DNA of 54,566 nt from Burkholderiales bacterium (lineage in GTDB: Bacteria > Pseudomonadota > Gammaproteobacteria > Burkholderiales > Burkholderiaceae_C): assembly GCA_025358485.1 (NCBI GenBank), contig JANYJJ010000102.1, forward strand, positions 1 to 54,566, read 5' to 3'. The translations under genes and the position numbers were made by a program. Positions within the stretch are counted from its first letter, which is position 1, and each line of letters starts with the position of its first letter. Shown piece after piece: positions 1-54,566 of this stretch. The notes beneath the pieces are model-generated. The model had not been told where the DNA came from, ran no database searches, and saw only the letters and a list, made by a program, of their open reading frames with translations.

Positions 1-801
1 GCCGAAGCGGTGCGCCAACGCGTCCACCAGTTGCGCCATCGTGAAGCGCAGAACGGGCAGAACCCAGGTGCGTTGCTCGTTCACAAGGGCCGTTGGCAGC
101 GTGGCTGCATGCAGCAGATTGTCGACACAGCACTCCGCCGACATCCACCACGACACCGCTTGCGCCGAGACCGGGCAGACGAAGCGCTCGCCAGCCGCCA
201 GCGCATGCAGCACCTCGCTCATGTAGGCAGACATCAGACCCGACGTCTGCCCCGCAGGCGCACGTGGCCTGGCGACCACGCCGGGCAAGCGCAGCGCGCG
301 CCCATCGATCCAGCCGCGGCGGCTGAAGTCGCGCAGCAAGACCTCGCAGATGACCTTCTGCGCGCCGTAGCTCAGGTGCGGGGCGGGCGGCGTCGACTCG
401 TCCACCACCTCCGGCAGCCGAGCGCCGTACACCGCGATCGAACTTGCGAACACCGCGACCGGCGGGTGCGCCTGTTCACGCAGCTGACTGAACAGCTCTA
501 AGGTGGCGCTGAGGTTCACCCGCTGCCCGAGCGCGTGGTCGCGCTCGGCCTGACCGCCGGGCACACTGGCGAGGTGGAAGACGCACTGCACGCCGTCGGC
601 GAGCGCCCGGCGCAGCAAGGACGGGTCGGCGATGTCACCGGCGTGCTGCTGGACACGCGGGTCTTGTGGGGCCACGCCGAAGTGTTGGTCGAGCAGGATC
701 AGCTTGGTCAACGCTGTGCCCAACACCGCTTCCTTACGCAGGAGACGCTCGACCAACGTGCGGCCGATGAAACCATCGGCACCAGTGACAAGCACCCTCA
801 C
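1..801 (-). CDS. denD: DenD-like NAD-dependent epimerase/dehydratase (3' end outside window)
   Basis: This is an extended short-chain dehydrogenase of the D-erythronate dehydrogenase (DenD) type, an NAD(P)-dependent oxidoreductase of sugar acids. The reverse translation starts MRVLVTGADGFIGR, a Rossmann glycine motif, and later has ASSIAVYG and SYGAQK, which supply the catalytic Ser and the Tyr-x-x-x-Lys pair. VVARPRAPAGQ and HALAAGE are also typical of DenD. The start is GTG at 801, and GTGA overlaps the stop of the upstream FAH-family gene, indicating translational coupling. 267 codons are visible; the family is usually about 320 residues, so the C-terminus lies beyond base 1. It is the last visible gene of catabolic operon A. 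Family membership is clear; the substrate here is not known. Confidence 0.85.
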   Translation of the reverse strand, partial: MRVLVTGADGFIGRTLVERLLRKEAVLGTALTKLILLDQHFGVAPQDPRVQQHAGDIADPSLLRRALADGVQCVFHLASVPGGQAERDHALGQRVNLSATLELFSQLREQAHPPVAVFASSIAVYGARLPEVVDESTPPAPHLSYGAQKVICEVLLRDFSRRGWIDGRALRLPGVVARPRAPAGQTSGLMSAYMSEVLHALAAGERFVCPVSAQAVSWWMSAECCVDNLLHAATLPTALVNEQRTWVLPVLRFTMAQLVDALAHRFG

Positions 802-1814
802 GATGCGGGGCCCGCTTTGGCCAGCGGCCCGATCACACGCTGGTCGATCACACGCTGGTCGATCGCGCCGAAGGGCGTGGCACCCCGCGCATCAGTTGCA
901 GCCATGCGCACGCGGTCGCCGAAGCGCATGAAGGCCGTGCTGGCGTGGCCTGCGTCGATCATCTCGATGACGCGCCGTTCGGCGATGCAGGCCGAACCGG
1001 CCGCTCGCGCGACGTTGGACACGGTGCCCGATCCAATCACCGTGCCGGCGCGCAGCCGCCGCGTGCGCGCGGCATGCGCGATCAGTTCACCGAAACCGAA
1101 ATTCATTTCGCCGCCATGGGGCTCGCCGAAACGTTGGCCGTTCCACTGCACGTGCAATGCCAGATGCACGCGGCCGTCGCGCCAGGCCTCGCCGATTTCA
1201 TCGGGCGTGATAGCCAGCGGCGCAAAGGCGGTCGACGGCTTGGCCTGAAGGAAGCCGAACCCGGTCTTCATCTCGTGAGGGCCCAGTGCGCGCAAGCTCC
1301 AGTCATTGAGCTGCACAAGAAGGCGAACGCGTGTGGCCGCGTGAGCCGGGGTGCTGCCCATCGGTACGTCGGCGACGATCACACCGAACTCGCCCTCGAA
1401 ATCGATACCGTGCGCTTCGTCGGGCAAGGGCACATCGTCGTGCGCGCCGAGGAAGTCGTCGGATGCGCCCTGGTACATCACCGGGACGCTGTCGAAGAGC
1501 GGAATCGGTGGCGTGCCAAATGCCTGTTCCATCAGCTTGCCGTGGTTCAGGAACGCAGACGCATCACACCACTGGGGCGAACGCGGCAGCGGTGCCATCG
1601 TCTGTCGCGGATCGAACGTGAAGGCGTCGAGGGCCCGGCCGGCATTCAGCGCATCCGACAGTTGCCGAAGCTGCGGCGCCACGTCGTCCCAGTGCTCGAC
1701 CGCTTCGAGCAGCGTGTCGGCGATGGGTGCGGCGGCGACAGCCCGTTGCAGATCGCGCGACACGATCACCAGCCTGCCGTCTCGGCGGCCATCCTGCAGT
1801 GTTGCGAATTTCAT
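798..1814 (-). CDS. Fumarylacetoacetate hydrolase family protein
   Basis: This 338-residue protein belongs to the FAH family, cytosolic metal-dependent enzymes that hydrolyse or hydrate diketo acids formed after aromatic ring cleavage. The metal-binding E-x-E lies in DFEGEFGVIVAD (about residues 138-149), followed by an Asp in LLVQLNDW (about residue 171) and the conserved region around GFGFLQAKPSTAF. ATG at 1814 (MKFATLQDGRRDG) was chosen because it begins the family N-terminus; upstream in-frame codons run into the cupin gene. The last residues include a duplicated Asp-Gln-Arg-Val-Ile, encoded by a 15-bp tandem repeat at 831-860. It lies between the cupin gene (7-bp gap) and the DenD-like gene (4-bp overlap). 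Its exact substrate cannot be read from the sequence. Confidence 0.88.
   Translation of the reverse strand: MKFATLQDGRRDGRLVIVSRDLQRAVAAAPIADTLLEAVEHWDDVAPQLRQLSDALNAGRALDAFTFDPRQTMAPLPRSPQWCDASAFLNHGKLMEQAFGTPPIPLFDSVPVMYQGASDDFLGAHDDVPLPDEAHGIDFEGEFGVIVADVPMGSTPAHAATRVRLLVQLNDWSLRALGPHEMKTGFGFLQAKPSTAFAPLAITPDEIGEAWRDGRVHLALHVQWNGQRFGEPHGGEMNFGFGELIAHAARTRRLRAGTVIGSGTVSNVARAAGSACIAERRVIEMIDAGHASTAFMRFGDRVRMAATDARGATPFGAIDQRVIDQRVIGPLAKAGPAS
831..860. repeat. 15-bp perfect tandem duplication in the 3' end of the FAH-family gene
   Basis: GATCACACGCTGGTC occurs twice in a row and keeps the frame, adding Asp-Gln-Arg-Val-Ile twice near the C-terminus. A third, diverged copy starts with GATCGCGCC. 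This looks like slipped-strand duplication in a tolerant C-terminal tail. Confidence 0.9.
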
Positions 1815-1821
1815 GGCCGAC

Positions 1822-2397
1822 TCATCGCCGTGCAAGCGCTTCGGCAATCGGCGCGCCGTAGCGCCCGTCGACCAGGATGAACGCCATGCGCGCGTTGCTT
1901 CCGCTGCGGTTTGCCCACGCGTGGTTCGTGCCGCGCTGGATCACGACATCGCCGGTGCGCAGCAGCGTCTCGCCCTGATCGAGCAAGAGCGTGACCTCAC
2001 CCTCGAGCACGATGCCGTAGTCGATCGATTCGGTGCGGTGCATCAGCGGGTGTGGTGAATCGGCCGTGACGGTCGACGCGTGGCTGTCGCCGATTTCGGC
2101 GAACGCCGCCTCCATGGTGCGAGCACCGTGCGCCAGAAACTCGACTGTGTCGGGCGGGATGTCGACGATGCGGAAGGCGGTGCCGCCCGGCGTCGGCTGC
2201 AGGCGCAGCGGCACCAGCGTAGGGTCAGCGCCATTGTTCAGCGGTGCCGGCGTGGCATCGGTCTTCCACAGCTCGTAGAACACCGTGCCGGGGATGTGGC
2301 TGAGCTCTGCGATGTGCGGCGGCTCGCCCTCGACCGAGATCACGGCGCGGCCTTCGGCGTCGTGACCGGTGACGACTCTTTTCATTGGGCGTTTCAT
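1822..2397 (-). CDS. Cupin-domain protein
   Basis: This 191-residue protein has one cupin beta-barrel in its C-terminal half: HPLMHRTESIDYGIVLEGEV is a cupin motif 1-like stretch and GDVVIQRGTNHAWANRSG is motif 2. It resembles small cupins annotated near aromatic-degradation genes, which may act as metal-dependent isomerases, decarboxylases or dioxygenases. ATG at 2397 is supported by AAGGAG eight bases upstream; the internal ATG at 2385 lacks a ribosome binding site. It lies between the FAD monooxygenase and the FAH-family gene in operon A, so it probably handles an intermediate of the same pathway. At under 200 residues it is much shorter than gentisate 1,2-dioxygenases, which carry two cupins. 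Confidence 0.85.
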   Translation of the reverse strand: MKRPMKRVVTGHDAEGRAVISVEGEPPHIAELSHIPGTVFYELWKTDATPAPLNNGADPTLVPLRLQPTPGGTAFRIVDIPPDTVEFLAHGARTMEAAFAEIGDSHASTVTADSPHPLMHRTESIDYGIVLEGEVTLLLDQGETLLRTGDVVIQRGTNHAWANRSGSNARMAFILVDGRYGAPIAEALARR

Positions 2398-2422
2398 CGC
2401 TTGTGCTCCTTAATTGGTCGGA

Positions 2423-3562
2423 TCAGATCGGTGCGGTCACCGCGGCGAGCGCGCTGCGCATCAGCTGCGAATGTTCGTCTCTGGAGCCGCCGCTCTGCTC
2501 GATCTCGCCCAGCCGCAACGAGCTCTGAACCACGAGCCGGGCGCGCTCGAAGCGGCGCTCGGCGAAACGGGTCAGCGCATCGTCCAGCGAGGCAGCGGCA
2601 TCTCGGGACAGCTCCTCGGCCAGAACGACTGCATCCTCGACGGCGAGGCCTGCGCCCATCGCCAGGTGCGGCGTGGTGGCATGTGCTGTGTCGCCGATCA
2701 GCAGCACGCGGCCGCGGTGCCAAGGCGCCGGCACCAGCAGGCCTTCGAGCGGGCGGTAGACGATGCGGCTCGCGTCGAGATGGCCATCATCGAAGCCGCG
2801 GCGTATGTCGGCCACGTCGCCGCCGAACTCGGCCAGCAAGCGCACGAGCTTCGATGGCCATTGCGCGGGCACGACGTGTTCGCTGGTCACGCGCGCGTCG
2901 AGGCAGTAAAGGTACATCTCGCTCGCCGAGACCGGGTTCAGGCCGACTTTGGTTTGCGCGCCGACGCACATTCGCGCCCGCTCCACGGTGCGCGGCACGA
3001 CAGCGCGCCACGAGCCCTGGCCGGTGAAGCGCGGCGTCGGCGCGTCTGCAAACACCGTGGCGCGCAGCCGCGAGTGCAGCCCGTCGGCGGCCACGACGAG
3101 GTCGTAGCGGCCGCAGGTGCCGTCGCTGAACACCACGTCCGCACCGTCCGGGTCTTGCGTGACATCGGTGACGGTGCAGCCCAGCCGAACCGATGCGCCG
3201 CCGGCAAGCGTCGCCTGCCCCAGGATGCGCGCCAGCACCGGCCGCATGATGGCGCCGGTCGGCGGCAGGTCTTCGGCGCCGACGCAGGTGGGCAAGTCCA
3301 TCTGCATCAAGGGCTTGCCGCTGGCGTCGCAGAAGTCCAGCCCTTCCCAGGTGGCGCCCTGCGCCATCACCGCATCGAGCACACCGACCGTGCGCAAGGC
3401 CCGCAGCGTCGGGCCGCTGATCGTCAGGCCGGCTCCGTACACACGCCACTCGGGGTCGATCTCGACCAGATCGACCTCGATGGCGCGCTTGCGCAGTTCG
3501 ATGGCCGTGCACATGCCGGCGATGCCGCCGCCGACGACCAACACCTTGTTCACGACAGGCAT
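2423..3562 (-). CDS. FAD-dependent aromatic monooxygenase (group A flavoprotein hydroxylase)
   Basis: This 379-residue protein is of the salicylate/3-hydroxybenzoate hydroxylase class, which uses NAD(P)H and O2 to hydroxylate phenolic rings. Visible motifs are the N-terminal dinucleotide-binding VLVVGGGIAGMCTAIEL, the DG motif in LVVAADGLHSRLRA, and the FAD ribityl-binding GD motif in RVLLIGDTAHATTPHLAMG. ATG at 3562 (MPVVNKVLVVGGG) has a GAGGAAGAAG ribosome binding site; longer in-frame extensions lie inside the upstream transporter gene. Its start overlaps the RND gene stop by 13 bp, so the two are translationally coupled. In context it may hydroxylate a ring before extradiol cleavage, but the substrate cannot be told from sequence. 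Confidence 0.9.
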   Translation of the reverse strand: MPVVNKVLVVGGGIAGMCTAIELRKRAIEVDLVEIDPEWRVYGAGLTISGPTLRALRTVGVLDAVMAQGATWEGLDFCDASGKPLMQMDLPTCVGAEDLPPTGAIMRPVLARILGQATLAGGASVRLGCTVTDVTQDPDGADVVFSDGTCGRYDLVVAADGLHSRLRATVFADAPTPRFTGQGSWRAVVPRTVERARMCVGAQTKVGLNPVSASEMYLYCLDARVTSEHVVPAQWPSKLVRLLAEFGGDVADIRRGFDDGHLDASRIVYRPLEGLLVPAPWHRGRVLLIGDTAHATTPHLAMGAGLAVEDAVVLAEELSRDAAASLDDALTRFAERRFERARLVVQSSLRLGEIEQSGGSRDEHSQLMRSALAAVTAPI

Positions 3563-5991
3563 GCTGCTTCTTCCTCGGGATGGGTTTGCGCCAGGCGCAG
3601 GGCTGGCGCCGCTGGGCGCAGCAAAAAGTGCGCGAGCGCGGGTAACAGCACCAGCGCGCCGAGCATGTTCCACAGGAACATGAAGGCCAGCAGCAGCCCC
3701 ATGTCGGCCTGGAACTTGATCGGGCTGAGCGTCCAGGTGATAACGCCGAGTGCGAGCGTGATGCCGGTGAGCATCACGACCTTCCCGGTGAAGAGCAACG
3801 CGTGGTGGTAGGCCTCTGACAGGCTGGCACCCGCGCGCATGCGCGTCAGCGTGACGCTCAGGATGTAGAGCGCGTAGTCAACGCCGATGCCTACACCCAG
3901 CGCGATCACCGGCAGCGTCGCCACCTTCACGCCCATTCCGAGGCACACCATCAGCGCCTCAGCCAACACCGATGTCAACATCAGCGGCAGCACCGCGACG
4001 ACCACGGCGCGCCACGACCTGAACGTGACGACGCAAAGGATCGCCACCGCGCCGTAGACCAGGAAAAGCATCTGTCGCCAGGCGTTTTTCACGACGATGT
4101 TGGTGGCCGCCTCGATGCCAGCCGAGCCGGCGGCGAGCAGGAACTGCGCGTCGGACGTATCGTTTGCCTTCGCGAATGCTTCGATGTGTGCGACCACACC
4201 AGAGAGCGTCTCAGCCTTGTGATCACGCAGGTAGACGTACAGAGTAAGCAACCCGCAACTGTCGTTATATAAGCCGCGCGGCGCGCCGGCCGTCACGGTG
4301 TTGAGCATGTCCTGGTTCGGCACCAGGTCGTACCACTTCGGACTACCTTCGTTCAGTCCGACCAGCACGCGCCGGTTCAGCAGCGCCAGCGTGTTGGTCG
4401 ACTCGACACCGGGCAACTGACGCAGCTGCCATTCCAGCGCATCGACCTTGTTCAGCGTGGCCACGTTCGAGCAGCCGCCGTCGGGCGTCTTGACCATCAC
4501 CGCCAGCACATCGCTGGCAGCGCCGTAGCCGGCGTTCATGAATGCGACGTCGCGGTTGTAGCGGCTGCCGGCGCGCAGCTCGGGCGCACCAGGGTCGAGG
4601 TCGCCGATCGACAGGTGCTGGCTCGCCGCGAATCCGCCCGCACCGAGCAGTGCCGCGACGATCACTGCGCCCGAGGCCCAACGGGCCTGGGTGAACCGGT
4701 CGAGCAGCGCCACGATGCCGCGCGGGCCCTGCGACGCGGCGGCGCCGGTCTCGGCACGCAAGCTGCGCCGCGCTGCCTTCGCGCTGACGCCTGTATAGCT
4801 CAGCAGCACCGGCAGCAGGATCAGGTTGGTGATGATCAACACGCCGACGCCGAGGCTCGCGGCCACGGCCAGCTCGCGAATCACCGGGATGTCGATCACA
4901 AGCAACACCGCGAACCCGACCGCATCGGCCAACAGCGCGGTGAGACCAGCGAGGAACAGGCGCCGGAAGGTGAAGCGCGCCGCCACCAGCGGCGCTGTGC
5001 CCCGGCCGATGTCCTGCATGATGCCGTTCATCTTCTGCGCTCCATGGCTCATGCCGATCGCGAAGACGAGGAAGGGCACGAGGATCGAATACGGGTCAAG
5101 CGAGTAGCCCAGGGCCGGCAGCAGGCCGAGCTGCCACACGACGGCGACGAGTGACGCGGCCACCACCAGCAGCGTCGAGCGCACGCAGCGCGTCGACCAG
5201 AACACGGCCGCAGCCGCGATCAGCACCGCCGCCGCGAAGAAGCCCAGCATCGCCTGCACGCCCTCGATCAGGTCGCCGACGATCTTCGCGAAGCCGGTGA
5301 TGTGCACCTGCACGCCGAGCGCGCCGTACTTGGCACGCAGCGCTTCGAGCCGCGCCGAGAGCTGCGCGTAGTCGAGCGGCTTGCCCTCGGTGTCGCGCGC
5401 GAGCAGCGGCAGGTAGACCACGCTCGAGCGGCCGTCAGCGGCGACCAGCGTGCCGGCATCGGCAGAGCGTGCGATGTTGAGCCGCAGTTGCTGCATGCTC
5501 GCGCCCACGTGATCGCCGCCGTCGTAGCTGTCGGGGATCACCGGGCCGCCCTCCAAGCCGTCTTCGGTCACGCCGATCCAGCGCGTCGACGGCGTCCACA
5601 GCGATTTCATCTGCACCCGGTTCACGCCCGGGATTAGGAACGCCTCTTCGCTGAGCTTGCGCAGCGTGTCGAGGTAGCTCGCCTCGAAGATCGTGCCACT
5701 TGGCGAAGCAACGGCGATGCGCACCGCGTTGCCGAGGCCCGTCAGCTCCGACTGGTACGCGAGAAAGTTGCGGATGTACGGGTGCTGCGTCGGGATGGTC
5801 TTCTCGAAGCTCGCGTTCAGCTGCAGCTTGGTGGCCTGCCAGCCGAGCAGCGCGGTGATCAGCGCACACAGCACCAGCACCCAGGCGCGGTGGTTGAACA
5901 GCAGGCGTTCCAACGACGAGCCCGAGGCACGGTCGAAGTCAGCCAGCAAACGCGGCGATGCGTCGCCAAGAGCGCCATCGAACGCGTTCAT
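3550..5991 (-). CDS. RND/MMPL-family membrane transporter
   Basis: This 813-residue inner-membrane protein has two homologous halves. Each starts with a transmembrane helix (the first at about residues 35-55, LVLCALITALLGWQA), then a large periplasmic domain and a five-helix bundle. The second half contains GVGIGVDYALYIL, the Asp-containing helix typical of proton-driven RND transporters. The length fits the MMPL class rather than tripartite drug pumps of about 1,030 residues. ATG at 5991 overlaps the stop of the YCF48-like gene as ATGA. This transporter recurs beside DUF1302, DUF1329 and YCF48-like genes in hydrophobic-substrate catabolic clusters. A role in moving the aromatic substrate or lipids across the envelope is inferred. 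Confidence 0.9.
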   Translation of the reverse strand: MNAFDGALGDASPRLLADFDRASGSSLERLLFNHRAWVLVLCALITALLGWQATKLQLNASFEKTIPTQHPYIRNFLAYQSELTGLGNAVRIAVASPSGTIFEASYLDTLRKLSEEAFLIPGVNRVQMKSLWTPSTRWIGVTEDGLEGGPVIPDSYDGGDHVGASMQQLRLNIARSADAGTLVAADGRSSVVYLPLLARDTEGKPLDYAQLSARLEALRAKYGALGVQVHITGFAKIVGDLIEGVQAMLGFFAAAVLIAAAAVFWSTRCVRSTLLVVAASLVAVVWQLGLLPALGYSLDPYSILVPFLVFAIGMSHGAQKMNGIMQDIGRGTAPLVAARFTFRRLFLAGLTALLADAVGFAVLLVIDIPVIRELAVAASLGVGVLIITNLILLPVLLSYTGVSAKAARRSLRAETGAAASQGPRGIVALLDRFTQARWASGAVIVAALLGAGGFAASQHLSIGDLDPGAPELRAGSRYNRDVAFMNAGYGAASDVLAVMVKTPDGGCSNVATLNKVDALEWQLRQLPGVESTNTLALLNRRVLVGLNEGSPKWYDLVPNQDMLNTVTAGAPRGLYNDSCGLLTLYVYLRDHKAETLSGVVAHIEAFAKANDTSDAQFLLAAGSAGIEAATNIVVKNAWRQMLFLVYGAVAILCVVTFRSWRAVVVAVLPLMLTSVLAEALMVCLGMGVKVATLPVIALGVGIGVDYALYILSVTLTRMRAGASLSEAYHHALLFTGKVVMLTGITLALGVITWTLSPIKFQADMGLLLAFMFLWNMLGALVLLPALAHFLLRPAAPALRLAQTHPEEEAACLS

Positions 5992-7109
5992 TTCGATGTT
6001 CCGGTCTTGGCGTTGGCGGACGCCGCCGGTTGCAGCGACACGCCGGCCACGCTCAGGGTTAGCAACTCGCCGCTGGCCAGAGGCATCACGCCTGTCAAGG
6101 GTGGCAAGGGTGCGCCGGCCGACGCCGAAATGGCATCACCGCGACTGAGTAACACCTGCCCCGCCTGATTGACGAAAACGACTGCGGGCACGGCCTGTCC
6201 GGCATGGCCCGGCACCAACGCCGAGCCGGTGATCGACACGGGCATCGGCACGGCCGAAGCGGTCCAGCTTTCGCCGGCATCGCTTGAATGCCAGACGTTG
6301 CCGCGCAGGCCGGCGACCACCATCTCGCGGCCATCGGCCGACGGCAACTCGGCGGTGAAGAAGCTGCCTTTGTACGGCACGGCGAGGCGCCTGAAGCTGC
6401 GGCCCTGGTCGTCGGAGCGCAGCACCAAGCCCTGTTCGCCGGCGATCAACAGCGCATTGCCGCGCGCGCGCAGCGCGTAAAGGTGCAAGGCCTTGGGGTT
6501 GTCGAGTCGCGACATGGCCGACTGCCAGTGAATACCGCCGTCGGTCGTGGTGAAGGCGAGGTTGTATGCGCCGATGACGATGCCGTGGTTCGCGTCGCTG
6601 AAGTGCACATCGAGAAAGGGCTTGTCGGCGCCGTCGGCCACCAGGCGCTCGGCTTGCTTGACCGCCTTCGGGTCGCCGTCGGCCCGGGCGGCGTCGAGCG
6701 CCAGCTGCGCGGCCTGACGGCCTTCGAGCCGCCTGGCCCAGGTGAGGCCACCGTCCGCACTGGCGAGCACGACGCCGCCGTGGCCCACCGCGAAGCCGTG
6801 CCTTGCATCGACGAAACGCACGGCGGTGAGCGTGACGCTCACGGGCACCGGCACCTGCCGCCAGCGCGCGCCTGCGTCGTCCGACACGATCACGATGCCG
6901 CGCTCGCCGACCGCCACGAGCCGCGCGCCGGCGTGTGCGGCGCCGAGAATCGTGCCGCGCTCGGGGTGGTTCACGATCAGCGCAGGCCGATCGAGCGCCG
7001 AGGTCACCGGCTGGGCGCTGGCTTTAACAGACCAGACTGCGCAGCAAGCCACGACGACGCCGCCGATCACCAGCTGAAGCGCGTCCTGAGCTCTCGGCAC
7101 ACGACGCAT
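5988..7109 (-). CDS. YCF48-like beta-propeller protein, exported
   Basis: This protein of about 373 residues has an N-terminal hydrophobic segment (LVIGGVVVACCAVWSV) ending in Ala-Ser-Ala-Gln, consistent with a signal peptide. It then carries repeated propeller blades of the YCF48/BNR type, seen as SDDAGARWRQVPVP, ASADGGLTWARR, TTDGGIHWQ, RSDDQGRSFRRL and HSSDAGESWTAS. ATG at 7109 lies 2 bp after the DUF1329 stop; longer readings enter that gene and have low-complexity Arg-rich translation. YCF48-like propellers in bacterial catabolic clusters accompany an MMPL transporter, which fits here. It is probably a periplasmic assembly or binding partner of the transporter, but that is inference. Confidence 0.85.
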   Translation of the reverse strand: MRRVPRAQDALQLVIGGVVVACCAVWSVKASAQPVTSALDRPALIVNHPERGTILGAAHAGARLVAVGERGIVIVSDDAGARWRQVPVPVSVTLTAVRFVDARHGFAVGHGGVVLASADGGLTWARRLEGRQAAQLALDAARADGDPKAVKQAERLVADGADKPFLDVHFSDANHGIVIGAYNLAFTTTDGGIHWQSAMSRLDNPKALHLYALRARGNALLIAGEQGLVLRSDDQGRSFRRLAVPYKGSFFTAELPSADGREMVVAGLRGNVWHSSDAGESWTASAVPMPVSITGSALVPGHAGQAVPAVVFVNQAGQVLLSRGDAISASAGAPLPPLTGVMPLASGELLTLSVAGVSLQPAASANAKTGTSK

Positions 7110-7111
7110 GG

Positions 7112-8476
7112 TCAGCGCACGCTTTCGCTGGCCATCGCGTCGGGCGTGAACACGCTGTCGGCGTAGCGCGGCTTCAGTACGTAGTGCGCGGCCTTGCTGT
7201 TGTAAAGGTCGGAGACGTAAGCCGTGCCCGACAGAAGGTCGTTGAAGCCGAACGCGCCCATCACCGTGCCCGGCAGATCGGGGGCGACGAAGTTCGCCGA
7301 CCACAGCGTCTTCCACAGCTGGCCGTTGGCGTCCCAGCGCTCGGCGAGCAAGCATTGCCAAGTGTCTTCGTCGCAGTAGTAGCGGCTCTTCGCGGCCGGA
7401 TGACGCTGGCCGGCGCGCAGGGTGGCGTCGACCACCCACACGCGGTGCAGCTCCCAGCGCATCGCGTCGGGGTTCAGGCCGGTCTTCGAGAGCACCTCAG
7501 CATCGGTCTTGGGCTGTAGCAGCCGGTTGCCGTTGTAGGGCACAAGCATTTCCTTCTTGCCCGCGATCTTGAAATCGAAACGGTCGATGCGGCCAGTCCA
7601 GATCTCGATCTCGTCGAAGCTCATCACGCCCGCAGTCACCGGCGAAGGCGTGTCGCAGCACGGGCTGGGCAGCTTGCGCACACGGCGCTGGCCGGTCAGG
7701 TAGACCCAGGACTGCGTCTTCGACGGGTCGATCTGCAGGCGGCCGATGATGGCCTCGCCGGCGCGGATCGGCGGGCCGCTGTTGGTCACCTTGATCAGCT
7801 GCACCTCGGGCGCTTTCGCGAAGGCCTCGAGGCTGCTGTCCTGGAAGTAGTAAGGAATCTGGAAGTCGACCACGCCTTCGGTGGTCAGCACTGGCTTGCC
7901 GTCGGAGGTGATCTGGTACTGCGTCACGTTCGACTGGAACGACGCGCCGTGCCAGCGCAGCATGTGGTTCCACATCACCTCGGCGCCGGTCTTCGGGATC
8001 GGGAACGGCGTGCCGCCGAACACCTCAGAAGGCACGTCGGCGGTCATCTTCGCGCGGGTTGCGTTCTTGAAGGTGTTGTCGTAGACCCATTGCGGCGCAA
8101 CGGCGGTGCGATGGGTCGGGTACACGTCGATCCGGTAGCTGTCTGGGTACTTCTTCAGCAGCGCCTTGCTGCCGTCGGTGAGTTTGTCGGCGTACTGTTC
8201 GGCGTTCTTGGCCATGATCGAGTACAGCGGCTTCTCGTTCTTGAACGGGTCGCCGCGCCGGCCGCCGGCCACGTCGCCAGGGATCGGTGTGGTGTAGCCG
8301 CCGGTCCAGGCGGGGATGCTGCCGTCCTTGTTGCCGGCGCGCTCGGCGCCGAGCGGCGTGAGGTCGGTCTTGAGCCGCGCGGCTTCCTCGGCGGTGGCGG
8401 CGTGGGCGCCGGCCGTGCAAGCCAGGACGAGAGCGAGCGTCGCGGCATGCACCGCGGTGTGGGTTCTTGCGTTCAT
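7112..8476 (-). CDS. DUF1329 outer-membrane-associated protein
   Basis: This 454-residue protein has a signal peptide (hydrophobic segment LALVLACTAGAHA, cleavage near AHA-ATAEE) and the DUF1329 family signature TPLGAERAGNKDGSIPAWTGG at the mature N-terminus. DUF1329 proteins have a LolB/LolA-like lipid-binding fold and usually sit next to DUF1302 proteins. ATG at 8476 (MNARTHTAV) was chosen over an upstream in-frame codon inside the DUF1302 gene because it starts the signal peptide. It lies 16 bp after the DUF1302 stop and 2 bp before the YCF48-like start. A role in passing a hydrophobic substrate across the outer membrane or periplasm is inferred from this neighbourhood. Confidence 0.9.
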   Translation of the reverse strand: MNARTHTAVHAATLALVLACTAGAHAATAEEAARLKTDLTPLGAERAGNKDGSIPAWTGGYTTPIPGDVAGGRRGDPFKNEKPLYSIMAKNAEQYADKLTDGSKALLKKYPDSYRIDVYPTHRTAVAPQWVYDNTFKNATRAKMTADVPSEVFGGTPFPIPKTGAEVMWNHMLRWHGASFQSNVTQYQITSDGKPVLTTEGVVDFQIPYYFQDSSLEAFAKAPEVQLIKVTNSGPPIRAGEAIIGRLQIDPSKTQSWVYLTGQRRVRKLPSPCCDTPSPVTAGVMSFDEIEIWTGRIDRFDFKIAGKKEMLVPYNGNRLLQPKTDAEVLSKTGLNPDAMRWELHRVWVVDATLRAGQRHPAAKSRYYCDEDTWQCLLAERWDANGQLWKTLWSANFVAPDLPGTVMGAFGFNDLLSGTAYVSDLYNSKAAHYVLKPRYADSVFTPDAMASESVR

Positions 8477-8492
8477 GGTGGGTCTTTCGAAA

Positions 8493-10220
8493 TCAGAAGG
8501 TGCGGCGGATTGACAGCGCAAGGTTGTCGCGGTCAGCCAAGTTGTTGCCCAGGCCGTAGATCGCGTGGCCGCTGCCGCCGGGCAGCAGGCCGCTGTAATC
8601 GACGAAGGGCGCTGCCTTGCCGACGTACTTGGTGTAATTCAGCGTGAATTGCCAGTTGCCGAGGTAGGTGCCGTTCAGGCCGAGGGTGACGTTGCCCGCG
8701 CCCTTGGCGTCCCAGGCGGTGACCGACGAATTGCCGTCGACCGTGTAACGCGCGCCGATAGGAACAAAGATGTCGAGCCCCGGCAACACTTGGCGGTAGG
8801 TCGGCGTGTAGATGAACTGGATCGCGGTCGCGTCGCGGGTGCGGCCGGCGTCGAGCTGGTTGTCAGGGTCGTCCTTGCTCAGCACGCGGTTCCAGGCGAT
8901 CTCGGCGACGAGTACCGACTCGCGGGCGATGACGTTCGGGCCGAAGCTCGCCAGCGTCGACAGGTTCACGTGCGCGGTGCGGCCGCGTGCGATCTGCGGC
9001 GTCGGACCGAAGCCGGTCGCGTAGACGATGTTCTGGCTGCGCAGCGGCATGTTGCTGCGCACCGAAGCCTCGGCCGAAAGGTTGAAGTCGCCGAGCGATT
9101 GCGACACGCTCGCGCCGTACACCTTGATGTCTTCCGGGAACTGGTAGTACCAGTTGCTCGCCGCCGGGGTGCGGGAGTTCAGGTTACTGAAGAGCTGCCC
9201 GTCCTTGTCGTGGAACTTCGCGGCGTAGACACCGATGTCGGCTTCGTCGAGCCGCCACTTCAGTTGCCCGCCGAATTGCCCCGAGTTGCGCGGCTCCAGG
9301 TCGCCGCCAGGACTCAGCCGGTAGTTGCCGGCGAACGGCGCCGGCGCGGGAATGCCGATGAACTCGGGCTGCGCGCTGCCCCACGGGATGTTGGCGGTCG
9401 AGAAATAGCTGCCGGCCGGTGCCAGGCGATCGGCCTCCCAGCGGAACTGGTAGTAGTACGCGCCGACTGAGATCGTCGGACTCAGCTGCAGGTTGGCCGA
9501 TATCTGCGGTATTGGCCGGATGATTTCCTTGAACTGCGCGTTCGGCGACGACAGCAGCTTGTTGATGTCCACTGGACCCTGCGCTTTCGCGACCGCGTTG
9601 TCGCCGAAAAACAGGCTCTCGCCGTATTGCAGTGCGTGCTGGCCCAGCTTCACGTTGAGCCGCCGGTTGTCGCCGAGGTCGAAGCCGCCGAACACGAACG
9701 CGTCGAGCACCTCGGCCTTGCGGCCGGCGATGCGCTTGGTGTGTTCGGCGAACTCGTCGATCGGCGTTTGGCCGTTGACCGGGTCGGTCGCGTCGGTCTT
9801 GCCGCGGTAGGCGTGGTCGTACCAGGCCGCAGCGCTCAGGCGCATGCCGAAAGTCTTCTTGTAGACGAGGTCGAACTCAGAGAGCAGGTCGAGCCGCTCA
9901 GAGACGAAACCGCGTCGGCGGAAGTTGTCGTCACCGGCGTTGAAATTCTCGGCCGACGGAAAGCTGAAGCTCGCGGGGGCCGGCGGCGGTGCGCCAGTCG
10001 GGATCTGGCGGAAGGTGTCGACCAGCACGGGGTCGGCGTTCTTCAGGCGGTAGATCGTGCCGGCCTTGACCGTGTTGTCGAAGCGCGCCGACCAGTCCGG
10101 GTTGTCGATCGTGAGCTCGACCGCGTGGGCGGTGGGCAGGCCGAGCAAGGCGCACACGGCGAGCGCTCGGGGATGCAGCCGAACCCGGTGCGGGTCGGCG
10201 GTGTTGCGGGGGATGTTCAA
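8493..10220 (-). CDS. DUF1302 outer-membrane protein, TTG start
   Basis: This 575-residue protein has a signal peptide (RALAVCALLGLPTAHA) and then VELTIDNPDWSARFDNTVKAG, the N-terminal signature of the DUF1302 family. It ends LALSIRRTF, with a C-terminal Phe typical of outer-membrane beta-barrels. Alternating aromatic and hydrophobic strands such as NWQFTLNYTKYVG support a barrel. The best start is TTG at 10220: GAAGGAGA sits about eight bases upstream and no ATG or GTG precedes the signal peptide. DUF1302 and DUF1329 genes are regular partners; the barrel is thought to take up hydrophobic compounds. In operon A it would be the outer-membrane entry point. Confidence 0.9.
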   Translation of the reverse strand: MNIPRNTADPHRVRLHPRALAVCALLGLPTAHAVELTIDNPDWSARFDNTVKAGTIYRLKNADPVLVDTFRQIPTGAPPPAPASFSFPSAENFNAGDDNFRRRGFVSERLDLLSEFDLVYKKTFGMRLSAAAWYDHAYRGKTDATDPVNGQTPIDEFAEHTKRIAGRKAEVLDAFVFGGFDLGDNRRLNVKLGQHALQYGESLFFGDNAVAKAQGPVDINKLLSSPNAQFKEIIRPIPQISANLQLSPTISVGAYYYQFRWEADRLAPAGSYFSTANIPWGSAQPEFIGIPAPAPFAGNYRLSPGGDLEPRNSGQFGGQLKWRLDEADIGVYAAKFHDKDGQLFSNLNSRTPAASNWYYQFPEDIKVYGASVSQSLGDFNLSAEASVRSNMPLRSQNIVYATGFGPTPQIARGRTAHVNLSTLASFGPNVIARESVLVAEIAWNRVLSKDDPDNQLDAGRTRDATAIQFIYTPTYRQVLPGLDIFVPIGARYTVDGNSSVTAWDAKGAGNVTLGLNGTYLGNWQFTLNYTKYVGKAAPFVDYSGLLPGGSGHAIYGLGNNLADRDNLALSIRRTF

Positions 10221-10253
10221 AGTTTGTCTCCTTCGTTGTGCTTGGTTTTGTCG

Positions 10254-11195
10254 TCAGGTGGGCGGCGGGCCGCCCGGTGCCCACTTGGGCCGCGACTCGA
10301 ACAAGAAGAGTTGCGAGCTGTCGGCGCTGATCGGCACCTCGCGCGCCGACCACGCGTCGTCGTGCAGGTCCATGTCGGCGTCGTACTCGACCTTGCAGCC
10401 GAGCGGGCTGTCGAAGTACCAGAACCAGTTCGAGCCGAACAGGTGGCGGCCGGGCCCCCAGAACGAGCGGTGACCTTTGGCGACGAAGCGCGTACCGGCC
10501 TGCATCACGTCGCCGGCGCTGCCGAGGTGGAAGGTGAAGTGCTCCAGTCCGAGCAACTTGTGAGGGGTCTCGATCAGGAACAGGGTGTGGTGATCCGACG
10601 ACCCCGCCGGGCGCAGGAACGGGCCGACGTTTTGGAAGCGATCGGTCACGCGAAAGCCGAGCCTGTCAGCGTAGAAGGCCTCGGCGCGCGCGGCGTCGGG
10701 CACGAGATAGACCACGTGCGACAAGGTGCGCGGCGCGATCTCGGCATCTGGGTCGGCTCCTACGTCGTTCATCGGGCGCTGCAGTGCAGCGCCGGGCGAG
10801 TTGCCGAGCGCTGGCGGCGCACTGAACGGGCGGCGCACGCTGCGCTGGAATGCGAGTGCGAAACCGCTGTCGTCGACGCTGTGCAGCACGCCTTGCGCGT
10901 CGATACGCACTTCACGGTCGCGGCTCAGCTCGTTGCCGATGGCCTCAAGCGAGGCTGCATCGGCCACGCCGTAAACGGTTTCACGCAGGAAGGCTGCGGG
11001 GCCGGAGCCGAGCAAGGGTGGCAATGCCGGGTCGTCGCGGCGGCGCAGCACGATGGCCGTGCCGTCGAGCGCCTCGAAGTGGCCCCCGGCGGCATCGAGC
11101 CCGACCCCTTTCAAGCCGTAGTCGAGCAGGTAGCGGGCGCAGGTGTCGAGATCGTCGACACCGAAAACAAGGGCGTCTGGGCCGAGGATGTTCAC
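10254..11195 (-). CDS. Type I extradiol dioxygenase (VOC superfamily)
   Basis: This 313-residue protein has the two-module vicinal-oxygen-chelate fold of extradiol ring-cleavage dioxygenases, which open catechols next to the hydroxyls using Fe(II). The metal triad is visible in the C-terminal module as His160 (TLSHVVY), His219 (GLEHFTFH) and Glu270 (CKVEYDAD). It is the length usual for 2,3-dihydroxybiphenyl or catechol 2,3-dioxygenase-like enzymes. Its start overlaps the stop of the EthD-like gene by 4 bp (ATGA). With the oxygenase, aldehyde dehydrogenase and FAH genes of the same operon, it probably carries out ring cleavage. Which catechol it uses is unknown. Confidence 0.88.
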   Translation of the reverse strand: MNILGPDALVFGVDDLDTCARYLLDYGLKGVGLDAAGGHFEALDGTAIVLRRRDDPALPPLLGSGPAAFLRETVYGVADAASLEAIGNELSRDREVRIDAQGVLHSVDDSGFALAFQRSVRRPFSAPPALGNSPGAALQRPMNDVGADPDAEIAPRTLSHVVYLVPDAARAEAFYADRLGFRVTDRFQNVGPFLRPAGSSDHHTLFLIETPHKLLGLEHFTFHLGSAGDVMQAGTRFVAKGHRSFWGPGRHLFGSNWFWYFDSPLGCKVEYDADMDLHDDAWSAREVPISADSSQLFLFESRPKWAPGGPPPT

Positions 11196-11908
11196 AATGC
11201 GCTCCCTGCGAACATCACACGTTCATGCGCCAGCAGAAGGCAGTTCGAGCCCGGTTCGATCGAGGCCGACAGATCGGTCTGGGCAACCGCCATCAGGCTC
11301 GCCGCACCGGCCCGCGCGGCCGCTTCGCTCGCCCACCACAGCTCGTGAATGACGTCGACCGGTGCCTCTTGGCCGGGGCGCTGCATCGCCTCGTTGCGCA
11401 CCCAGCGACTGGCGGCGAGCGCATCGCCCGCACACAGCGACTGCATGACGGCGTCGCTCGTGGTCATGAATTCAGCATGGGTCACCGACGGCGCACGCTT
11501 GAGCAGCAGGAACAGCTTCACGCTGTGCTTGCCCGAGGCAGTGGCAGGCTTCCATTCGCGCTCAACGACCGGGATTTTCACGACGCTGGCCTGATCGACG
11601 AAGCGGTCTTCGTCGGGTTGAAGTTGCTCGCGGTAGAACGGCGTGTTGAGCGAGGCACTGGCTTGCGCCGGGTTGTCGAACCCGACTTGCGTGACGAAGT
11701 CGCGGTTCAGCGCGAACGGGTCGCTGCCTTGCCCGGGCACTCGGCAGGCGCTGTCGAAGACAAGGTTTTGCTCGTAGCGGCGCGGTGCCATGTCGGGCTG
11801 CGAATGGATGTAGCGCATCACCATCGCACCGTGCACGTCGGTCATGTAGGCGTGCAGTTCGCGTTGGGTCATCCCGCCGCGACGGCGACCAAAAATCATC
11901 ATTTTCAT
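11192..11908 (-). CDS. EthD-like dimeric alpha/beta-barrel protein
   Basis: This 238-residue protein shows two EthD/Dabb-like modules. The first is MKMMIFGRRRGGMTQRELHAYM with a following His-Gly (TDVHGAMV), and the second is VKLFLLLKRAPSVTHAEFM. Such ferredoxin-like modules are common in aromatic and ether catabolism and often act as small-molecule binding or accessory proteins without a proven reaction. ATG at 11908 begins the first strand directly. It is 25 bp after the carotenoid-oxygenase-type gene and overlaps the extradiol dioxygenase start by 4 bp. No catalytic residues can be assigned, so an accessory role in operon A is inferred from position only. Confidence 0.75.
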   Translation of the reverse strand: MKMMIFGRRRGGMTQRELHAYMTDVHGAMVMRYIHSQPDMAPRRYEQNLVFDSACRVPGQGSDPFALNRDFVTQVGFDNPAQASASLNTPFYREQLQPDEDRFVDQASVVKIPVVEREWKPATASGKHSVKLFLLLKRAPSVTHAEFMTTSDAVMQSLCAGDALAASRWVRNEAMQRPGQEAPVDVIHELWWASEAAARAGAASLMAVAQTDLSASIEPGSNCLLLAHERVMFAGSAL

Positions 11909-11933
11909 CAGGGGCTTTCGATAAGCGGCGGGA

Positions 11934-13430
11934 TCACCAGCCGAGTGCGCCAGCCGGCACGAACGTGCCGTGGAAACCTTCGTGCACGCGGCACGGGAAC
12001 TTGACGATCGCTACCGGCCCGCGGTCGAGGTGCAACGCGTCGAGGATCACAAGGTCGGTGCGGTTCTCGGCGCGCCGACCGACCATCGTCAGCAGCCAGC
12101 CCTCGCCTTCGGGTGCGTCGGCGTTCTTGGGCACGAAGCACGGTTCTTCCGGCGCCGAATCGGGCCCGGCGTAGTAAAAGTTAAGCTTGTCGGCGGCCTC
12201 ATCGAAGTGGCCCAAACAGGTGAACGGAGGCCCCTTCGGCCCGATCGGCAGCATCGGGCCGAAGGCCGGGTTGAAGGTGCCGAACCAGAAATGCCGCGCT
12301 CGCTTCATCGCGTAGCGCGAGTCGATCACCGGCATCTCGCCGATGTGGTTGATGAGGCGGCGAATTTCGAAGTGATCGGTCGGGTCGGCGAGGTCGAACG
12401 ACCAGCGCTCGCCAAACGGCGGCTTCTCCTTCGCCTCTGGGTTGTGGATGTCAGGGAACTGGCTCAGCCAGCCCGAGCCCGTAACAAAATGGTCGAGGTG
12501 CAGCCGGGTGCCTTGCGCCGAGGACTCTTCCCACGCGTTGAAGGTGTGGGTTTCCATCGCTACGACCGGGCAGGTGTACCAGCGGATCGCCCTGACTCCC
12601 TCGTCGCGCGGGATGATGCCGATCATCGTCTTCTTGGTCGCATCCCAGTGCCAGTACGGCTCGCCGCGCTTGACGCGTTCCCAGTCGCAGACCATCGGGC
12701 AGATCACAAAAGCGATGTGGTTGCGCGACACCAGGAAGTCGTGAACCATCGAGCAGTACGGTGCCTTGAACTTTTCGGTGCGCGCGATATCTCCGGTCGC
12801 ATCGAGCGTGTAGATCTCGATCTCGTCGCTGGCCACGCCCGCAGTGTTGTATGCGAAAGCGATCGCCTCGCCGGTTTCGGGGTCAAGCTTGGGGTGGGCG
12901 GTGAAGGTCTGGCTCTTCAGCGTGCCGTTGAAGTCGCGCTCGCCCAGCGTCTCGAGCGTTCTCGGATCGAGCTCGTAAGGACGACCGGATTCCTTCAGCG
13001 CATACAGCTTGCCGTGGTGCCAGAACATCGAAGTGTTGGCGGTGTTGCTGTCGGTGCCGGCTGCCTCAGGTGCATCGGTGAACGGGTTGCGGTAGGCGCC
13101 GAAAACCGCACGCCGCGTCTTGCGTTCGAGTTCGAATTTCGCGGTACGCACGTAACGTGTCTTGAGGTCGGCGTGGCCGTTCTCTAAGCGCACGCTGTGC
13201 ACCATGCCGTCACCGTTGAGGAAGATGTCGGTGCCGTGCAGCGGCGGGTAGGTGGGGTCGGCGCTGTTGCGGAAATACGCGCCGTTCAGCTCGGGTGGAA
13301 TGCGGCCGATGACTTCGAGGTCGTGTACGTCGGCTTCTATGCGCACCGGCGCGGAGTAGCCGCGATAGATCAGAATTTCTGGGAACTTCAGGCCGGGTTC
13401 GGCGAGGGTGACTTCAGGGTTCGTCGTCAT
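11934..13430 (-). CDS. Carotenoid/lignostilbene-type oxygenase (RPE65 family)
   Basis: This 498-residue enzyme is of the carotenoid cleavage oxygenase family, iron(II) enzymes that split an exocyclic or interphenyl C=C bond with O2 to give two carbonyl products. All four metal-binding histidines can be seen: His179 (TAHPKLDP), His230 (MVHDFLV), His295 (METHTFNAW) and His487 (EGFHGTFVP). Tyr93 in RYVRT and Lys146 in LYALKESG sit where bacterial lignostilbene dioxygenases such as NOV1 and CAO1 have their Tyr/Lys pair for 4-hydroxystilbenes; this placement is by eye and needs an alignment. An aldehyde dehydrogenase gene lies 15 bp upstream in the operon, as expected for oxidising an aryl aldehyde product. 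Confidence 0.92.
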   Translation of the reverse strand: MTTNPEVTLAEPGLKFPEILIYRGYSAPVRIEADVHDLEVIGRIPPELNGAYFRNSADPTYPPLHGTDIFLNGDGMVHSVRLENGHADLKTRYVRTAKFELERKTRRAVFGAYRNPFTDAPEAAGTDSNTANTSMFWHHGKLYALKESGRPYELDPRTLETLGERDFNGTLKSQTFTAHPKLDPETGEAIAFAYNTAGVASDEIEIYTLDATGDIARTEKFKAPYCSMVHDFLVSRNHIAFVICPMVCDWERVKRGEPYWHWDATKKTMIGIIPRDEGVRAIRWYTCPVVAMETHTFNAWEESSAQGTRLHLDHFVTGSGWLSQFPDIHNPEAKEKPPFGERWSFDLADPTDHFEIRRLINHIGEMPVIDSRYAMKRARHFWFGTFNPAFGPMLPIGPKGPPFTCLGHFDEAADKLNFYYAGPDSAPEEPCFVPKNADAPEGEGWLLTMVGRRAENRTDLVILDALHLDRGPVAIVKFPCRVHEGFHGTFVPAGALGW

Positions 13431-13445
13431 GGTGACCTGTCTGTT

Positions 13446-14906
13446 TCAAAAGGGGTAATAGCGCGGACTGGTCTGCAACGTCAGCCAGCGCAGTTCCGTG
13501 AAGGCCTCGATGCCGGCCTTGCCGCCGAAGCGGCCGTAGCCGGAGTCCTTGATGCCGCCGAACGGCATCTGGGCCTCGTCGTGCACGGTTGGGCCGTTCA
13601 CGTGGCAGATGCCGGACTGGATCCGTTGCGCTACGCGCCATGCGCGCGCGATGTCGCGGCCGAACACGGCGGCCGCGAGGCCGTAGGGGTTGTCGTTGGC
13701 ACAGGCCACTGCGGCCTCGTCGCCCTCGGCACGCACGATAGGCTTGACCGGCCCAAAGCTTTCCTCGGAGTAGATGCGCATGGCTGGCGTCACATGGTCG
13801 AGGAGCGTGGCGGGCATCAGCAGCGAATTGACAGCGCCACCGCAGACCAGCGTGGCACCCTTCTCAAGCGCATCGGCGATCAAGGCGTTGCAGCGCTCGA
13901 CCGTCGACTGATCCACCACGGCACCCAGCACCTTGGGGCCGGCCGCGGTATCGCGCGGGTCGCCCAGAGACAAGCGCTCGGCTTTGGCTTTGAGCTTGGC
14001 GACGAAGGCGTCTGCGACGGCTGCGTCGACCACGATGCGCTCGGTTGACATGCAGATCTGCCCGGAGTTCATGAACGCGCCGAACGCAGCGGCGTCTACG
14101 GCGGCGTCGAGGTCGGCATCGTCGAGCACGACAAAAGGTGCCTTGCCTCCGAGCTCGAGCACCGCAGGCTTCAGATGGCGCGCACAGGCCTGCGCGATAA
14201 CGCGGCCCACATGCGTCGACCCGGTGAAATTGACGCGGCGAACCGCCGGGTGCGCGATCATTGCTTCGACCACCGCGCCCGCATCGGCAGGTGCGTTGGT
14301 GATGAAATTCAGCACACCGCGCGGCAGCCCGGCCGCGACCAGTGCCAGGGCGATCAAGCCGTGCGTTGCAGGGCACAACTCCGAAGCTTTCAGCACAACC
14401 GTGTTGCCGCACGCCAGCGGCACCGCGATCGCCCGCACCGCGAGGATCACCGGCGCGTTCCACGGCGCGATGCCCAGCACCACGCCTGCCGGCACGCGCA
14501 GGCCCATCGCCAGGCTGCCGGGCGTGTCGGACGGGATCACTTCGCCGCTCACCTGGGTCGTGAGCGATGCCGCCTCGATCAGCATGGCGGCGCCCAGGTG
14601 CACGTTGAAGCCGGCCCACATCGCCGAAGCGCCGGTCTCGTTCGCCATTGCCACGGCGAACTCGGCGCCGCGCGTTTCGAGTTCGTGCGCAGCCCTCAGC
14701 AACACCGCGCGGCGCGCGTTCGGCCCGCTTGCCGACCAAGCGGGCAGAGCGGCGGCGGCCGCGGTGACGGCTGCACGCGCATCGTCCGGCGTCGCGGCCG
14801 GAGCGCAGCTGGCCACCGATCCCGAGAGCGGGTTGCGGCGCTCGAAAGTAGCGCCACCCGAAGCACCGACATGCTCGTTCTCGATCACCATCTTCACGTC
14901 AAACAT
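13446..14906 (-). CDS. NAD(P)-dependent aromatic aldehyde dehydrogenase
   Basis: This 486-residue protein belongs to the aldehyde dehydrogenase superfamily and resembles vanillin and salicylaldehyde dehydrogenases, which oxidise aryl aldehydes to acids. The catalytic set is visible: Asn150 (IAPWNAPV), Lys173 (VVLKASE), Glu251 (LELGGKAP) and nucleophile Cys285 (SGQICMSTER). Three ATG codons run in a row at 14912, 14909 and 14906. AGGA abuts the first, so the third at 14906 has the best spacing (6 bases). It lies 15 bp upstream of the carotenoid-oxygenase-type gene and is the natural partner for an aldehyde released by that enzyme. Confidence 0.92.
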   Translation of the reverse strand: MFDVKMVIENEHVGASGGATFERRNPLSGSVASCAPAATPDDARAAVTAAAAALPAWSASGPNARRAVLLRAAHELETRGAEFAVAMANETGASAMWAGFNVHLGAAMLIEAASLTTQVSGEVIPSDTPGSLAMGLRVPAGVVLGIAPWNAPVILAVRAIAVPLACGNTVVLKASELCPATHGLIALALVAAGLPRGVLNFITNAPADAGAVVEAMIAHPAVRRVNFTGSTHVGRVIAQACARHLKPAVLELGGKAPFVVLDDADLDAAVDAAAFGAFMNSGQICMSTERIVVDAAVADAFVAKLKAKAERLSLGDPRDTAAGPKVLGAVVDQSTVERCNALIADALEKGATLVCGGAVNSLLMPATLLDHVTPAMRIYSEESFGPVKPIVRAEGDEAAVACANDNPYGLAAAVFGRDIARAWRVAQRIQSGICHVNGPTVHDEAQMPFGGIKDSGYGRFGGKAGIEAFTELRWLTLQTSPRYYPF

Positions 14907-14959
14907 CATCATTCCTGTCGAAAAATCAGGGCGTCTATCAGGCGAACAGCCGCATGTCT

Positions 14960-15619
14960 TCAGACGAACATCCGCAGCACGCCGAGCGGCGTGGGCGGAC
15001 GCGGAATCGAAAAGGAAATTGCCTTCCAGTCGGCCGCAGCCGGGCGGGAGAGACATCGCTGGTGCCACGTTTCGACGCACGGCCACGCGGCCAGCGAGAT
15101 GCCGCATTGCGGGGCCAGATCCATCACGGTCGCTACGTTCAGATCGGCCACCGTGAAGCGCTCGCCCAGCAGGTGCGGCCGGTTCGCCAGGTGCGCATTG
15201 AGCACCTTCATCGGACGGTCAAGCTTGGTGATCGCCATCTGAGCTTCTTCGGCGTTGCGCGAGGCTTCTGCGAACAGCGCGAGGTTGGCCGAAGCGAACA
15301 ACAGCGGTTTCTCGACCTCGGTCACGACCCAGAAGCTCCACTGCGTGGCCATCGTGTCTTCAACCAGATCGACCGGCGTGAGCGGGCTCGGATACTTCTT
15401 TGCCAGGTATAGGTTGATCGCGAGCGACTCGCACAACAGCAGGCCGTCGTCGTCTAACGCCGGCACGCGGCCGTTCGGATTGATCGCCAAAAATTCTGGC
15501 CGTCGCGTGCTGCCGTCCATGAAGTTCGTGAGCACGTGCTCGAAAGGCAGGTCGAGTTCTTTCAGCATCCACACCACGCGGTGCGCGCGCGATGCCATGG
15601 ATCCGTAAAGGGTTCGCAT
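14960..15619 (-). CDS. Glutathione S-transferase family protein
   Basis: This cytosolic GST of about 219 residues has an N-terminal thioredoxin-like domain (RTLYGSMASRAHRVVWML, with the cis-Pro region NPNGRVPAL and the glutathione gamma-glutamyl contact ESLAINLYL) and an all-helical C-terminal domain (FTVADLNVATVM). In aromatic catabolism GSTs can isomerise ring-cleavage products or cleave ethers. ATG at 15619 was chosen because it directly begins the fold. A GTG at 15655 in the same frame is possible, though neither has a strong ribosome binding site. It lies downstream of the MFS gene and 53 bp upstream of the aldehyde dehydrogenase gene. The specific reaction is not readable. Confidence 0.85.
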   Translation of the reverse strand: MRTLYGSMASRAHRVVWMLKELDLPFEHVLTNFMDGSTRRPEFLAINPNGRVPALDDDGLLLCESLAINLYLAKKYPSPLTPVDLVEDTMATQWSFWVVTEVEKPLLFASANLALFAEASRNAEEAQMAITKLDRPMKVLNAHLANRPHLLGERFTVADLNVATVMDLAPQCGISLAAWPCVETWHQRCLSRPAAADWKAISFSIPRPPTPLGVLRMFV

Positions 15620-15661
15620 GAGGGGGCTCGGTGCGCGGTTTGTCAGCAGCTGCACAGCGCT

Positions 15662-16900
15662 TCAGGCGCGCACGGCTTGCGCACCGGCGGATCGCGCGTC
15701 GATGGCTCGCGCGTTCTGCATGGCCGCTGCTTCGGGCAAGTGCTTGCGCACGCGCCACATGCCGAGCACCGCGATGCAGGACACGCCGCATGCCATCCAG
15801 CCCAGGCCTGCGTAGCCGAGGCCTTGCACCAGGACGCCGCCGAGCGCAGGGCCAATGCACGAGCCGATCATCATCATGGCCGGCGTGGCAGCTGCGGCGC
15901 GGCCGCTCGGGTCGAGCCGCGACAGCAAACCGAACAGGAAGTTGTGGGTGAATATGACCATGAACACATAGAGACTGGCGGCCACGGCATAGGGGGCAAA
16001 GCTCAAGGAGCTTGACAACATGAGTGCCAACAGCGCCTGACCGATCGGCCCGGCGAAGCCCACCGCCACCGCCGACCATTTCGTTTGCAGAAGGGCTGCC
16101 ATGACACCCGGCAGCAAGTTGACCAGCCCGAGTGCGATCAGCACGCCGTTGACGCGGTCCATACCGAAGCCGCGCGCCGCGCCGATTCGTTCGACGAAGC
16201 TGAAGACCATCGCTTGATTCAGTGTCAGGCACATCACGACGCCGATGACAAACCAGGCGGCGCGCGGAATGCGTGCCGGGGCGGCGCCCGGCTGCGGCGG
16301 CGACTGGGCATGCGAAGACGATTCGGGGATCGATGCAACGGTCGGAAAAAACAGCGCGCAGACCACCGCGCCCAGGCTCATGGAGCCTGCGATGATGACG
16401 AACAGCATCGAGGCCGACGTGTTTTGTAGCAACGGCGGCATACCGCCGAGAAACGCCACCGCGAAGAAGCCGAGCGCGATGTTGACGACGCCGAACAGAC
16501 GGTGCGGGTTGGCGCTGCGGCCAATGCTGCCGTGGGTAAAGGTCAATGCGCAGCCCACGCCAAAGCCGCCGAGCGCGTGCAGCGCGGCCAAGGCCTGGAA
16601 GCTTGCAGCATCGACCGGTTGCCGACTCGCCAAAAAGAAGGCGAGCGCCGCCAACGCGAATCCGCAAGCCGCCGCCGGGCGCTTGGGTACGCGGTTGAAA
16701 CGCGGAGCGAACAGCACGCTGGCCGAAACCACGCCGAGCAGGAACAGCGTGACGGTGAGACCGGCTTGCGAAGGGCTGTAGCGGTAATACTGCATCAGCG
16801 CGCCTATCCAGACTGGCAGTGCGACCATATCGACCATGCCGGCCACGTGCGCGAGAGTCAGAACGGCTTTGCCGCCAAAGGTGTCAGGTGTAGTTTTCAC
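15662..16900 (-). CDS. Major facilitator superfamily transporter
   Basis: This protein of about 412 residues is rich in hydrophobic helices consistent with twelve membrane segments, for example AGLTVTLFLLGVVSASVLF, AAWFVIGVVMCLTLNQAMVF and MMMIGSCIGPALGGVLVQGL, with a central cytoplasmic loop of Pro/Ser/Ala-rich sequence. It is a likely inner-membrane proton-coupled permease for the aromatic substrate of operon A. GTG at 16900 is preferred because GGAGA lies four to five bases upstream; an ATG ten codons earlier at 16930 has no clear ribosome binding site. It is the first gene of operon A, divergent from a LysR regulator across about 200 bp. Confidence 0.85.
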   Translation of the reverse strand: MKTTPDTFGGKAVLTLAHVAGMVDMVALPVWIGALMQYYRYSPSQAGLTVTLFLLGVVSASVLFAPRFNRVPKRPAAACGFALAALAFFLASRQPVDAASFQALAALHALGGFGVGCALTFTHGSIGRSANPHRLFGVVNIALGFFAVAFLGGMPPLLQNTSASMLFVIIAGSMSLGAVVCALFFPTVASIPESSSHAQSPPQPGAAPARIPRAAWFVIGVVMCLTLNQAMVFSFVERIGAARGFGMDRVNGVLIALGLVNLLPGVMAALLQTKWSAVAVGFAGPIGQALLALMLSSSLSFAPYAVAASLYVFMVIFTHNFLFGLLSRLDPSGRAAAATPAMMMIGSCIGPALGGVLVQGLGYAGLGWMACGVSCIAVLGMWRVRKHLPEAAAMQNARAIDARSAGAQAVRA

Positions 16901-17025
16901 AGTGTCTCCGTGCTTTGTTGGCGCTTGCATTCGATGCTTTTCTTAGCGCACCGTGCGAGGATAGGCAGACCCTGCCGGCACGAAAAACAGTTTGCGTTGA
17001 TGCCGTCTATTTGCGCGAGCAATAC

Positions 17026-17041
17026 CAAGGGCAAACCCTTG
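17026..17041. promoter_or_regulatory. Putative LysR operator dyad between MFS and LysR genes
   Basis: The divergent intergenic region 16901-17096 contains a perfect dyad, CAAGGG-4 nt-CCCTTG, 56 bp upstream of the LysR start. This is the position where an autoregulatory LysR site that also controls the divergent operon would be expected. No convincing -10/-35 pair was found by eye. Confidence 0.3.
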
Positions 17042-17096
17042 CGCTGATACATGCAAACGCGAATGCACGTCTGCCCGTACCCTTGCCAACAAAACC

Positions 17097-18041
17097 ATGC
17101 GACTGGAACGTTTCGACCTCAACCTGCTGATCGTCCTTGATGCCCTGCTTGAGGAGCGCAACGTGACCAAGGCGAGCAAGCGGCTGCACATCGGGCAGTC
17201 GGCCGCGAGCGCAGCGCTCGGTCGTTTGCGCGACTTCTTCGGCGATGAATTGCTGGTGCCGGTGGGGCGGAGCCTCACGCTCACGCCGCTGGCGCAAAGC
17301 TTGGTCGGCCCGGTGCGCGACACACTGCTGCGCGCGCGCGCAGCGATCTCGCTCAAGCCCGGCTTCGAGCCGTCCACCGCTGAACGGCGCTTCGCGGTCT
17401 GCGCTTCCGATTACGTCACGACCGTGGTGCTGGCGACCGCCGTGAGCCGGATCGCGTCGCAAGCCCCCGGTCTCAAGCTAGACATCCGCAGTCCACCGAA
17501 AGACGTGAACGACGTGCTCGAGCGCGGGGACATTGACCTGCTCGTTCTGCCCGAGCAATACGTCCTGACGCTAGACCACCCGCAGGTGCGCCTTTTCGAA
17601 GACACGCAGGTCTGCATGGTGTGGTCGGGCAACACGAAAGTCGGTAAGCACCTTAGCTTTGAGCAGTACATGAAGCTCGGACACATCGCCGTGCGCTTTG
17701 GCGACGAGCGCAACGTGACCACTTTCGAAGACTGGTTCTTGCCGCGGTTTGGCGAGCAGCGTCGCATCGAGTCCACCGTGGACAACTTTTCGACCGTGCC
17801 CCTTCTCATTATCGGCACCGATCGCGTGGCCACGCTGGCCAGCCGGTTGGCCCTGCATTTCGCGCAGCAATTGCCCCTGCGCATGATCGACGCGCCGTTC
17901 ACGATGCCGACGCTCAAAGAGGTGCTGGTGTGGCCTCACCACCTGAGCCACGATCCGGCGCACATGTGGCTGCGTGGGGTCCTGCAAGCTTGCGCAGGCG
18001 AAATGGTCAGCACCGCTGGCTCACCCGACCCGGCACCGTGA
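17097..18041 (+). CDS. LysR-family transcriptional regulator of operon A
   Basis: This 314-residue regulator has an N-terminal winged helix-turn-helix (FDLNLLIVLDALLEERNVTKASKRLHIGQ-like arrangement at residues 6-35, then SAASAALGRLRDFFGDELLV) and a C-terminal periplasmic-binding-protein-like effector domain. The spacing and the FDLNLL opening resemble the NodD/LinR branch of LysR regulators, which sense aromatic effectors. It is divergent from the MFS gene that heads operon A, the classic arrangement for a LysR activator of a catabolic operon. The ATG at 17097 starts the helix-turn-helix domain directly. The inducer is unknown, but is likely the aromatic substrate or an early intermediate. 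Confidence 0.92.
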   Translation: MRLERFDLNLLIVLDALLEERNVTKASKRLHIGQSAASAALGRLRDFFGDELLVPVGRSLTLTPLAQSLVGPVRDTLLRARAAISLKPGFEPSTAERRFAVCASDYVTTVVLATAVSRIASQAPGLKLDIRSPPKDVNDVLERGDIDLLVLPEQYVLTLDHPQVRLFEDTQVCMVWSGNTKVGKHLSFEQYMKLGHIAVRFGDERNVTTFEDWFLPRFGEQRRIESTVDNFSTVPLLIIGTDRVATLASRLALHFAQQLPLRMIDAPFTMPTLKEVLVWPHHLSHDPAHMWLRGVLQACAGEMVSTAGSPDPAP

Positions 18042-18062
18042 CGGGCTCTTGGCCCTCACGGT
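18035..18062. terminator. Hairpin between convergent genes
   Basis: ACCGTGA-c-GGGC-tcttg-GCCC-TCACGGT forms an 11-pair stem with one bulged C, starting at the LysR stop codon. It lies between the convergent LysR and MhpA-like genes and could end transcription from either side. There is no T-tract, so confidence is moderate. Confidence 0.5.
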
Positions 18063-18086
18063 CGAAAGATCGATGAGGGCGGTGCG

Positions 18087-19703
18087 TCAGCTCATCAACG
18101 CAGCCTGCTCTGCGAGCAGCGCATCGAGCTCGAAGCGCGTCGAGGCAGTGCCGAACACGTAGTGATCAGGGCGCACCAGTGCGGCGTGGCACTCGTGACG
18201 GCGCATCCATGCGGCAAGCACGCCGTCCGACTCGCGCCAACCTCGCGCGCCCACGTGCACCACAGTGACGCCCGACGCAAGCGGGCCGACTTCGCACAAC
18301 AGGTCGTCGACCACGACGCGCCACCCACGCGCGACGCGGTCATCGAGCAACGTGCGGGCAGACGCCCCGGCAGCGGCACGCGCATGGGTGTCTGTGTCGG
18401 CACCTGCATCGACACCCCACTCGATCATCGGCTGCGGGCAGATCGTGCCACGCGCAGAACCTGGCTGCGCCGACAGGCAGCCGAGTTCCAGGCGCGGCAA
18501 CACGTCCTGGCGCGGTGTGTCTTTCACGACACCGCCGCATTCGGCGAGCAGGTGGGCATCCCGCGCGCGCGCCTTCGATTCGTCACGTTCGCAGATCACC
18601 GCGCCGATGCCTTTGATGCGGCGCGTCAGCTCCCGAACATGCGCGCCCCGCTCGGTGCCGTAGCTGTCGAGCAGCGCCTGCGCCTTCGAGCCAACGACCG
18701 CACCGTGCGAGACCGCCGCGAGCTTCCAGGCGAGGTTGGTCACGTCGCGGATGCCTTGGCACATGCCCTGGCCGAGAAACGGTGGCTGCTGGTGCGCTGC
18801 ATCGCCGGCGACGAAGACGCGGCCGCTGCGCCAAGTCTTTGCGACCAGCGCGTGGAAGCGGTAGCTCGCCTGTCGCCACAACTCGCCGTCTTCGGGCGTG
18901 AGCCACCGTGAGAGCAGCGTCCAGGTGGCCTCGGGCGTGACGACCGCTTTCAGGTCTTCACCGGGGCGCAGCGAGATCTCCCAGCGACGGTGGTTGCCCG
19001 GCCCGATTACGAAAGTGCAAGGTCGTTGCGGCTCGCAATACTGAACGCTGGTGGTCGGCAGCTTGGCGCGGCCGTGCTCGTTGACGATCACGTCGGCGAC
19101 GAGCCAGGGTTCGTCGAAGTCCAGGTCTTCCAGTTCGATGCCGACGAGCGAACGCGTCGTGCTTGAGGCACCGTCGCAACCCAGCACGTAACGCGCGCGC
19201 GCGGCGCTGGTCACGCCGTCGTCGCCAACGATTTGGAGCGTCACTTCGTTTTCGTCTTGCGACAGCGAACCCAGGCCCTGCCCGAGCACGATGCACACGT
19301 TGGGCTGCGCAGCTACGTGGTCGCGCAGCACGCGCTCCACTGGTGGCTGAGTGAACACCATCGACGGCGTGTGGCCGAGCGGATACGGCGGGTCGACCAT
19401 CGTCATGCGCTTGATCGTCTGCCCGTCAACGCCGAGGTATTCCGACGGCGTGAATGGTTCGACGTGGGCCTGAATCGCGTCGGCAATGCCCAGTTGCTGG
19501 AACACCCGCATGATCTCGTGGTCGAGAGCGATCGCGCGTGGCTTGTCGTAGATCTCGCGCTGTTTGTCGCACACCAGCACCGAGAGGCCCGCCTGCGCGA
19601 GCAGCGCGGTGGCCACCGCGCCCGAGGGGCCGAAGCCAACGACGGCCACGTCGAACACATGTGACGGATCGAAAACTTGCGTCGGATCCAAGACCGGCGC
19701 CAT
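18087..19703 (-). CDS. MhpA-like FAD-dependent aromatic hydroxylase
   Basis: This 538-residue flavoprotein is of the 3-(3-hydroxyphenyl)propionate hydroxylase (MhpA)/resorcinol hydroxylase branch of group A monooxygenases. The FAD-binding motif is FDVAVVGFGPSGAVATALL near the N-terminus; the DG motif is VLGCDGASSTTRS and the GD motif is RVFVAGDAAHQQPPFLGQG. The C-terminal region of about 150 residues resembles the thioredoxin-like extension seen in this branch. ATG at 19703 (MAPVLDPTQVFDP) lies 2 bp after the FAH-family stop; longer readings fall inside that gene. It is the last gene of operon B and probably converts a phenolic to the catechol cleaved by the extradiol dioxygenase of the same operon. 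Confidence 0.9.
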   Translation of the reverse strand: MAPVLDPTQVFDPSHVFDVAVVGFGPSGAVATALLAQAGLSVLVCDKQREIYDKPRAIALDHEIMRVFQQLGIADAIQAHVEPFTPSEYLGVDGQTIKRMTMVDPPYPLGHTPSMVFTQPPVERVLRDHVAAQPNVCIVLGQGLGSLSQDENEVTLQIVGDDGVTSAARARYVLGCDGASSTTRSLVGIELEDLDFDEPWLVADVIVNEHGRAKLPTTSVQYCEPQRPCTFVIGPGNHRRWEISLRPGEDLKAVVTPEATWTLLSRWLTPEDGELWRQASYRFHALVAKTWRSGRVFVAGDAAHQQPPFLGQGMCQGIRDVTNLAWKLAAVSHGAVVGSKAQALLDSYGTERGAHVRELTRRIKGIGAVICERDESKARARDAHLLAECGGVVKDTPRQDVLPRLELGCLSAQPGSARGTICPQPMIEWGVDAGADTDTHARAAAGASARTLLDDRVARGWRVVVDDLLCEVGPLASGVTVVHVGARGWRESDGVLAAWMRRHECHAALVRPDHYVFGTASTRFELDALLAEQAALMS

Positions 19704-19705
19704 GC

Positions 19706-20581
19706 TCAGCCGCCCTCCCCGGCCTCGTCGCCTATCGGGTTGGTCAGAGTGCCGATCCGCTCGATCTCCACCTCGTACCTGTCGCCGGCCTTCATCCACA
19801 CCGGTGGTGTGCGTGCCTGGCCCACGCCCGCCGGCGTGCCCATCGCGATCACGTCACCCGGCTCGAGCGTGAGCACCTCGGCCAGCAGGCGGATTGTCTG
19901 TGCGACGCTGAAGATCATGTCGTCGGTGTTGGCGTCCTGCATCACCAGGCCGTTGAGCCTGCCCTGGATCCGCAGCCCTGCCGCCCCGGGCGGCAGTTCG
20001 TCGGCCGTGACCAGCACCGGGCCGAACGCGCCGGTCGCGTCGAAGTTCTTGCCGATCGTCCACTGCGGCGTGCGCTTCTGGTAATCGCGCACCGACATGT
20101 CATTGAAGCAGGCGTAGCCAAAAACGTACCCGAGCGCGTCAACTTGCTTGGTGTGCCGCGGCACGCGCTTGCCGATCACGACCGCAAGCTCAGCTTCAAA
20201 GTCGAACTTCGACGACACGCGGGGCACGCGGCCGGTGTCGCCGTGCGCGATCAGCGAACTTGTGGCGCGCAGAAAGAACCACGGGTAGTCGGGCTTCTCG
20301 CGGCCGCCTTCCTTCGCGTGATCGAAGTAGTTCAGTCCAAGGCAGACGGTCTTGCCAGGGTTGGGCACCAGCGGCGCAAATTGCAGGTCGCCCATCGGCA
20401 GACGAGGCGCGCGGCTGGCGAGCGCAGCGGCCGCCGCCGCCATGAGGTCGGTGCCGGCTTCCAGCGCGACGCGCACGTCGGCAGGCACTTCCGGCAGCGC
20501 GGCTTGGAGGTCGATGACGTGCTCGCCTTCGACGATGCCCAGACGGGGCTGTCCGTCCTTTAAAAATGTGGTCAATTTCAT
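19706..20581 (-). CDS. Fumarylacetoacetate hydrolase family protein (operon B)
   Basis: This 291-residue protein is of the shorter FAH type (FAHD1-like acylpyruvase, fumarylpyruvate hydrolase or 2-hydroxyhepta-2,4-diene-1,7-dioate isomerase). Visible active-site elements are His88 in LNYFDHAKEGG, the E-x-E of FDFEAELAVVIGK (about residues 129-131) and Asp161 in YACFNDMSVRDYQ. ATG at 20581 (MKLTTFLKDG) overlaps the extradiol dioxygenase stop as ATGA, and AAAGGAC lies upstream of the fold start. It follows the dioxygenase and precedes the hydroxylase in operon B, so it probably processes the ring-cleavage product. It is distinct from the FAH paralogue in operon A. Confidence 0.9.
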   Translation of the reverse strand: MKLTTFLKDGQPRLGIVEGEHVIDLQAALPEVPADVRVALEAGTDLMAAAAAALASRAPRLPMGDLQFAPLVPNPGKTVCLGLNYFDHAKEGGREKPDYPWFFLRATSSLIAHGDTGRVPRVSSKFDFEAELAVVIGKRVPRHTKQVDALGYVFGYACFNDMSVRDYQKRTPQWTIGKNFDATGAFGPVLVTADELPPGAAGLRIQGRLNGLVMQDANTDDMIFSVAQTIRLLAEVLTLEPGDVIAMGTPAGVGQARTPPVWMKAGDRYEVEIERIGTLTNPIGDEAGEGG

Positions 20582-21495
20582 GCGGATCCTTGAGAGGTGG
20601 ACGGAGCGAAAAAAACCGCGCGTTGCGCTTCCTTGAGTCGCGGGCTGGGGGGTGCTGAAATGCCCCACTGGTCGACGCGGCCGGGCGGCCATTGCCAGTC
20701 GTCCGGGCTGCCGACCCGGTAGGTGTTGTCGATCTGCTCGACCTCGGCGGTGTACTCAATGACCACGCCGAACGGGTCGATGAAGTAGTTGAACGCGTTG
20801 TCGCCCGGGCCGTGCCGACCGGGGCCCCACTCGATCGGGTGGCTCGCGTCTTTCATGCGGCCTCCGCCGCGCATCACCGATTCGAGGTCGGGCATCAGGA
20901 ACGCGATGTGGTTCAGGGCGTCATTGTCGGCGTCGGCCACGGCGATGCTGTGGTGGTCGTCGTTGCAGTTCATGAAGGCCATCACACGGGTTCGATCGGC
21001 CAGCTGGAAGCCGAGCGCCCGCTCGAAGAATTGCTGCGCGGCCGTCAGGTCGTGACCGTTCAGCACGACGTGGGCGAGGCGTATTGGGTGGTCTTCTCGC
21101 GTGCCCGCGTCGGCGTGCAACGCGTCGCCGTGAACCACTTGGAACACGCGGCCATCGGGGTCGCGCAGCAGCAGGCCGTGGCCGCCTGCCGGGCCATGCA
21201 GCGGGCCCGGCACCTCGAGCAGCGTGCCGCCTGCCCTCAGCGTGGCCTGTGCGATCAAATGCAAGGCTTCGGCCGAGCGGGCCCGCAAGGTCACCCGCCG
21301 CACCTGCGCTGTGGCGCTGCCGGGGTGCAACGACAGCAGGTGATGATCCGCGCCGGTGCCGCGCAAAAAGACCGCATCCATTGATCGTGAAACGACCTTC
21401 AGGTGCCAGACGCGGGTGTAGAACGCCTCCGCTTGCGCGAGGTCGGGCACGTTGAGCGCGACGCTGCGCAGCGATTCAATCCAGGGTGATTTCAT
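20578..21495 (-). CDS. Type I extradiol dioxygenase (VOC superfamily, operon B)
   Basis: This 305-residue two-module VOC protein resembles catechol 2,3-dioxygenases. The Fe(II) triad can be traced as His142 (RLAHVVLNG), His196 (ALNHIAFLM) and Glu247 (GVVIEYTAEV). The active-site Tyr/His region IEWGPGRHGPG near residue 225 is also typical. Its start overlaps the amidohydrolase stop by 4 bp and its stop overlaps the FAH-family start by 4 bp, so the three are tightly coupled. It is only distantly similar to the operon A dioxygenase, suggesting that each operon has its own ring-cleavage enzyme. The catechol substrate is unknown. Confidence 0.88.
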   Translation of the reverse strand: MKSPWIESLRSVALNVPDLAQAEAFYTRVWHLKVVSRSMDAVFLRGTGADHHLLSLHPGSATAQVRRVTLRARSAEALHLIAQATLRAGGTLLEVPGPLHGPAGGHGLLLRDPDGRVFQVVHGDALHADAGTREDHPIRLAHVVLNGHDLTAAQQFFERALGFQLADRTRVMAFMNCNDDHHSIAVADADNDALNHIAFLMPDLESVMRGGGRMKDASHPIEWGPGRHGPGDNAFNYFIDPFGVVIEYTAEVEQIDNTYRVGSPDDWQWPPGRVDQWGISAPPSPRLKEAQRAVFFAPSTSQGSA

Positions 21496-22532
21496 GCGGT
21501 CGTACCGTTGGCGATGCCGAGGAATATTTCGGCGTTGCGATGCACGAGGCGTGCGCTGACGTCTTCATTGAATCCGCTGGCCTCAACGCGTGAGACCGGC
21601 GCGCGCTCGTGGAAGTTGAACGGGTAGTCGGTGCCGAGCATCAACTGCGTGTCGCCAAAGGTGGCTACCAGATGCCGCAAGGTGGGTTCGTCGAACACCA
21701 AGCTGTCGAAATACAGCCGCCGGGCTTGTTCGAGCGGGGCCTGCCCAACCTGTTCACGCAGCGCCGGGAACACCGACCAGCTCTGCTGCAGCCGCGGCAA
21801 CAGGCTGGCCAGTGTGCCGCCGCCATGGCTGAACGCGATGCGCAAGCGAGGGCACTTCAGCATCAGGTTCGACGTGATCACCGAGGCGGCAGACAGACCC
21901 ACCTCGGTCGGGTAGGCGAGCACCTGTTGCAGCGCGGCGGGGCCGACCAGCCGCTCCATACCAACGGGCTTGAGCGCGTGCACGAAGACGGCCGCACCAA
22001 GCGCCTCGCAGGCCTCGAAGAATGGCAGGAAGCGCGGGTCGCCGATCGGCACCCCGCCCACGTTGCTGCCGATCTCCACACCCCTGAAGCCGAGTGTTTC
22101 GACGACGTGGCGAAGCTCGGCGATGGCGAGCCCGATGTCTTGTAGCGGCACGGCTCCGAAGCCGATCAGCGCGCCGCCGGATTCGGCCGCCATCGCCGCG
22201 ATCTGCTCGTTGAGGTAGCGCAGCAAACGGCACGCCGCACCCGGCTCGAACCAATAGGACAACAGCTCCGGCATCGGCGAGATCACCTGCCGCGCGAGGC
22301 CCATCGCTGGCAGGTCGGCGATGCGCCGCGAAGCACTCCAGCACTTCTCAGAGACGGTTCGGAAGTTCTTTCCGGCGATCATGATCTGCCGGTGGCACAG
22401 CCCACCCGCCGCGGCGGCCTCGGCCGTCGAAGGCCAGGCGGCCGGCGTAGCACCGCCGAGGTAGGGCGGAAAGTTTTCGGGCACGACATGCGCATGCACG
22501 TCGATGCCGCAATTGCAGCGCAGCGCCGTCAT
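21492..22532 (-). CDS. ACMSD-like amidohydrolase-family decarboxylase
   Basis: This 346-residue TIM-barrel protein belongs to the amidohydrolase-2 family, which includes aminocarboxymuconate-semialdehyde decarboxylase, gamma-resorcylate decarboxylase and 5-carboxyvanillate decarboxylase. Metal-binding features are CGIDVHAHVVP near the N-terminus, a His in AVFVHALKP, a His in LRIAFSHGGG and the late Asp in MLGTDYPFNF. ATG at 22532 (MTALRCNCGIDVHAH) starts the first strand 13 bp after the GlcG-like stop. In operon B it precedes the dioxygenase, FAH-family and hydroxylase genes. A non-oxidative decarboxylation of an aromatic acid or ring-cleavage acid is likely but not proven. Confidence 0.87.
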   Translation of the reverse strand: MTALRCNCGIDVHAHVVPENFPPYLGGATPAAWPSTAEAAAAGGLCHRQIMIAGKNFRTVSEKCWSASRRIADLPAMGLARQVISPMPELLSYWFEPGAACRLLRYLNEQIAAMAAESGGALIGFGAVPLQDIGLAIAELRHVVETLGFRGVEIGSNVGGVPIGDPRFLPFFEACEALGAAVFVHALKPVGMERLVGPAALQQVLAYPTEVGLSAASVITSNLMLKCPRLRIAFSHGGGTLASLLPRLQQSWSVFPALREQVGQAPLEQARRLYFDSLVFDEPTLRHLVATFGDTQLMLGTDYPFNFHERAPVSRVEASGFNEDVSARLVHRNAEIFLGIANGTTA

Positions 22533-22545
22533 CGCAGACCCGCGC

Positions 22546-22971
22546 TCAGCCGTGATGAAGGCCGACTGCCAGCACCCCGGCGATGCAGATGGCTTCGTCC
22601 TCATCGCCGGTGCCGCCAGACGCCCCCACCGCACCCAGCGTGCGCCCCTGTGCGTCCTGGATCAGCACCGCTCCGGTCTGCGGCAGGAAGCGGCCCTGCG
22701 CGGTTGCGGCCAGCGCGACGTAGAAGTTCGAGTTTTCCTTCGCGCGCTGGCCCAGCACGCGGCTCGACGCGCCCATGCCGACTGCGGCCCAGGCCTTGCC
22801 GGTCGCCACGTCGATGCGGAACATGCTCGCGTCGTCTTCGCGCTGCGCAGTTTTCAGATGCCCTGCCGCGTCAACGACGACGACGGCCATCGGCCGATAG
22901 CCGGCAGCGGCAGACGCCGCCAGTGCCGCGTGCACGATCGTGTTGGCCTGAGTGAGTGACATGCTGGTCAT
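22546..22971 (-). CDS. GlcG/HbpS-like protein
   Basis: This 141-residue protein has the GlcG/HbpS fold signature: an N-terminal SLTQANTIVHAALAASAAAG helix, then MAVVVVDAAGHL and the C-terminal GAVGASGGTGDEDEAICIAG loop. Members occur as accessory genes in glycolate, aromatic and heme-related operons, and some bind heme. It has no signal peptide, so it is probably cytosolic. ATG at 22971 is used; a second ATG at 22962 is equally possible because no strong ribosome binding site marks either. It heads operon B, divergent from a LysR gene. Its biochemical role here is unknown. Confidence 0.82.
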   Translation of the reverse strand: MTSMSLTQANTIVHAALAASAAAGYRPMAVVVVDAAGHLKTAQREDDASMFRIDVATGKAWAAVGMGASSRVLGQRAKENSNFYVALAATAQGRFLPQTGAVLIQDAQGRTLGAVGASGGTGDEDEAICIAGVLAVGLHHG

Positions 22972-23061
22972 GGTCTAGTTTTCTGAGGTTTCGCGTCTGT
23001 TCGGGGCGTTTGCACAGGGAACGCGCCGCAGTCTAGACATCGAATTGCTATCCAGCCAGTT

Positions 23062-23083
23062 GATTCTGGAGATACATAGAATC
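23062..23083. promoter_or_regulatory. Putative LysR operator dyad before operon B regulator
   Basis: GATTCT-10 nt-AGAATC is a perfect 6-bp inverted repeat ending 7 bp before the LysR start, in the 118-bp divergent region between operon B and its regulator. LysR proteins usually bind such interrupted dyads and repress their own gene from this position. The spacing is one base shorter than a strict T-N11-A site. Confidence 0.4.
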
Positions 23084-23089
23084 CACTGC

Positions 23090-24001
23090 ATGGATATAAC
23101 TACGGTCGATCTGAATCTCCTTGTGGCGTTCGATGCGATGACCGAGCACCGCAGCGTGACGCGCGCGGGTGATGCCATCGGCCTCAGTCAGCCGGCAATG
23201 AGCGCAGCAGTTTCACGTTTGCGCATGCTGTTCGACGACTTGTTGTTCGTCCGCGCCGGCGCGCAGATGAAACCCACGCCGCGCGCCCTCGAACTCGCGC
23301 TGCCGGTGCGCCGGGTGCTCGATATGGTGCGTGCCGACATCTTGCAACGCTCGGTGTTTGTCCCGGCGACGACCGATCGCACCTTCAACATCATCACGCC
23401 CGACATCGGTGAAATCAACTTCCTGCCCAAGCTGCTTGTCCGCTTCACGCGCGAGGCGCCGCGGGCGCGCCTTCGCGCCATCTCGTTGCCACGCGATGCA
23501 GCTGCAGCGGCGCTCGAATCTGGCGAGGCCGACCTCGCTCTGGGCTATTTCCCCGACCTGCAAAGAGCCGGGTTTTTCCAGCAGAAGCTGTTCGACAACC
23601 CGCACGTCTGCATCGTTAGAAAAGCGCATCCAACCATTGGTTCGCGGATCACGCTGAAGGCCTACTTGGCCGCAGTTCATGCGGTAGTTCGGCCGGACGG
23701 GCGCGAGCATGTCTTCGAGCAATTCATGCAGCAACGCGGCCTGCAGCGCAAGGTGCTGCTGGAACTGTCGCACTTCATGAGTCTGTTGCCGGTCATCGAA
23801 GAGTCCGACCTGATCGCCACCGTGCCGCGTGACTTGGCCGATGTCTGCATCCGCTACTCGGACGTGCGCATCATCGAGACGCCGATCAAGTCGCCGGTCA
23901 TTGCGGTGCATCAGTTCTGGCATCGCCGTGTCCACAAGGATCAGGCAAGTATCTGGCTCCGCAGCGTCACGAGTTCGTCGCTGCGGCAGAACCTAAGCTA
24001 G
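23090..24001 (+). CDS. LysR-family transcriptional regulator of operon B
   Basis: This 303-residue regulator has an N-terminal helix-turn-helix (VDLNLLVAFDAMTEHRSV, then AGDAIGLSQPAMSAAVSRL) and a C-terminal effector-binding domain starting near FNIITPDIG. It belongs to the same broad NodD/LinR-like branch as the operon A regulator but is clearly diverged from it. ATG at 23090 (MDITTVDLNLL) is preferred over a TTG 45 bases upstream because it fits the family N-terminus. It is divergent from operon B and is the likely activator of the GlcG, amidohydrolase, dioxygenase, FAH and hydroxylase genes. Confidence 0.92.
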   Translation: MDITTVDLNLLVAFDAMTEHRSVTRAGDAIGLSQPAMSAAVSRLRMLFDDLLFVRAGAQMKPTPRALELALPVRRVLDMVRADILQRSVFVPATTDRTFNIITPDIGEINFLPKLLVRFTREAPRARLRAISLPRDAAAAALESGEADLALGYFPDLQRAGFFQQKLFDNPHVCIVRKAHPTIGSRITLKAYLAAVHAVVRPDGREHVFEQFMQQRGLQRKVLLELSHFMSLLPVIEESDLIATVPRDLADVCIRYSDVRIIETPIKSPVIAVHQFWHRRVHKDQASIWLRSVTSSSLRQNLS

Positions 24002-24010
24002 GAGCTTGGG
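23992..24010 (+). terminator. Hairpin overlapping the LysR stop codon
   Basis: CCTAAGCT-agg-AGCTTGGG gives eight RNA base pairs (one U-G) with a 3-nt loop, overlapping the TAG stop at 23999. There is no T-tract, so its role as terminator is tentative. Confidence 0.35.
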
Positions 24011-24325
24011 CTGGGCGATGGCGCCGACCATGCACGCCGAAGCTGCGTGTGACGGTGTTTTCCACGCTGTGGGCGTCGACAACAGCATGCGCTTGCATCC
24101 CAAACTGGGCAACTTGCCAATCAACACCTTCAAGCGGCAATCGGAAATCAAACAATTTATCAAGCTGTCCGTAAAAAACGTGACCAGCACATGCGCCCAG
24201 CTGGAGCTCAGAAATTGGTAAGGAAGACCACGTCGCTCCCACTGACAAGCAGCGCACTTTTGCGCAGGCTCGGCGAACGACAAATATTGACGCGAAGCCG
24301 TCTCACAAGCCTTCAGGAGAGGGAT
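24011..24325. other. Spacer without a recognisable gene
   Basis: This 315-bp stretch is less GC-rich than its neighbours. A 72-codon plus-strand reading frame (24006-24221) has no clear ribosome binding site and no recognisable family, and the minus strand gives nothing better. The last part, with the strong AGGAGAGGGAT ribosome binding site at 24315-24325, is the leader of the EF-hand gene. Confidence 0.6.
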
Positions 24326-24608
24326 ATGTTTTCAAAAAAACTCACAGCAGTTCTCATCATTGCAACCGCTTTGGCAGGGCTCAGCGCTGCGGCCCGCGCC
24401 GCCGAAGGTACGCAGGACGATTTCATGCCCTTGTTCAAAATGCAGATGGTGGACAAGAACAAAGACGGCATGGTGTCCAAGAAAGAGTTCATGGCCATGA
24501 TGGACAAGGCCTACGACATGAAAGCCAAGGCCCTGGGTTGTAACGAGCGGCATGATGACCGAAGCACAGATGAAGGAATTCTTGAAATCTCTGTTCGTCG
24601 GCGGCTGA
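24326..24608 (+). pseudogene. Small exported EF-hand protein gene with a one-base frameshift
   Basis: The gene starts at ATG 24326 after AGGAGAGGGAT. It encodes a signal peptide (LTAVLIIATALAGLSAAARA) and then an EF-hand calcium-binding loop, DKNKDGMVSKKE, with Asp1, Asn3, Asp5, Gly6, Ser9 and Glu12 all in place. After KAYDMKAKALG the frame runs into unrelated sequence, while the neighbouring frame continues as GMMTEAQMKEFLKSLFVGG and a TGA at 24606. Removing one T from GGTTGTAACG near 24538-24541 restores a 93-codon gene. The segment 24326-24608 is 283 nt, one more than a multiple of three. It is either a real recent inactivation or a sequencing error. Small EF-hand proteins of this form are common periplasmic proteins in betaproteobacteria. 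Confidence 0.85.
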
Positions 24609-24626
24609 CCCACACAGAGTGGTTGC

Positions 24627-24648
24627 GCAGGGCTTGGACATGCCCTGC
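24627..24648. terminator. Hairpin between EF-hand and GNAT genes
   Basis: GCAGGGC-ttggacat-GCCCTGC is a perfect 7-bp inverted repeat 19 bp after the restored EF-hand stop, between convergent genes. It has no T-tract. Bases 24649-24752 hold nothing else recognisable. Confidence 0.4.
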
Positions 24649-24752
24649 ACACAGCCTGGAAATTCGAGCCAAGCGCCGGCATTTGAATTCAATGGCAGGG
24701 AACTTTTTCCATGCTTTTCAGCGCTTCTCGCAATGCCAAGAGCGTAGGCGGA

Positions 24753-25520
24753 TCACGGTTCCTGCCGGTAGTGGTAGGCGTAGGCGTCGGTGAAACCCAA
24801 GCGAAAGTAGATGTGCCGGGCGGCGTGGTTGTCGCTTTCTACTTGCAGGTAGGCGACGGTCGCACCCATGCTGCGTGCTTTGGTGAGCATGTGCCCACAC
24901 AGCATGTTCGCTTGGCCCAGCGACCGATGGGCCGATGCGGTGTAGACATCGTAGAGCCCTACAAACTCCGATTCGGTGGCGATTTGGCCGCAGGCCAGAG
25001 CCTCGCCTTGTGCGTTTTGCACCACAAAAGCGGTGAAAGGAACCGGAGATTCCGCCAGACGCTTGGCCTGCGCGGCACGCTGCGATTCAGGTGAGCCGCG
25101 AAATTCGCCGACGGTTTGGGCGAACACCGATGAGTCAATTTGCTTGATGCAGACGCTCGGTGGCACGGCTGGCGGCGACAGCGCAGCCAACGATGGGCAC
25201 ACCATCACGCGGGTATCGTCGATTTTTGACAAGCCTCGTGCGGCCAGTTGAGCGTCTAAATCTGGGGGTTGGCTGAAAGGCGTGATGCGCACAACCAGCT
25301 GCAGGTCGGCGTGTCGGTACAGCGCGGAGCACAAAGCCAGCTTATCGGCCATCGAACTGACGCCATTGGCAACAGCATTGACGCATCGTGCACGCTTGGC
25401 TTTGCCCGGCGAAAAGCGCACCAACCAGCCGTCCAGCCAGCGTTGTTCGGGCGGCGCGCTGGCGTTCAACCCGGCGTCTTCGATGCGCGACAACAAGACG
25501 GCGTCGAAGTCAGGGTTCAC
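24753..25520 (-). CDS. GNAT-family N-acetyltransferase
   Basis: This 255-residue protein has a C-terminal GNAT acetyl-CoA-binding domain: AFVVQNAQGEALACGQIATE, then YDVYTASAHRSLGQANMLCGHML (a motif A-like segment) and ATVAYLQVESDNHAARHIYFRLGF (motif B). The N-terminal part is a GNAT-like extension with an RWLDGWLVRFSPG segment. It would transfer acetyl groups to an unknown small molecule or protein. It starts with GTG at 25520, overlapping the parA stop as GTGA, so it is co-transcribed with parA. Its link to chromosome partition is positional only. Confidence 0.85.
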   Translation of the reverse strand: MNPDFDAVLLSRIEDAGLNASAPPEQRWLDGWLVRFSPGKAKRARCVNAVANGVSSMADKLALCSALYRHADLQLVVRITPFSQPPDLDAQLAARGLSKIDDTRVMVCPSLAALSPPAVPPSVCIKQIDSSVFAQTVGEFRGSPESQRAAQAKRLAESPVPFTAFVVQNAQGEALACGQIATESEFVGLYDVYTASAHRSLGQANMLCGHMLTKARSMGATVAYLQVESDNHAARHIYFRLGFTDAYAYHYRQEP

Positions 25521-26287
25521 AGCTTGCCTATCCTCTCGACCATTTCTTTGGCGAATTCCACAAAGGCTTGTGCGCCTTTGGAGGATGGGTCGAACACCAC
25601 GCCGGGCAAACCGTAGCTGGGTGCCTCGGCCAAACGCACATTGCGCGGGATGACGGTGTTGAACACCTTGTCGCCGAAGTGCGATTTGAGTTGCTCACTA
25701 ACCTGTTGTTGCAGCGTGATGCGCGGGTCGAACATCACGCGCAAAAGGCCGATGACTTTCAACTCGGGGTTGAGGTTGGCGTGAACTTGCTTGATGGTGT
25801 TGACCAGGTCGCTCAAACCTTCGAGCGCAAAGTACTCGCACTGCATGGGCACGACCACGCCGTGTGCGCTGCACAGGCCGTTCAGGGTCAGCATGCTCAG
25901 GCTCGGCGGGCAGTCGATCAGCACGAAGTCGTAGTCATTCGCGACCGCGGCCAGTGCGGTTTTCAGGCGCTGGTCACGGCGCTCCAAGTCGACCAGTTCC
26001 ACCTCGGCACCGGCCAGCTCGCGGTTGGCACCGACGACGTCGTAACCCGCTTTCTCGGCGCGGGTTCGTGCCTCGGTGATGGACGCGTTTTCCAGCAGCA
26101 CGTCGTACACCGTCAGCTCCAGCTTGCGCTTGTCTACGCCTGAGCCCATGGTGGCATTGCCCTGCGGGTCGAGGTCGACGACCAGCACGCGCTGGCCCAC
26201 TTTGCTCAGGCCGGCGGCCAAGTTGACGGTGGTGGTGGTTTTGCCCACTCCGCCCTTTTGGTTGGCAATGCAGAAGATTTGAGCCAT
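25517..26287 (-). CDS. parA: Chromosome-partitioning ATPase ParA (Soj)
   Basis: This 256-residue deviant-Walker ATPase moves ParB-parS complexes and so segregates the replication origin. The P-loop is IANQKGGVGKTTTTVNLA with the signature Lys near the start; VLVVDLDPQGNATMG is the Walker A' region and VLIDCPPSLSMLTLNGL the Walker B region. The length is typical of chromosomal Soj proteins without an N-terminal helix-turn-helix. It lies with rsmG and mnmG, its usual neighbours near oriC, and parS sites occur in those genes. A GNAT gene follows directly; no parB is found on that side within the window. Confidence 0.95.
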   Translation of the reverse strand: MAQIFCIANQKGGVGKTTTTVNLAAGLSKVGQRVLVVDLDPQGNATMGSGVDKRKLELTVYDVLLENASITEARTRAEKAGYDVVGANRELAGAEVELVDLERRDQRLKTALAAVANDYDFVLIDCPPSLSMLTLNGLCSAHGVVVPMQCEYFALEGLSDLVNTIKQVHANLNPELKVIGLLRVMFDPRITLQQQVSEQLKSHFGDKVFNTVIPRNVRLAEAPSYGLPGVVFDPSSKGAQAFVEFAKEMVERIGKL

Positions 26288-26312
26288 GGTGCGCTGACGG
26301 TTCGGTGGGTGA

Positions 26313-26924
26313 CTAATTTCGGATCAGCCGAATGCTGAACCCAATGAGAAATACACCCGCAGCGCGCTCCAACCAAATGGTGAGACGGCGGCGGGTTTTG
26401 AGTTTTTCAGTCAGCACGTTTGCCACGGCGCACAAGCTGAGGCAGTAAACCGCTGTGATCACAGCGATGGTGACAGCCATGGCGGCAAAGGTCACCGTGC
26501 CTTGGTGAGTGGTGGGGTTGATGAACAACGGGAAGAACGCCATGTAAAAGACGATGGCTTTGGGGTTGAGTAAGGTGATGAAAAAGGCTTGTCGCGCGTA
26601 GTGGTGCGGTTCGATGTGTATGGGCGAGGCCGAGCCTTCTCGAGCGAACAACAGCCTGAAACCTATCCAAGCCAAGTAGGCTGCGCCGCCATACTGAACC
26701 ACTTTGAAAACAGCAGGGTTGGCGGCGAGCAGCGCCGCCACACCGGCAACCGCTGCCCACAGCAGGACTTGATCTGCCGCCATGACACCGAACACCGCGG
26801 CTGCCCCGGCGCCGAACCCACCTTTGGCAGTGGAGTTGATGAGCGCAAAAGTGCCAGGGCCAGGCAATGCCAGGAACAGCAGCACGGCGGCGCAAAAGGC
26901 GGGGAAATCGGAGATGCCGAACAT
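26313..26924 (-). CDS. LysE/RhtB-family amino-acid exporter
   Basis: This 203-residue inner-membrane protein is of the LysE family, which exports amino acids or derivatives by proton antiport. The N-terminal FLALPGPGTFALINSTAKGG matches the conserved LysE motif, and about five to six hydrophobic helices follow, ending VFLIGFSIRLIRN. ATG at 26924 is used; a TTG three codons upstream is possible, and no clear ribosome binding site separates the two. It sits between rsmG (5-bp gap) and parA (25-bp gap), an arrangement common in Burkholderiales. The exported substrate is unknown. Confidence 0.9.
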   Translation of the reverse strand: MFGISDFPAFCAAVLLFLALPGPGTFALINSTAKGGFGAGAAAVFGVMAADQVLLWAAVAGVAALLAANPAVFKVVQYGGAAYLAWIGFRLLFAREGSASPIHIEPHHYARQAFFITLLNPKAIVFYMAFFPLFINPTTHQGTVTFAAMAVTIAVITAVYCLSLCAVANVLTEKLKTRRRLTIWLERAAGVFLIGFSIRLIRN

Positions 26925-26929
26925 GATGA

Positions 26930-27613
26930 TCAAATAAGGGAAGGTTTCATCCAGACCAGACAGCGATCCGCGTTCAGCTTGGGAACGGCCAAATGTTCCA
27001 CGTGAAACACCGTGACATTCGCGGGCAAGTCCGCCATTTCCGTTTCTGGCAATTTGCCTTTCATGGCCATCCAGCAGGCTTCAGAAGCCAGAAGCGGGCG
27101 CGTCAGACTCACAAAATCAACGAGTGAAGCGAATGCGCGCGATGTGATGAGATCGAACGGTGCCAGCTTCAACGATTCGACCCGCGCATGTTCGCCCTGC
27201 AGGTTGCGCAGCTTTAGCTCGGCGGCGACTTGGCGGATGAAGGCGGCTTTCTTGCCAACGGTGTCGACGCTGACCACTGTGACGTTGGGGCACATCACCG
27301 CAATCACCACGCCCGGTAAGCCACCGCCGCTGCCGACGTCCAGCAGCCGCGGGTTGGTCAACGTCGGCGTCTTCAAAAAGTGTTGTTTCAGCGGGTTGAT
27401 CACGGCCATGCAATCGACCAGGTGCTGGATCAACATACCCTGCGCATCGCGGATTGACGTCAAGTTGTAGGTCGCATTCCAGCGTTGAAGCATGGCCAGG
27501 TAGGCCAATAGCGTGTCGGTTTGCGGCTCAGTTAAGTTGAGTTGCAGCGACGCCGCCACCACGAGCAGCGGCTGACGAAGCGCCGATTCCAAAGGAGCGG
27601 CCTCCTCCGTCAA
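26930..27613 (-). CDS. rsmG: 16S rRNA (guanine-527-N7)-methyltransferase RsmG
   Basis: This 227-residue enzyme (formerly GidB) methylates G527 of 16S rRNA with S-adenosylmethionine. The SAM-binding motif is [18 protein letters not shown], followed by [14 protein letters not shown] and the family motif [11 protein letters not shown]. The start overlaps the mnmG stop by 4 bp, the usual mnmG-rsmG coupling. Near the 3' end the gene carries a parS-like site, translated as the peptide VFHVEHL. Loss of RsmG gives low-level streptomycin resistance in many bacteria. Confidence 0.96.
26994..27009. promoter_or_regulatory. parS site (one mismatch) inside rsmG
   Basis: TGTTCCACGTGAAACA differs from the ParB-binding consensus TGTTTCACGTGAAACA at one position. 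It lies in the 3' part of rsmG, close to parA, as part of a three-site cluster. Confidence 0.85.
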
Positions 27614-29652
27614 GCGGCTACTTCCTGTTTGACGGTTTTACGGGTTGCGCCGCCGAATCCTTCAGACCGATGCTTCTTCAAGTGAACCAGCAACAAAGAA
27701 ATGGCCGCTGGTGTGACGCCCGACATTCGTGACGCCAAACCCAAGGTGGCAGGCCGGTGCTTGTTCAGCGTTTGCCGCACCTCAAAACTCAGTGCAGGCA
27801 CCTGGGAATAGTCCAAGTCGGTGGGCAAGGCTAAGTTCTCGTAGTGCGCGACGCGCTCGACCTCTTCCAGTTGCTTGCCGATGTAGCCTGCGTACTTGAT
27901 GCTGATTTCCACTTGCTCGATCACTGAATCGGCAAGCAAGTCGCCCAGCTCGGCGCGCAGTGTTTCACGTGAAACAACATCGCTTGAGCCTGCTGCTGTG
28001 GCCGCCTGCGCCACCGCATCAAAATCAACGGCCGGTCTGCGCAGCAAGTCGGCCAAGCTGTATTCATGCTCAATCGCCTTGCCCAGCAAACGCTCAGCGT
28101 CCAATGCTGTCAACTTGCTCGGGTGCACCCACGTCGATTGCAGGCGCTTTGTTTCACGTGAAACCGCGTCGCGCTTGCGGTTGAAGGCATTCCAGCGCGC
28201 GTCGTCCACCAAGCCCAAGTTGCGCCCTGCTTCGGTGAGACGCATGTCGGCGTTGTCTTCGCGCAGTTGAAGGCGAAACTCGGCCCGGCTGGTGAACATA
28301 CGGTAAGGCTCGGTCACGCCTTTGGTGATGAGGTCGTCGACCAACACGCCCAAATAGGCTTGGTCGCGGCGCGGCAACCAAGCGGCTTGTTCGCGAACTT
28401 GCAGCGCGGCGTTGAGTCCTGCAAACAAACCTTGCGCAGCAGCTTCTTCGTAACCTGTGGTGCCGTTGATCTGTCCGGCAAAAAACAAGCCCTGTATCGC
28501 CTGCGTCTCGAAGGTGGCCCGCAAAGCGCGCGGGTCAAAGAAGTCGTACTCGATGGCGTAGCCGGGCCGCAAGATGTGGGCGTTCTCCAAACCGACCATG
28601 GACTGCACGGCCGCCAACTGCACGTCAAATGGCAGAGAGGTCGAAATGCCGTTCGGATAAAACTCGTGAGTTGTCAGCCCTTCCGGTTCCAGAAAAATCT
28701 GATGCGAAGTTTTGTCTGCAAAGCGGTTTACTTTGTCTTCAATGCTCGGGCAGTAGCGTGGCCCCACGCCCTCGATCACGCCGGTGAACATGGGGCTGCG
28801 GTCAAAGCCCGCGCGGATGATGGCGTGGGTTTGTTCGTTGGTGTGGGTGATCCAGCACGGCACTTGTTGTGGATGCTGGTCGGCGCGGCCCATGAAGCTG
28901 AACACTGGGACGGGGCCGCTGGCCGCTTTTACGTTGCCATTGCCGTCTGAATGCGGCATTCCGTCGCCGGGTTGTTCGGTCAAGACGTTGAAGTTGATGC
29001 TGCGCCCGTCGATGCGCGGCGGAGTGCCGGTTTTCAAACGGCCTTGCGGCAACTTGAGTTCTTTCAATCGGCTGGACAAACGCACGGCAGGTGGATCGCC
29101 CGCCCGCCCTGCCGCGTGGTTTTGCAAGCCGATGTGGATTTTGCCGTCCAGGAAAGTACCGGCGGTCAGCACCACAGTTTTGCAATCGAAGCGTATGCCC
29201 ACTTGCGTGAAAACGCCTGTCACGCGGTCGCCAACCACAATCAGGTCGTCACATGCACCCTGAAAAAGCCACAGATTTTCTTGATTCTCCAGGCGCTGAC
29301 GTATGGCCGCGCGGTACAAAACCCGGTCGGCCTGCGCCCGCGTGGCGCGCACGGCCGGGCCTTTCGAACTGTTGAGGATGCGAAATTGAATGCCTGCTTC
29401 ATCGGTGGCTGCGGCCATAGCGCCGCCCATGGCATCGATCTCTTTGACGAGGTGGCCTTTGCCTATGCCGCCGATGGACGGGTTGCAGCTCATCTGCCCC
29501 AAGGTTTCGATGTTGTGGGTGAGCAGCAAAGTGGCGCAGCCCATGCGCGCAGCGGCCAGCGCGGCCTCGGTGCCGGCGTGACCTCCGCCCACCACAATGA
29601 CATCAAATTTTTTCGGAAAAGAAATCACGGATGACACCGAAGACGAAGACAT
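27610..29652 (-). CDS. mnmG: tRNA uridine-5-carboxymethylaminomethyl modification enzyme MnmG
   Basis: This 680-residue FAD protein (formerly GidA) works with MnmE to modify U34 of several tRNAs. The FAD-binding motif [23 protein letters not shown] opens the protein. [13 protein letters not shown] holds the conserved Cys and Gly patch, and [11 protein letters not shown] and the C-terminal helical region with [18 protein letters not shown]-like sequence are typical. ATG at 29652 ([12 protein letters not shown]) has AGGCAACGC just upstream; a longer in-frame start is not needed. Two parS sites inside the gene appear as Val-Ser-Arg-Glu-Thr in the protein. The downstream rsmG overlaps by 4 bp. 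Confidence 0.97.
27961..27976. promoter_or_regulatory. Perfect parS site inside mnmG
   Basis: TGTTTCACGTGAAACA is a perfect 16-bp palindrome identical to the ParB-binding consensus. It is read within mnmG as Val-Ser-Arg-Glu-Thr. It should nucleate ParB loading for origin segregation with the ParA encoded 1.7 kb away. Confidence 0.97.
28150..28165. promoter_or_regulatory. parS site (one mismatch) inside mnmG
   Basis: TGTTTCACGTGAAACC matches the parS consensus except for the last base and lies 174 bp from the perfect site. It also encodes Val-Ser-Arg-Glu-Thr in mnmG. Confidence 0.88.
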
Positions 29653-29730
29653 GCGTTGCCTAAATTTTGAGCAAGCTGGGATTGTAGGCAGCGGCCCTTG
29701 GGAAGTCACCCCAACCCGGGCTTCGCGCGC

Positions 29731-30051
29731 ATGAACTGTCGCCCTGAATGCGGTGCGTGTTGCACCGCGCCATCGATCTCTTCACCGATTCCCGGTGTGA
29801 CGGCGGTCAACGGCATCAGCAAGGCTGCGGGCGAGCGTTGCGTGCATTTGTTGATCGACCAACGCTGCGCCATTTTTGGTCACCCCGATCGGCCCACCGT
29901 GTGCTCTAGCCTGATGCCCAGCGTGGACATGTGCGGTGAAAACCGCGAGCAAGCAATGTTGTGGTTGACCACGTTGGAGCACCAAACTGCGCCTTCAACC
30001 GCGCTTTCAACTGCGTTTTCAATTGATCCTTCAACTGCCCGACGCAAGTGA
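29731..30051 (+). CDS. YkgJ-type cysteine-cluster protein
   Basis: This protein of about 106 residues has a metal-binding cysteine cluster of the YkgJ/CxxCxxCC type: [15 protein letters not shown] at the N-terminus, [14 protein letters not shown] in the middle and [11 protein letters not shown] later. Such proteins are thought to bind zinc or an iron-sulfur cluster; no function is established. ATG at 29731 fits the family start. The last 20 residues are a Ser/Thr/Ala-rich repeat (Pro-Ser-Thr-Ala type) not usual for the family, and the end overlaps the convergent ABC exporter gene by 21 bp. It is divergent from mnmG. Confidence 0.85.
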
Positions 30052-32178
30052 CCCCGTCCCCACGCTGCGCAAATCCTGCGCAATGCGCCCCTCACTCAAC
30101 ACAATCACCCGGCCTGCTGAGGCAATGGTCTCTGGCCGGTGCGCCACGATCACGCGGGTGATGTTGAGCTGGCGCACGGCCTGGTTCACCAGGCGCTCGC
30201 GGTCAACATCCAAGGCGCTGGTGGCTTCGTCCAAAAACAAAAACTGTGGCCGCTTGTACAGCGCGCGCGCCAACAACAAGCGCTGTTTTTGCCCACCCGA
30301 AATGCTGGTGCCCATGTCTCCAATCAGCGTGTGGTAGGCCATGGGCATGGCCTCGATGTCGTCGCTCACCGATGCCACACGCGCGCACTCTTCCACCCAC
30401 GCGGCGTCGGCTTGCGGGTCGAAGAAGCTGATGTTGTCGCTGATTGAGCCGGCAAACAATTGATCGTCTTGCATGACAGTGGCAAAACTTTCTCGCCAAG
30501 CGCGCAGGCCGAGTTGCTTGAGCGGCACGCCGCCCACCAAGATCTCACCGCGCTGTGGCGCATGAATGCCCAACATGAGTTTGAGCAAGGTGGTTTTGCC
30601 GCAACCCGAGGGCCCGACGATGGCCACCGATTCGCCGGGTTCAATCAGCAAATTCAAGTTGCGCAGCAGGATGGGATCCGATTCGGAATAGCGAAAACCG
30701 ACATCGCGCAGTTCCAAGCGCGGTGCCCTTGTCGCTGCGGCTCCGCCCATGGCGCGCGGCGGCGTCAGCACCTCTTCTTCAGGCGCGGTCAACACGATGT
30801 CGGCCAAGCGCTCGCCTTGCAGCTTGAGCATTTTCAGCTCAACCACTTTGTCGATGAGCCCGCTCACGCGCAGCGCAAATTGCTCTTTGTAGGCAAAGAA
30901 GGCGAACAGCATGCCGACCGAAAAACTTCGGTCCAGCACCAACAGCGCGCCCACCCACACCACCGCAATCCGCTCCAAACCAAACACCAATTTGTGGGTC
31001 ACGCTGAACACCAAATCGAGCTTGCGCGTGGCGATGTGCGCGTTCATTGCGTCGACCACGCGGTTCATGAACTGTGCTTGACGGTCTTCCTGGCGGTTGA
31101 ACAATTTGATGGATTGCACACCGCGCAGCGACTCTAAAAAGTGGCTGGACTTTTTAGCGTCAAACACGATGGCTTCTTCGGTTGCTTCGCGCAGCGGTCG
31201 AAAAAACGCCCAGCGCAGCAGCGCATAAACCACCACACAGGCGAGTGCAATGGCGGTGAGCGTGCCGCTGTAAACCCACATCATGGCCAGCGTCAACACC
31301 ACCAACAAACCGTCAAGCACGGCCTCAATAAAGTGCGTGGTCAGCGTCTGTTGAATTTGCTGCACCGCGCCGAAGCGCGACATCACGTCGCCTGTGTGTC
31401 GCTTCTCAAACCACGGCATGGGCAGGCGCATCAAATGCGCGAACACATTCGACAACCACTGCAAGTTCAACGTGGCCGACAAATACAACACCGCCCAAGA
31501 ACGGATGGCACCGGTGGCCACTTGTATCAACACCAACAGGCCAAACCCCAAACCCAGTGTGACCAGCAAATCGCGGTCGGCGCTCACCAACACGCCGTCC
31601 ACCACCCACTGCATGAAAAACGGCGACAGCAACATGAAGGCTTCGAGCGCCAACGCCAAAGCAAATATTTGCAGCAGCGAACGCTTCAGCCCGGTCACGC
31701 GGCCCAGCAGTTGGCGCAGTGTGACGGTTTGCTTGCGCACCTTGGGTTTGAAGTCGGCCGCAGGCGTCAGCTCTAACACCACCCCGGTGAAGGCTTTCGA
31801 CACCTCGGCGGTGCTCAGGCGTCGCACGCCGCGCGCGGGGTCGTGAACCACCGCGCCTTTGGACGTCACCTCAGTCAGCACCACAAAGTGGTTCAGCTCC
31901 CAGTGCAGCACGCAGGGCAATTGCAATTGCGACAAGTGACTCAGCTCAGCGCGCAGCGCACGTGGGGTGAAGTGCAATTGGGCGGCGATGCGCGTCAGGT
32001 CGGCCAGGGTCGCGCCCTTCAGCGACAGCGGGAAGCGTTTGCGCAAAGTGGGCAGGTCAGTCACCAAGCCGTGGCAAGCGGCGACCATCGCCAAACAGGC
32101 CAAGCCGCACTCGGCAGCCTCGGTTTGCAGCAACATCGGCGCGCGTGGTTTGAACCAACCGAAGTGAAGCGCCGCCAT
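30031..32178 (-). CDS. C39-peptidase-containing ABC exporter of double-glycine peptides
   Basis: This 715-residue protein combines an N-terminal C39 peptidase, a six-helix ABC membrane domain and a C-terminal ATPase, the layout of exporters such as CvaB that cleave double-glycine leaders while exporting the peptide. The catalytic set is complete: Gln18 and Cys24 (LLQTEAAECGLACLA), His97 (LNHFVVLTEV) and Asp113 (VVHDPARG). The ATPase has Walker A GPSGCGKTT, signature SISGGQKQRLLLARAL and Walker B FLFLDEATSALD. ATG at 32178 overlaps the HlyD stop by one base (TGATG). The substrate is very probably the small GG-leader peptide at 33563-33709 in the same transcription unit. Confidence 0.95.
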   Translation of the reverse strand: MAALHFGWFKPRAPMLLQTEAAECGLACLAMVAACHGLVTDLPTLRKRFPLSLKGATLADLTRIAAQLHFTPRALRAELSHLSQLQLPCVLHWELNHFVVLTEVTSKGAVVHDPARGVRRLSTAEVSKAFTGVVLELTPAADFKPKVRKQTVTLRQLLGRVTGLKRSLLQIFALALALEAFMLLSPFFMQWVVDGVLVSADRDLLVTLGLGFGLLVLIQVATGAIRSWAVLYLSATLNLQWLSNVFAHLMRLPMPWFEKRHTGDVMSRFGAVQQIQQTLTTHFIEAVLDGLLVVLTLAMMWVYSGTLTAIALACVVVYALLRWAFFRPLREATEEAIVFDAKKSSHFLESLRGVQSIKLFNRQEDRQAQFMNRVVDAMNAHIATRKLDLVFSVTHKLVFGLERIAVVWVGALLVLDRSFSVGMLFAFFAYKEQFALRVSGLIDKVVELKMLKLQGERLADIVLTAPEEEVLTPPRAMGGAAATRAPRLELRDVGFRYSESDPILLRNLNLLIEPGESVAIVGPSGCGKTTLLKLMLGIHAPQRGEILVGGVPLKQLGLRAWRESFATVMQDDQLFAGSISDNISFFDPQADAAWVEECARVASVSDDIEAMPMAYHTLIGDMGTSISGGQKQRLLLARALYKRPQFLFLDEATSALDVDRERLVNQAVRQLNITRVIVAHRPETIASAGRVIVLSEGRIAQDLRSVGTGSLASGS

Positions 32179-33449
32179 CAAAGGCGCCCGGTCACGCTGA
32201 GCAGCGGCTCGAAAATCCACTCAATCAAACGTCGGCGTTCGAGCAACACATCGGCGTCGATCTGCATGCCCGCCGCAAGTGCTTGGTTCTGCCCGTAAGC
32301 GCGCACCGACTGCTCGCTCAAGGCCACGGTGATGCGGTACATCGGCTCGGCAGCGGCATTGGTTTTCAGCGCTTCAGGCAGCGGCAACGTGGCCAGATCG
32401 CTGCTTTGCAAAGGCGTGCGCGACACCTGCAAAACCTGGCCCGCGTGGTGGCCAAACTTTTGGTAGGGGAAGGCTTGGTAACGCAACTGCACTGACTGAT
32501 CAGGACGCAAAAAACCCACCGCGCTGGACGGCGCAAACAACTGCGCTTGCAGCTTGGCACCTTGTGGCAACAGGCTGACCATGGCCGCGTTGGCCGCCAC
32601 CGTTTGGCCTACATCGCTCATCACGGCAGTGACCACACCGTCTTGCGGCGCACGTATGACCACGCGCCGACGTACTTCGTTTTCAGCCGCCTCTTGCGCC
32701 AAGCGGGCCAGGTCGCGGCCGATTTCGCCTTGCTGGTTTTGAGCGCGCAGTGGCAGCTCGCGGCGCTGTGCGTCCAGCACTTCCACTTCGCGTTGCTTGG
32801 CCGCACGCTGGCGTGCGACGGCTTGAACTTGCGCCTTCACGTTCAGCGCTTCTTCTGAGCGTGCTTGGACTTGGGCTTGCGAAATGAAGTTGTCAGCGCG
32901 CAGAGATTCAACGCGCGCTTGCGCTTGTTGCGCCAACAGCAGCCGCTGGTTTTGAAGCTCGGCCTCAACGTCGAGCTGGGCCATCTCGCGGCGCAGCGCG
33001 TCGAGTTGTTTGTCGAGTCCCGACCTCTGCGCCTGCTCCAACAAGGTCTGTCGGCGCGCTGTCACTTGCAGGCTCTGTTCTCGCTCGTTGAGCCGAGTTT
33101 GCACCGCAGCTTGGGCGTCGATCCCCAACGTGGCGCGGTCGGTGGACACGACGAACAACACGTCGCCTTGTTTCACCACCTGACCTTCTTGGGCCTGCCG
33201 CTCCAACACCGTGCCCCCTTGCGGAGACACCAAGCGCAACACGCCTTTGTCGGGCATGAGGTAGCCCGTAACGTGCGCCTTGCGGGTGTATCGACCTTCC
33301 ACCAGCGCAACACCGACCAAGCCCACCACCACGAGCGCACTGCCAGTGAGAACTGTCAACGACACCGGCCGTATGAGCTGTATCGATCCCAACCAAGCCT
33401 GCTGTTGACCCTGGATTGACTCAGGGCGGAAGAGGGAGGTGGGTTTCAA
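32178..33449 (-). CDS. HlyD-type membrane fusion adaptor for the peptide exporter
   Basis: This 423-residue adaptor has one N-terminal membrane helix (VSLTVLTGSALVVVGLVGVAL) and a biotinyl-lipoyl half (GTVLERQAQEGQVVKQGDVLFVV). A long coiled-coil hairpin rich in Gln, Arg, Glu and Leu covers about residues 120-250, followed by the second lipoyl half (VVIRAPQDGVVTAV) and a beta-barrel. It bridges the ABC exporter to an outer-membrane TolC-like duct encoded elsewhere. The start appears to be TTG at 33449 with AGGGA four bases upstream; no ATG lies before the membrane helix. It sits 113 bp after the GG-leader peptide gene. Confidence 0.93.
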   Translation of the reverse strand: MKPTSLFRPESIQGQQQAWLGSIQLIRPVSLTVLTGSALVVVGLVGVALVEGRYTRKAHVTGYLMPDKGVLRLVSPQGGTVLERQAQEGQVVKQGDVLFVVSTDRATLGIDAQAAVQTRLNEREQSLQVTARRQTLLEQAQRSGLDKQLDALRREMAQLDVEAELQNQRLLLAQQAQARVESLRADNFISQAQVQARSEEALNVKAQVQAVARQRAAKQREVEVLDAQRRELPLRAQNQQGEIGRDLARLAQEAAENEVRRRVVIRAPQDGVVTAVMSDVGQTVAANAAMVSLLPQGAKLQAQLFAPSSAVGFLRPDQSVQLRYQAFPYQKFGHHAGQVLQVSRTPLQSSDLATLPLPEALKTNAAAEPMYRITVALSEQSVRAYGQNQALAAGMQIDADVLLERRRLIEWIFEPLLSVTGRL

Positions 33450-33530
33450 TGAGTCCCTGCGCTTTCAGCCCAATCTTTTCCTGATCAAACCGCGCCTTGC
33501 GATGACCAGTTGGTCTGGGCTACAAGCTCA

Positions 33531-33550
33531 TTGCGCCGATGTCAGCGCAA
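33531..33550 (-). promoter_or_regulatory. Hairpin between peptide gene and exporter genes
   Basis: TTGCGC-8 nt-GCGCAA is a perfect inverted repeat 13 bp after the peptide stop codon. It has no T-tract, so it is more likely an RNA-processing or partial-termination structure that sets higher peptide than exporter expression. The function is inferred. Confidence 0.4.
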
Positions 33551-33562
33551 CGGGTCAGCGAT

Positions 33563-33709
33563 TCACCAACCGCCATTGGGGCCGCTGGTGACGCCACCAG
33601 CAATTTGCGCCAACAGCGCTTCGTCAAGAACGACAGGAGTTTCAGCCCCCAGCACGAAGACGCTCGCAACAGTTGCCAGTTCGATGGAAACATTCAGTTC
33701 TTGGTTCAT
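33563..33709 (-). CDS. Double-glycine leader peptide, predicted secreted nonapeptide precursor
   Basis: This 48-residue gene is normally missed because of its size. ATG at 33709 has GGAG seven bases upstream. The leader ends LDEALLAQIAGG, with hydrophobic residues at -4 (Ile), -7 (Leu) and -12 (Leu) relative to the Gly-Gly, which is the C39 recognition pattern. Cleavage after Gly39 would release VTSGPNGGW, a nine-residue C-terminal peptide. The gene lies between a LuxR-type regulator and the HlyD and C39-ABC exporter genes, all on the same strand, and a lux-box dyad lies 78 bp upstream of the start. The core is far too short for a typical microcin or bacteriocin, and no immunity gene is visible, so a signalling peptide is the best guess. 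Confidence 0.82.
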   Translation of the reverse strand: MNQELNVSIELATVASVFVLGAETPVVLDEALLAQIAGGVTSGPNGGW

Positions 33710-33786
33710 GTCAGGCTCCGAGAGTTGCTAAAGATGCACTACCGTTAGTACACAAAGCTATTGAAGCAGGACGTGTGTTTTCCGAG

Positions 33787-33806
33787 AACTGTCAACTCTT
33801 ACAGCT
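33787..33806 (-). promoter_or_regulatory. lux-box-like dyad upstream of the peptide gene
   Basis: On the plus strand this reads AACTGTCAACTCTTACAGCT, matching 16 of 20 bases of the perfect box at 34627-34646 and keeping the CTGT-N8-ACAG core of LuxR sites. It ends 78 bp before the peptide start, between luxR and the peptide gene. A LuxR site centred near -42 would put transcription start near 33754. Confidence 0.75.
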
Positions 33807-33845
33807 TGCGTTAAGCCGCTTGGTCGTTTAGGACTGTGCGAAAAA

Positions 33846-34559
33846 TCACTTTAGTAATCCCATGCGCAGTGCTTTCAGCACGGTTTGGTGCTTGTTACCA
33901 CAGCCTAATTTTTGCGCAGCATTGGTCAAGTGCGAAACGGCGGTTCTTTCGGTGATGCCCAAGATGCTGCCCGCCTCCCAGGCGGTTTTCCCCTCCATCG
34001 TCCAACGCAGGCATTCCAGCTCGCGTGGAGTCAAACTCGGGACATTTGGGTCGGGTGATTGAGGCAGCAGAACACGGTGTGCGGCATGCTGCGCATGAAC
34101 GGCAAACAACTGCAGGTCGGCAACCAGACGGGTCAGTTCGTCAGGATGTTTAGGCAAAGGCTGGTCGCGGTCGACGCCTAGAAAAAAATGTTTGCCCTCT
34201 GGTAAGTGCAGCGCCATCGCTATCCCCGTTTGATAGCCGAACTGCGCCTGCTGCTCCCACTTGGCTCCCAAGCCGATTGCTGTGTATGTTTTTTGATCCC
34301 AAATAATCGGGACGCTTTGGCGCTTGCAATGTTGCATTACTGGATCAACGCGCCAATTCGACTTGTCCGAAAAACTCTCCCGGTAGCTCGCAGGCGTGTT
34401 GTCCAAGGTGATGAACTCTGCGTCTCCCAGCATGTGGTCGATGATGGTGGTGGCAGACACAGTCTCAAATCCCAAGTTCTGAGTGAACCGGACGATTTCT
34501 GAGAGGAGCTGATCGCGATCCCCTGCTTCCAACACTGACGTGTAACTCTGTTGCAGCAT
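33846..34559 (-). CDS. LuxR-type regulator with autoinducer-binding domain (solo)
   Basis: This 237-residue protein has an N-terminal autoinducer-binding-like domain and a C-terminal LuxR helix-turn-helix (SLTPRELECLRWTMEGKTAWEAGSILGITERTAVSH at about residues 175-210). By eye the acyl-homoserine-lactone pocket keeps the Asp-Pro (72-73), Trp87 and Gly112 counterparts of TraR D70, W85 and G113. The TraR W57 and Y61 positions are Tyr59 and Phe63. No luxI lies nearby, so it is a solo. GAGAG lies just before the ATG at 34559. Two lux-box dyads flank the gene, one upstream of the peptide gene and one in the divergent region, suggesting it regulates both and perhaps itself. Confidence 0.93.
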   Translation of the reverse strand: MLQQSYTSVLEAGDRDQLLSEIVRFTQNLGFETVSATTIIDHMLGDAEFITLDNTPASYRESFSDKSNWRVDPVMQHCKRQSVPIIWDQKTYTAIGLGAKWEQQAQFGYQTGIAMALHLPEGKHFFLGVDRDQPLPKHPDELTRLVADLQLFAVHAQHAAHRVLLPQSPDPNVPSLTPRELECLRWTMEGKTAWEAGSILGITERTAVSHLTNAAQKLGCGNKHQTVLKALRMGLLK

Positions 34560-34626
34560 TTGCTCTCAATCACTGTCTGTCTGGCATCGAACCTTGTTGC
34601 GCGGTGTTACGCGCTTTTGCCGGTCA

Positions 34627-34646
34627 ACCTGTCAGTTCTTACAGGT
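34627..34646. promoter_or_regulatory. Perfect lux box between luxR and the divergent gene
   Basis: ACCTGTCAGTTCTTACAGGT is a 20-bp dyad with perfect 6-bp arms that match the classical lux box pattern ACCTGT-N8-ACAGGT. It lies 67 bp upstream of luxR and 73 bp upstream of the divergent gene at 34720, so it could serve both directions. Confidence 0.85.
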
Positions 34647-34719
34647 GGCAAAAATCGCCGCCTGCAACACACTCAAGCCATCGCAAATCATTGCATCGAA
34701 CGCAATTGGAGACCGCATC

Positions 34720-35094
34720 ATGATCCCCGCCTGGATTGTCTATTCCTGGCCCCCCGTATTGTGGCAGGCCCTTGGTGTTCCCTTGTTCAATTTTGGTCAT
34801 TTGGGAACGCGAGTGCTGTCTGCGGGCAACGCCCACAACCCGTGTTCAGGACAGACTGTTTGGGGTCGCTCCTCAGATGAAGGTGCAGCCGGTGTGGCTT
34901 GGGACTGGGTGCAGCTTCAAGAAGGGGTTGTGGCGATGGCCGACCCCATGGGTTTGATCACCAATTTGCGCATCGTTGATGAGCACGGCGACGCCTTGCC
35001 TGCGCTCAGCGCCAGCTTGCACTTGAACGAAATCGTGCACGCGCTGCCGTGGCAAACCGAGGTGCAGCGCGCCCTGCAACACGAAGCTCACTGA
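34720..35094 (+). CDS. Hypothetical protein under a lux box
   Basis: This 124-residue protein is not recognised. ATG at 34720 follows TTGGAG with a good spacing. The N-terminus is rich in Trp and hydrophobic residues (MIPAWIVYSWPPVLWQALG), and the middle has GVAWDWVQLQEGVVAMADPMG. It has no classical signal peptide, no double-glycine leader and no LuxI features. A perfect lux box lies 73 bp upstream, at nearly the same distance as the box in front of the peptide gene, so it is probably co-regulated with the peptide system by the LuxR protein. A role as an output or modifier of the system is inferred only. Confidence 0.65.
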   Translation: MIPAWIVYSWPPVLWQALGVPLFNFGHLGTRVLSAGNAHNPCSGQTVWGRSSDEGAAGVAWDWVQLQEGVVAMADPMGLITNLRIVDEHGDALPALSASLHLNEIVHALPWQTEVQRALQHEAH

Positions 35095-35148
35095 GCGACG
35101 TGCGCACACCGCGCGGTGCCAGCAGCTTCGTCTGAGAACTGACCCACA

Positions 35149-35170
35149 AACATCGCGTTGATGCGATGTT
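35149..35170 (+). terminator. Hairpin after the lux-box-controlled gene
   Basis: AACATCGC-gttgat-GCGATGTT is a perfect 8-bp stem with a 6-nt loop, 55 bp after the stop of the hypothetical gene. No T-tract follows. A 12-bp palindrome, CACCGCGCGGTG, lies just before it at 35107-35118. Confidence 0.4.
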
Positions 35171-35246
35171 GACCGCTGGCTTGTGTCGGCATCATCGAGG
35201 TCAGTTTCGGGCAGTGGGTGCATGGTGCGCTTGCGCCCCGACGTTA

Positions 35247-35306
35247 GACCACACCCGCGACCGCACCCGCGACCGCACCCGCGACCACACCCACAACCAC
35301 ACCCAC
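35247..35306 (+). repeat. Five 12-bp tandem repeats abutting the diguanylate cyclase start
   Basis: Five units of the form GACCRCACCCRC run without a break up to the ATG at 35307. They are in frame with the gene, and if translated would add Asp-His-Thr-Arg/Asp-Arg-Thr-Arg/His-Thr units. No ribosome binding site is visible between the repeat and the ATG. Confidence 0.9.
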
Positions 35307-37349
35307 ATGTCTTTGAGTCAAGTCACGCCCTGGTTACGCGACTGGGTTGCCACGCTCAAATTCAAGATCATGGCGATGGCCATCGTCACTGCCGTGCTGT
35401 CGGCCGCAGTGACCACGCATTTGGTGTTGACCACCAACCAAGCCGATTTGCAGCGACTGCTGCTGCGCCAAGACGCTGACGACAGGGAGCGCACCGCAGC
35501 GTTGCTCAGCACCAAGATTCAACTGCTCTCCACAGCCCTCGCCGCAGTGGGTGGACGCATCACACCCGTCATGCTGGCAGACCCCGCCGCCGCATCGCTG
35601 TACTTACAAGACAAACCTGCGCTCACCGCGCTGTTTGACTCTGTCTTCGTGGCATTGCCAAGCGGTCAAGTCCCGATCCGTTTTCAGCGCGGTGTGCCCG
35701 ACACCACGGCCCCGAATGTGCGTGACCGCGACTACTTTCAGCAGGTCATGAAAACAGGCTCAGCGACCGTCTCTGGGGCCATGGTCGGACGCAACAGCAA
35801 AGTACCGATCGTGGTCTTCGCGGTGCCCGTCAAGTCGGCAGAAGGGGTGGTCATTGGCTGCCTTGGCGCGGCCTTGCATCTGCGTGAAAACAGCATCCTT
35901 ACCAGCCTCAGTCGTGAGCAAAATTTGGACCGCGCGGTGGACATGGTGATCGACGCCAAAGGTCGGGTCTTGGCGCACACCGATGGCGCGCGGCTCATGG
36001 GCGCGGCTGCAGATGAGCCCGGATTTGCCGAAGCGTTTGGTCAATGGGTGGCCAATGGCAGCACCTTCCACGCGGAGGGAACTGCAAAGCTTTCGCAGGG
36101 CGCGCACATCGTGTCCATGGCGGGTTTGACCTCGGCCGATTGGATGGTGGTGCGCATCACGCCTGAAGCCGTGGCCTTGCAACCCTTGATGGCTGCCCAA
36201 GCTACCGCGCGTCGCGTGGCCGCAGTGGTCGGGCTGTCAGCGGCGCTGGTGGCCGCGCTGTTTGCCTGGTTCGTCACCCAGCCCATTGGCGATTTACGCC
36301 GACGCGCGGAGCGGGCGCTGGTCGAACGCGACAGCAGTCAGCCAGCAGACCACGAAGGCTGGCCCAGCGGGCGCAGTGAAGTGGGCCAACTGGGCCGCGC
36401 GTTCCAGCACGTGATGGTGCAGCGCCAGCAACGCGAGCAAGAAACGCAAGCGTTGTTGCGTCAATTGGAAGCTGTGCTCGACAACGCTGAAGTGGGCATT
36501 GCGTTCTCGCGCAGCAGCAAATTTGAGCTGGTCAGCCGCAATTTGTGTCGCATGCTGGGCTTGGACAAATCACAAGTCACGGGGCAGTCCACTCGCTTGA
36601 TTTACCCGTCTGAAGAAGCCTATGTGGCACTGGGCGAGCGGGCGCGCCCGGCCTTCATGTTGAACGGAACTTTCGAGGGCGAGGTGCAATTGGTGCGTCG
36701 CTCGGGTGAGACTTTCTGGGCCCACATGCGAGGTCGCGCGTTGGTCGCTGGTGACACCTCGCAGGGCACCATTTGGATCATTCAGGACGTCACCCATGCG
36801 CGTGAGCAACGCGAGCGCCTGACCTGGACAGCCAGCCACGATGCCCTCACCGGCCTGGCCAATCGCCCCAACTTCGAAGTGCTGCTGGAGCAAGCCACGC
36901 AGCATGCGCAGCAGTACCCGTTTTGCGCGCTTTTCATCGACCTCGACCGCTTCAAGGAAGTCAACTACACCGCCGGTCATGCAGCCGGTGACGCCCTGCT
37001 GCGCGATATCGCACAAAGGCTCAGTGCTGAAGTGCGGCAGTCCGACACCGTGGCGCGCTTGGGCGGCGACGAATTCGCCGTGCTCTTGCACCGTTGCCCA
37101 CCGGCACAGGCATTGGCTGTTGCCGAGAAGTTGCGCGCTGCGGTAGAAGCCTATGAACTGGTCTGGGAAGCGCGCCGCTTGACCGTGGGCGCGAGCATCG
37201 GTTTGGTGTCGGTAGACACCTCGTTCACATCGCACGTGGACGTGCTGCGCGCGGCCGATTCGGCCTGCTATGCCGCCAAACGCGGCGGGCGCAATCGCGT
37301 GGCCCAGTATTCGCGCGATCTGCCCACCGACCAGCGTCCCGGGCGCTGA
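35307..37349 (+). CDS. Membrane diguanylate cyclase with Cache, PAS and GGDEF domains
   Basis: This protein of about 680 residues starts with a membrane helix (MAMAIVTAVLSAAVTTHLVL). A periplasmic Cache-like sensor follows to about residue 300, with RDYFQQVMKTGSATVSGAMV and GVVIGCLGAALHL, then a second helix (AAVVGLSAALVAALFAWFV), a HAMP linker, a PAS domain (AVLDNAEVGIAFS) and a GGDEF domain. The catalytic motif LGGDEF is intact, and RQSD five residues before it matches the product-inhibition I-site. It should make cyclic di-GMP in response to an extracytoplasmic ligand. The true start is uncertain: ATG 35307 begins the membrane segment, but a 12-bp repeat tract lies in frame directly before it. 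Confidence 0.92.
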   Translation: MSLSQVTPWLRDWVATLKFKIMAMAIVTAVLSAAVTTHLVLTTNQADLQRLLLRQDADDRERTAALLSTKIQLLSTALAAVGGRITPVMLADPAAASLYLQDKPALTALFDSVFVALPSGQVPIRFQRGVPDTTAPNVRDRDYFQQVMKTGSATVSGAMVGRNSKVPIVVFAVPVKSAEGVVIGCLGAALHLRENSILTSLSREQNLDRAVDMVIDAKGRVLAHTDGARLMGAAADEPGFAEAFGQWVANGSTFHAEGTAKLSQGAHIVSMAGLTSADWMVVRITPEAVALQPLMAAQATARRVAAVVGLSAALVAALFAWFVTQPIGDLRRRAERALVERDSSQPADHEGWPSGRSEVGQLGRAFQHVMVQRQQREQETQALLRQLEAVLDNAEVGIAFSRSSKFELVSRNLCRMLGLDKSQVTGQSTRLIYPSEEAYVALGERARPAFMLNGTFEGEVQLVRRSGETFWAHMRGRALVAGDTSQGTIWIIQDVTHAREQRERLTWTASHDALTGLANRPNFEVLLEQATQHAQQYPFCALFIDLDRFKEVNYTAGHAAGDALLRDIAQRLSAEVRQSDTVARLGGDEFAVLLHRCPPAQALAVAEKLRAAVEAYELVWEARRLTVGASIGLVSVDTSFTSHVDVLRAADSACYAAKRGGRNRVAQYSRDLPTDQRPGR

Positions 37350-37400
37350 GTATTGGCGTTGAGTATTTGGCGTTGAGCACTGGCGTTGAGCATTGGCGCT
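37348..37400. repeat. Four imperfect 13-14-bp tandem repeats after the diguanylate cyclase gene
   Basis: Units of the form GAGYAYTGGCGTT follow each other four times, starting at the stop codon of the cyclase gene. They do not form a hairpin terminator and do not encode a continued frame. Confidence 0.85.
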
Positions 37401-37512
37401 GTCAAGGGTGTGCCGCAGCTGCATTTCAAGCCGACACATTTGTAGACAAGGGTAAAGCTCGGCCCGCGGCGTCAACGGCATCGGCTCGGCGAGGGTTGTG
37501 ATGGCAGGCCCG

Positions 37513-37540
37513 TCACGATCACGATCACGATCACGATCAC
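37513..37540. repeat. TCACGA hexamer microsatellite upstream of the DUF1800 gene
   Basis: TCACGA is repeated four times plus a partial TCAC, 45 bp before the DUF1800 start, followed by CCCCACCAGC-rich sequence. A change in copy number could alter spacing in the DUF1800 leader. Between 37401 and 37512 nothing else is recognisable. Confidence 0.85.
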
Positions 37541-37584
37541 CCCCACCAGCCCCATCACCAGCCCCACAGCCGCAGGAGTGCGCC

Positions 37585-39330
37585 ATGCCCGAGACCCCGA
37601 CAGAAACACCACCGACCACGTTGCACGGCGATTGGTCGACTGGCCTGGCCGCTGCCGCATCCAGCTTGAGTGCAGCGGTTCTGGCCGCTTGCGGCGGCGG
37701 CGGCGATGCAAGCGTTGCGCCGCCAGCTAACTCACCGAATTTGCCACCAGATCTGCCACCAGTCCTGCCACCGTCCGGCATCAGCCGCGAACAAGCCTCT
37801 CGGTTTTTGTCGCAAGCCTCGTTGGGTTCCACCAGCGCCGACATCGAACAAGTGCGCAGCTTGGGCTACAGCGGTTGGCTCGATGCGCAATTCGCGCTGC
37901 CGCGCAGCAGCTCAAATGTGGAGTGGTTGCGCAGCAAAGGCTACGACGCCGTGGCCAACAAAAACGGCACCGTCGGCAGCAACGACATGCTCTGGCGCAA
38001 GCTGCTCAGCAGCCCCGACACGCTGCGCCAGCGGGTCACTTTGGCGCTGTCAGAAATCATCGTCGTGTCGCTCAATGGGCTCGCGGGCATACCGTTCAAA
38101 AGCTTCTCGGCTGCGGCCTTCATGGACGTGTTGGAAGCCAATGCGTTTGGCAGCTACCGCACGCTGCTTGGCGAGGTGTCCACCAGCACCGCCATGGGTG
38201 CTTACTTGAGCTTTCGCGGCAACAAAAAAGCAAACCCTGTCGTGTCCAGCCTGCCCGATGAAAACTATGCGCGCGAATGCATGCAACTGTTCAGCATCGG
38301 CCTGACCGAGCTGAACATCGACGGCAGCCCCAAGCTCACGGGCGGCCAAGCCACCGACAGCTACAGCCAAGCGGAGGTCAGCCAAATGGCGCGCGTGTTT
38401 ACGGGATGGGACTTGGACACCTCGGTGGGCAGTGGTGTGGCAAACGCAGACACCCCCGACCGCGTGATCCGCCCCATGGTGCAAATTGCCGGCCGCCATG
38501 AGACAGGCGAAAAGCGTTTTCTTGGCTCCGTGATCCCGCCCAATACCGACGGCGTGGAGAGCTTGCGCTTGGCGCTCGACACATTGATCGCGCACCCCAA
38601 TGCCGCGCCCTTCATCAGTCGCCAACTCATACAGCGCCTCGTCACCAGCAACCCGAGTGCGGCTTACGTGGCGCGTGTGGCGGCCAAGTTCAAAGACAAC
38701 GGTGCAGGGTCTGTGGGGCCAACCAGGGGCGACTTGAAGGCCGTCATCAAAGCCATTTTGTTGGACACCGAAGCGCGTTCCGATGCCGGGCTTTCTGACC
38801 CCACCTTCGGCAAACTGCGTGAGCCCGTATTGCGCTTTGTGCAGTGGGCGCGCAGCTTTGACGTCACCTCCGCCGACGACACCTGGACCATCGGCGATTT
38901 GTCTGACCCGGCCACCAAGCTCGGCCAAAGCCCGCTGCGCGCGCCGTCGGTCTTCAACTTTTTCAGACCCGGTTATGTGCCGCCGAACAGCCCCATCGCC
39001 AGCCGCGCGCTGAAAGCCCCCGAGTTTCAAATCACCACCGAATCGTCGGTGGCGGGCTATGTGAATTTCATGCAAAAAACCATCGCCAGCGGCGCGGCCG
39101 GCTTGAAAGCCAACACCACTTTCTTGATGCCGCTGGTGAGCGATTCGGCGGCTTTGCTCGCGGAGTTGAACGTGCTGCTGGCCGCTGGGCAACTGAGCAG
39201 CACGACCTTGACTGCGCTCAAAACTGCGATCGACACGATAGGTGTGGCCACGCCTGCTGGCCAGGCCAATCGCATCAACGCGGCCATCACCTTGGTGATG
39301 GTGGCTCCCGAATACTTGGCCCAAAAGTAA
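37585..39330 (+). CDS. DUF1800 exported protein
   Basis: This 581-residue protein belongs to the DUF1800 family, which is almost always followed by a DUF1501 gene, as here (24-bp gap). Conserved stretches include SREQASRFLSQASLGSTS, DENYARECMQLFSIGLTEL, AAPFISRQLIQRLVTSNPSAAYVARVA and LREPVLRFVQW. The N-terminus has a hydrophobic stretch ending in Ala-Ala-Cys-Gly-Gly-Gly, consistent with a lipoprotein signal. ATG at 37585 follows CAGGAGTGCGCC, a good ribosome binding site; longer readings extend through a hexamer repeat. The family function is unknown; both proteins are predicted to act outside the cytoplasm. Confidence 0.92.
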   Translation: MPETPTETPPTTLHGDWSTGLAAAASSLSAAVLAACGGGGDASVAPPANSPNLPPDLPPVLPPSGISREQASRFLSQASLGSTSADIEQVRSLGYSGWLDAQFALPRSSSNVEWLRSKGYDAVANKNGTVGSNDMLWRKLLSSPDTLRQRVTLALSEIIVVSLNGLAGIPFKSFSAAAFMDVLEANAFGSYRTLLGEVSTSTAMGAYLSFRGNKKANPVVSSLPDENYARECMQLFSIGLTELNIDGSPKLTGGQATDSYSQAEVSQMARVFTGWDLDTSVGSGVANADTPDRVIRPMVQIAGRHETGEKRFLGSVIPPNTDGVESLRLALDTLIAHPNAAPFISRQLIQRLVTSNPSAAYVARVAAKFKDNGAGSVGPTRGDLKAVIKAILLDTEARSDAGLSDPTFGKLREPVLRFVQWARSFDVTSADDTWTIGDLSDPATKLGQSPLRAPSVFNFFRPGYVPPNSPIASRALKAPEFQITTESSVAGYVNFMQKTIASGAAGLKANTTFLMPLVSDSAALLAELNVLLAAGQLSSTTLTALKTAIDTIGVATPAGQANRINAAITLVMVAPEYLAQK

Positions 39331-39354
39331 CGCGTAGAAATAAGGGGAAACAAC

Positions 39355-40731
39355 ATGACTTCCATCAACTCACGCCGTGAATTTCTCAAGCGCGCCAGCG
39401 CCGTTTCCATGACCGGGGTGGCCGCGCCCTGGGCCTTGAATTTGGCCGCGATGGGCGAGGCCGCAGCTGCTGCGGCCACCGACTACAAAGCCTTGGTCTG
39501 CGTGTTTTTGTACGGTGGCAACGACTATGCCAACACCGTCGTGCCGTATGACTTTGCCAGCCACACCGCCTACCAAAACCAACGCGCCGCCATCGCCATC
39601 GACCGCGCTACTTTGGGCGGCACTGTGCTCAACCCGACCGCTGCCTTGCCCGGCGGCCGCCAGTACGCGCTGGCGCCCGAATTGGCTCCCCTGGTGCCCT
39701 TGTTTGATGCCGGGCAGATGGCCGTGATGCTCAACGTAGGCACCTTGGTGCAACCCACCACGAAGCTGCAATTCACCAACAAGTCGACTCCCTTGCCGCC
39801 CAAGTTGTTCTCGCACAACGACCAGCAATCGGTGTGGCAATCGTCCAGCCCTGAAGGCTCCACCTCGGGCTGGGGCGGGCGCATGGGCGACCTGTTTGCG
39901 GCGGGCAACGGCAACGCCACCTTCACCTGCGTCAGCGTGGCGGGCAATGCGGTTTATTTGTCGGGCCAAAGCACGGTGCAGTACCAAGTCAGCAGCAACG
40001 GATCGGTGCCTTTGAGCGCGCTCAAAACGCCGTTGTTTGGATCGCAGGCTTGCTCCGATGCGCTGAAAAAACTGGTCACCGCACCCGGTACGCATTTGTT
40101 TGAAGCCGAGCACGCACGCGTCATGAAACGCTCGATTGAAGCCGACGCCGAGTTGACTTCTGCGCTCGCTGGCAGCACCGCGTTGCGCACCGTGTTTCCC
40201 ACCGGCAACCCGCTGGCTTCGCAATTGGCCATGGTGGCGCGGATGATCTCGGCGCGCACCGCGCTGACTGCCAAACGGCAGGTGTTTTTTGTGTCGCTGG
40301 GCGGCTTTGACAACCACGACAACATCCTCACCGACCACCCCGCCTTGATGGCCACCGTGGGCCAAGCGCTGGCTGCGTTCCAGGCTGCCACCGCCGAGCT
40401 GGGCGTGGCCAACAGCGTGACCACCTTCACCGCGTCTGACTTCGGCCGCACGCTCACCACCGACGGCGACGGCTCCGACCACGGCTGGGGCAGCATGCAT
40501 TTTGTGCTGGGCGGTGCTGTCAAAGGCAAGGCGTTTTACGGCGCCCCGCCCGTCATTGCCAACAACGGGCCTGACGACGTCGGCCAAGGCCGATTGCTGC
40601 CGAGCATGGCGGTCGATCAGTTCGGCGCCACCTTGGCAAATTGGTTTGGCGTGAGCAGCACCGACGCGGTCAGTGTGCTGCCCAACATCGGCAACTACAG
40701 CGTCCGCGATCTGGGCTTCATGACGGCTTGA
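39355..40731 (+). CDS. DUF1501 exported protein (Tat signal)
   Basis: This 458-residue protein begins with a twin-arginine signal (NSRREFLKRASAVSMTG) and then VCVFLYGGNDYANTVVPYD, the conserved start of DUF1501, a sulfatase/alkaline-phosphatase-like fold. Later conserved parts are VFFVSLGGFDNHDN and FTASDFGRTLTTDGDGSDHGWG, which in the fold carry likely metal ligands. It follows the DUF1800 gene by 24 bp with AAGGGGAAAC upstream, and the two are co-transcribed. Export by the Tat system suggests a cofactor or folded state. Its end overlaps the convergent GNAT gene by 14 bp. The substrate is unknown. Confidence 0.92.
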   Translation: MTSINSRREFLKRASAVSMTGVAAPWALNLAAMGEAAAAAATDYKALVCVFLYGGNDYANTVVPYDFASHTAYQNQRAAIAIDRATLGGTVLNPTAALPGGRQYALAPELAPLVPLFDAGQMAVMLNVGTLVQPTTKLQFTNKSTPLPPKLFSHNDQQSVWQSSSPEGSTSGWGGRMGDLFAAGNGNATFTCVSVAGNAVYLSGQSTVQYQVSSNGSVPLSALKTPLFGSQACSDALKKLVTAPGTHLFEAEHARVMKRSIEADAELTSALAGSTALRTVFPTGNPLASQLAMVARMISARTALTAKRQVFFVSLGGFDNHDNILTDHPALMATVGQALAAFQAATAELGVANSVTTFTASDFGRTLTTDGDGSDHGWGSMHFVLGGAVKGKAFYGAPPVIANNGPDDVGQGRLLPSMAVDQFGATLANWFGVSSTDAVSVLPNIGNYSVRDLGFMTA

Positions 40732-41224
40732 GCGTGCTGAGCGGCGATGCGGGCAGCAGCATCTCGGTGTGAGGAATGTTGTCCTCCAAATAGCGCTCAC
40801 CTTGGCTGACAAAACCAAACTCGCCGTAAAAACCTTCGAGCTGGCTCTGCGCTGAAATGCGCATGCCCTGGCCGGGGTAGGTGGCTTGCGCGTGTTCAAT
40901 CACACGCTTCACCAATTCGCGTCCCAGGCCTTGGCCGCGACCGGCTGCCGTGGTGATCACGCGGCCCATCGACGGTTCGGCGTACACCACGCCGGGTGCC
41001 ACCAAGCGCGCGTAGGCCAGCGGCAAGTGCTGCTGCTCTGACCACGCAGCCAAGTGATGCGACGCGCAGTCGCGCCCGTCGGCGTCAAGGTAGACGCAGT
41101 TTTGTTCAATCAAAAACACCTGCTGGCGCGCTGTGTAAATCCGCTCCAACTCTTGCACGCTGAGTTCAGCGAAGGTGCAAAAGCGCCAGGTCAGCTCGGC
41201 GGGTGAAACGGCGTCTGCGGTCAT
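40718..41224 (-). CDS. ElaA-type GNAT acetyltransferase
   Basis: This 168-residue protein is an ElaA-like member of the GNAT family. It shows ELERIYTARQQVFLIEQNCVYLDADGRD, the acetyl-CoA-binding VITTAAGRGQGLGRELVKRVIE (motif Q/R-x-x-G-x-G/A) and the C-terminal GFYGEFGFVSQG. The acceptor of the acetyl group is not known for the family. Adjacent GTG and ATG codons (41227 and 41224) make the exact start uncertain. It is convergent with the DUF1501 gene and lies downstream of the ECF sigma gene on the same strand with a 34-bp gap. Confidence 0.9.
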   Translation of the reverse strand: MTADAVSPAELTWRFCTFAELSVQELERIYTARQQVFLIEQNCVYLDADGRDCASHHLAAWSEQQHLPLAYARLVAPGVVYAEPSMGRVITTAAGRGQGLGRELVKRVIEHAQATYPGQGMRISAQSQLEGFYGEFGFVSQGERYLEDNIPHTEMLLPASPLSTLKPS

Positions 41225-41258
41225 CACCGCATTTTGACCGTCACGCAGATCAGGCCAC

Positions 41259-41846
41259 TCAAGCCAACGCGCCGCCGCCCAATTCGCGGTGCAACCATGC
41301 GCGTGCCAAAGACCAGTCGCGCTTCACGGTGGCCAATGACAAATGCAGCACCTCGGCGACTTCTTCGTTTTCCAAGCCGCCAAAAAACTTCAACTCCACC
41401 ACCTTGGCGGCGCGCATGTCTACCGCCTCAAATGCGGTGAGTGCGTCGTGCACGGCGACCACGTCCGCAGAAACGTCCACGCCAATTTGCTGTGCTTCTG
41501 TGAGGTCCAGCGACACCAGGGCCGCATCGCGTTTGTCTGCGCGTTTGGCCATCGCATGGTTCACCAAAATGCGCCGCATCATGGTGCTGGACACCGCCAA
41601 AAAGTGGCCCCGGCTGGTCCAATGCGTGCGTGTTTGTTCGGCCATGCGAAACCAGGCTTCATGCGCCAAAGCCGTGGCCGACAGCGTGTGGCCCATGGTT
41701 TCGCGGTGCATGTGGTTGCGCGCAATGCGGTGCAGTTCGTCGTACAGCAGCGTGAACAGCTCGTTGCTGGCGTCGGGTGTGGACGTGTCCAGCTCGGCCA
41801 GCCACTGCGTGACGTCTTGCGCTTGGTTTTTGCTGACGATTGCCAT
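41259..41846 (-). CDS. ECF-family RNA polymerase sigma factor
   Basis: This 195-residue sigma factor is of the ECF subgroup that is usually encoded beside a Ser/Thr protein kinase instead of an anti-sigma factor. Region 2 covers LFTLLYDELHRIARNHMHRE to SRGHFLAVSSTMMRRILVNHA, and region 4 is VVELKFFGGLENEEVAEVLHLSLATVKRDW. The divergent kinase gene lies 185 bp away, so phosphorylation by that kinase may control the sigma factor. ATG at 41846 begins the protein directly. A decayed second copy of region 4 lies at 46831-46941. Confidence 0.93.
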   Translation of the reverse strand: MAIVSKNQAQDVTQWLAELDTSTPDASNELFTLLYDELHRIARNHMHRETMGHTLSATALAHEAWFRMAEQTRTHWTSRGHFLAVSSTMMRRILVNHAMAKRADKRDAALVSLDLTEAQQIGVDVSADVVAVHDALTAFEAVDMRAAKVVELKFFGGLENEEVAEVLHLSLATVKRDWSLARAWLHRELGGGALA

Positions 41847-42031
41847 AAGAAAATATATTGTTGCATCTGCCCTGAGCCTTCATGCGTCGGAAAGCGGCGT
41901 AATTCCGCACAGACGCAGATTTGGCCCTCGGCCGTGGCGCACAAAGTACGCCGCACGCGACCTGATTTTTGCTTTTCTGCTGCTTTATCTTTTGGCTTCA
42001 CCGAGCACACCTCACTCCACCGTCTGAACCC

Positions 42032-44860
42032 ATGCCCGCAGCCCACGCCCCAGCGCCTTGGATCAAGGTCAAAGCTCTGTTTGAAGAGGTCGCTGACCTG
42101 CCGCCGGACGAGCGTGAAAAGCGCATTGCTTTGGCTGATGTCAACGATGCCACCCGCAACGAGGTGCGCTCACTGCTGGCCCATCATCCGGCGGCTCAGG
42201 CGGTCATCGACGGCTTCTTGACGCGGCCGGCCGCTTTGGCAGTGTTGAATCCAGATGCAGTCGGCACCAACAGCGTTGCACCAGACCTCGAAGGCCAACG
42301 TTTTGGTCAGCGTTTCGGCGAGCGTTTTGGAGCTTGGCAAATCGTTCGCGCCGTGGGCACTGGCGGCATGGGCGATGTGTTCGAAGCGCGCCGCGCAGAC
42401 GGCAGTTTTGAAGGCCGCGCCGCCGTCAAATTGCTCAAGCGCGGCATGGACAGCGCGGCTGTGCTCAAGCGTTTCGCGTCTGAGCGCCAAGCCCTGGCGC
42501 GCCTGAGCCATCCGCACATCGCGCGCTTGTTAGACGCTGGCGCCAGCGACGACGGGCTGCCCTACTTCGTCATGGAGTTTGTGGCCGGTGTGCCCATCGA
42601 CGAAGCCGCACGTGGCTTGACCATCGACGCGCGCTTGAACTTGTTTTTGCAACTGACTGACGCCGTCGCGCATGCCCACCGCAACCTGCTGGTGCACCGC
42701 GATTTGAAGCCCGGCAATGTGCTGGTCACGGCCGAAGGCGAAGTCAAATTGCTCGACTTCGGCATCGCCAAAGCCTTGGATCCGACGGAAGGCGTTGACG
42801 GTCACGACAACAACACCACGCTCGGCGGGCAGCGCCCCTACACGCCCAACTACGCCAGCCCCGAGCAAGTGCGCGGCGAGCCCGTCAGCACCGCGACCGA
42901 CATCTACAGCTTGGGTGTGCTGCTCTACCAATTGCTGACGGGCGTGCGCCCCACCGGCCGCGCCGCCACCACGCCCCTGGAAGCCGCGCGCAGCGTGCTC
43001 GAAGAACAGCCCACGCGGCCCAGCAGCTTGAGCGCCGAGTTGGTTCCCACCCTGGCAAATGACCCTCAGTGGCTGCGCACCCGCAAACGCCTCACGGGCG
43101 ACCTCGACAACATCTTGTTGAAGGCGCTGGAAAAGCCTGTTGATCGCCGCTACAGCAGCGTGGATGCGTTGGCCTCTGATGTGCGCAACTACTTGGCCGA
43201 AAGGCCAGTCAGTGCGCGGCCTGCCAGCGTGGCATACGTGTTGCAAAAATTTGTTGCCCGCAATCGCTGGGCTGTGCTGGCGAGTGCGCTGGGCAGCGTC
43301 GGATTGGCGACCGGTTTGGCGGCAGCATTGCTGCAAGGCAAGGCGGCCGCAGCGCTGGGGGTGCTCGGCTTGACCGCTGGTTTGGGTGTCGCATTGGTAC
43401 AAGGTCGGCAAGCTGCGGCGTCGCGTGATGAGGCGCAAAAGCAATTGGCGGGTGTCAAACACATCACCAGCGAATTGGTGTTCCGCTTTGGCGACGCCAT
43501 CAGTCATTTGCCGGGTGGCGCGGTGTCGCAAGAGGCAATGCTCAAGCAAACCGTGGCATCGCTGGATGTCACTTTGCGAGTGGCCCCAAACGACACCGAG
43601 TTGATCGCGTTGGTGGCTTCGGCGCTGGGACGGTTGGCTCAGATTCAAGGCAGCCCGACCTTCACCAATTCGGGACGCGGCGTTGAGGCGACTGCCACAG
43701 TGACGCGCGCTTTAGAGCTCACAGACCGGGTGTGGGCTCACAAGCGAGGTGACTGGCGTTTCAGCAGCCAACACATGATCACCTTACTGACCCAAGCAAA
43801 CATGCTGCGCGGTCGCGGGGAGCCAGGCGAAGGTCTGACGGTGTTGGCAAAGGCCGCCGGGCGCGGCACAGAAGTTTTGAATCAGCCGCTCAGCGACGAA
43901 GGCAGGGCGGCGATTCTGGAGCTGCAAGCCAACGTGTTGACCAACATGGCGCATTTCAATGACCACGTTGGACGGCCTAGCATGGGTCGCCCCATGGAGG
44001 CTTTGCGCTGTTACGACCAAGCTGAAGCCGAATTTCGCGAGCTGTATTCGTCGGAACCGTTGATGCTGGCCATGGGCCGCGCCACCGAACCCGGGTCGCC
44101 TGCGCCGCAGGAATGGGCCAATCACAACATCGCCAACGTCTTTGCAGGTCGCGCACTGGTTTATCAGCGCTTAGACGATGACGAAGCGATGCGAGCGAAT
44201 GCTCAAGCCGCCATCGCCCTGCGAGAAGACAACATCAGGCGCAATCCGGGCAGCGCCATTTGGCGTCAAAGCCTCATGTTCGACAGCAACACGCTGGCGA
44301 TAGCGCTGCTGCGGTTGACGCAAGATGCGCAGGCCCTGATTGCATCGCAGCGGAGTTGGGACATCGCCGGGCAGAGGCTTCGAGAAGAAGGGCCCGACAG
44401 CATGTGGGCCACCACGCAGGCGCAGTTCGCGCCCCAGCTGGCCAGGGCGTTGGCAGCCAATGGGCGAGTGGCAGAAGCCATCCCGATTTTCGAGTTGGGT
44501 CTCGGTCGGCTTACCGAGCTGCTAAAAGCCGACAACGATCCTGCGCTGCGGCTGAAATTCGCCTGGTTGCAGGTGAACTTGGCCGACGCTGAAGCCCGAG
44601 TTGAGCAGCATCAGATCGCCGACGAGCGGGCCAGTTCTGCGATGGCTGAGTTGGAGACGCTCAAAGGCCATGCGGCAACACAACGCGGTGCGTCATTGGC
44701 GCTGGGTGAGGCGTGGGCTGTGAAGCTGAAATCAATCCCTGACGCGACTGAAAATGCCGCGCGTCGAGCATTGAACGAGCTCGACTTCGCTGCCGCCATC
44801 CGGCCACTCTCACTTGAACACTTGCGATTGCGGGCCACGCTCAGCGCCATCGCGGAGTGA
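42032..44860 (+). CDS. Ser/Thr protein kinase with C-terminal helical repeats
   Basis: This 942-residue protein has a short N-terminal module (WIKVKALFEEVADLPPDERE) and then a Hanks-type kinase domain at about residues 90-380. A hydrophobic membrane region follows (ALGSVGLATGLAAALLQGKA and following), with a TPR-like helical domain to the end. Kinase motifs are intact: glycine loop AVGTGGMGDVF, AVKLLKRG, catalytic HRDLKPGNVLV, DFGIAKAL and YASPEQVRG. It is divergent from the ECF sigma gene, its usual partner. ATG at 42032 was chosen by comparison with its paralogue at 50124; a ribosome binding site is weak. The C-terminal part probably senses or binds partners on the outside. Confidence 0.92.
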   Translation: MPAAHAPAPWIKVKALFEEVADLPPDEREKRIALADVNDATRNEVRSLLAHHPAAQAVIDGFLTRPAALAVLNPDAVGTNSVAPDLEGQRFGQRFGERFGAWQIVRAVGTGGMGDVFEARRADGSFEGRAAVKLLKRGMDSAAVLKRFASERQALARLSHPHIARLLDAGASDDGLPYFVMEFVAGVPIDEAARGLTIDARLNLFLQLTDAVAHAHRNLLVHRDLKPGNVLVTAEGEVKLLDFGIAKALDPTEGVDGHDNNTTLGGQRPYTPNYASPEQVRGEPVSTATDIYSLGVLLYQLLTGVRPTGRAATTPLEAARSVLEEQPTRPSSLSAELVPTLANDPQWLRTRKRLTGDLDNILLKALEKPVDRRYSSVDALASDVRNYLAERPVSARPASVAYVLQKFVARNRWAVLASALGSVGLATGLAAALLQGKAAAALGVLGLTAGLGVALVQGRQAAASRDEAQKQLAGVKHITSELVFRFGDAISHLPGGAVSQEAMLKQTVASLDVTLRVAPNDTELIALVASALGRLAQIQGSPTFTNSGRGVEATATVTRALELTDRVWAHKRGDWRFSSQHMITLLTQANMLRGRGEPGEGLTVLAKAAGRGTEVLNQPLSDEGRAAILELQANVLTNMAHFNDHVGRPSMGRPMEALRCYDQAEAEFRELYSSEPLMLAMGRATEPGSPAPQEWANHNIANVFAGRALVYQRLDDDEAMRANAQAAIALREDNIRRNPGSAIWRQSLMFDSNTLAIALLRLTQDAQALIASQRSWDIAGQRLREEGPDSMWATTQAQFAPQLARALAANGRVAEAIPIFELGLGRLTELLKADNDPALRLKFAWLQVNLADAEARVEQHQIADERASSAMAELETLKGHAATQRGASLALGEAWAVKLKSIPDATENAARRALNELDFAAAIRPLSLEHLRLRATLSAIAE

Positions 44861-45004
44861 CCAATAAATGAAGTCGGTATTCGTTTCACCGCAAGCTTGA
44901 TCGGGAAAAACCATTTGGCGTCCTGAGGCCGCACTGGTTTATTGATTCGAAGCCGTTTTGTTCAAAAAAGCGGCATCTCATCAACCTCACTTACGGGATC
45001 AAAT

Positions 45005-45166
45005 ATGACCTGCTCAAATTCTTTACCAAAACGCGCGCTGACCGCAATTTTTGCCGTGTCGCTTTTCTCGTCGGCGGTCGCTCTTGCCTCGCCGCTTGCT
45101 CAAACCGACCATACCTGGCCACAGTCGTTTTTAATGAAGCGGTTGCAGGCTGTCGTCGGGGCCTAG
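45005..45166 (+). CDS. Small exported protein (tentative)
   Basis: A 53-residue reading frame starts at ATG 45005 with GGGAT upstream. It encodes a clear signal peptide (RALTAIFAVSLFSSAVALA, cleavage near ALA-SPLA) and a mature part of about 25 residues with no recognised family. It stands alone downstream of the kinase gene. It could be a true small secreted peptide or a fragment; the 13-bp repeat GGGCCTAGTCACG at its 3' end suggests rearrangement there. Confidence 0.4.
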   Translation: MTCSNSLPKRALTAIFAVSLFSSAVALASPLAQTDHTWPQSFLMKRLQAVVGA

Positions 45167-45331
45167 TCACGACAGTTCATTTAGCCACTTCTCCTGCCCC
45201 GTTCGGACTGAGGTATCGAAGGCCATTGCTGTACTTCCCTTCGCTACCTCAGGGTGGTCGGAAACCCACCTCAACCCGAACGGGGTTTGTTTGTGTTTCT
45301 CGTCAAACGAACAGTATTGGGCCTAGTCACG
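45159..45331. repeat. 13-bp direct repeats framing the palindromic element
   Basis: GGGCCTAGTCACG occurs at 45159-45171 and again at 45319-45331. The two copies frame the REP-like element at 45197-45285. They may mark an insertion or duplication, although they do not touch the inverted repeats as a target-site duplication would. Confidence 0.7.
45197..45285. repeat. REP-like palindromic element forming a branched hairpin
   Basis: Outer arms CCCCGTTCGG (45197-45206) and CCGAACGGGG (45276-45285) pair over 10 bp. Inside are a long helix, CTGAGGTA-t-CGAAGG with CCTTCG-c-TACCTCAG (45208-45252), and a short one, GGTGG/CCACC (45253-45270), giving a three-way junction. The CCGTTCGG...CGAAGG theme matches dispersed palindromic repeats common in Comamonadaceae genomes. 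An 18-bp copy lies inverted at 54178-54195. Confidence 0.75.
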
Positions 45332-45549
45332 GGGCATGCCTTATCGCTCTGAATGAGGCTGACGTTTTGCTAGCGCGTCCAGCTCTCGATTGAGATTTCA
45401 ATTCACGGTCGTTGGTGTTTTCGCGTTGCGCGGTGACGACCGCTGCAACACCGTTTATTTCTCAGTTACCGCGCAACCGGACAGCCGTCGTGTTGGCACC
45501 GGGGAAAAGAGCGTTCTCGGCGAATTTATTTGCGTTTTTTGAAGGGGAA

Positions 45550-45669
45550 ATGCGCGTGCTGGATTTGCCGCTGACTGGCGCTCCCAAGGTCGCGAAGCCC
45601 GTGCGCCAGGCCAGTCTGACCCAGGCGCTGGGCGACGATCACCGCGAATGGCTGAAGCAGTTGGCATAG
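45550..45669 (+). CDS. Possible small reading frame of unknown function
   Basis: ATG at 45550 follows GAAGGGGAA and opens a 39-residue frame beginning MRVLDLPLTGAPKVAKPV and ending in Glu-Trp-Leu-Lys-Gln-Leu-Ala. The in-frame upstream sequence is less convincing. It is not recognised, and may be the tail of a decayed gene. Bases 45332-45549 show nothing else supportable. Confidence 0.25.
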   Translation: MRVLDLPLTGAPKVAKPVRQASLTQALGDDHREWLKQLA

Positions 45670-45710
45670 CGGTTGAGGTTGACGCTGTGAAGCGCATGAA
45701 CCGGGGATGA

Positions 45711-45937
45711 ACAGAAAGCTTCCCCTTTTGTTCGCGTGGCTCGGTTTGCCAAGCGCCGGACTTTGCCCGACGCTGCTCTGTTCAGCGCCCTGTTGGTCAT
45801 TCACAACCTGGCGGGCAAATTTGACATCGCCAAACTCTCCACCAACGGCCGCTGACCCTTCGACCGCGCGGCCCTTGAAGCGGCGGGCTTCGAGGTACCT
45901 GCACTCGGCACGACGGCCGTTCATTTCACGCGCTGAG
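45711..45937 (+). pseudogene. Decayed coding remnant before the toxin-antitoxin pair
   Basis: One frame reads VARFAKRRTLPDAALFSALL and then VIHNLAGKFDIAKLSTNGR, with a TGA at about 45853-45855. It continues after the stop as FDRAALEAAGFEVPALGTTA. The protein-like composition and the internal stop suggest an inactivated small gene. The first part is loosely reminiscent of RelE-type toxins, but I cannot identify the family. Confidence 0.3.
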
Positions 45938-45996
45938 TCTGTAAGGCAAAGCTGCATTACACTTGTGTCCCTAACGGCGTTCATGACGGCAGACCT

Positions 45997-46248
45997 ATGA
46001 GCATATTGACCATCACTTCTCGCGGCCAAGTCACTTTCCGCAAAGAGGTGCTGCAGCACCTCGGCATTCAACCCGGCGACAAGATCGAGCTCGATTTGTT
46101 GCCTGACGGTCGGGGCGTGCTCAAGGCGGCCAGGCCAGTTGGAACGATGAGTGGCTTCGTCGGCTTGCTCGCAGGACGCAGCAAAAAAATCGCGACGATT
46201 GAAGAGATCAATGCCGCAAGCGCTGACGGCTGGTCAGGGAAAAAGTGA
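45997..46248 (+). CDS. AbrB/MazE-type antitoxin
   Basis: This 83-residue protein has an N-terminal swapped-hairpin AbrB DNA-binding domain (TITSRGQVTFRKEVLQHLGI, then PGDKIELDLLPDG) and a short tail (GFVGLLAGRSKKIATIEEIN) that would bind the toxin. It ends in GTGA, overlapping the start of the PIN-domain gene. Such pairs form VapBC-type toxin-antitoxin modules in which the antitoxin represses the operon and neutralises the toxin. Confidence 0.92.
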   Translation: MSILTITSRGQVTFRKEVLQHLGIQPGDKIELDLLPDGRGVLKAARPVGTMSGFVGLLAGRSKKIATIEEINAASADGWSGKK

Positions 46249-46643
46249 AGGTCACGGCTGACACGAACGTGTTGGTTCGTGCGGTGGTCAGAGACGACCT
46301 GAAGCAAGCCAACGCCGCCGCTCGGATGTTGACCAACGCCGAGCTCGTGGCCGTTACCTTGCCTTGTCTGTGCGAGTTTGTTTGGGTGTTGCTGCGGGTT
46401 TATCAATACACGTCAGCCGATGCCGCCGCCTCGATACGGGCACTGATGGCTGTGAGCAGCGTGCAGGTCAATCGGCCTGCCGTTGAGGCTGGGTTGCTGA
46501 TGCTGGAGGCGGGCGGTGACTTCGCCGATGGCGTGATTGCCTTTGAGGGCCACTGGTTGGGCGGTGAGCGATTTGTGTCGTTTGATAAGAAAGCTGTCGC
46601 GCTTCTCATTGAGCAAGGGCGCGAGGCGGAGCTGTTGCGATGA
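46245..46643 (+). CDS. PIN-domain toxin (VapC family)
   Basis: This 132-residue PIN-domain protein is a probable RNase toxin of the VapC type. The acidic residues expected for metal binding are visible: Asp in VTADTNVLVRAVV, Glu in LCEFVWVL, Asp in GDFADGVIA and Asp in RFVSFDKKAV. It starts with GTG at 46245, overlapping the antitoxin stop by 4 bp. The pair lies in a decayed zone, consistent with recent acquisition or a stabilising role. Bases 46644-46830 after it hold no recognisable gene. Confidence 0.92.
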   Translation: MKVTADTNVLVRAVVRDDLKQANAAARMLTNAELVAVTLPCLCEFVWVLLRVYQYTSADAAASIRALMAVSSVQVNRPAVEAGLLMLEAGGDFADGVIAFEGHWLGGERFVSFDKKAVALLIEQGREAELLR

Positions 46644-46830
46644 CAAGGTCGCGATGTCGCGCAACCCCATGAGCTGAACTTGTGGCGCACGGCGGTTTTG
46701 GTTCTGCCGGTCTATCACGAAGGGCGCGAGTGTTGGCGAACACTTATTCGCGTGTTGCGTCCCAAACCCCGGGGTCGTAAAGCTTCGATGCTGGCGAGCT
46801 GAACACTCCACCTGCCTCGCCCCCCGCAAC

Positions 46831-46941
46831 TCACTGCTTCCCAGCCTGCATCAGCAACCCATCCCGCTTGACGGCGGCCATGTTGAGCCTCATCGCTTCG
46901 GCGACCGCTTCGTTTTCCAGAAGATCAAAAAATATTTCTCT
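46831..46941 (-). pseudogene. Remnant of an ECF sigma factor (region 4)
   Basis: The minus strand encodes IFFDLLENEAVAEAMRLNMA and then AVKRDGLLMQAGKQ before a stop. This matches the region 4 helix-turn-helix of the intact ECF sigma factor at 41259, where the same stretch reads KFFGGLENEEVAEVLHLSLA and then TVKRDW. Upstream sequence in the frame is not sigma-like, so only the last 36 codons survive. The fragment points away from the second kinase region at 50124, as the intact sigma gene does at the first kinase. Confidence 0.8.
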
Positions 46942-47038
46942 GTGATGTGAGCCTTCTCGGCCGCGTCCTGTGCGTAAGTGGTCAAGGCAAGCCATCTCGG
47001 GGCAAGCCTGCTGCACCACTTCAACAGGAATCTTCACC

Positions 47039-48970
47039 ATGTCGCTCAGCCTCAAGTTGCACGCCCTTCGTTTCGCTCCCACGCTCACTGTCTTGTCCGC
47101 CGCGCTGGCTTTGTCGGCTTGCGGCGGCGGCGATGACGGCGTCGTCGCGCCGCCTGCCTCGAACCCACCGCCCGCCACGGTCAGCACCACCGTGACCGGT
47201 GCGGTTGTCAAAGGCCCGGTGGCCGCGGCGCAGGTTTGTGGCTACGCGGTGGCAGCCAACGCGCGCGGCGCGGCCTTGGGCAGTTGCACCACGTCTGATG
47301 CCAGCGGCAATTACGCGCTGACCGTGCCCGCAGGCAGCGGCGCGTTGTGGGTTGAAGCCACCGGCGGCACTTACACCGACGAGACCACTGCCGCCGTCAC
47401 CAGCCTGCCCGCAGGCAGCGCGCTGCGCGCCCTCGTCACCGCCAACGGCGGCTCGGTGACCACCATGCTCACGCCCTTGACCACGTTGGCGCTGAATGCG
47501 GCGGCCGCGTCTGCTGGCAGCGGCGGCCCGCTCGACACTGCGGCCTTCAGCGCTGCGGCGGCGGCCTTGATCAGCAGCTTCAAGTTGCCCGCCGACTTCA
47601 ACATCGGCAGCACCTTGCCGACCTTTGGCACCGGCATCAACAGCTACGGCACGGCACTCACGGCCATCTCAAAAATGGTGGCGAACGGGCAGACGCTGGC
47701 GTCCATCTTGGCGGCTTCGCAGCCCGCGTCATTGGCGGCGGCTTATGCAACGGCTGCCACACCCGTGGTACCTCCGGCTGCTGGAGGTGGAAGCAACCTC
47801 GGCCCCGTCACCGCCACAGGCAGCGTCACCGGCAGCACCACCGAAACCTTTGTGCCGCGCGCCTCAATGGCCAGCGGCGAGCCCGCCTTCACCACCCTGT
47901 TGACGGCGCGCGGTGAGGGCTACACCTTCGTAAACACGAACGCCACTGGTTTGACGACGCAGGTCGTGACGTACAGCGTCACACGGGGTGATACGAGCTC
48001 GGCCAGTTTTATCGAATTCACCTACACCCAAGGCGTGGCACGCACCGTCCTGCGGCAATGCAAGAAGCCCTGCACTGGCGTGACGCTGACACCCACAGCC
48101 GGCGGCAGCGGCGTGACGTTGACCTTCAACAACGCCAGCTTCGAACTGTCGGACATCGGGACCACCCTGCCCAACCCACCGAGCGCACCAACTGTGATGA
48201 ACGGCAGCCTCACGGGTGAGATGCCCGGCGGCTATGTCTTTGCATCCCAAATGCCGCGTGGCACCTCGGGCACGTTGACACTGGACGGCGTTGCCACGCC
48301 GATTTTCTTTGCCGACATCAACTACCCCACATCGCCTTCTATTGCCGATCCGCTGATGTTTCCCATCGTCACGCTGTACACCGCGCGTGGCACTTTGGCC
48401 GTAGACCGCAGGCCTGAAAGTTCGCCGTACTACGCGGCTGCCTTTATCTCGAAACCCGAGGGCGAAGGGCTGGTGAAGGTCGTCACCGCCGATGCATTGA
48501 CCGCGACCTCCACCGGTTACGCCATCACCCTGACCAACCTCGCGTTGACTGCCGCCACCAACCCCACCTTGAAATCGCTGGCAGTCACCGCGCAGGTCAA
48601 CACAGGCAAAGCGGGCGGCACCGTCTCCATTTCAGGCGACGACAGCTTCACCCCGCGGCTGGACATCTTGCAGGCACAAACCCAAACGCTGTTCTACAAC
48701 TTTCGCGGCACCAGCAAAGCCTTGGCTTACTCCAGCATCGACGTGCAAATGAAGGGGGGCGAGGTGGTTTCCTTCAGTGCCAACTCAGCGTCGGGCAAAG
48801 GCTATGCCTGCGTCAGCAAAGGCAGCCTTTTCATCGCCACGTGCGTCGGCAGCATCACGATCAGCGCTGACAAACGAAGCCTTACTTTTGTCGGTTTCAA
48901 AGCGGGCAAGTCCATGACGCCCACGGCCGACGTGGCCTTTGAAGGCAGCCTCACCGCAGCCGGGTTCTGA
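47039..48970 (+). CDS. Large lipoprotein of unknown function
   Basis: This 643-residue protein has a lipoprotein signal (LTVLSAALALSACGGG, lipobox Leu-Ser-Ala-Cys). Its N-terminal half resembles a carboxypeptidase-like or Ig-like fold (VTGAVVKGPVAAAQVCGYAV and SDASGNYALTVPAGSGALWVEAT, as in GG-repeat exported proteins), followed by a Ser/Thr/Gly-rich beta region without recognised domains. ATG at 47039 follows CAACAGGAATCTTCACC. The next gene begins 5 bp after its stop, so the two secreted proteins are co-transcribed. Its place between an ECF sigma remnant and a kinase gene suggests membership of an old sigma/kinase-controlled unit. Confidence 0.8.
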   Translation: MSLSLKLHALRFAPTLTVLSAALALSACGGGDDGVVAPPASNPPPATVSTTVTGAVVKGPVAAAQVCGYAVAANARGAALGSCTTSDASGNYALTVPAGSGALWVEATGGTYTDETTAAVTSLPAGSALRALVTANGGSVTTMLTPLTTLALNAAAASAGSGGPLDTAAFSAAAAALISSFKLPADFNIGSTLPTFGTGINSYGTALTAISKMVANGQTLASILAASQPASLAAAYATAATPVVPPAAGGGSNLGPVTATGSVTGSTTETFVPRASMASGEPAFTTLLTARGEGYTFVNTNATGLTTQVVTYSVTRGDTSSASFIEFTYTQGVARTVLRQCKKPCTGVTLTPTAGGSGVTLTFNNASFELSDIGTTLPNPPSAPTVMNGSLTGEMPGGYVFASQMPRGTSGTLTLDGVATPIFFADINYPTSPSIADPLMFPIVTLYTARGTLAVDRRPESSPYYAAAFISKPEGEGLVKVVTADALTATSTGYAITLTNLALTAATNPTLKSLAVTAQVNTGKAGGTVSISGDDSFTPRLDILQAQTQTLFYNFRGTSKALAYSSIDVQMKGGEVVSFSANSASGKGYACVSKGSLFIATCVGSITISADKRSLTFVGFKAGKSMTPTADVAFEGSLTAAGF

Positions 48971-48975
48971 ACAAC

Positions 48976-50058
48976 ATGAACAACGCCATCCACATGAGCA
49001 ACATGCACACCAACTTCCTTCTCAACTCCGTGGCCGTCGCCGCGCTGGCGCTCACCACCACCTGCTTCAGTACAGCCTTCGCCGCAGACGCCCCCGCGCC
49101 GGTGGCCGTCACCGCGGCTTTCAACCCCACCGAACAAGCCTCGCGCATGTTCACCGTGGCGCTGCCGCAGGTGTTGAAAGGCGTGAAGCGTGTGGCAGTG
49201 CCCATGTTCACGATTGACTTCACCACGGCCGACAGCGAAAGCGCTGAAACCTCGGGCTTTGCGGCGGCCGGGCGTGCGCGGGTGGCGTCGTTCTACAAAC
49301 TCAAGGGCGTTGGCCAAACCGAGTTTCAGGCGCTGACCGACGCTGCCTACGCGCGGTTTTTGGCCGACTTGCAAGCGGCTGGCTTCGAGACAGTGGCCAT
49401 CGACAAGGTGCAGCAATCGCCCACCTACCGCAAGCTGGTGGCCAGCGGAAAAGCTATGCCAGCCGTGCGCAGCGACGGCATGTTGCTGGCTCCGGCAGGC
49501 ATGGGCAGCTACGGCTTCACTGAAGCCGGTGGTGCCAAGCCCACATTGATGGGCGGCCTGTCGGCCATGGGCAGCGCGTTCGGCAACATGAGCACGATGA
49601 TGTCGTCGGCCATCGACACGGTCGAACTCGCCAAAGAGTTGGACGCCGCCGTGGTCGAGGTGCAGCTGCGCGTGAACTTTGTGCAGCTCACCAACGAGAA
49701 CAAAGGTTTCCTCGGCCGCATGGCGGGCACGGCGTCGGTCAGCTCCAAGGTCTACCCCAGCATTACCGGTGCGACCTACAGCGTGCAGTCGTCCACGCGC
49801 GGGGCCCTCACCTTGAAGCAACCGTTGGCGCTGGACGCGAGCGTGTTCAGTGAGGTGCGCAAGGCACCCACCGTCGCCGCCGACACCGCCGGGGCCATCG
49901 CCGTGGGCTTGCTGCAACTCGCCATCGGCAGCAAAAACAGCAACAGCAGCGAAGAGATGGAAGCCGTGGCCGACCCGTCGCGCTACCGCGAGGTGGTGGG
50001 CAGCGGGCTGACGGCGCTGAACCAAATGTTTGTGCAGCGGCTGCGCGCAGGTGAGTGA
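48976..50058 (+). CDS. Exported protein of unknown function
   Basis: This 360-residue protein has a signal peptide (VAVAALALTTTCFSTAFAADA) and a mature part without recognised motifs. Phrases such as VKRVAVPMFTIDFTTADS suggest a nucleotide-free alpha/beta fold of the kind found in some periplasmic or lipoprotein families. Two later stretches (GGLSAMGSAFGNMSTMMSSA and GAIAVGLLQLAIGS) are hydrophobic. Three in-frame ATG codons lie at 48976, 48994 and 49003, and no strong ribosome binding site picks one. It starts 5 bp after the lipoprotein stop. Confidence 0.75.
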   Translation: MNNAIHMSNMHTNFLLNSVAVAALALTTTCFSTAFAADAPAPVAVTAAFNPTEQASRMFTVALPQVLKGVKRVAVPMFTIDFTTADSESAETSGFAAAGRARVASFYKLKGVGQTEFQALTDAAYARFLADLQAAGFETVAIDKVQQSPTYRKLVASGKAMPAVRSDGMLLAPAGMGSYGFTEAGGAKPTLMGGLSAMGSAFGNMSTMMSSAIDTVELAKELDAAVVEVQLRVNFVQLTNENKGFLGRMAGTASVSSKVYPSITGATYSVQSSTRGALTLKQPLALDASVFSEVRKAPTVAADTAGAIAVGLLQLAIGSKNSNSSEEMEAVADPSRYREVVGSGLTALNQMFVQRLRAGE

Positions 50059-50123
50059 AGAACGCTGCAAATTCAGTGCGCTGCGCCTAAGCTCTCACGC
50101 CACACTCGCGCCACACTCATGCC

Positions 50124-52768
50124 GTGACCACGCCGCCCGCCCCTGACCCGTCCCGTTGGCTTCAAATCAAAGCCACCTTTGACGCGGTGGTGGACTTGCC
50201 CACGGCACAGCGCGACCCACCGCTGATGGCTGCCGGCTTGGATGCCGCGGACCTGAACGAGCTTCGCAGCCTTTTGGCCCATCACGATCAAGCCAGCGGT
50301 ACGCAGCCTTTCATGGGCGGCAGCGCGGCGTCGCAGTTCGCTCAAAACGAGGCACAAACTGCCGCCCAACTGGGCCAGCGTTTGGGCGCGTGGGAAATCG
50401 TCCGCCCCGTGGGCGTGGGCGGCATGGGCGAAGTATTTGAAGCGCGCCGTGCCGACGGCAGCTATGAAGGTCGCGCGGCCGTCAAGTTGCTCAAACGCGG
50501 CATGGACAGCACCGCCGTGCTGCGCCGATTTGCACAAGAGCGCCAAGCCCTCGCGCGGCTGAGCCACCCGCACATCGCTCGCTTGTTGGATGCCGGTGCC
50601 AGCGAACAGGGCCTGCCCTACTTCGTGCTCGAATTCGTAGAGGGCCAACCCATCGATGTGGCCGTGCGCGGCTTGACCTTGGAAGCGCGCTTGAACTTGT
50701 TTTTGCAACTCGCTGATGCGGTGGCGCACGCGCACCGGAATTTGCTGGTGCACCGCGATTTGAAACCCGGCAACGTGCTGGTCAACACCGAAGGTCAGGT
50801 GAAGCTGCTCGACTTCGGCATCGCCAAAGCGCTGGATCCATTGGACGGGAACGAAGGCAACACCACCCTCGGCGGCCAGCGCCCCTACACCCCCAACTAC
50901 GCAAGCCCTGAACAAGTGCGCGGCGAGCCGGTCAGCACCGCCACCGACATTTACAGCTTAGGCGTGCTGCTGTATCAAATGCTCACCGGCACGCGCCCCA
51001 CCGGCCGCAACGCCACCACCCCGGCCGAGGCCGCGCGCTGCGTGTTGGAAGACCAGCCCACCAAGCCCAGTCGACTTACGGCAGATGAAGCAGTCGATCC
51101 GCAGTGGCTCAGCACCCGCAAAAAGCTCGAAGGCGACCTCGACAACATTTTGTTGAAGGCGCTGGTCAAGCAGGCTTCGGATCGTTACGTCAGTGTCGAC
51201 GCGCTGGCCAGCGACATCAAGGCTTACCTCGATGGCCGACCGGTGAGTGCGCGGGCTGCCAGCAGCGCTTACGTGCTGACCAAGTTTGTGCAGCGCAACC
51301 GCGCCACCGTGACCGCCGCAGGCGCCGCCGTGTTGGCGCTGGTGTTGGGCCTGTGCGGCACCGCATGGCAAGCCCACCGCGCGGGCCAGGCGCTTGACAG
51401 CGCCAGCGCACGTTTGACGCAGACGCGCAGCATCGCGCGCGATTTGGTCATGCGCTACGCCGACACCGTGATGTACCTGCCCGGCGGCATGAAGTTGCAA
51501 ACAGACATGCTCACCGACACCGTGGCGCATCTTGACAAGCTCGGTGTGGACGCAGCCGCTGACCCCGCCTTTGCGGGCGATGTGGCACGGCCTATGCGCG
51601 TTTGGTGACGCTGCAGATAGACAACCTCGCCGCCAGCTTGACCGACCAGCCCATGGGTGCGCGCAACCTGGCCCGCGCGCTGGAACTGTTTCCCATCGGC
51701 GCTGCGGCCCATCAAGACGAAGCCAGCTACAGCGTGTGGTGGGCGCGTGCCTTGCAAGCGCAGTTCAATTTGCGGCGCAGTGCGGGCGACCTGCCTGGTG
51801 CCATGGCTGCTTGTCAGCAGCGCATGAGTTTGATGAACAGCACCTTGCTGCGCTTTCCTGGCAATGTGGCTGCGCGCGACGAATTGGGGTCGGCCTGGTT
51901 TTGCATAGGGCAGCTGAATTACAGCGTCGTGGTGCCCAGTTTGCAGCGTCCCGCCGAAGCGCTGGAAGCCTTTGCCGCAGCGGAAGACGTCTACCTGGCA
52001 TTGCTTCGCGACCAGCCCAACGAATACGCCAATCCCAACCAATTGGGCACCATTGCTGGCGGACGCTTGCTGATCCTGCAACGGCTTGACCGTGTGGATG
52101 AGGCGGTGGCTCAAGGCCGTCGCGCCGTGAACTTCAAGCAGGCGGCTCTGAAACTGGCTCCCGACAACGTCGGCGTGCGCAACACCTTGGCTGCGGACGC
52201 CAGCAATTTCGCCAATGTGTTGTTGGAAGCCGATTTGGCAGATGAAGCTCTGAGCGCCACCACGCTCAGCCAGACAACACTGCGCGCCTTGGTGCGCGAT
52301 GACCCCAAAGTACCGCGTTGGAATTCGACGCGCCGCTTGTTTGCCATGCACCACGGGCGCGCGCTGTTGGCTGTCGGACGTGCAGCAGATGCGCTGCCGG
52401 CGCTGCGCGAATCGATTGCAGAAATGTCAGCGGCCACGACGGGCGGCACCGTGCGTAGGCGCGGCTGGGCTCGGCTGGCTTTGGCGCAGGCGCTGGTCGC
52501 CACGCGGCAGGACGCTGAAGCGGCAACCGAGTTGGAAAAAGCGCTCGGCGACTTGACGACGTTTTTGAAGAACGCGCCCACCGACGCAGACGCCTTGGTT
52601 TATCAAGCGCAGGCTTTGCACTTGCGTGCAGGTGTGAGCGGTCGCGCTGTCAGCGAGCGTCAAACCGACTTGGCAGCAGCCCGGGCCAGTTTTGATCTGG
52701 CCGAAAAAGCCCAGCCGCTGCGCAAGCACCAAGCGCGTGCGCGGCTGGCTTTGTTGGCGCAGCAATAA
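50124..52768 (+). pseudogene. Second Ser/Thr kinase gene interrupted by a one-base frameshift
   Basis: This gene is a paralogue of the kinase at 42032. It starts with GTG at 50124 and has intact kinase motifs: PVGVGGMGEVF, AVKLLKRG, HRDLKPGNVLV and DFGIAKAL. One membrane helix follows (TVTAAGAAVLALVLGLCGTAW). After GDVA the frame reads RPMRVW and stops at about 51608, while the neighbouring frame continues as RAYARLVTLQIDNLAASL and an unbroken helical C-terminal region to 52768. Adding one G in CGGCC near 51589-51592 restores about 881 residues. The paralogue reads ASALGRLAQIQ here, confirming the joined frame. It is either a real split into kinase and repeat domains or an assembly error. Confidence 0.85.
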
Positions 52769-52814
52769 ATTTGAGTTTGCCGATCAACCAGAAGCGCCTC
52801 GTGACACTTGGATC

Positions 52815-52842
52815 GCGGCGGTGCCACGCTCAGCCACGCCGC
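52815..52842. terminator. Possible hairpin between convergent genes
   Basis: GCGGCG and CGCCGC pair around 16 nt in the 78-bp gap between the kinase gene and the aroG stop. The loop is long and there is no T-tract. Confidence 0.3.
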
Positions 52843-52846
52843 TCTC

Positions 52847-53974
52847 TCACCGCCTCACTCTCACCGCCTCGCTCAAGCCCTGCAACACCCCGACCGAATC
52901 GTCCCAGCCTATGCACGCATCGGTGATCGACTGCCCGTAGGCGAGCTTGGCGGCGTTGTCTTTGCCCGGCGTGAATTTTTGTGCGCCGGCTGTCAGGTGG
53001 CTCTCCACCATCACACCAAACACCGAGCGGCTGCCGCTGCTGATTTGAAGCGCGATGTCGCGCGCCACATCGATTTGTTTTTCGTGTTGTTTGCTGCTGT
53101 TGGCGTGTGAACAATCGACCATCAATGAGGCGCGCAGTTTGGCGGCTTCCAGGTCTTTGCAAGCGGCGGCCACACTGGCAGCGTCGTAGTTGGGCGCTTT
53201 GCCGCCGCGCAAAATCACGTGGCAATCGGGGTTGCCTTTGGTCTCAACAATTGCAACCTGCCCGTTCTTGTGTATGGACAAAAAGTGGTGCGCACCGGCA
53301 GCCGCTTGGATGGCGTCTGTGGCAATGCGGATGTTGCCGTCGGTGCCGTTTTTGAAGCCGATGGGCGCGCTCAGGCCCGACGACAACTCGCGGTGAACTT
53401 GGCTTTCGGTGGTGCGCGCGCCAATGGCGCCCCAGGCGATGAGGTCGCCCAAATACTGCGGCGAAATCACGTCCAAAAACTCGCTGCCGGCTGGCATGCC
53501 GAGGCGGTTGATTTCCACCAGCAACTGGCGCGCGATGCGCAGACCTTCGTCGATGCGGTAGCTCTCGTCCAAATACGGGTCGTTGATCAGGCCCTTCCAG
53601 CCCACCGTGGTGCGCGGCTTTTCGAAGTAGACACGCATCACGATTTCCAACGTGTCTTGGTGCAGGTCGCGTTGTGCCTTGAGCTTGCGTGCGTACTCAA
53701 TCGCTGCAGCCGGGTCGTGGATGGAACACGGGCCCATCACCACCAACAGCCGGTCGTCTTGGCCCGACATGATGCGGCGTATGCGCTGGCGCGTGTCGCT
53801 CACCAAGGTCTCCACAGGCGTGCCGCTGATCGGAAAAAACCGGATCAGGTGCTCGGGCGGCGGCAGCGGCGTCACGGCGTGTATCCGTTGGTCGTCGGTT
53901 TGGCTGGTGCGCTCTCGTGTGTGGTCACTGTGCGCACACCAGGCATCCGATGAGGCTGTGTTTTTGCTGGGCAT
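52847..53974 (-). CDS. aroG: 3-deoxy-7-phosphoheptulonate synthase (type I DAHP synthase)
   Basis: This 375-residue enzyme joins phosphoenolpyruvate and erythrose 4-phosphate in the first step of aromatic amino acid synthesis. Typical stretches are LVVMGPCSIHDPAAAIEYA, VMRVYFEKPRTTVGWKGL, the GARTTESQVHRELSSGL loop, and LMVDCSHANSSKQHEKQ with metal and substrate ligands. ATG at 53974 is preferred to an upstream TTG because AGGAG lies six bases before it. The N-terminal extension of about 40 residues before the core fits the feedback-inhibited type I class. A leader peptide and terminator hairpin upstream suggest attenuation. Near the stop a 13-bp unit, GAGGCGGTGAGAG, is duplicated. Confidence 0.96.
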   Translation of the reverse strand: MPSKNTASSDAWCAHSDHTRERTSQTDDQRIHAVTPLPPPEHLIRFFPISGTPVETLVSDTRQRIRRIMSGQDDRLLVVMGPCSIHDPAAAIEYARKLKAQRDLHQDTLEIVMRVYFEKPRTTVGWKGLINDPYLDESYRIDEGLRIARQLLVEINRLGMPAGSEFLDVISPQYLGDLIAWGAIGARTTESQVHRELSSGLSAPIGFKNGTDGNIRIATDAIQAAAGAHHFLSIHKNGQVAIVETKGNPDCHVILRGGKAPNYDAASVAAACKDLEAAKLRASLMVDCSHANSSKQHEKQIDVARDIALQISSGSRSVFGVMVESHLTAGAQKFTPGKDNAAKLAYGQSITDACIGWDDSVGVLQGLSEAVRVRR

Positions 53975-54011
53975 GTGGGGCTCCTGGTTCAAGTTCAATC
54001 AGTGCAAAGGC

Positions 54012-54045
54012 GAAAAAAAACCGCCGGGGGTGAGCCCGGCGGTTT
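54012..54045 (-). terminator. Attenuator terminator in the aroG leader
   Basis: On the minus strand AAACCGCCGGG-ctcacc-CCCGGCGGTTT is a perfect 11-bp stem followed by a run of T, giving a strong intrinsic terminator 38 bp before the aroG start. Since no complete gene ends just before it, it is best explained as an attenuator. Confidence 0.85.
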
Positions 54046-54065
54046 CGGAGATTTCGTAGCACTTT

Positions 54066-54149
54066 TCAGCTGGCGTGTACGTAGGCCTCTCCGGCCGCGG
54101 GGCGGGGTGAGTGCCAAAAATATGAAAGGTAAACGGCTGCCGATCGCAT
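54066..54149 (-). CDS. Aromatic-rich leader peptide of aroG
   Basis: A 27-codon frame from ATG 54149 to TGA 54066-54068 encodes a peptide with VYLSYFWHS near its start, that is Tyr, Tyr, Phe and Trp within six residues. It ends 21 bp before the terminator hairpin. This is the design of a transcription attenuator that senses charged aromatic tRNAs. A strong ribosome binding site is not visible, which is the main reservation. Confidence 0.7.
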   Translation of the reverse strand: MRSAAVYLSYFWHSPRPAAGEAYVHAS

Positions 54150-54177
54150 CTGCGGGAATGTAGCACGAAGGACTTCT

Positions 54178-54195
54178 ATACCTCAGTCCGAACGG
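54178..54195. repeat. 18-bp inverted copy of part of the REP-like element
   Basis: ATACCTCAGTCCGAACGG is the exact reverse complement of 45199-45216. It lies between tldD and the aroG leader. A T-rich tail similar to the one after the full element follows. Confidence 0.75.
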
Positions 54196-54233
54196 TTTTC
54201 GGTTTGTGTCTTCCTACGGCGCAGCGACCAAAC

Positions 54234-54566
54234 TCAAGCCGTTCCACCCACCGTCATCTTGTCGATGCGCAGTGTCGGTTGGCCCACGCCCACCGGCACG
54301 CTTTGACCTTCTTTGCCGCACACGCCCACGCCCGTATCTAAGCACATATCGTTGCCAATCATGGTGATTTTTTTGAGCGACTCAGGGCCTGAGCCAATGA
54401 TGGTTGCGCCCTTCACGGGATATTGAATTTTGCCGTTTTCCACCCAAAAAGCTTCGCTGGCCGAGAACACATATTTACCCGAAGTGATGTCCACCTGCCC
54501 GCCGCCAAAATTGGTGGCATAAAGTCCACGCTTCAAACTCTTGACGATCTCGGCGGGGTCTTTGTC
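54234..54566 (-). CDS. tldD: Metalloprotease TldD, C-terminal part
   Basis: The frame is open to the right edge of the window and ends at 54234, so 110 codons of the 3' part of tldD are present. The sequence [20 protein letters not shown] and the end phrases [16 protein letters not shown] and [19 protein letters not shown] (with Ile before Gly) are characteristic of the TldD C-terminal domain. TldD works with PmbA/TldE in proteolysis of peptides and of microcin or pantocin precursors. The start lies outside the window. aroG follows downstream on the same strand after a leader region. Confidence 0.95.

Follow-up and report, generated by a model that had tools for sequence, protein, structure and literature searches.

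LuxR proteins are the textbook receptors of acyl-homoserine lactones, and we know of no ligand for many of the solo LuxR proteins. The question raised by the locus described here is what a LuxR-type receptor senses when its neighbours are a gene for a short double-glycine peptide and the genes for a HlyD/C39-ABC exporter. The locus lies in the window, by which we mean the whole stretch of 54,566 nucleotides that was analysed. The initial annotation of this DNA had suggested a C39-exported signal linked to the LuxR-type gene. This suggestion is supported by the sequences, which tie the peptide to LuxR more strongly than that annotation proposed: the motif of the peptide stays with luxR where leader and exporter are absent beside it, and its variable residues covary with the receptor pocket. 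We consider it very likely that the LuxR-type receptor works with its own ribosomally made peptide in place of the luxI signal, in an autoinducing circuit, with ligand binding suggested by co-evolution.

The peptide gene and its neighbours

The genes and motifs of the locus are listed in Table 1. The proposed gene of 48 codons with a ribosome binding site is real and is read from the minus strand, which had been left unstated. Its product is MNQELNVSIELATVASVFVLGAETPVVLDEALLAQIAGG followed, after the predicted cleavage point, by VTSGPNGGW. The leader has the pattern of C39 substrates (hydrophobic residues at -4, -7 and -12, GG or GA at -2/-1), in agreement with the earlier description: Leu stands at -12 and -7, Ile at -4 and Gly-Gly at -2/-1. 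No Pfam or NCBIfam family matched the peptide at E<=1.

Table 1. Positions of the genes and sequence motifs of the locus within the window.
Feature	Position	Strand	Basis or remark
C39 peptidase-ABC exporter gene	30031..32220	minus	domain match
HlyD-type membrane fusion protein gene	32178..33449	minus	domain match; TTG start as listed
Peptide precursor gene, 48 codons	33563..33709	minus	leader (codons 1-39) and tail VTSGPNGGW; reading frame
Conserved hexapeptide unit GPNGGW (xPxxxW)	33566..33583	minus	comparison of relatives
Double-glycine leader, codons 1-39	33593..33709	minus	end LDEALLAQIAGG; compared with the leader profile of relatives
Ribosome binding site CGGAG	33716..33720	minus	GGAG 6 nt 5' of the ATG of the peptide gene
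Lux-box-like palindrome CTGTAAGAGTTGACAG	33789..33804		upstream of the peptide gene
luxR-type receptor gene, 237 aa	33846..34559	minus	autoinducer-binding domain and GerE HTH
Lux-box-like palindrome CTGTAAGAACTGACAG	34629..34644		between luxR and the rsaM-like gene
rsaM-like gene (DUF4902)	34720..35094	plus	divergent from luxR; PF16245 match

The position of the peptide gene between a LuxR-type gene and the HlyD/C39-ABC exporter is borne out by domain assignments (PF03472 and PF00196 for the autoinducer-binding and GerE domains of LuxR), and the gap between luxR and the peptide gene amounts to 136 bp. The exporter had been credited with a Cys-His-Asp set, residues of the C39 domain that we take to be catalytic. 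Alignment of this domain with PCAT1 (4ry2) finds Cys, His and Asp all in place. The RsaM-like protein matches PF16245 at E 1.2e-4, under the gathering cut-off, and 12 of the 13 aligned RsaM-like homologues match this family at E<=0.01; the sole PDB match of the window protein is Burkholderia BCAM1869 (4o2h), at E 0.12. No dedicated peptide importer was seen at the locus, and neither an importer nor a proline iminopeptidase was found among the five locus proteins scanned, while the own genome contains seven SBP_bac_5 matches, which are candidate oligopeptide importers. No Rfam matches were obtained within window positions 30000-36000 and no tRNA genes within the window.

Two lux-box-like palindromes flank luxR, and no further ones were found in the window with two mismatches allowed (chance 0.06). 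In 76 of 101 loci, the first 130 bp after luxR contain a CTG-N10-CAG palindrome (shuffle mean 5.1), and the 220 bp before luxR do so in 76 of 101 as well (shuffle mean 7.6). With a loose lux-box pattern, the own genome yielded four sites outside the locus versus six for the reversed control. A tighter pattern applied to ten other genomes gave 16 sites, 14 at luxR loci and two elsewhere, with no site in one genome. On these site counts, the circuit seems chiefly to regulate itself.

Two minor features were noted by eye in the surroundings. ORFs resembling ParA, RsmG and MnmG lie just past the exporter (25517-29709), a grouping that is usual near a replication origin. A GGDEF-like ORF begins with a short tandem repeat of the cacccgcgaccg type, at 35247-35310.

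Occurrence of the peptide motif with and without an exporter

Queried with the window LuxR, a sample of 399 genomes from the same family gave matches in 101, representing 38 of 141 genera (E<=1e-40; own genome counted). In three genera chosen for already holding a homologue, it was present in 11/11, 16/16 and 7/8 genomes. Among 399 genomes sampled across the order, only three matched at E<=1e-50: the own genome, a second member of its family and a member of a different family (locus L289). No LuxR matches were found on plasmids at E 1e-30, and five matches to viral contigs were limited to the HTH region.

The set of loci for comparison comprised 100 fetched stretches, 80 named loci (from Rhizobacter, Piscinibacter, Roseateles, Methylibium, Paucibacter, Mitsuaria, Rubrivivax, Ideonella, Leptothrix and others) and the window, in total 181 loci with 146 distinct luxR genes. 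HlyD follows luxR in 103 of the 146 distinct loci; all 103 have C39 and 97 have an rsaM-like gene. Across these relatives, the order rsaM-like gene, luxR, peptide gene, HlyD, C39-ABC is a conserved unit. Leader peptides were sought between luxR and HlyD with the pattern [LFM]..[VILAFM]xG[GAS] plus a Pro-bearing tail. A candidate was found in 103/103 HlyD loci by scored search and in 102/103 by the plain test (shuffle mean 3.6). The leader with Gly-Gly or Gly-Ala is thus kept beside the same luxR and C39-ABC genes; position -12 is Leu or Ile in 101 of 103 relatives with a leader peptide, while the conservation at -7, -4 and -2/-1 follows by construction, as the search pattern demanded these residues. 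The precursor frame is under coding selection, with an NG86/JC dN/dS of 0.41 (pN 0.174, pS 0.357) over 25 close, non-overlapping pairs.

A leader combined with a P-x(1-4)-W tail is present in 95 of the 103 HlyD loci (shuffle mean 0.85, max 3; reverse strand 0). In these 95 tails, Trp forms the exact end in 81, lies within the last three residues in 11 and is internal in only three. The remaining eight exporter loci have no Trp, and their tails are of the LPRVG, LPRVS or LPRIGG forms. As a side observation on these loci (L058, L061, L160, L166, L170, L186, L193, L197), two matching tail copies are present in 4/8, and LuxR residue 75 is Leu in 8/8.

Two to five xPxxxW units are held by 44 precursors, with linkers that vary from species to species (by eye). 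The three residues between Pro and Trp are the same in the first and last copy in 39 of these 44 (permutation mean 4.4, max 14). Between species these residues vary: APKSTW occurs twice in one precursor, GPNGGW five times in another and LPRGTW four times in a third. By comparison of relatives, the conserved unit is the hexapeptide xPxxxW, of which the window precursor has a single copy, GPNGGW. The predicted nonapeptide tail stands insofar as VTSGPNGGW follows Gly-Gly; the unit kept in relatives, however, is its last six residues and not all nine. Since the repeated and conserved unit has six residues, the nonapeptide is best regarded as the expected product of cleavage after Gly-Gly, and the hexapeptide as what selection keeps.

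The 43 distinct loci in which HlyD does not follow luxR are informative in another respect. Sixteen have a leader peptide, five are on contigs that end too early, and 22 have neither HlyD nor a leader peptide in at least 300 bp after luxR. In 15 of these 22, an ORF of 9-43 aa lacking a leader and ending in the motif is found within 300 bp after luxR, versus 0.12 in shuffles (max 2), 0.49 at random places (max 3) and 0 on the reverse strand. Examples are MICLPRVGW, MQVLLPRNAW and MQAVKTVSTRPVQLPRAGW, and most of these ORFs have a purine-rich ribosome binding site. An extra fetch of 39 stretches (six already in the set) again found leaderless peptides beside luxR homologues of 39-46% identity, such as MTSYPRVGW and MTSFPRVGF, along with the hydrophobic forms MKLIDFVCELLGLPKLGG and MWKLIAEVFGLPYTGG. 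The motif in the distant loci is looser, with PxxGG endings in some peptides, and several of these loci were read by eye. L057, L118, L128, L272 and L289 yielded no recognisable peptide ORF. In one locus (L279), two consecutive leaderless ORFs, MQHPTNQAPGFPRVGF and MTSFPRVGF, follow a single luxR and have the same end. On the comparison of loci with and without an exporter, the tail motif goes with luxR and not with the exporter.

The leaderless forms have no evident export route beside luxR, which makes their secretion doubtful; judged from these loci, secretion may not be required everywhere. It may even be asked whether the peptide is a LuxR ligand that acts inside its producer, C39 export serving for removal or timing rather than for cell-cell signalling. 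LuxR proteins are cytosolic, and such a role would suit the leaderless versions of 9-43 aa found after luxR, without a neighbouring HlyD gene, in related loci. Yet HlyD and C39 stand beside the leader peptide in 103 of 146 loci, costly equipment for a ligand that never leaves the cell, and the short leaderless pheromones of Gram-positive bacteria are exported too. We regard the confinement of the peptide's action to the producing cell as unlikely.

The receptor pocket and its covariation with the peptide

The structure model of the window LuxR (pLDDT 86.3) matches the structures of QscR, RhlR, LasR and SdiA. Across 90 loci, hexapeptide distance correlates modestly with the distance of the LuxR ligand domain (r=0.27). 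The partial Mantel correlation with HTH, HlyD, C39 and RsaM removed is r=0.20 (p=0.001, n=90), whereas none of these four was significantly related to the hexapeptide with the other proteins held. Pocket residues of LasR were taken from PMC10613653, PMC7466078 and PMC12718213 and mapped onto LuxR. The 12 variable pocket columns are enriched in covariation with the peptide relative to the other 107 variable columns of the ligand domain (p=2.5e-4 for maximum z and 2.5e-3 for mean z; n=112). The corresponding controls, two tests with leader positions and 12 with RsaM columns, gave no significant enrichment (lowest p 0.12).

Three pairings account for the clearest part of the pattern. The first involves LuxR 69 (LasR 70), which is absent from the list derived from the papers and which we take to be a pocket residue. 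Where this site is Gly, position 5 of the peptide has a side chain in 40/40 cases; where it is W, M, Y, F, Q, H, R or I, position 5 is Gly in 47/47. A, S, C and N follow neither rule consistently. The second concerns LuxR 100 (LasR F101): K or R at this site is accompanied by K or R at peptide position 3 in 0/24 cases, L, M, I or V at this site in 72/86. In the third, 15 of 18 cases of Phe at LuxR 126 (LasR A127) have Gly as the first residue of the hexapeptide. The window, with W69, K100, F126 and GPNGGW, satisfies all three.

Independent contrasts were drawn on an ancestry tree of 112 tips, built from the non-pocket LuxR columns together with C39, RsaM and HlyD. For LuxR 69, 18 contrasts agreed, none opposed and 11 were unchanged; the respective counts were 12, 0 and 6 for LuxR 100 and 10, 0 and 1 for LuxR 126, all with splits picked after viewing the pairing table. 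A pairing of LuxR 114 with position 1, strong in that table, was unsupported in the contrasts (2 agreeing, 0 opposed, 18 unchanged) and was discarded. When the entire protein was scanned openly, with 546 splits for each peptide position, columns 69, 100 and 126 came out on top for positions 5, 3 and 1-Gly, respectively; the tops for positions 1-Leu and 4 were weak. The rules for residues 69 and 100 were obeyed in 13/13 new near loci with xPxxxW (14 less L257, APRPIW), which come from two genera and thus represent few independent lineages; one new locus, L258, violates the Phe126-Gly1 rule. Taken as covariation, the pocket residues of LuxR track the hexapeptide in a manner that reads like a recognition code.

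These data also bear on the view that the ligand of LuxR is a small molecule, be it an acyl-homoserine lactone or a different one, with the peptide as an antagonist or chaperone of the receptor. The LuxR fold is retained, and the counterparts of LasR D73 and W88 (D72 and W87 in the window LuxR) are kept in 83/87 and 86/87 near homologues; this, together with luxI located elsewhere in the genome in 5 of 55 system genomes, leaves some room for lactone sensing. The full lactone-contact set (LasR W60, D73, W88, S129), however, is not conserved among the 87 near homologues: W60 is replaced by Tyr or Phe in 77 (Trp kept in six) and S129 by Gly in 84 (Ser kept in one). Moreover, luxI is absent from 50 of the 55 system genomes, and PF00765 was not found in the own genome (86% complete), which also speaks against a lactone circuit with a hidden luxI. 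The pocket residues track the peptide, although antagonism in the same pocket is conceivable. Altogether, this view appears distinctly improbable.

The combination of a double-glycine leader, HlyD and C39-ABC is the usual export set of bacteriocins, and with a lux box upstream, the gene might encode a bacteriocin or another effector merely under LuxR control. The kept unit, however, comprises six residues, the window tail is nine residues long and not of bacteriocin size, and neither an immunity gene nor any other plausible gene was found by eye from luxR to the exporter. We rejected a bacteriocin as the main reading because the motif follows luxR even where no exporter stands beside it and because the covariation of the tail is confined to the LuxR ligand domain and does not extend to C39 or HlyD; it is, in our estimate, very improbable. 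The idea that the covariation reflects the shared ancestry of two co-inherited genes 136 bp apart, rather than binding, has the least to commend it and is scarcely credible in view of the unopposed contrasts on a tree free of pocket columns (18:0, 12:0, 10:0), the emergence of columns 69, 100 and 126 from the whole-protein scan, and the lack of pocket enrichment in the leader and RsaM controls.

A putative peptide circuit and its relation to known systems

The autoinducing circuit of LuxR and its own peptide may operate as follows. The peptide gene would occupy the place of luxI. The C39 exporter would cut the precursor after Gly-Gly and, together with HlyD, send out VTSGPNGGW, which, as such or trimmed to its GPNGGW end, could re-enter through a general oligopeptide importer, for which candidates exist. 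Inside the cell, the peptide would take up the pocket in which ordinary LuxR proteins bind their acyl-homoserine lactone, as the co-evolution suggests. The loaded LuxR would then act at the two lux boxes, one before the peptide-HlyD-C39 genes and the other between luxR and the rsaM-like gene, and by acting at both, presumably as an activator, it would close the feedback loop. From what is known of RsaM biology, the RsaM-like protein may restrain this loop. Each lineage would possess its own hexapeptide dialect and a matching receptor pocket.

On a wider scale, we think it likely that many genera of one Gram-negative family share a peptide language in which LuxR reads xPxxxW in the former lactone pocket by a simple code of size and charge, with dialects by lineage. 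The leaderless forms would be this signal with the exporter missing, and additional tandem copies of LuxR, which have other pocket residues, may hear the dialects of neighbours. The change of the peptide in step with the receptor pocket across species points to a new peptide language in Gram-negative bacteria.

Parts of this arrangement resemble established systems. In ComA/ComC-type systems, a double-glycine pheromone is cleaved and exported by a C39-ABC protein and sensed by a membrane histidine kinase. The leader and the exporter are alike, but at this locus no such kinase was seen, and the partner that co-evolves with the peptide is LuxR. In Rgg/SHP and other RRNPP systems, the gene of a cytosolic regulator lies next to that of a short peptide, which in many cases begins with hydrophobic residues and has a conserved C-terminus. 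The likeness lies in this pairing of gene-encoded peptide and cytosolic regulator; the receptors there are of the TPR type and Gram-positive, whereas here the receptor is of the LuxR type and the host Gram-negative. LuxI/LuxR systems with RsaM (e.g., in Burkholderia and Acinetobacter) share the LuxR fold, the lux boxes and rsaM beside luxR; in contrast, the present locus has no luxI, a peptide gene and exporter follow luxR, and W60 and S129 are changed. A review of RsaM lists a type with a divergent rsaM and luxR solo, and the word peptide is absent from its main text.

The closest functional parallel is the PipR/OryR class of LuxR solos, in which a LuxR-type receptor has been reported to respond to a peptide. 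According to PMC4981722, PipR responds to Ser-His-Ser and needs an ABC transporter; its inducer is exogenous (plant macerate, peptone, or the tripeptide at high concentration), and its gene lies beside peptidases and an importer. A later review lists an ethanolamine derivative as the PipR ligand (PMC10134790). In that class the inducer comes from outside, whereas here the bacterium encodes both the peptide and the exporter. No gene-encoded peptide partner of a LuxR receptor was found in the open-access literature as covered by titles and the starts of abstracts, and motif strings were not found there either.

If true, a LuxR family with a peptide ligand encoded by its neighbour would join the peptide signalling of Gram-positive bacteria to the LuxR world and would show how a lactone pocket can become a peptide pocket. 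The ligands could then be ordered as synthetic peptides, and the recognition code would be testable by single substitutions.

Two further observations concern the wider set of luxR loci. Seven loci (L088, L089, L091, L101, L067, L257, L258) contain tandem arrays of at least two luxR genes or pieces of them. By the pattern used, a peptide ORF follows just one copy per array, and the extra copies have different pocket residues (letters approximate), as if tuned to other dialects. Five distant luxR loci (L274, L275, L281, L282, L286) have a different common box, CTACCAGGGTTTGTAG, and their leaderless hydrophobic peptides end, as read by eye, in GLPYTGG, GFPVTGS or similar.
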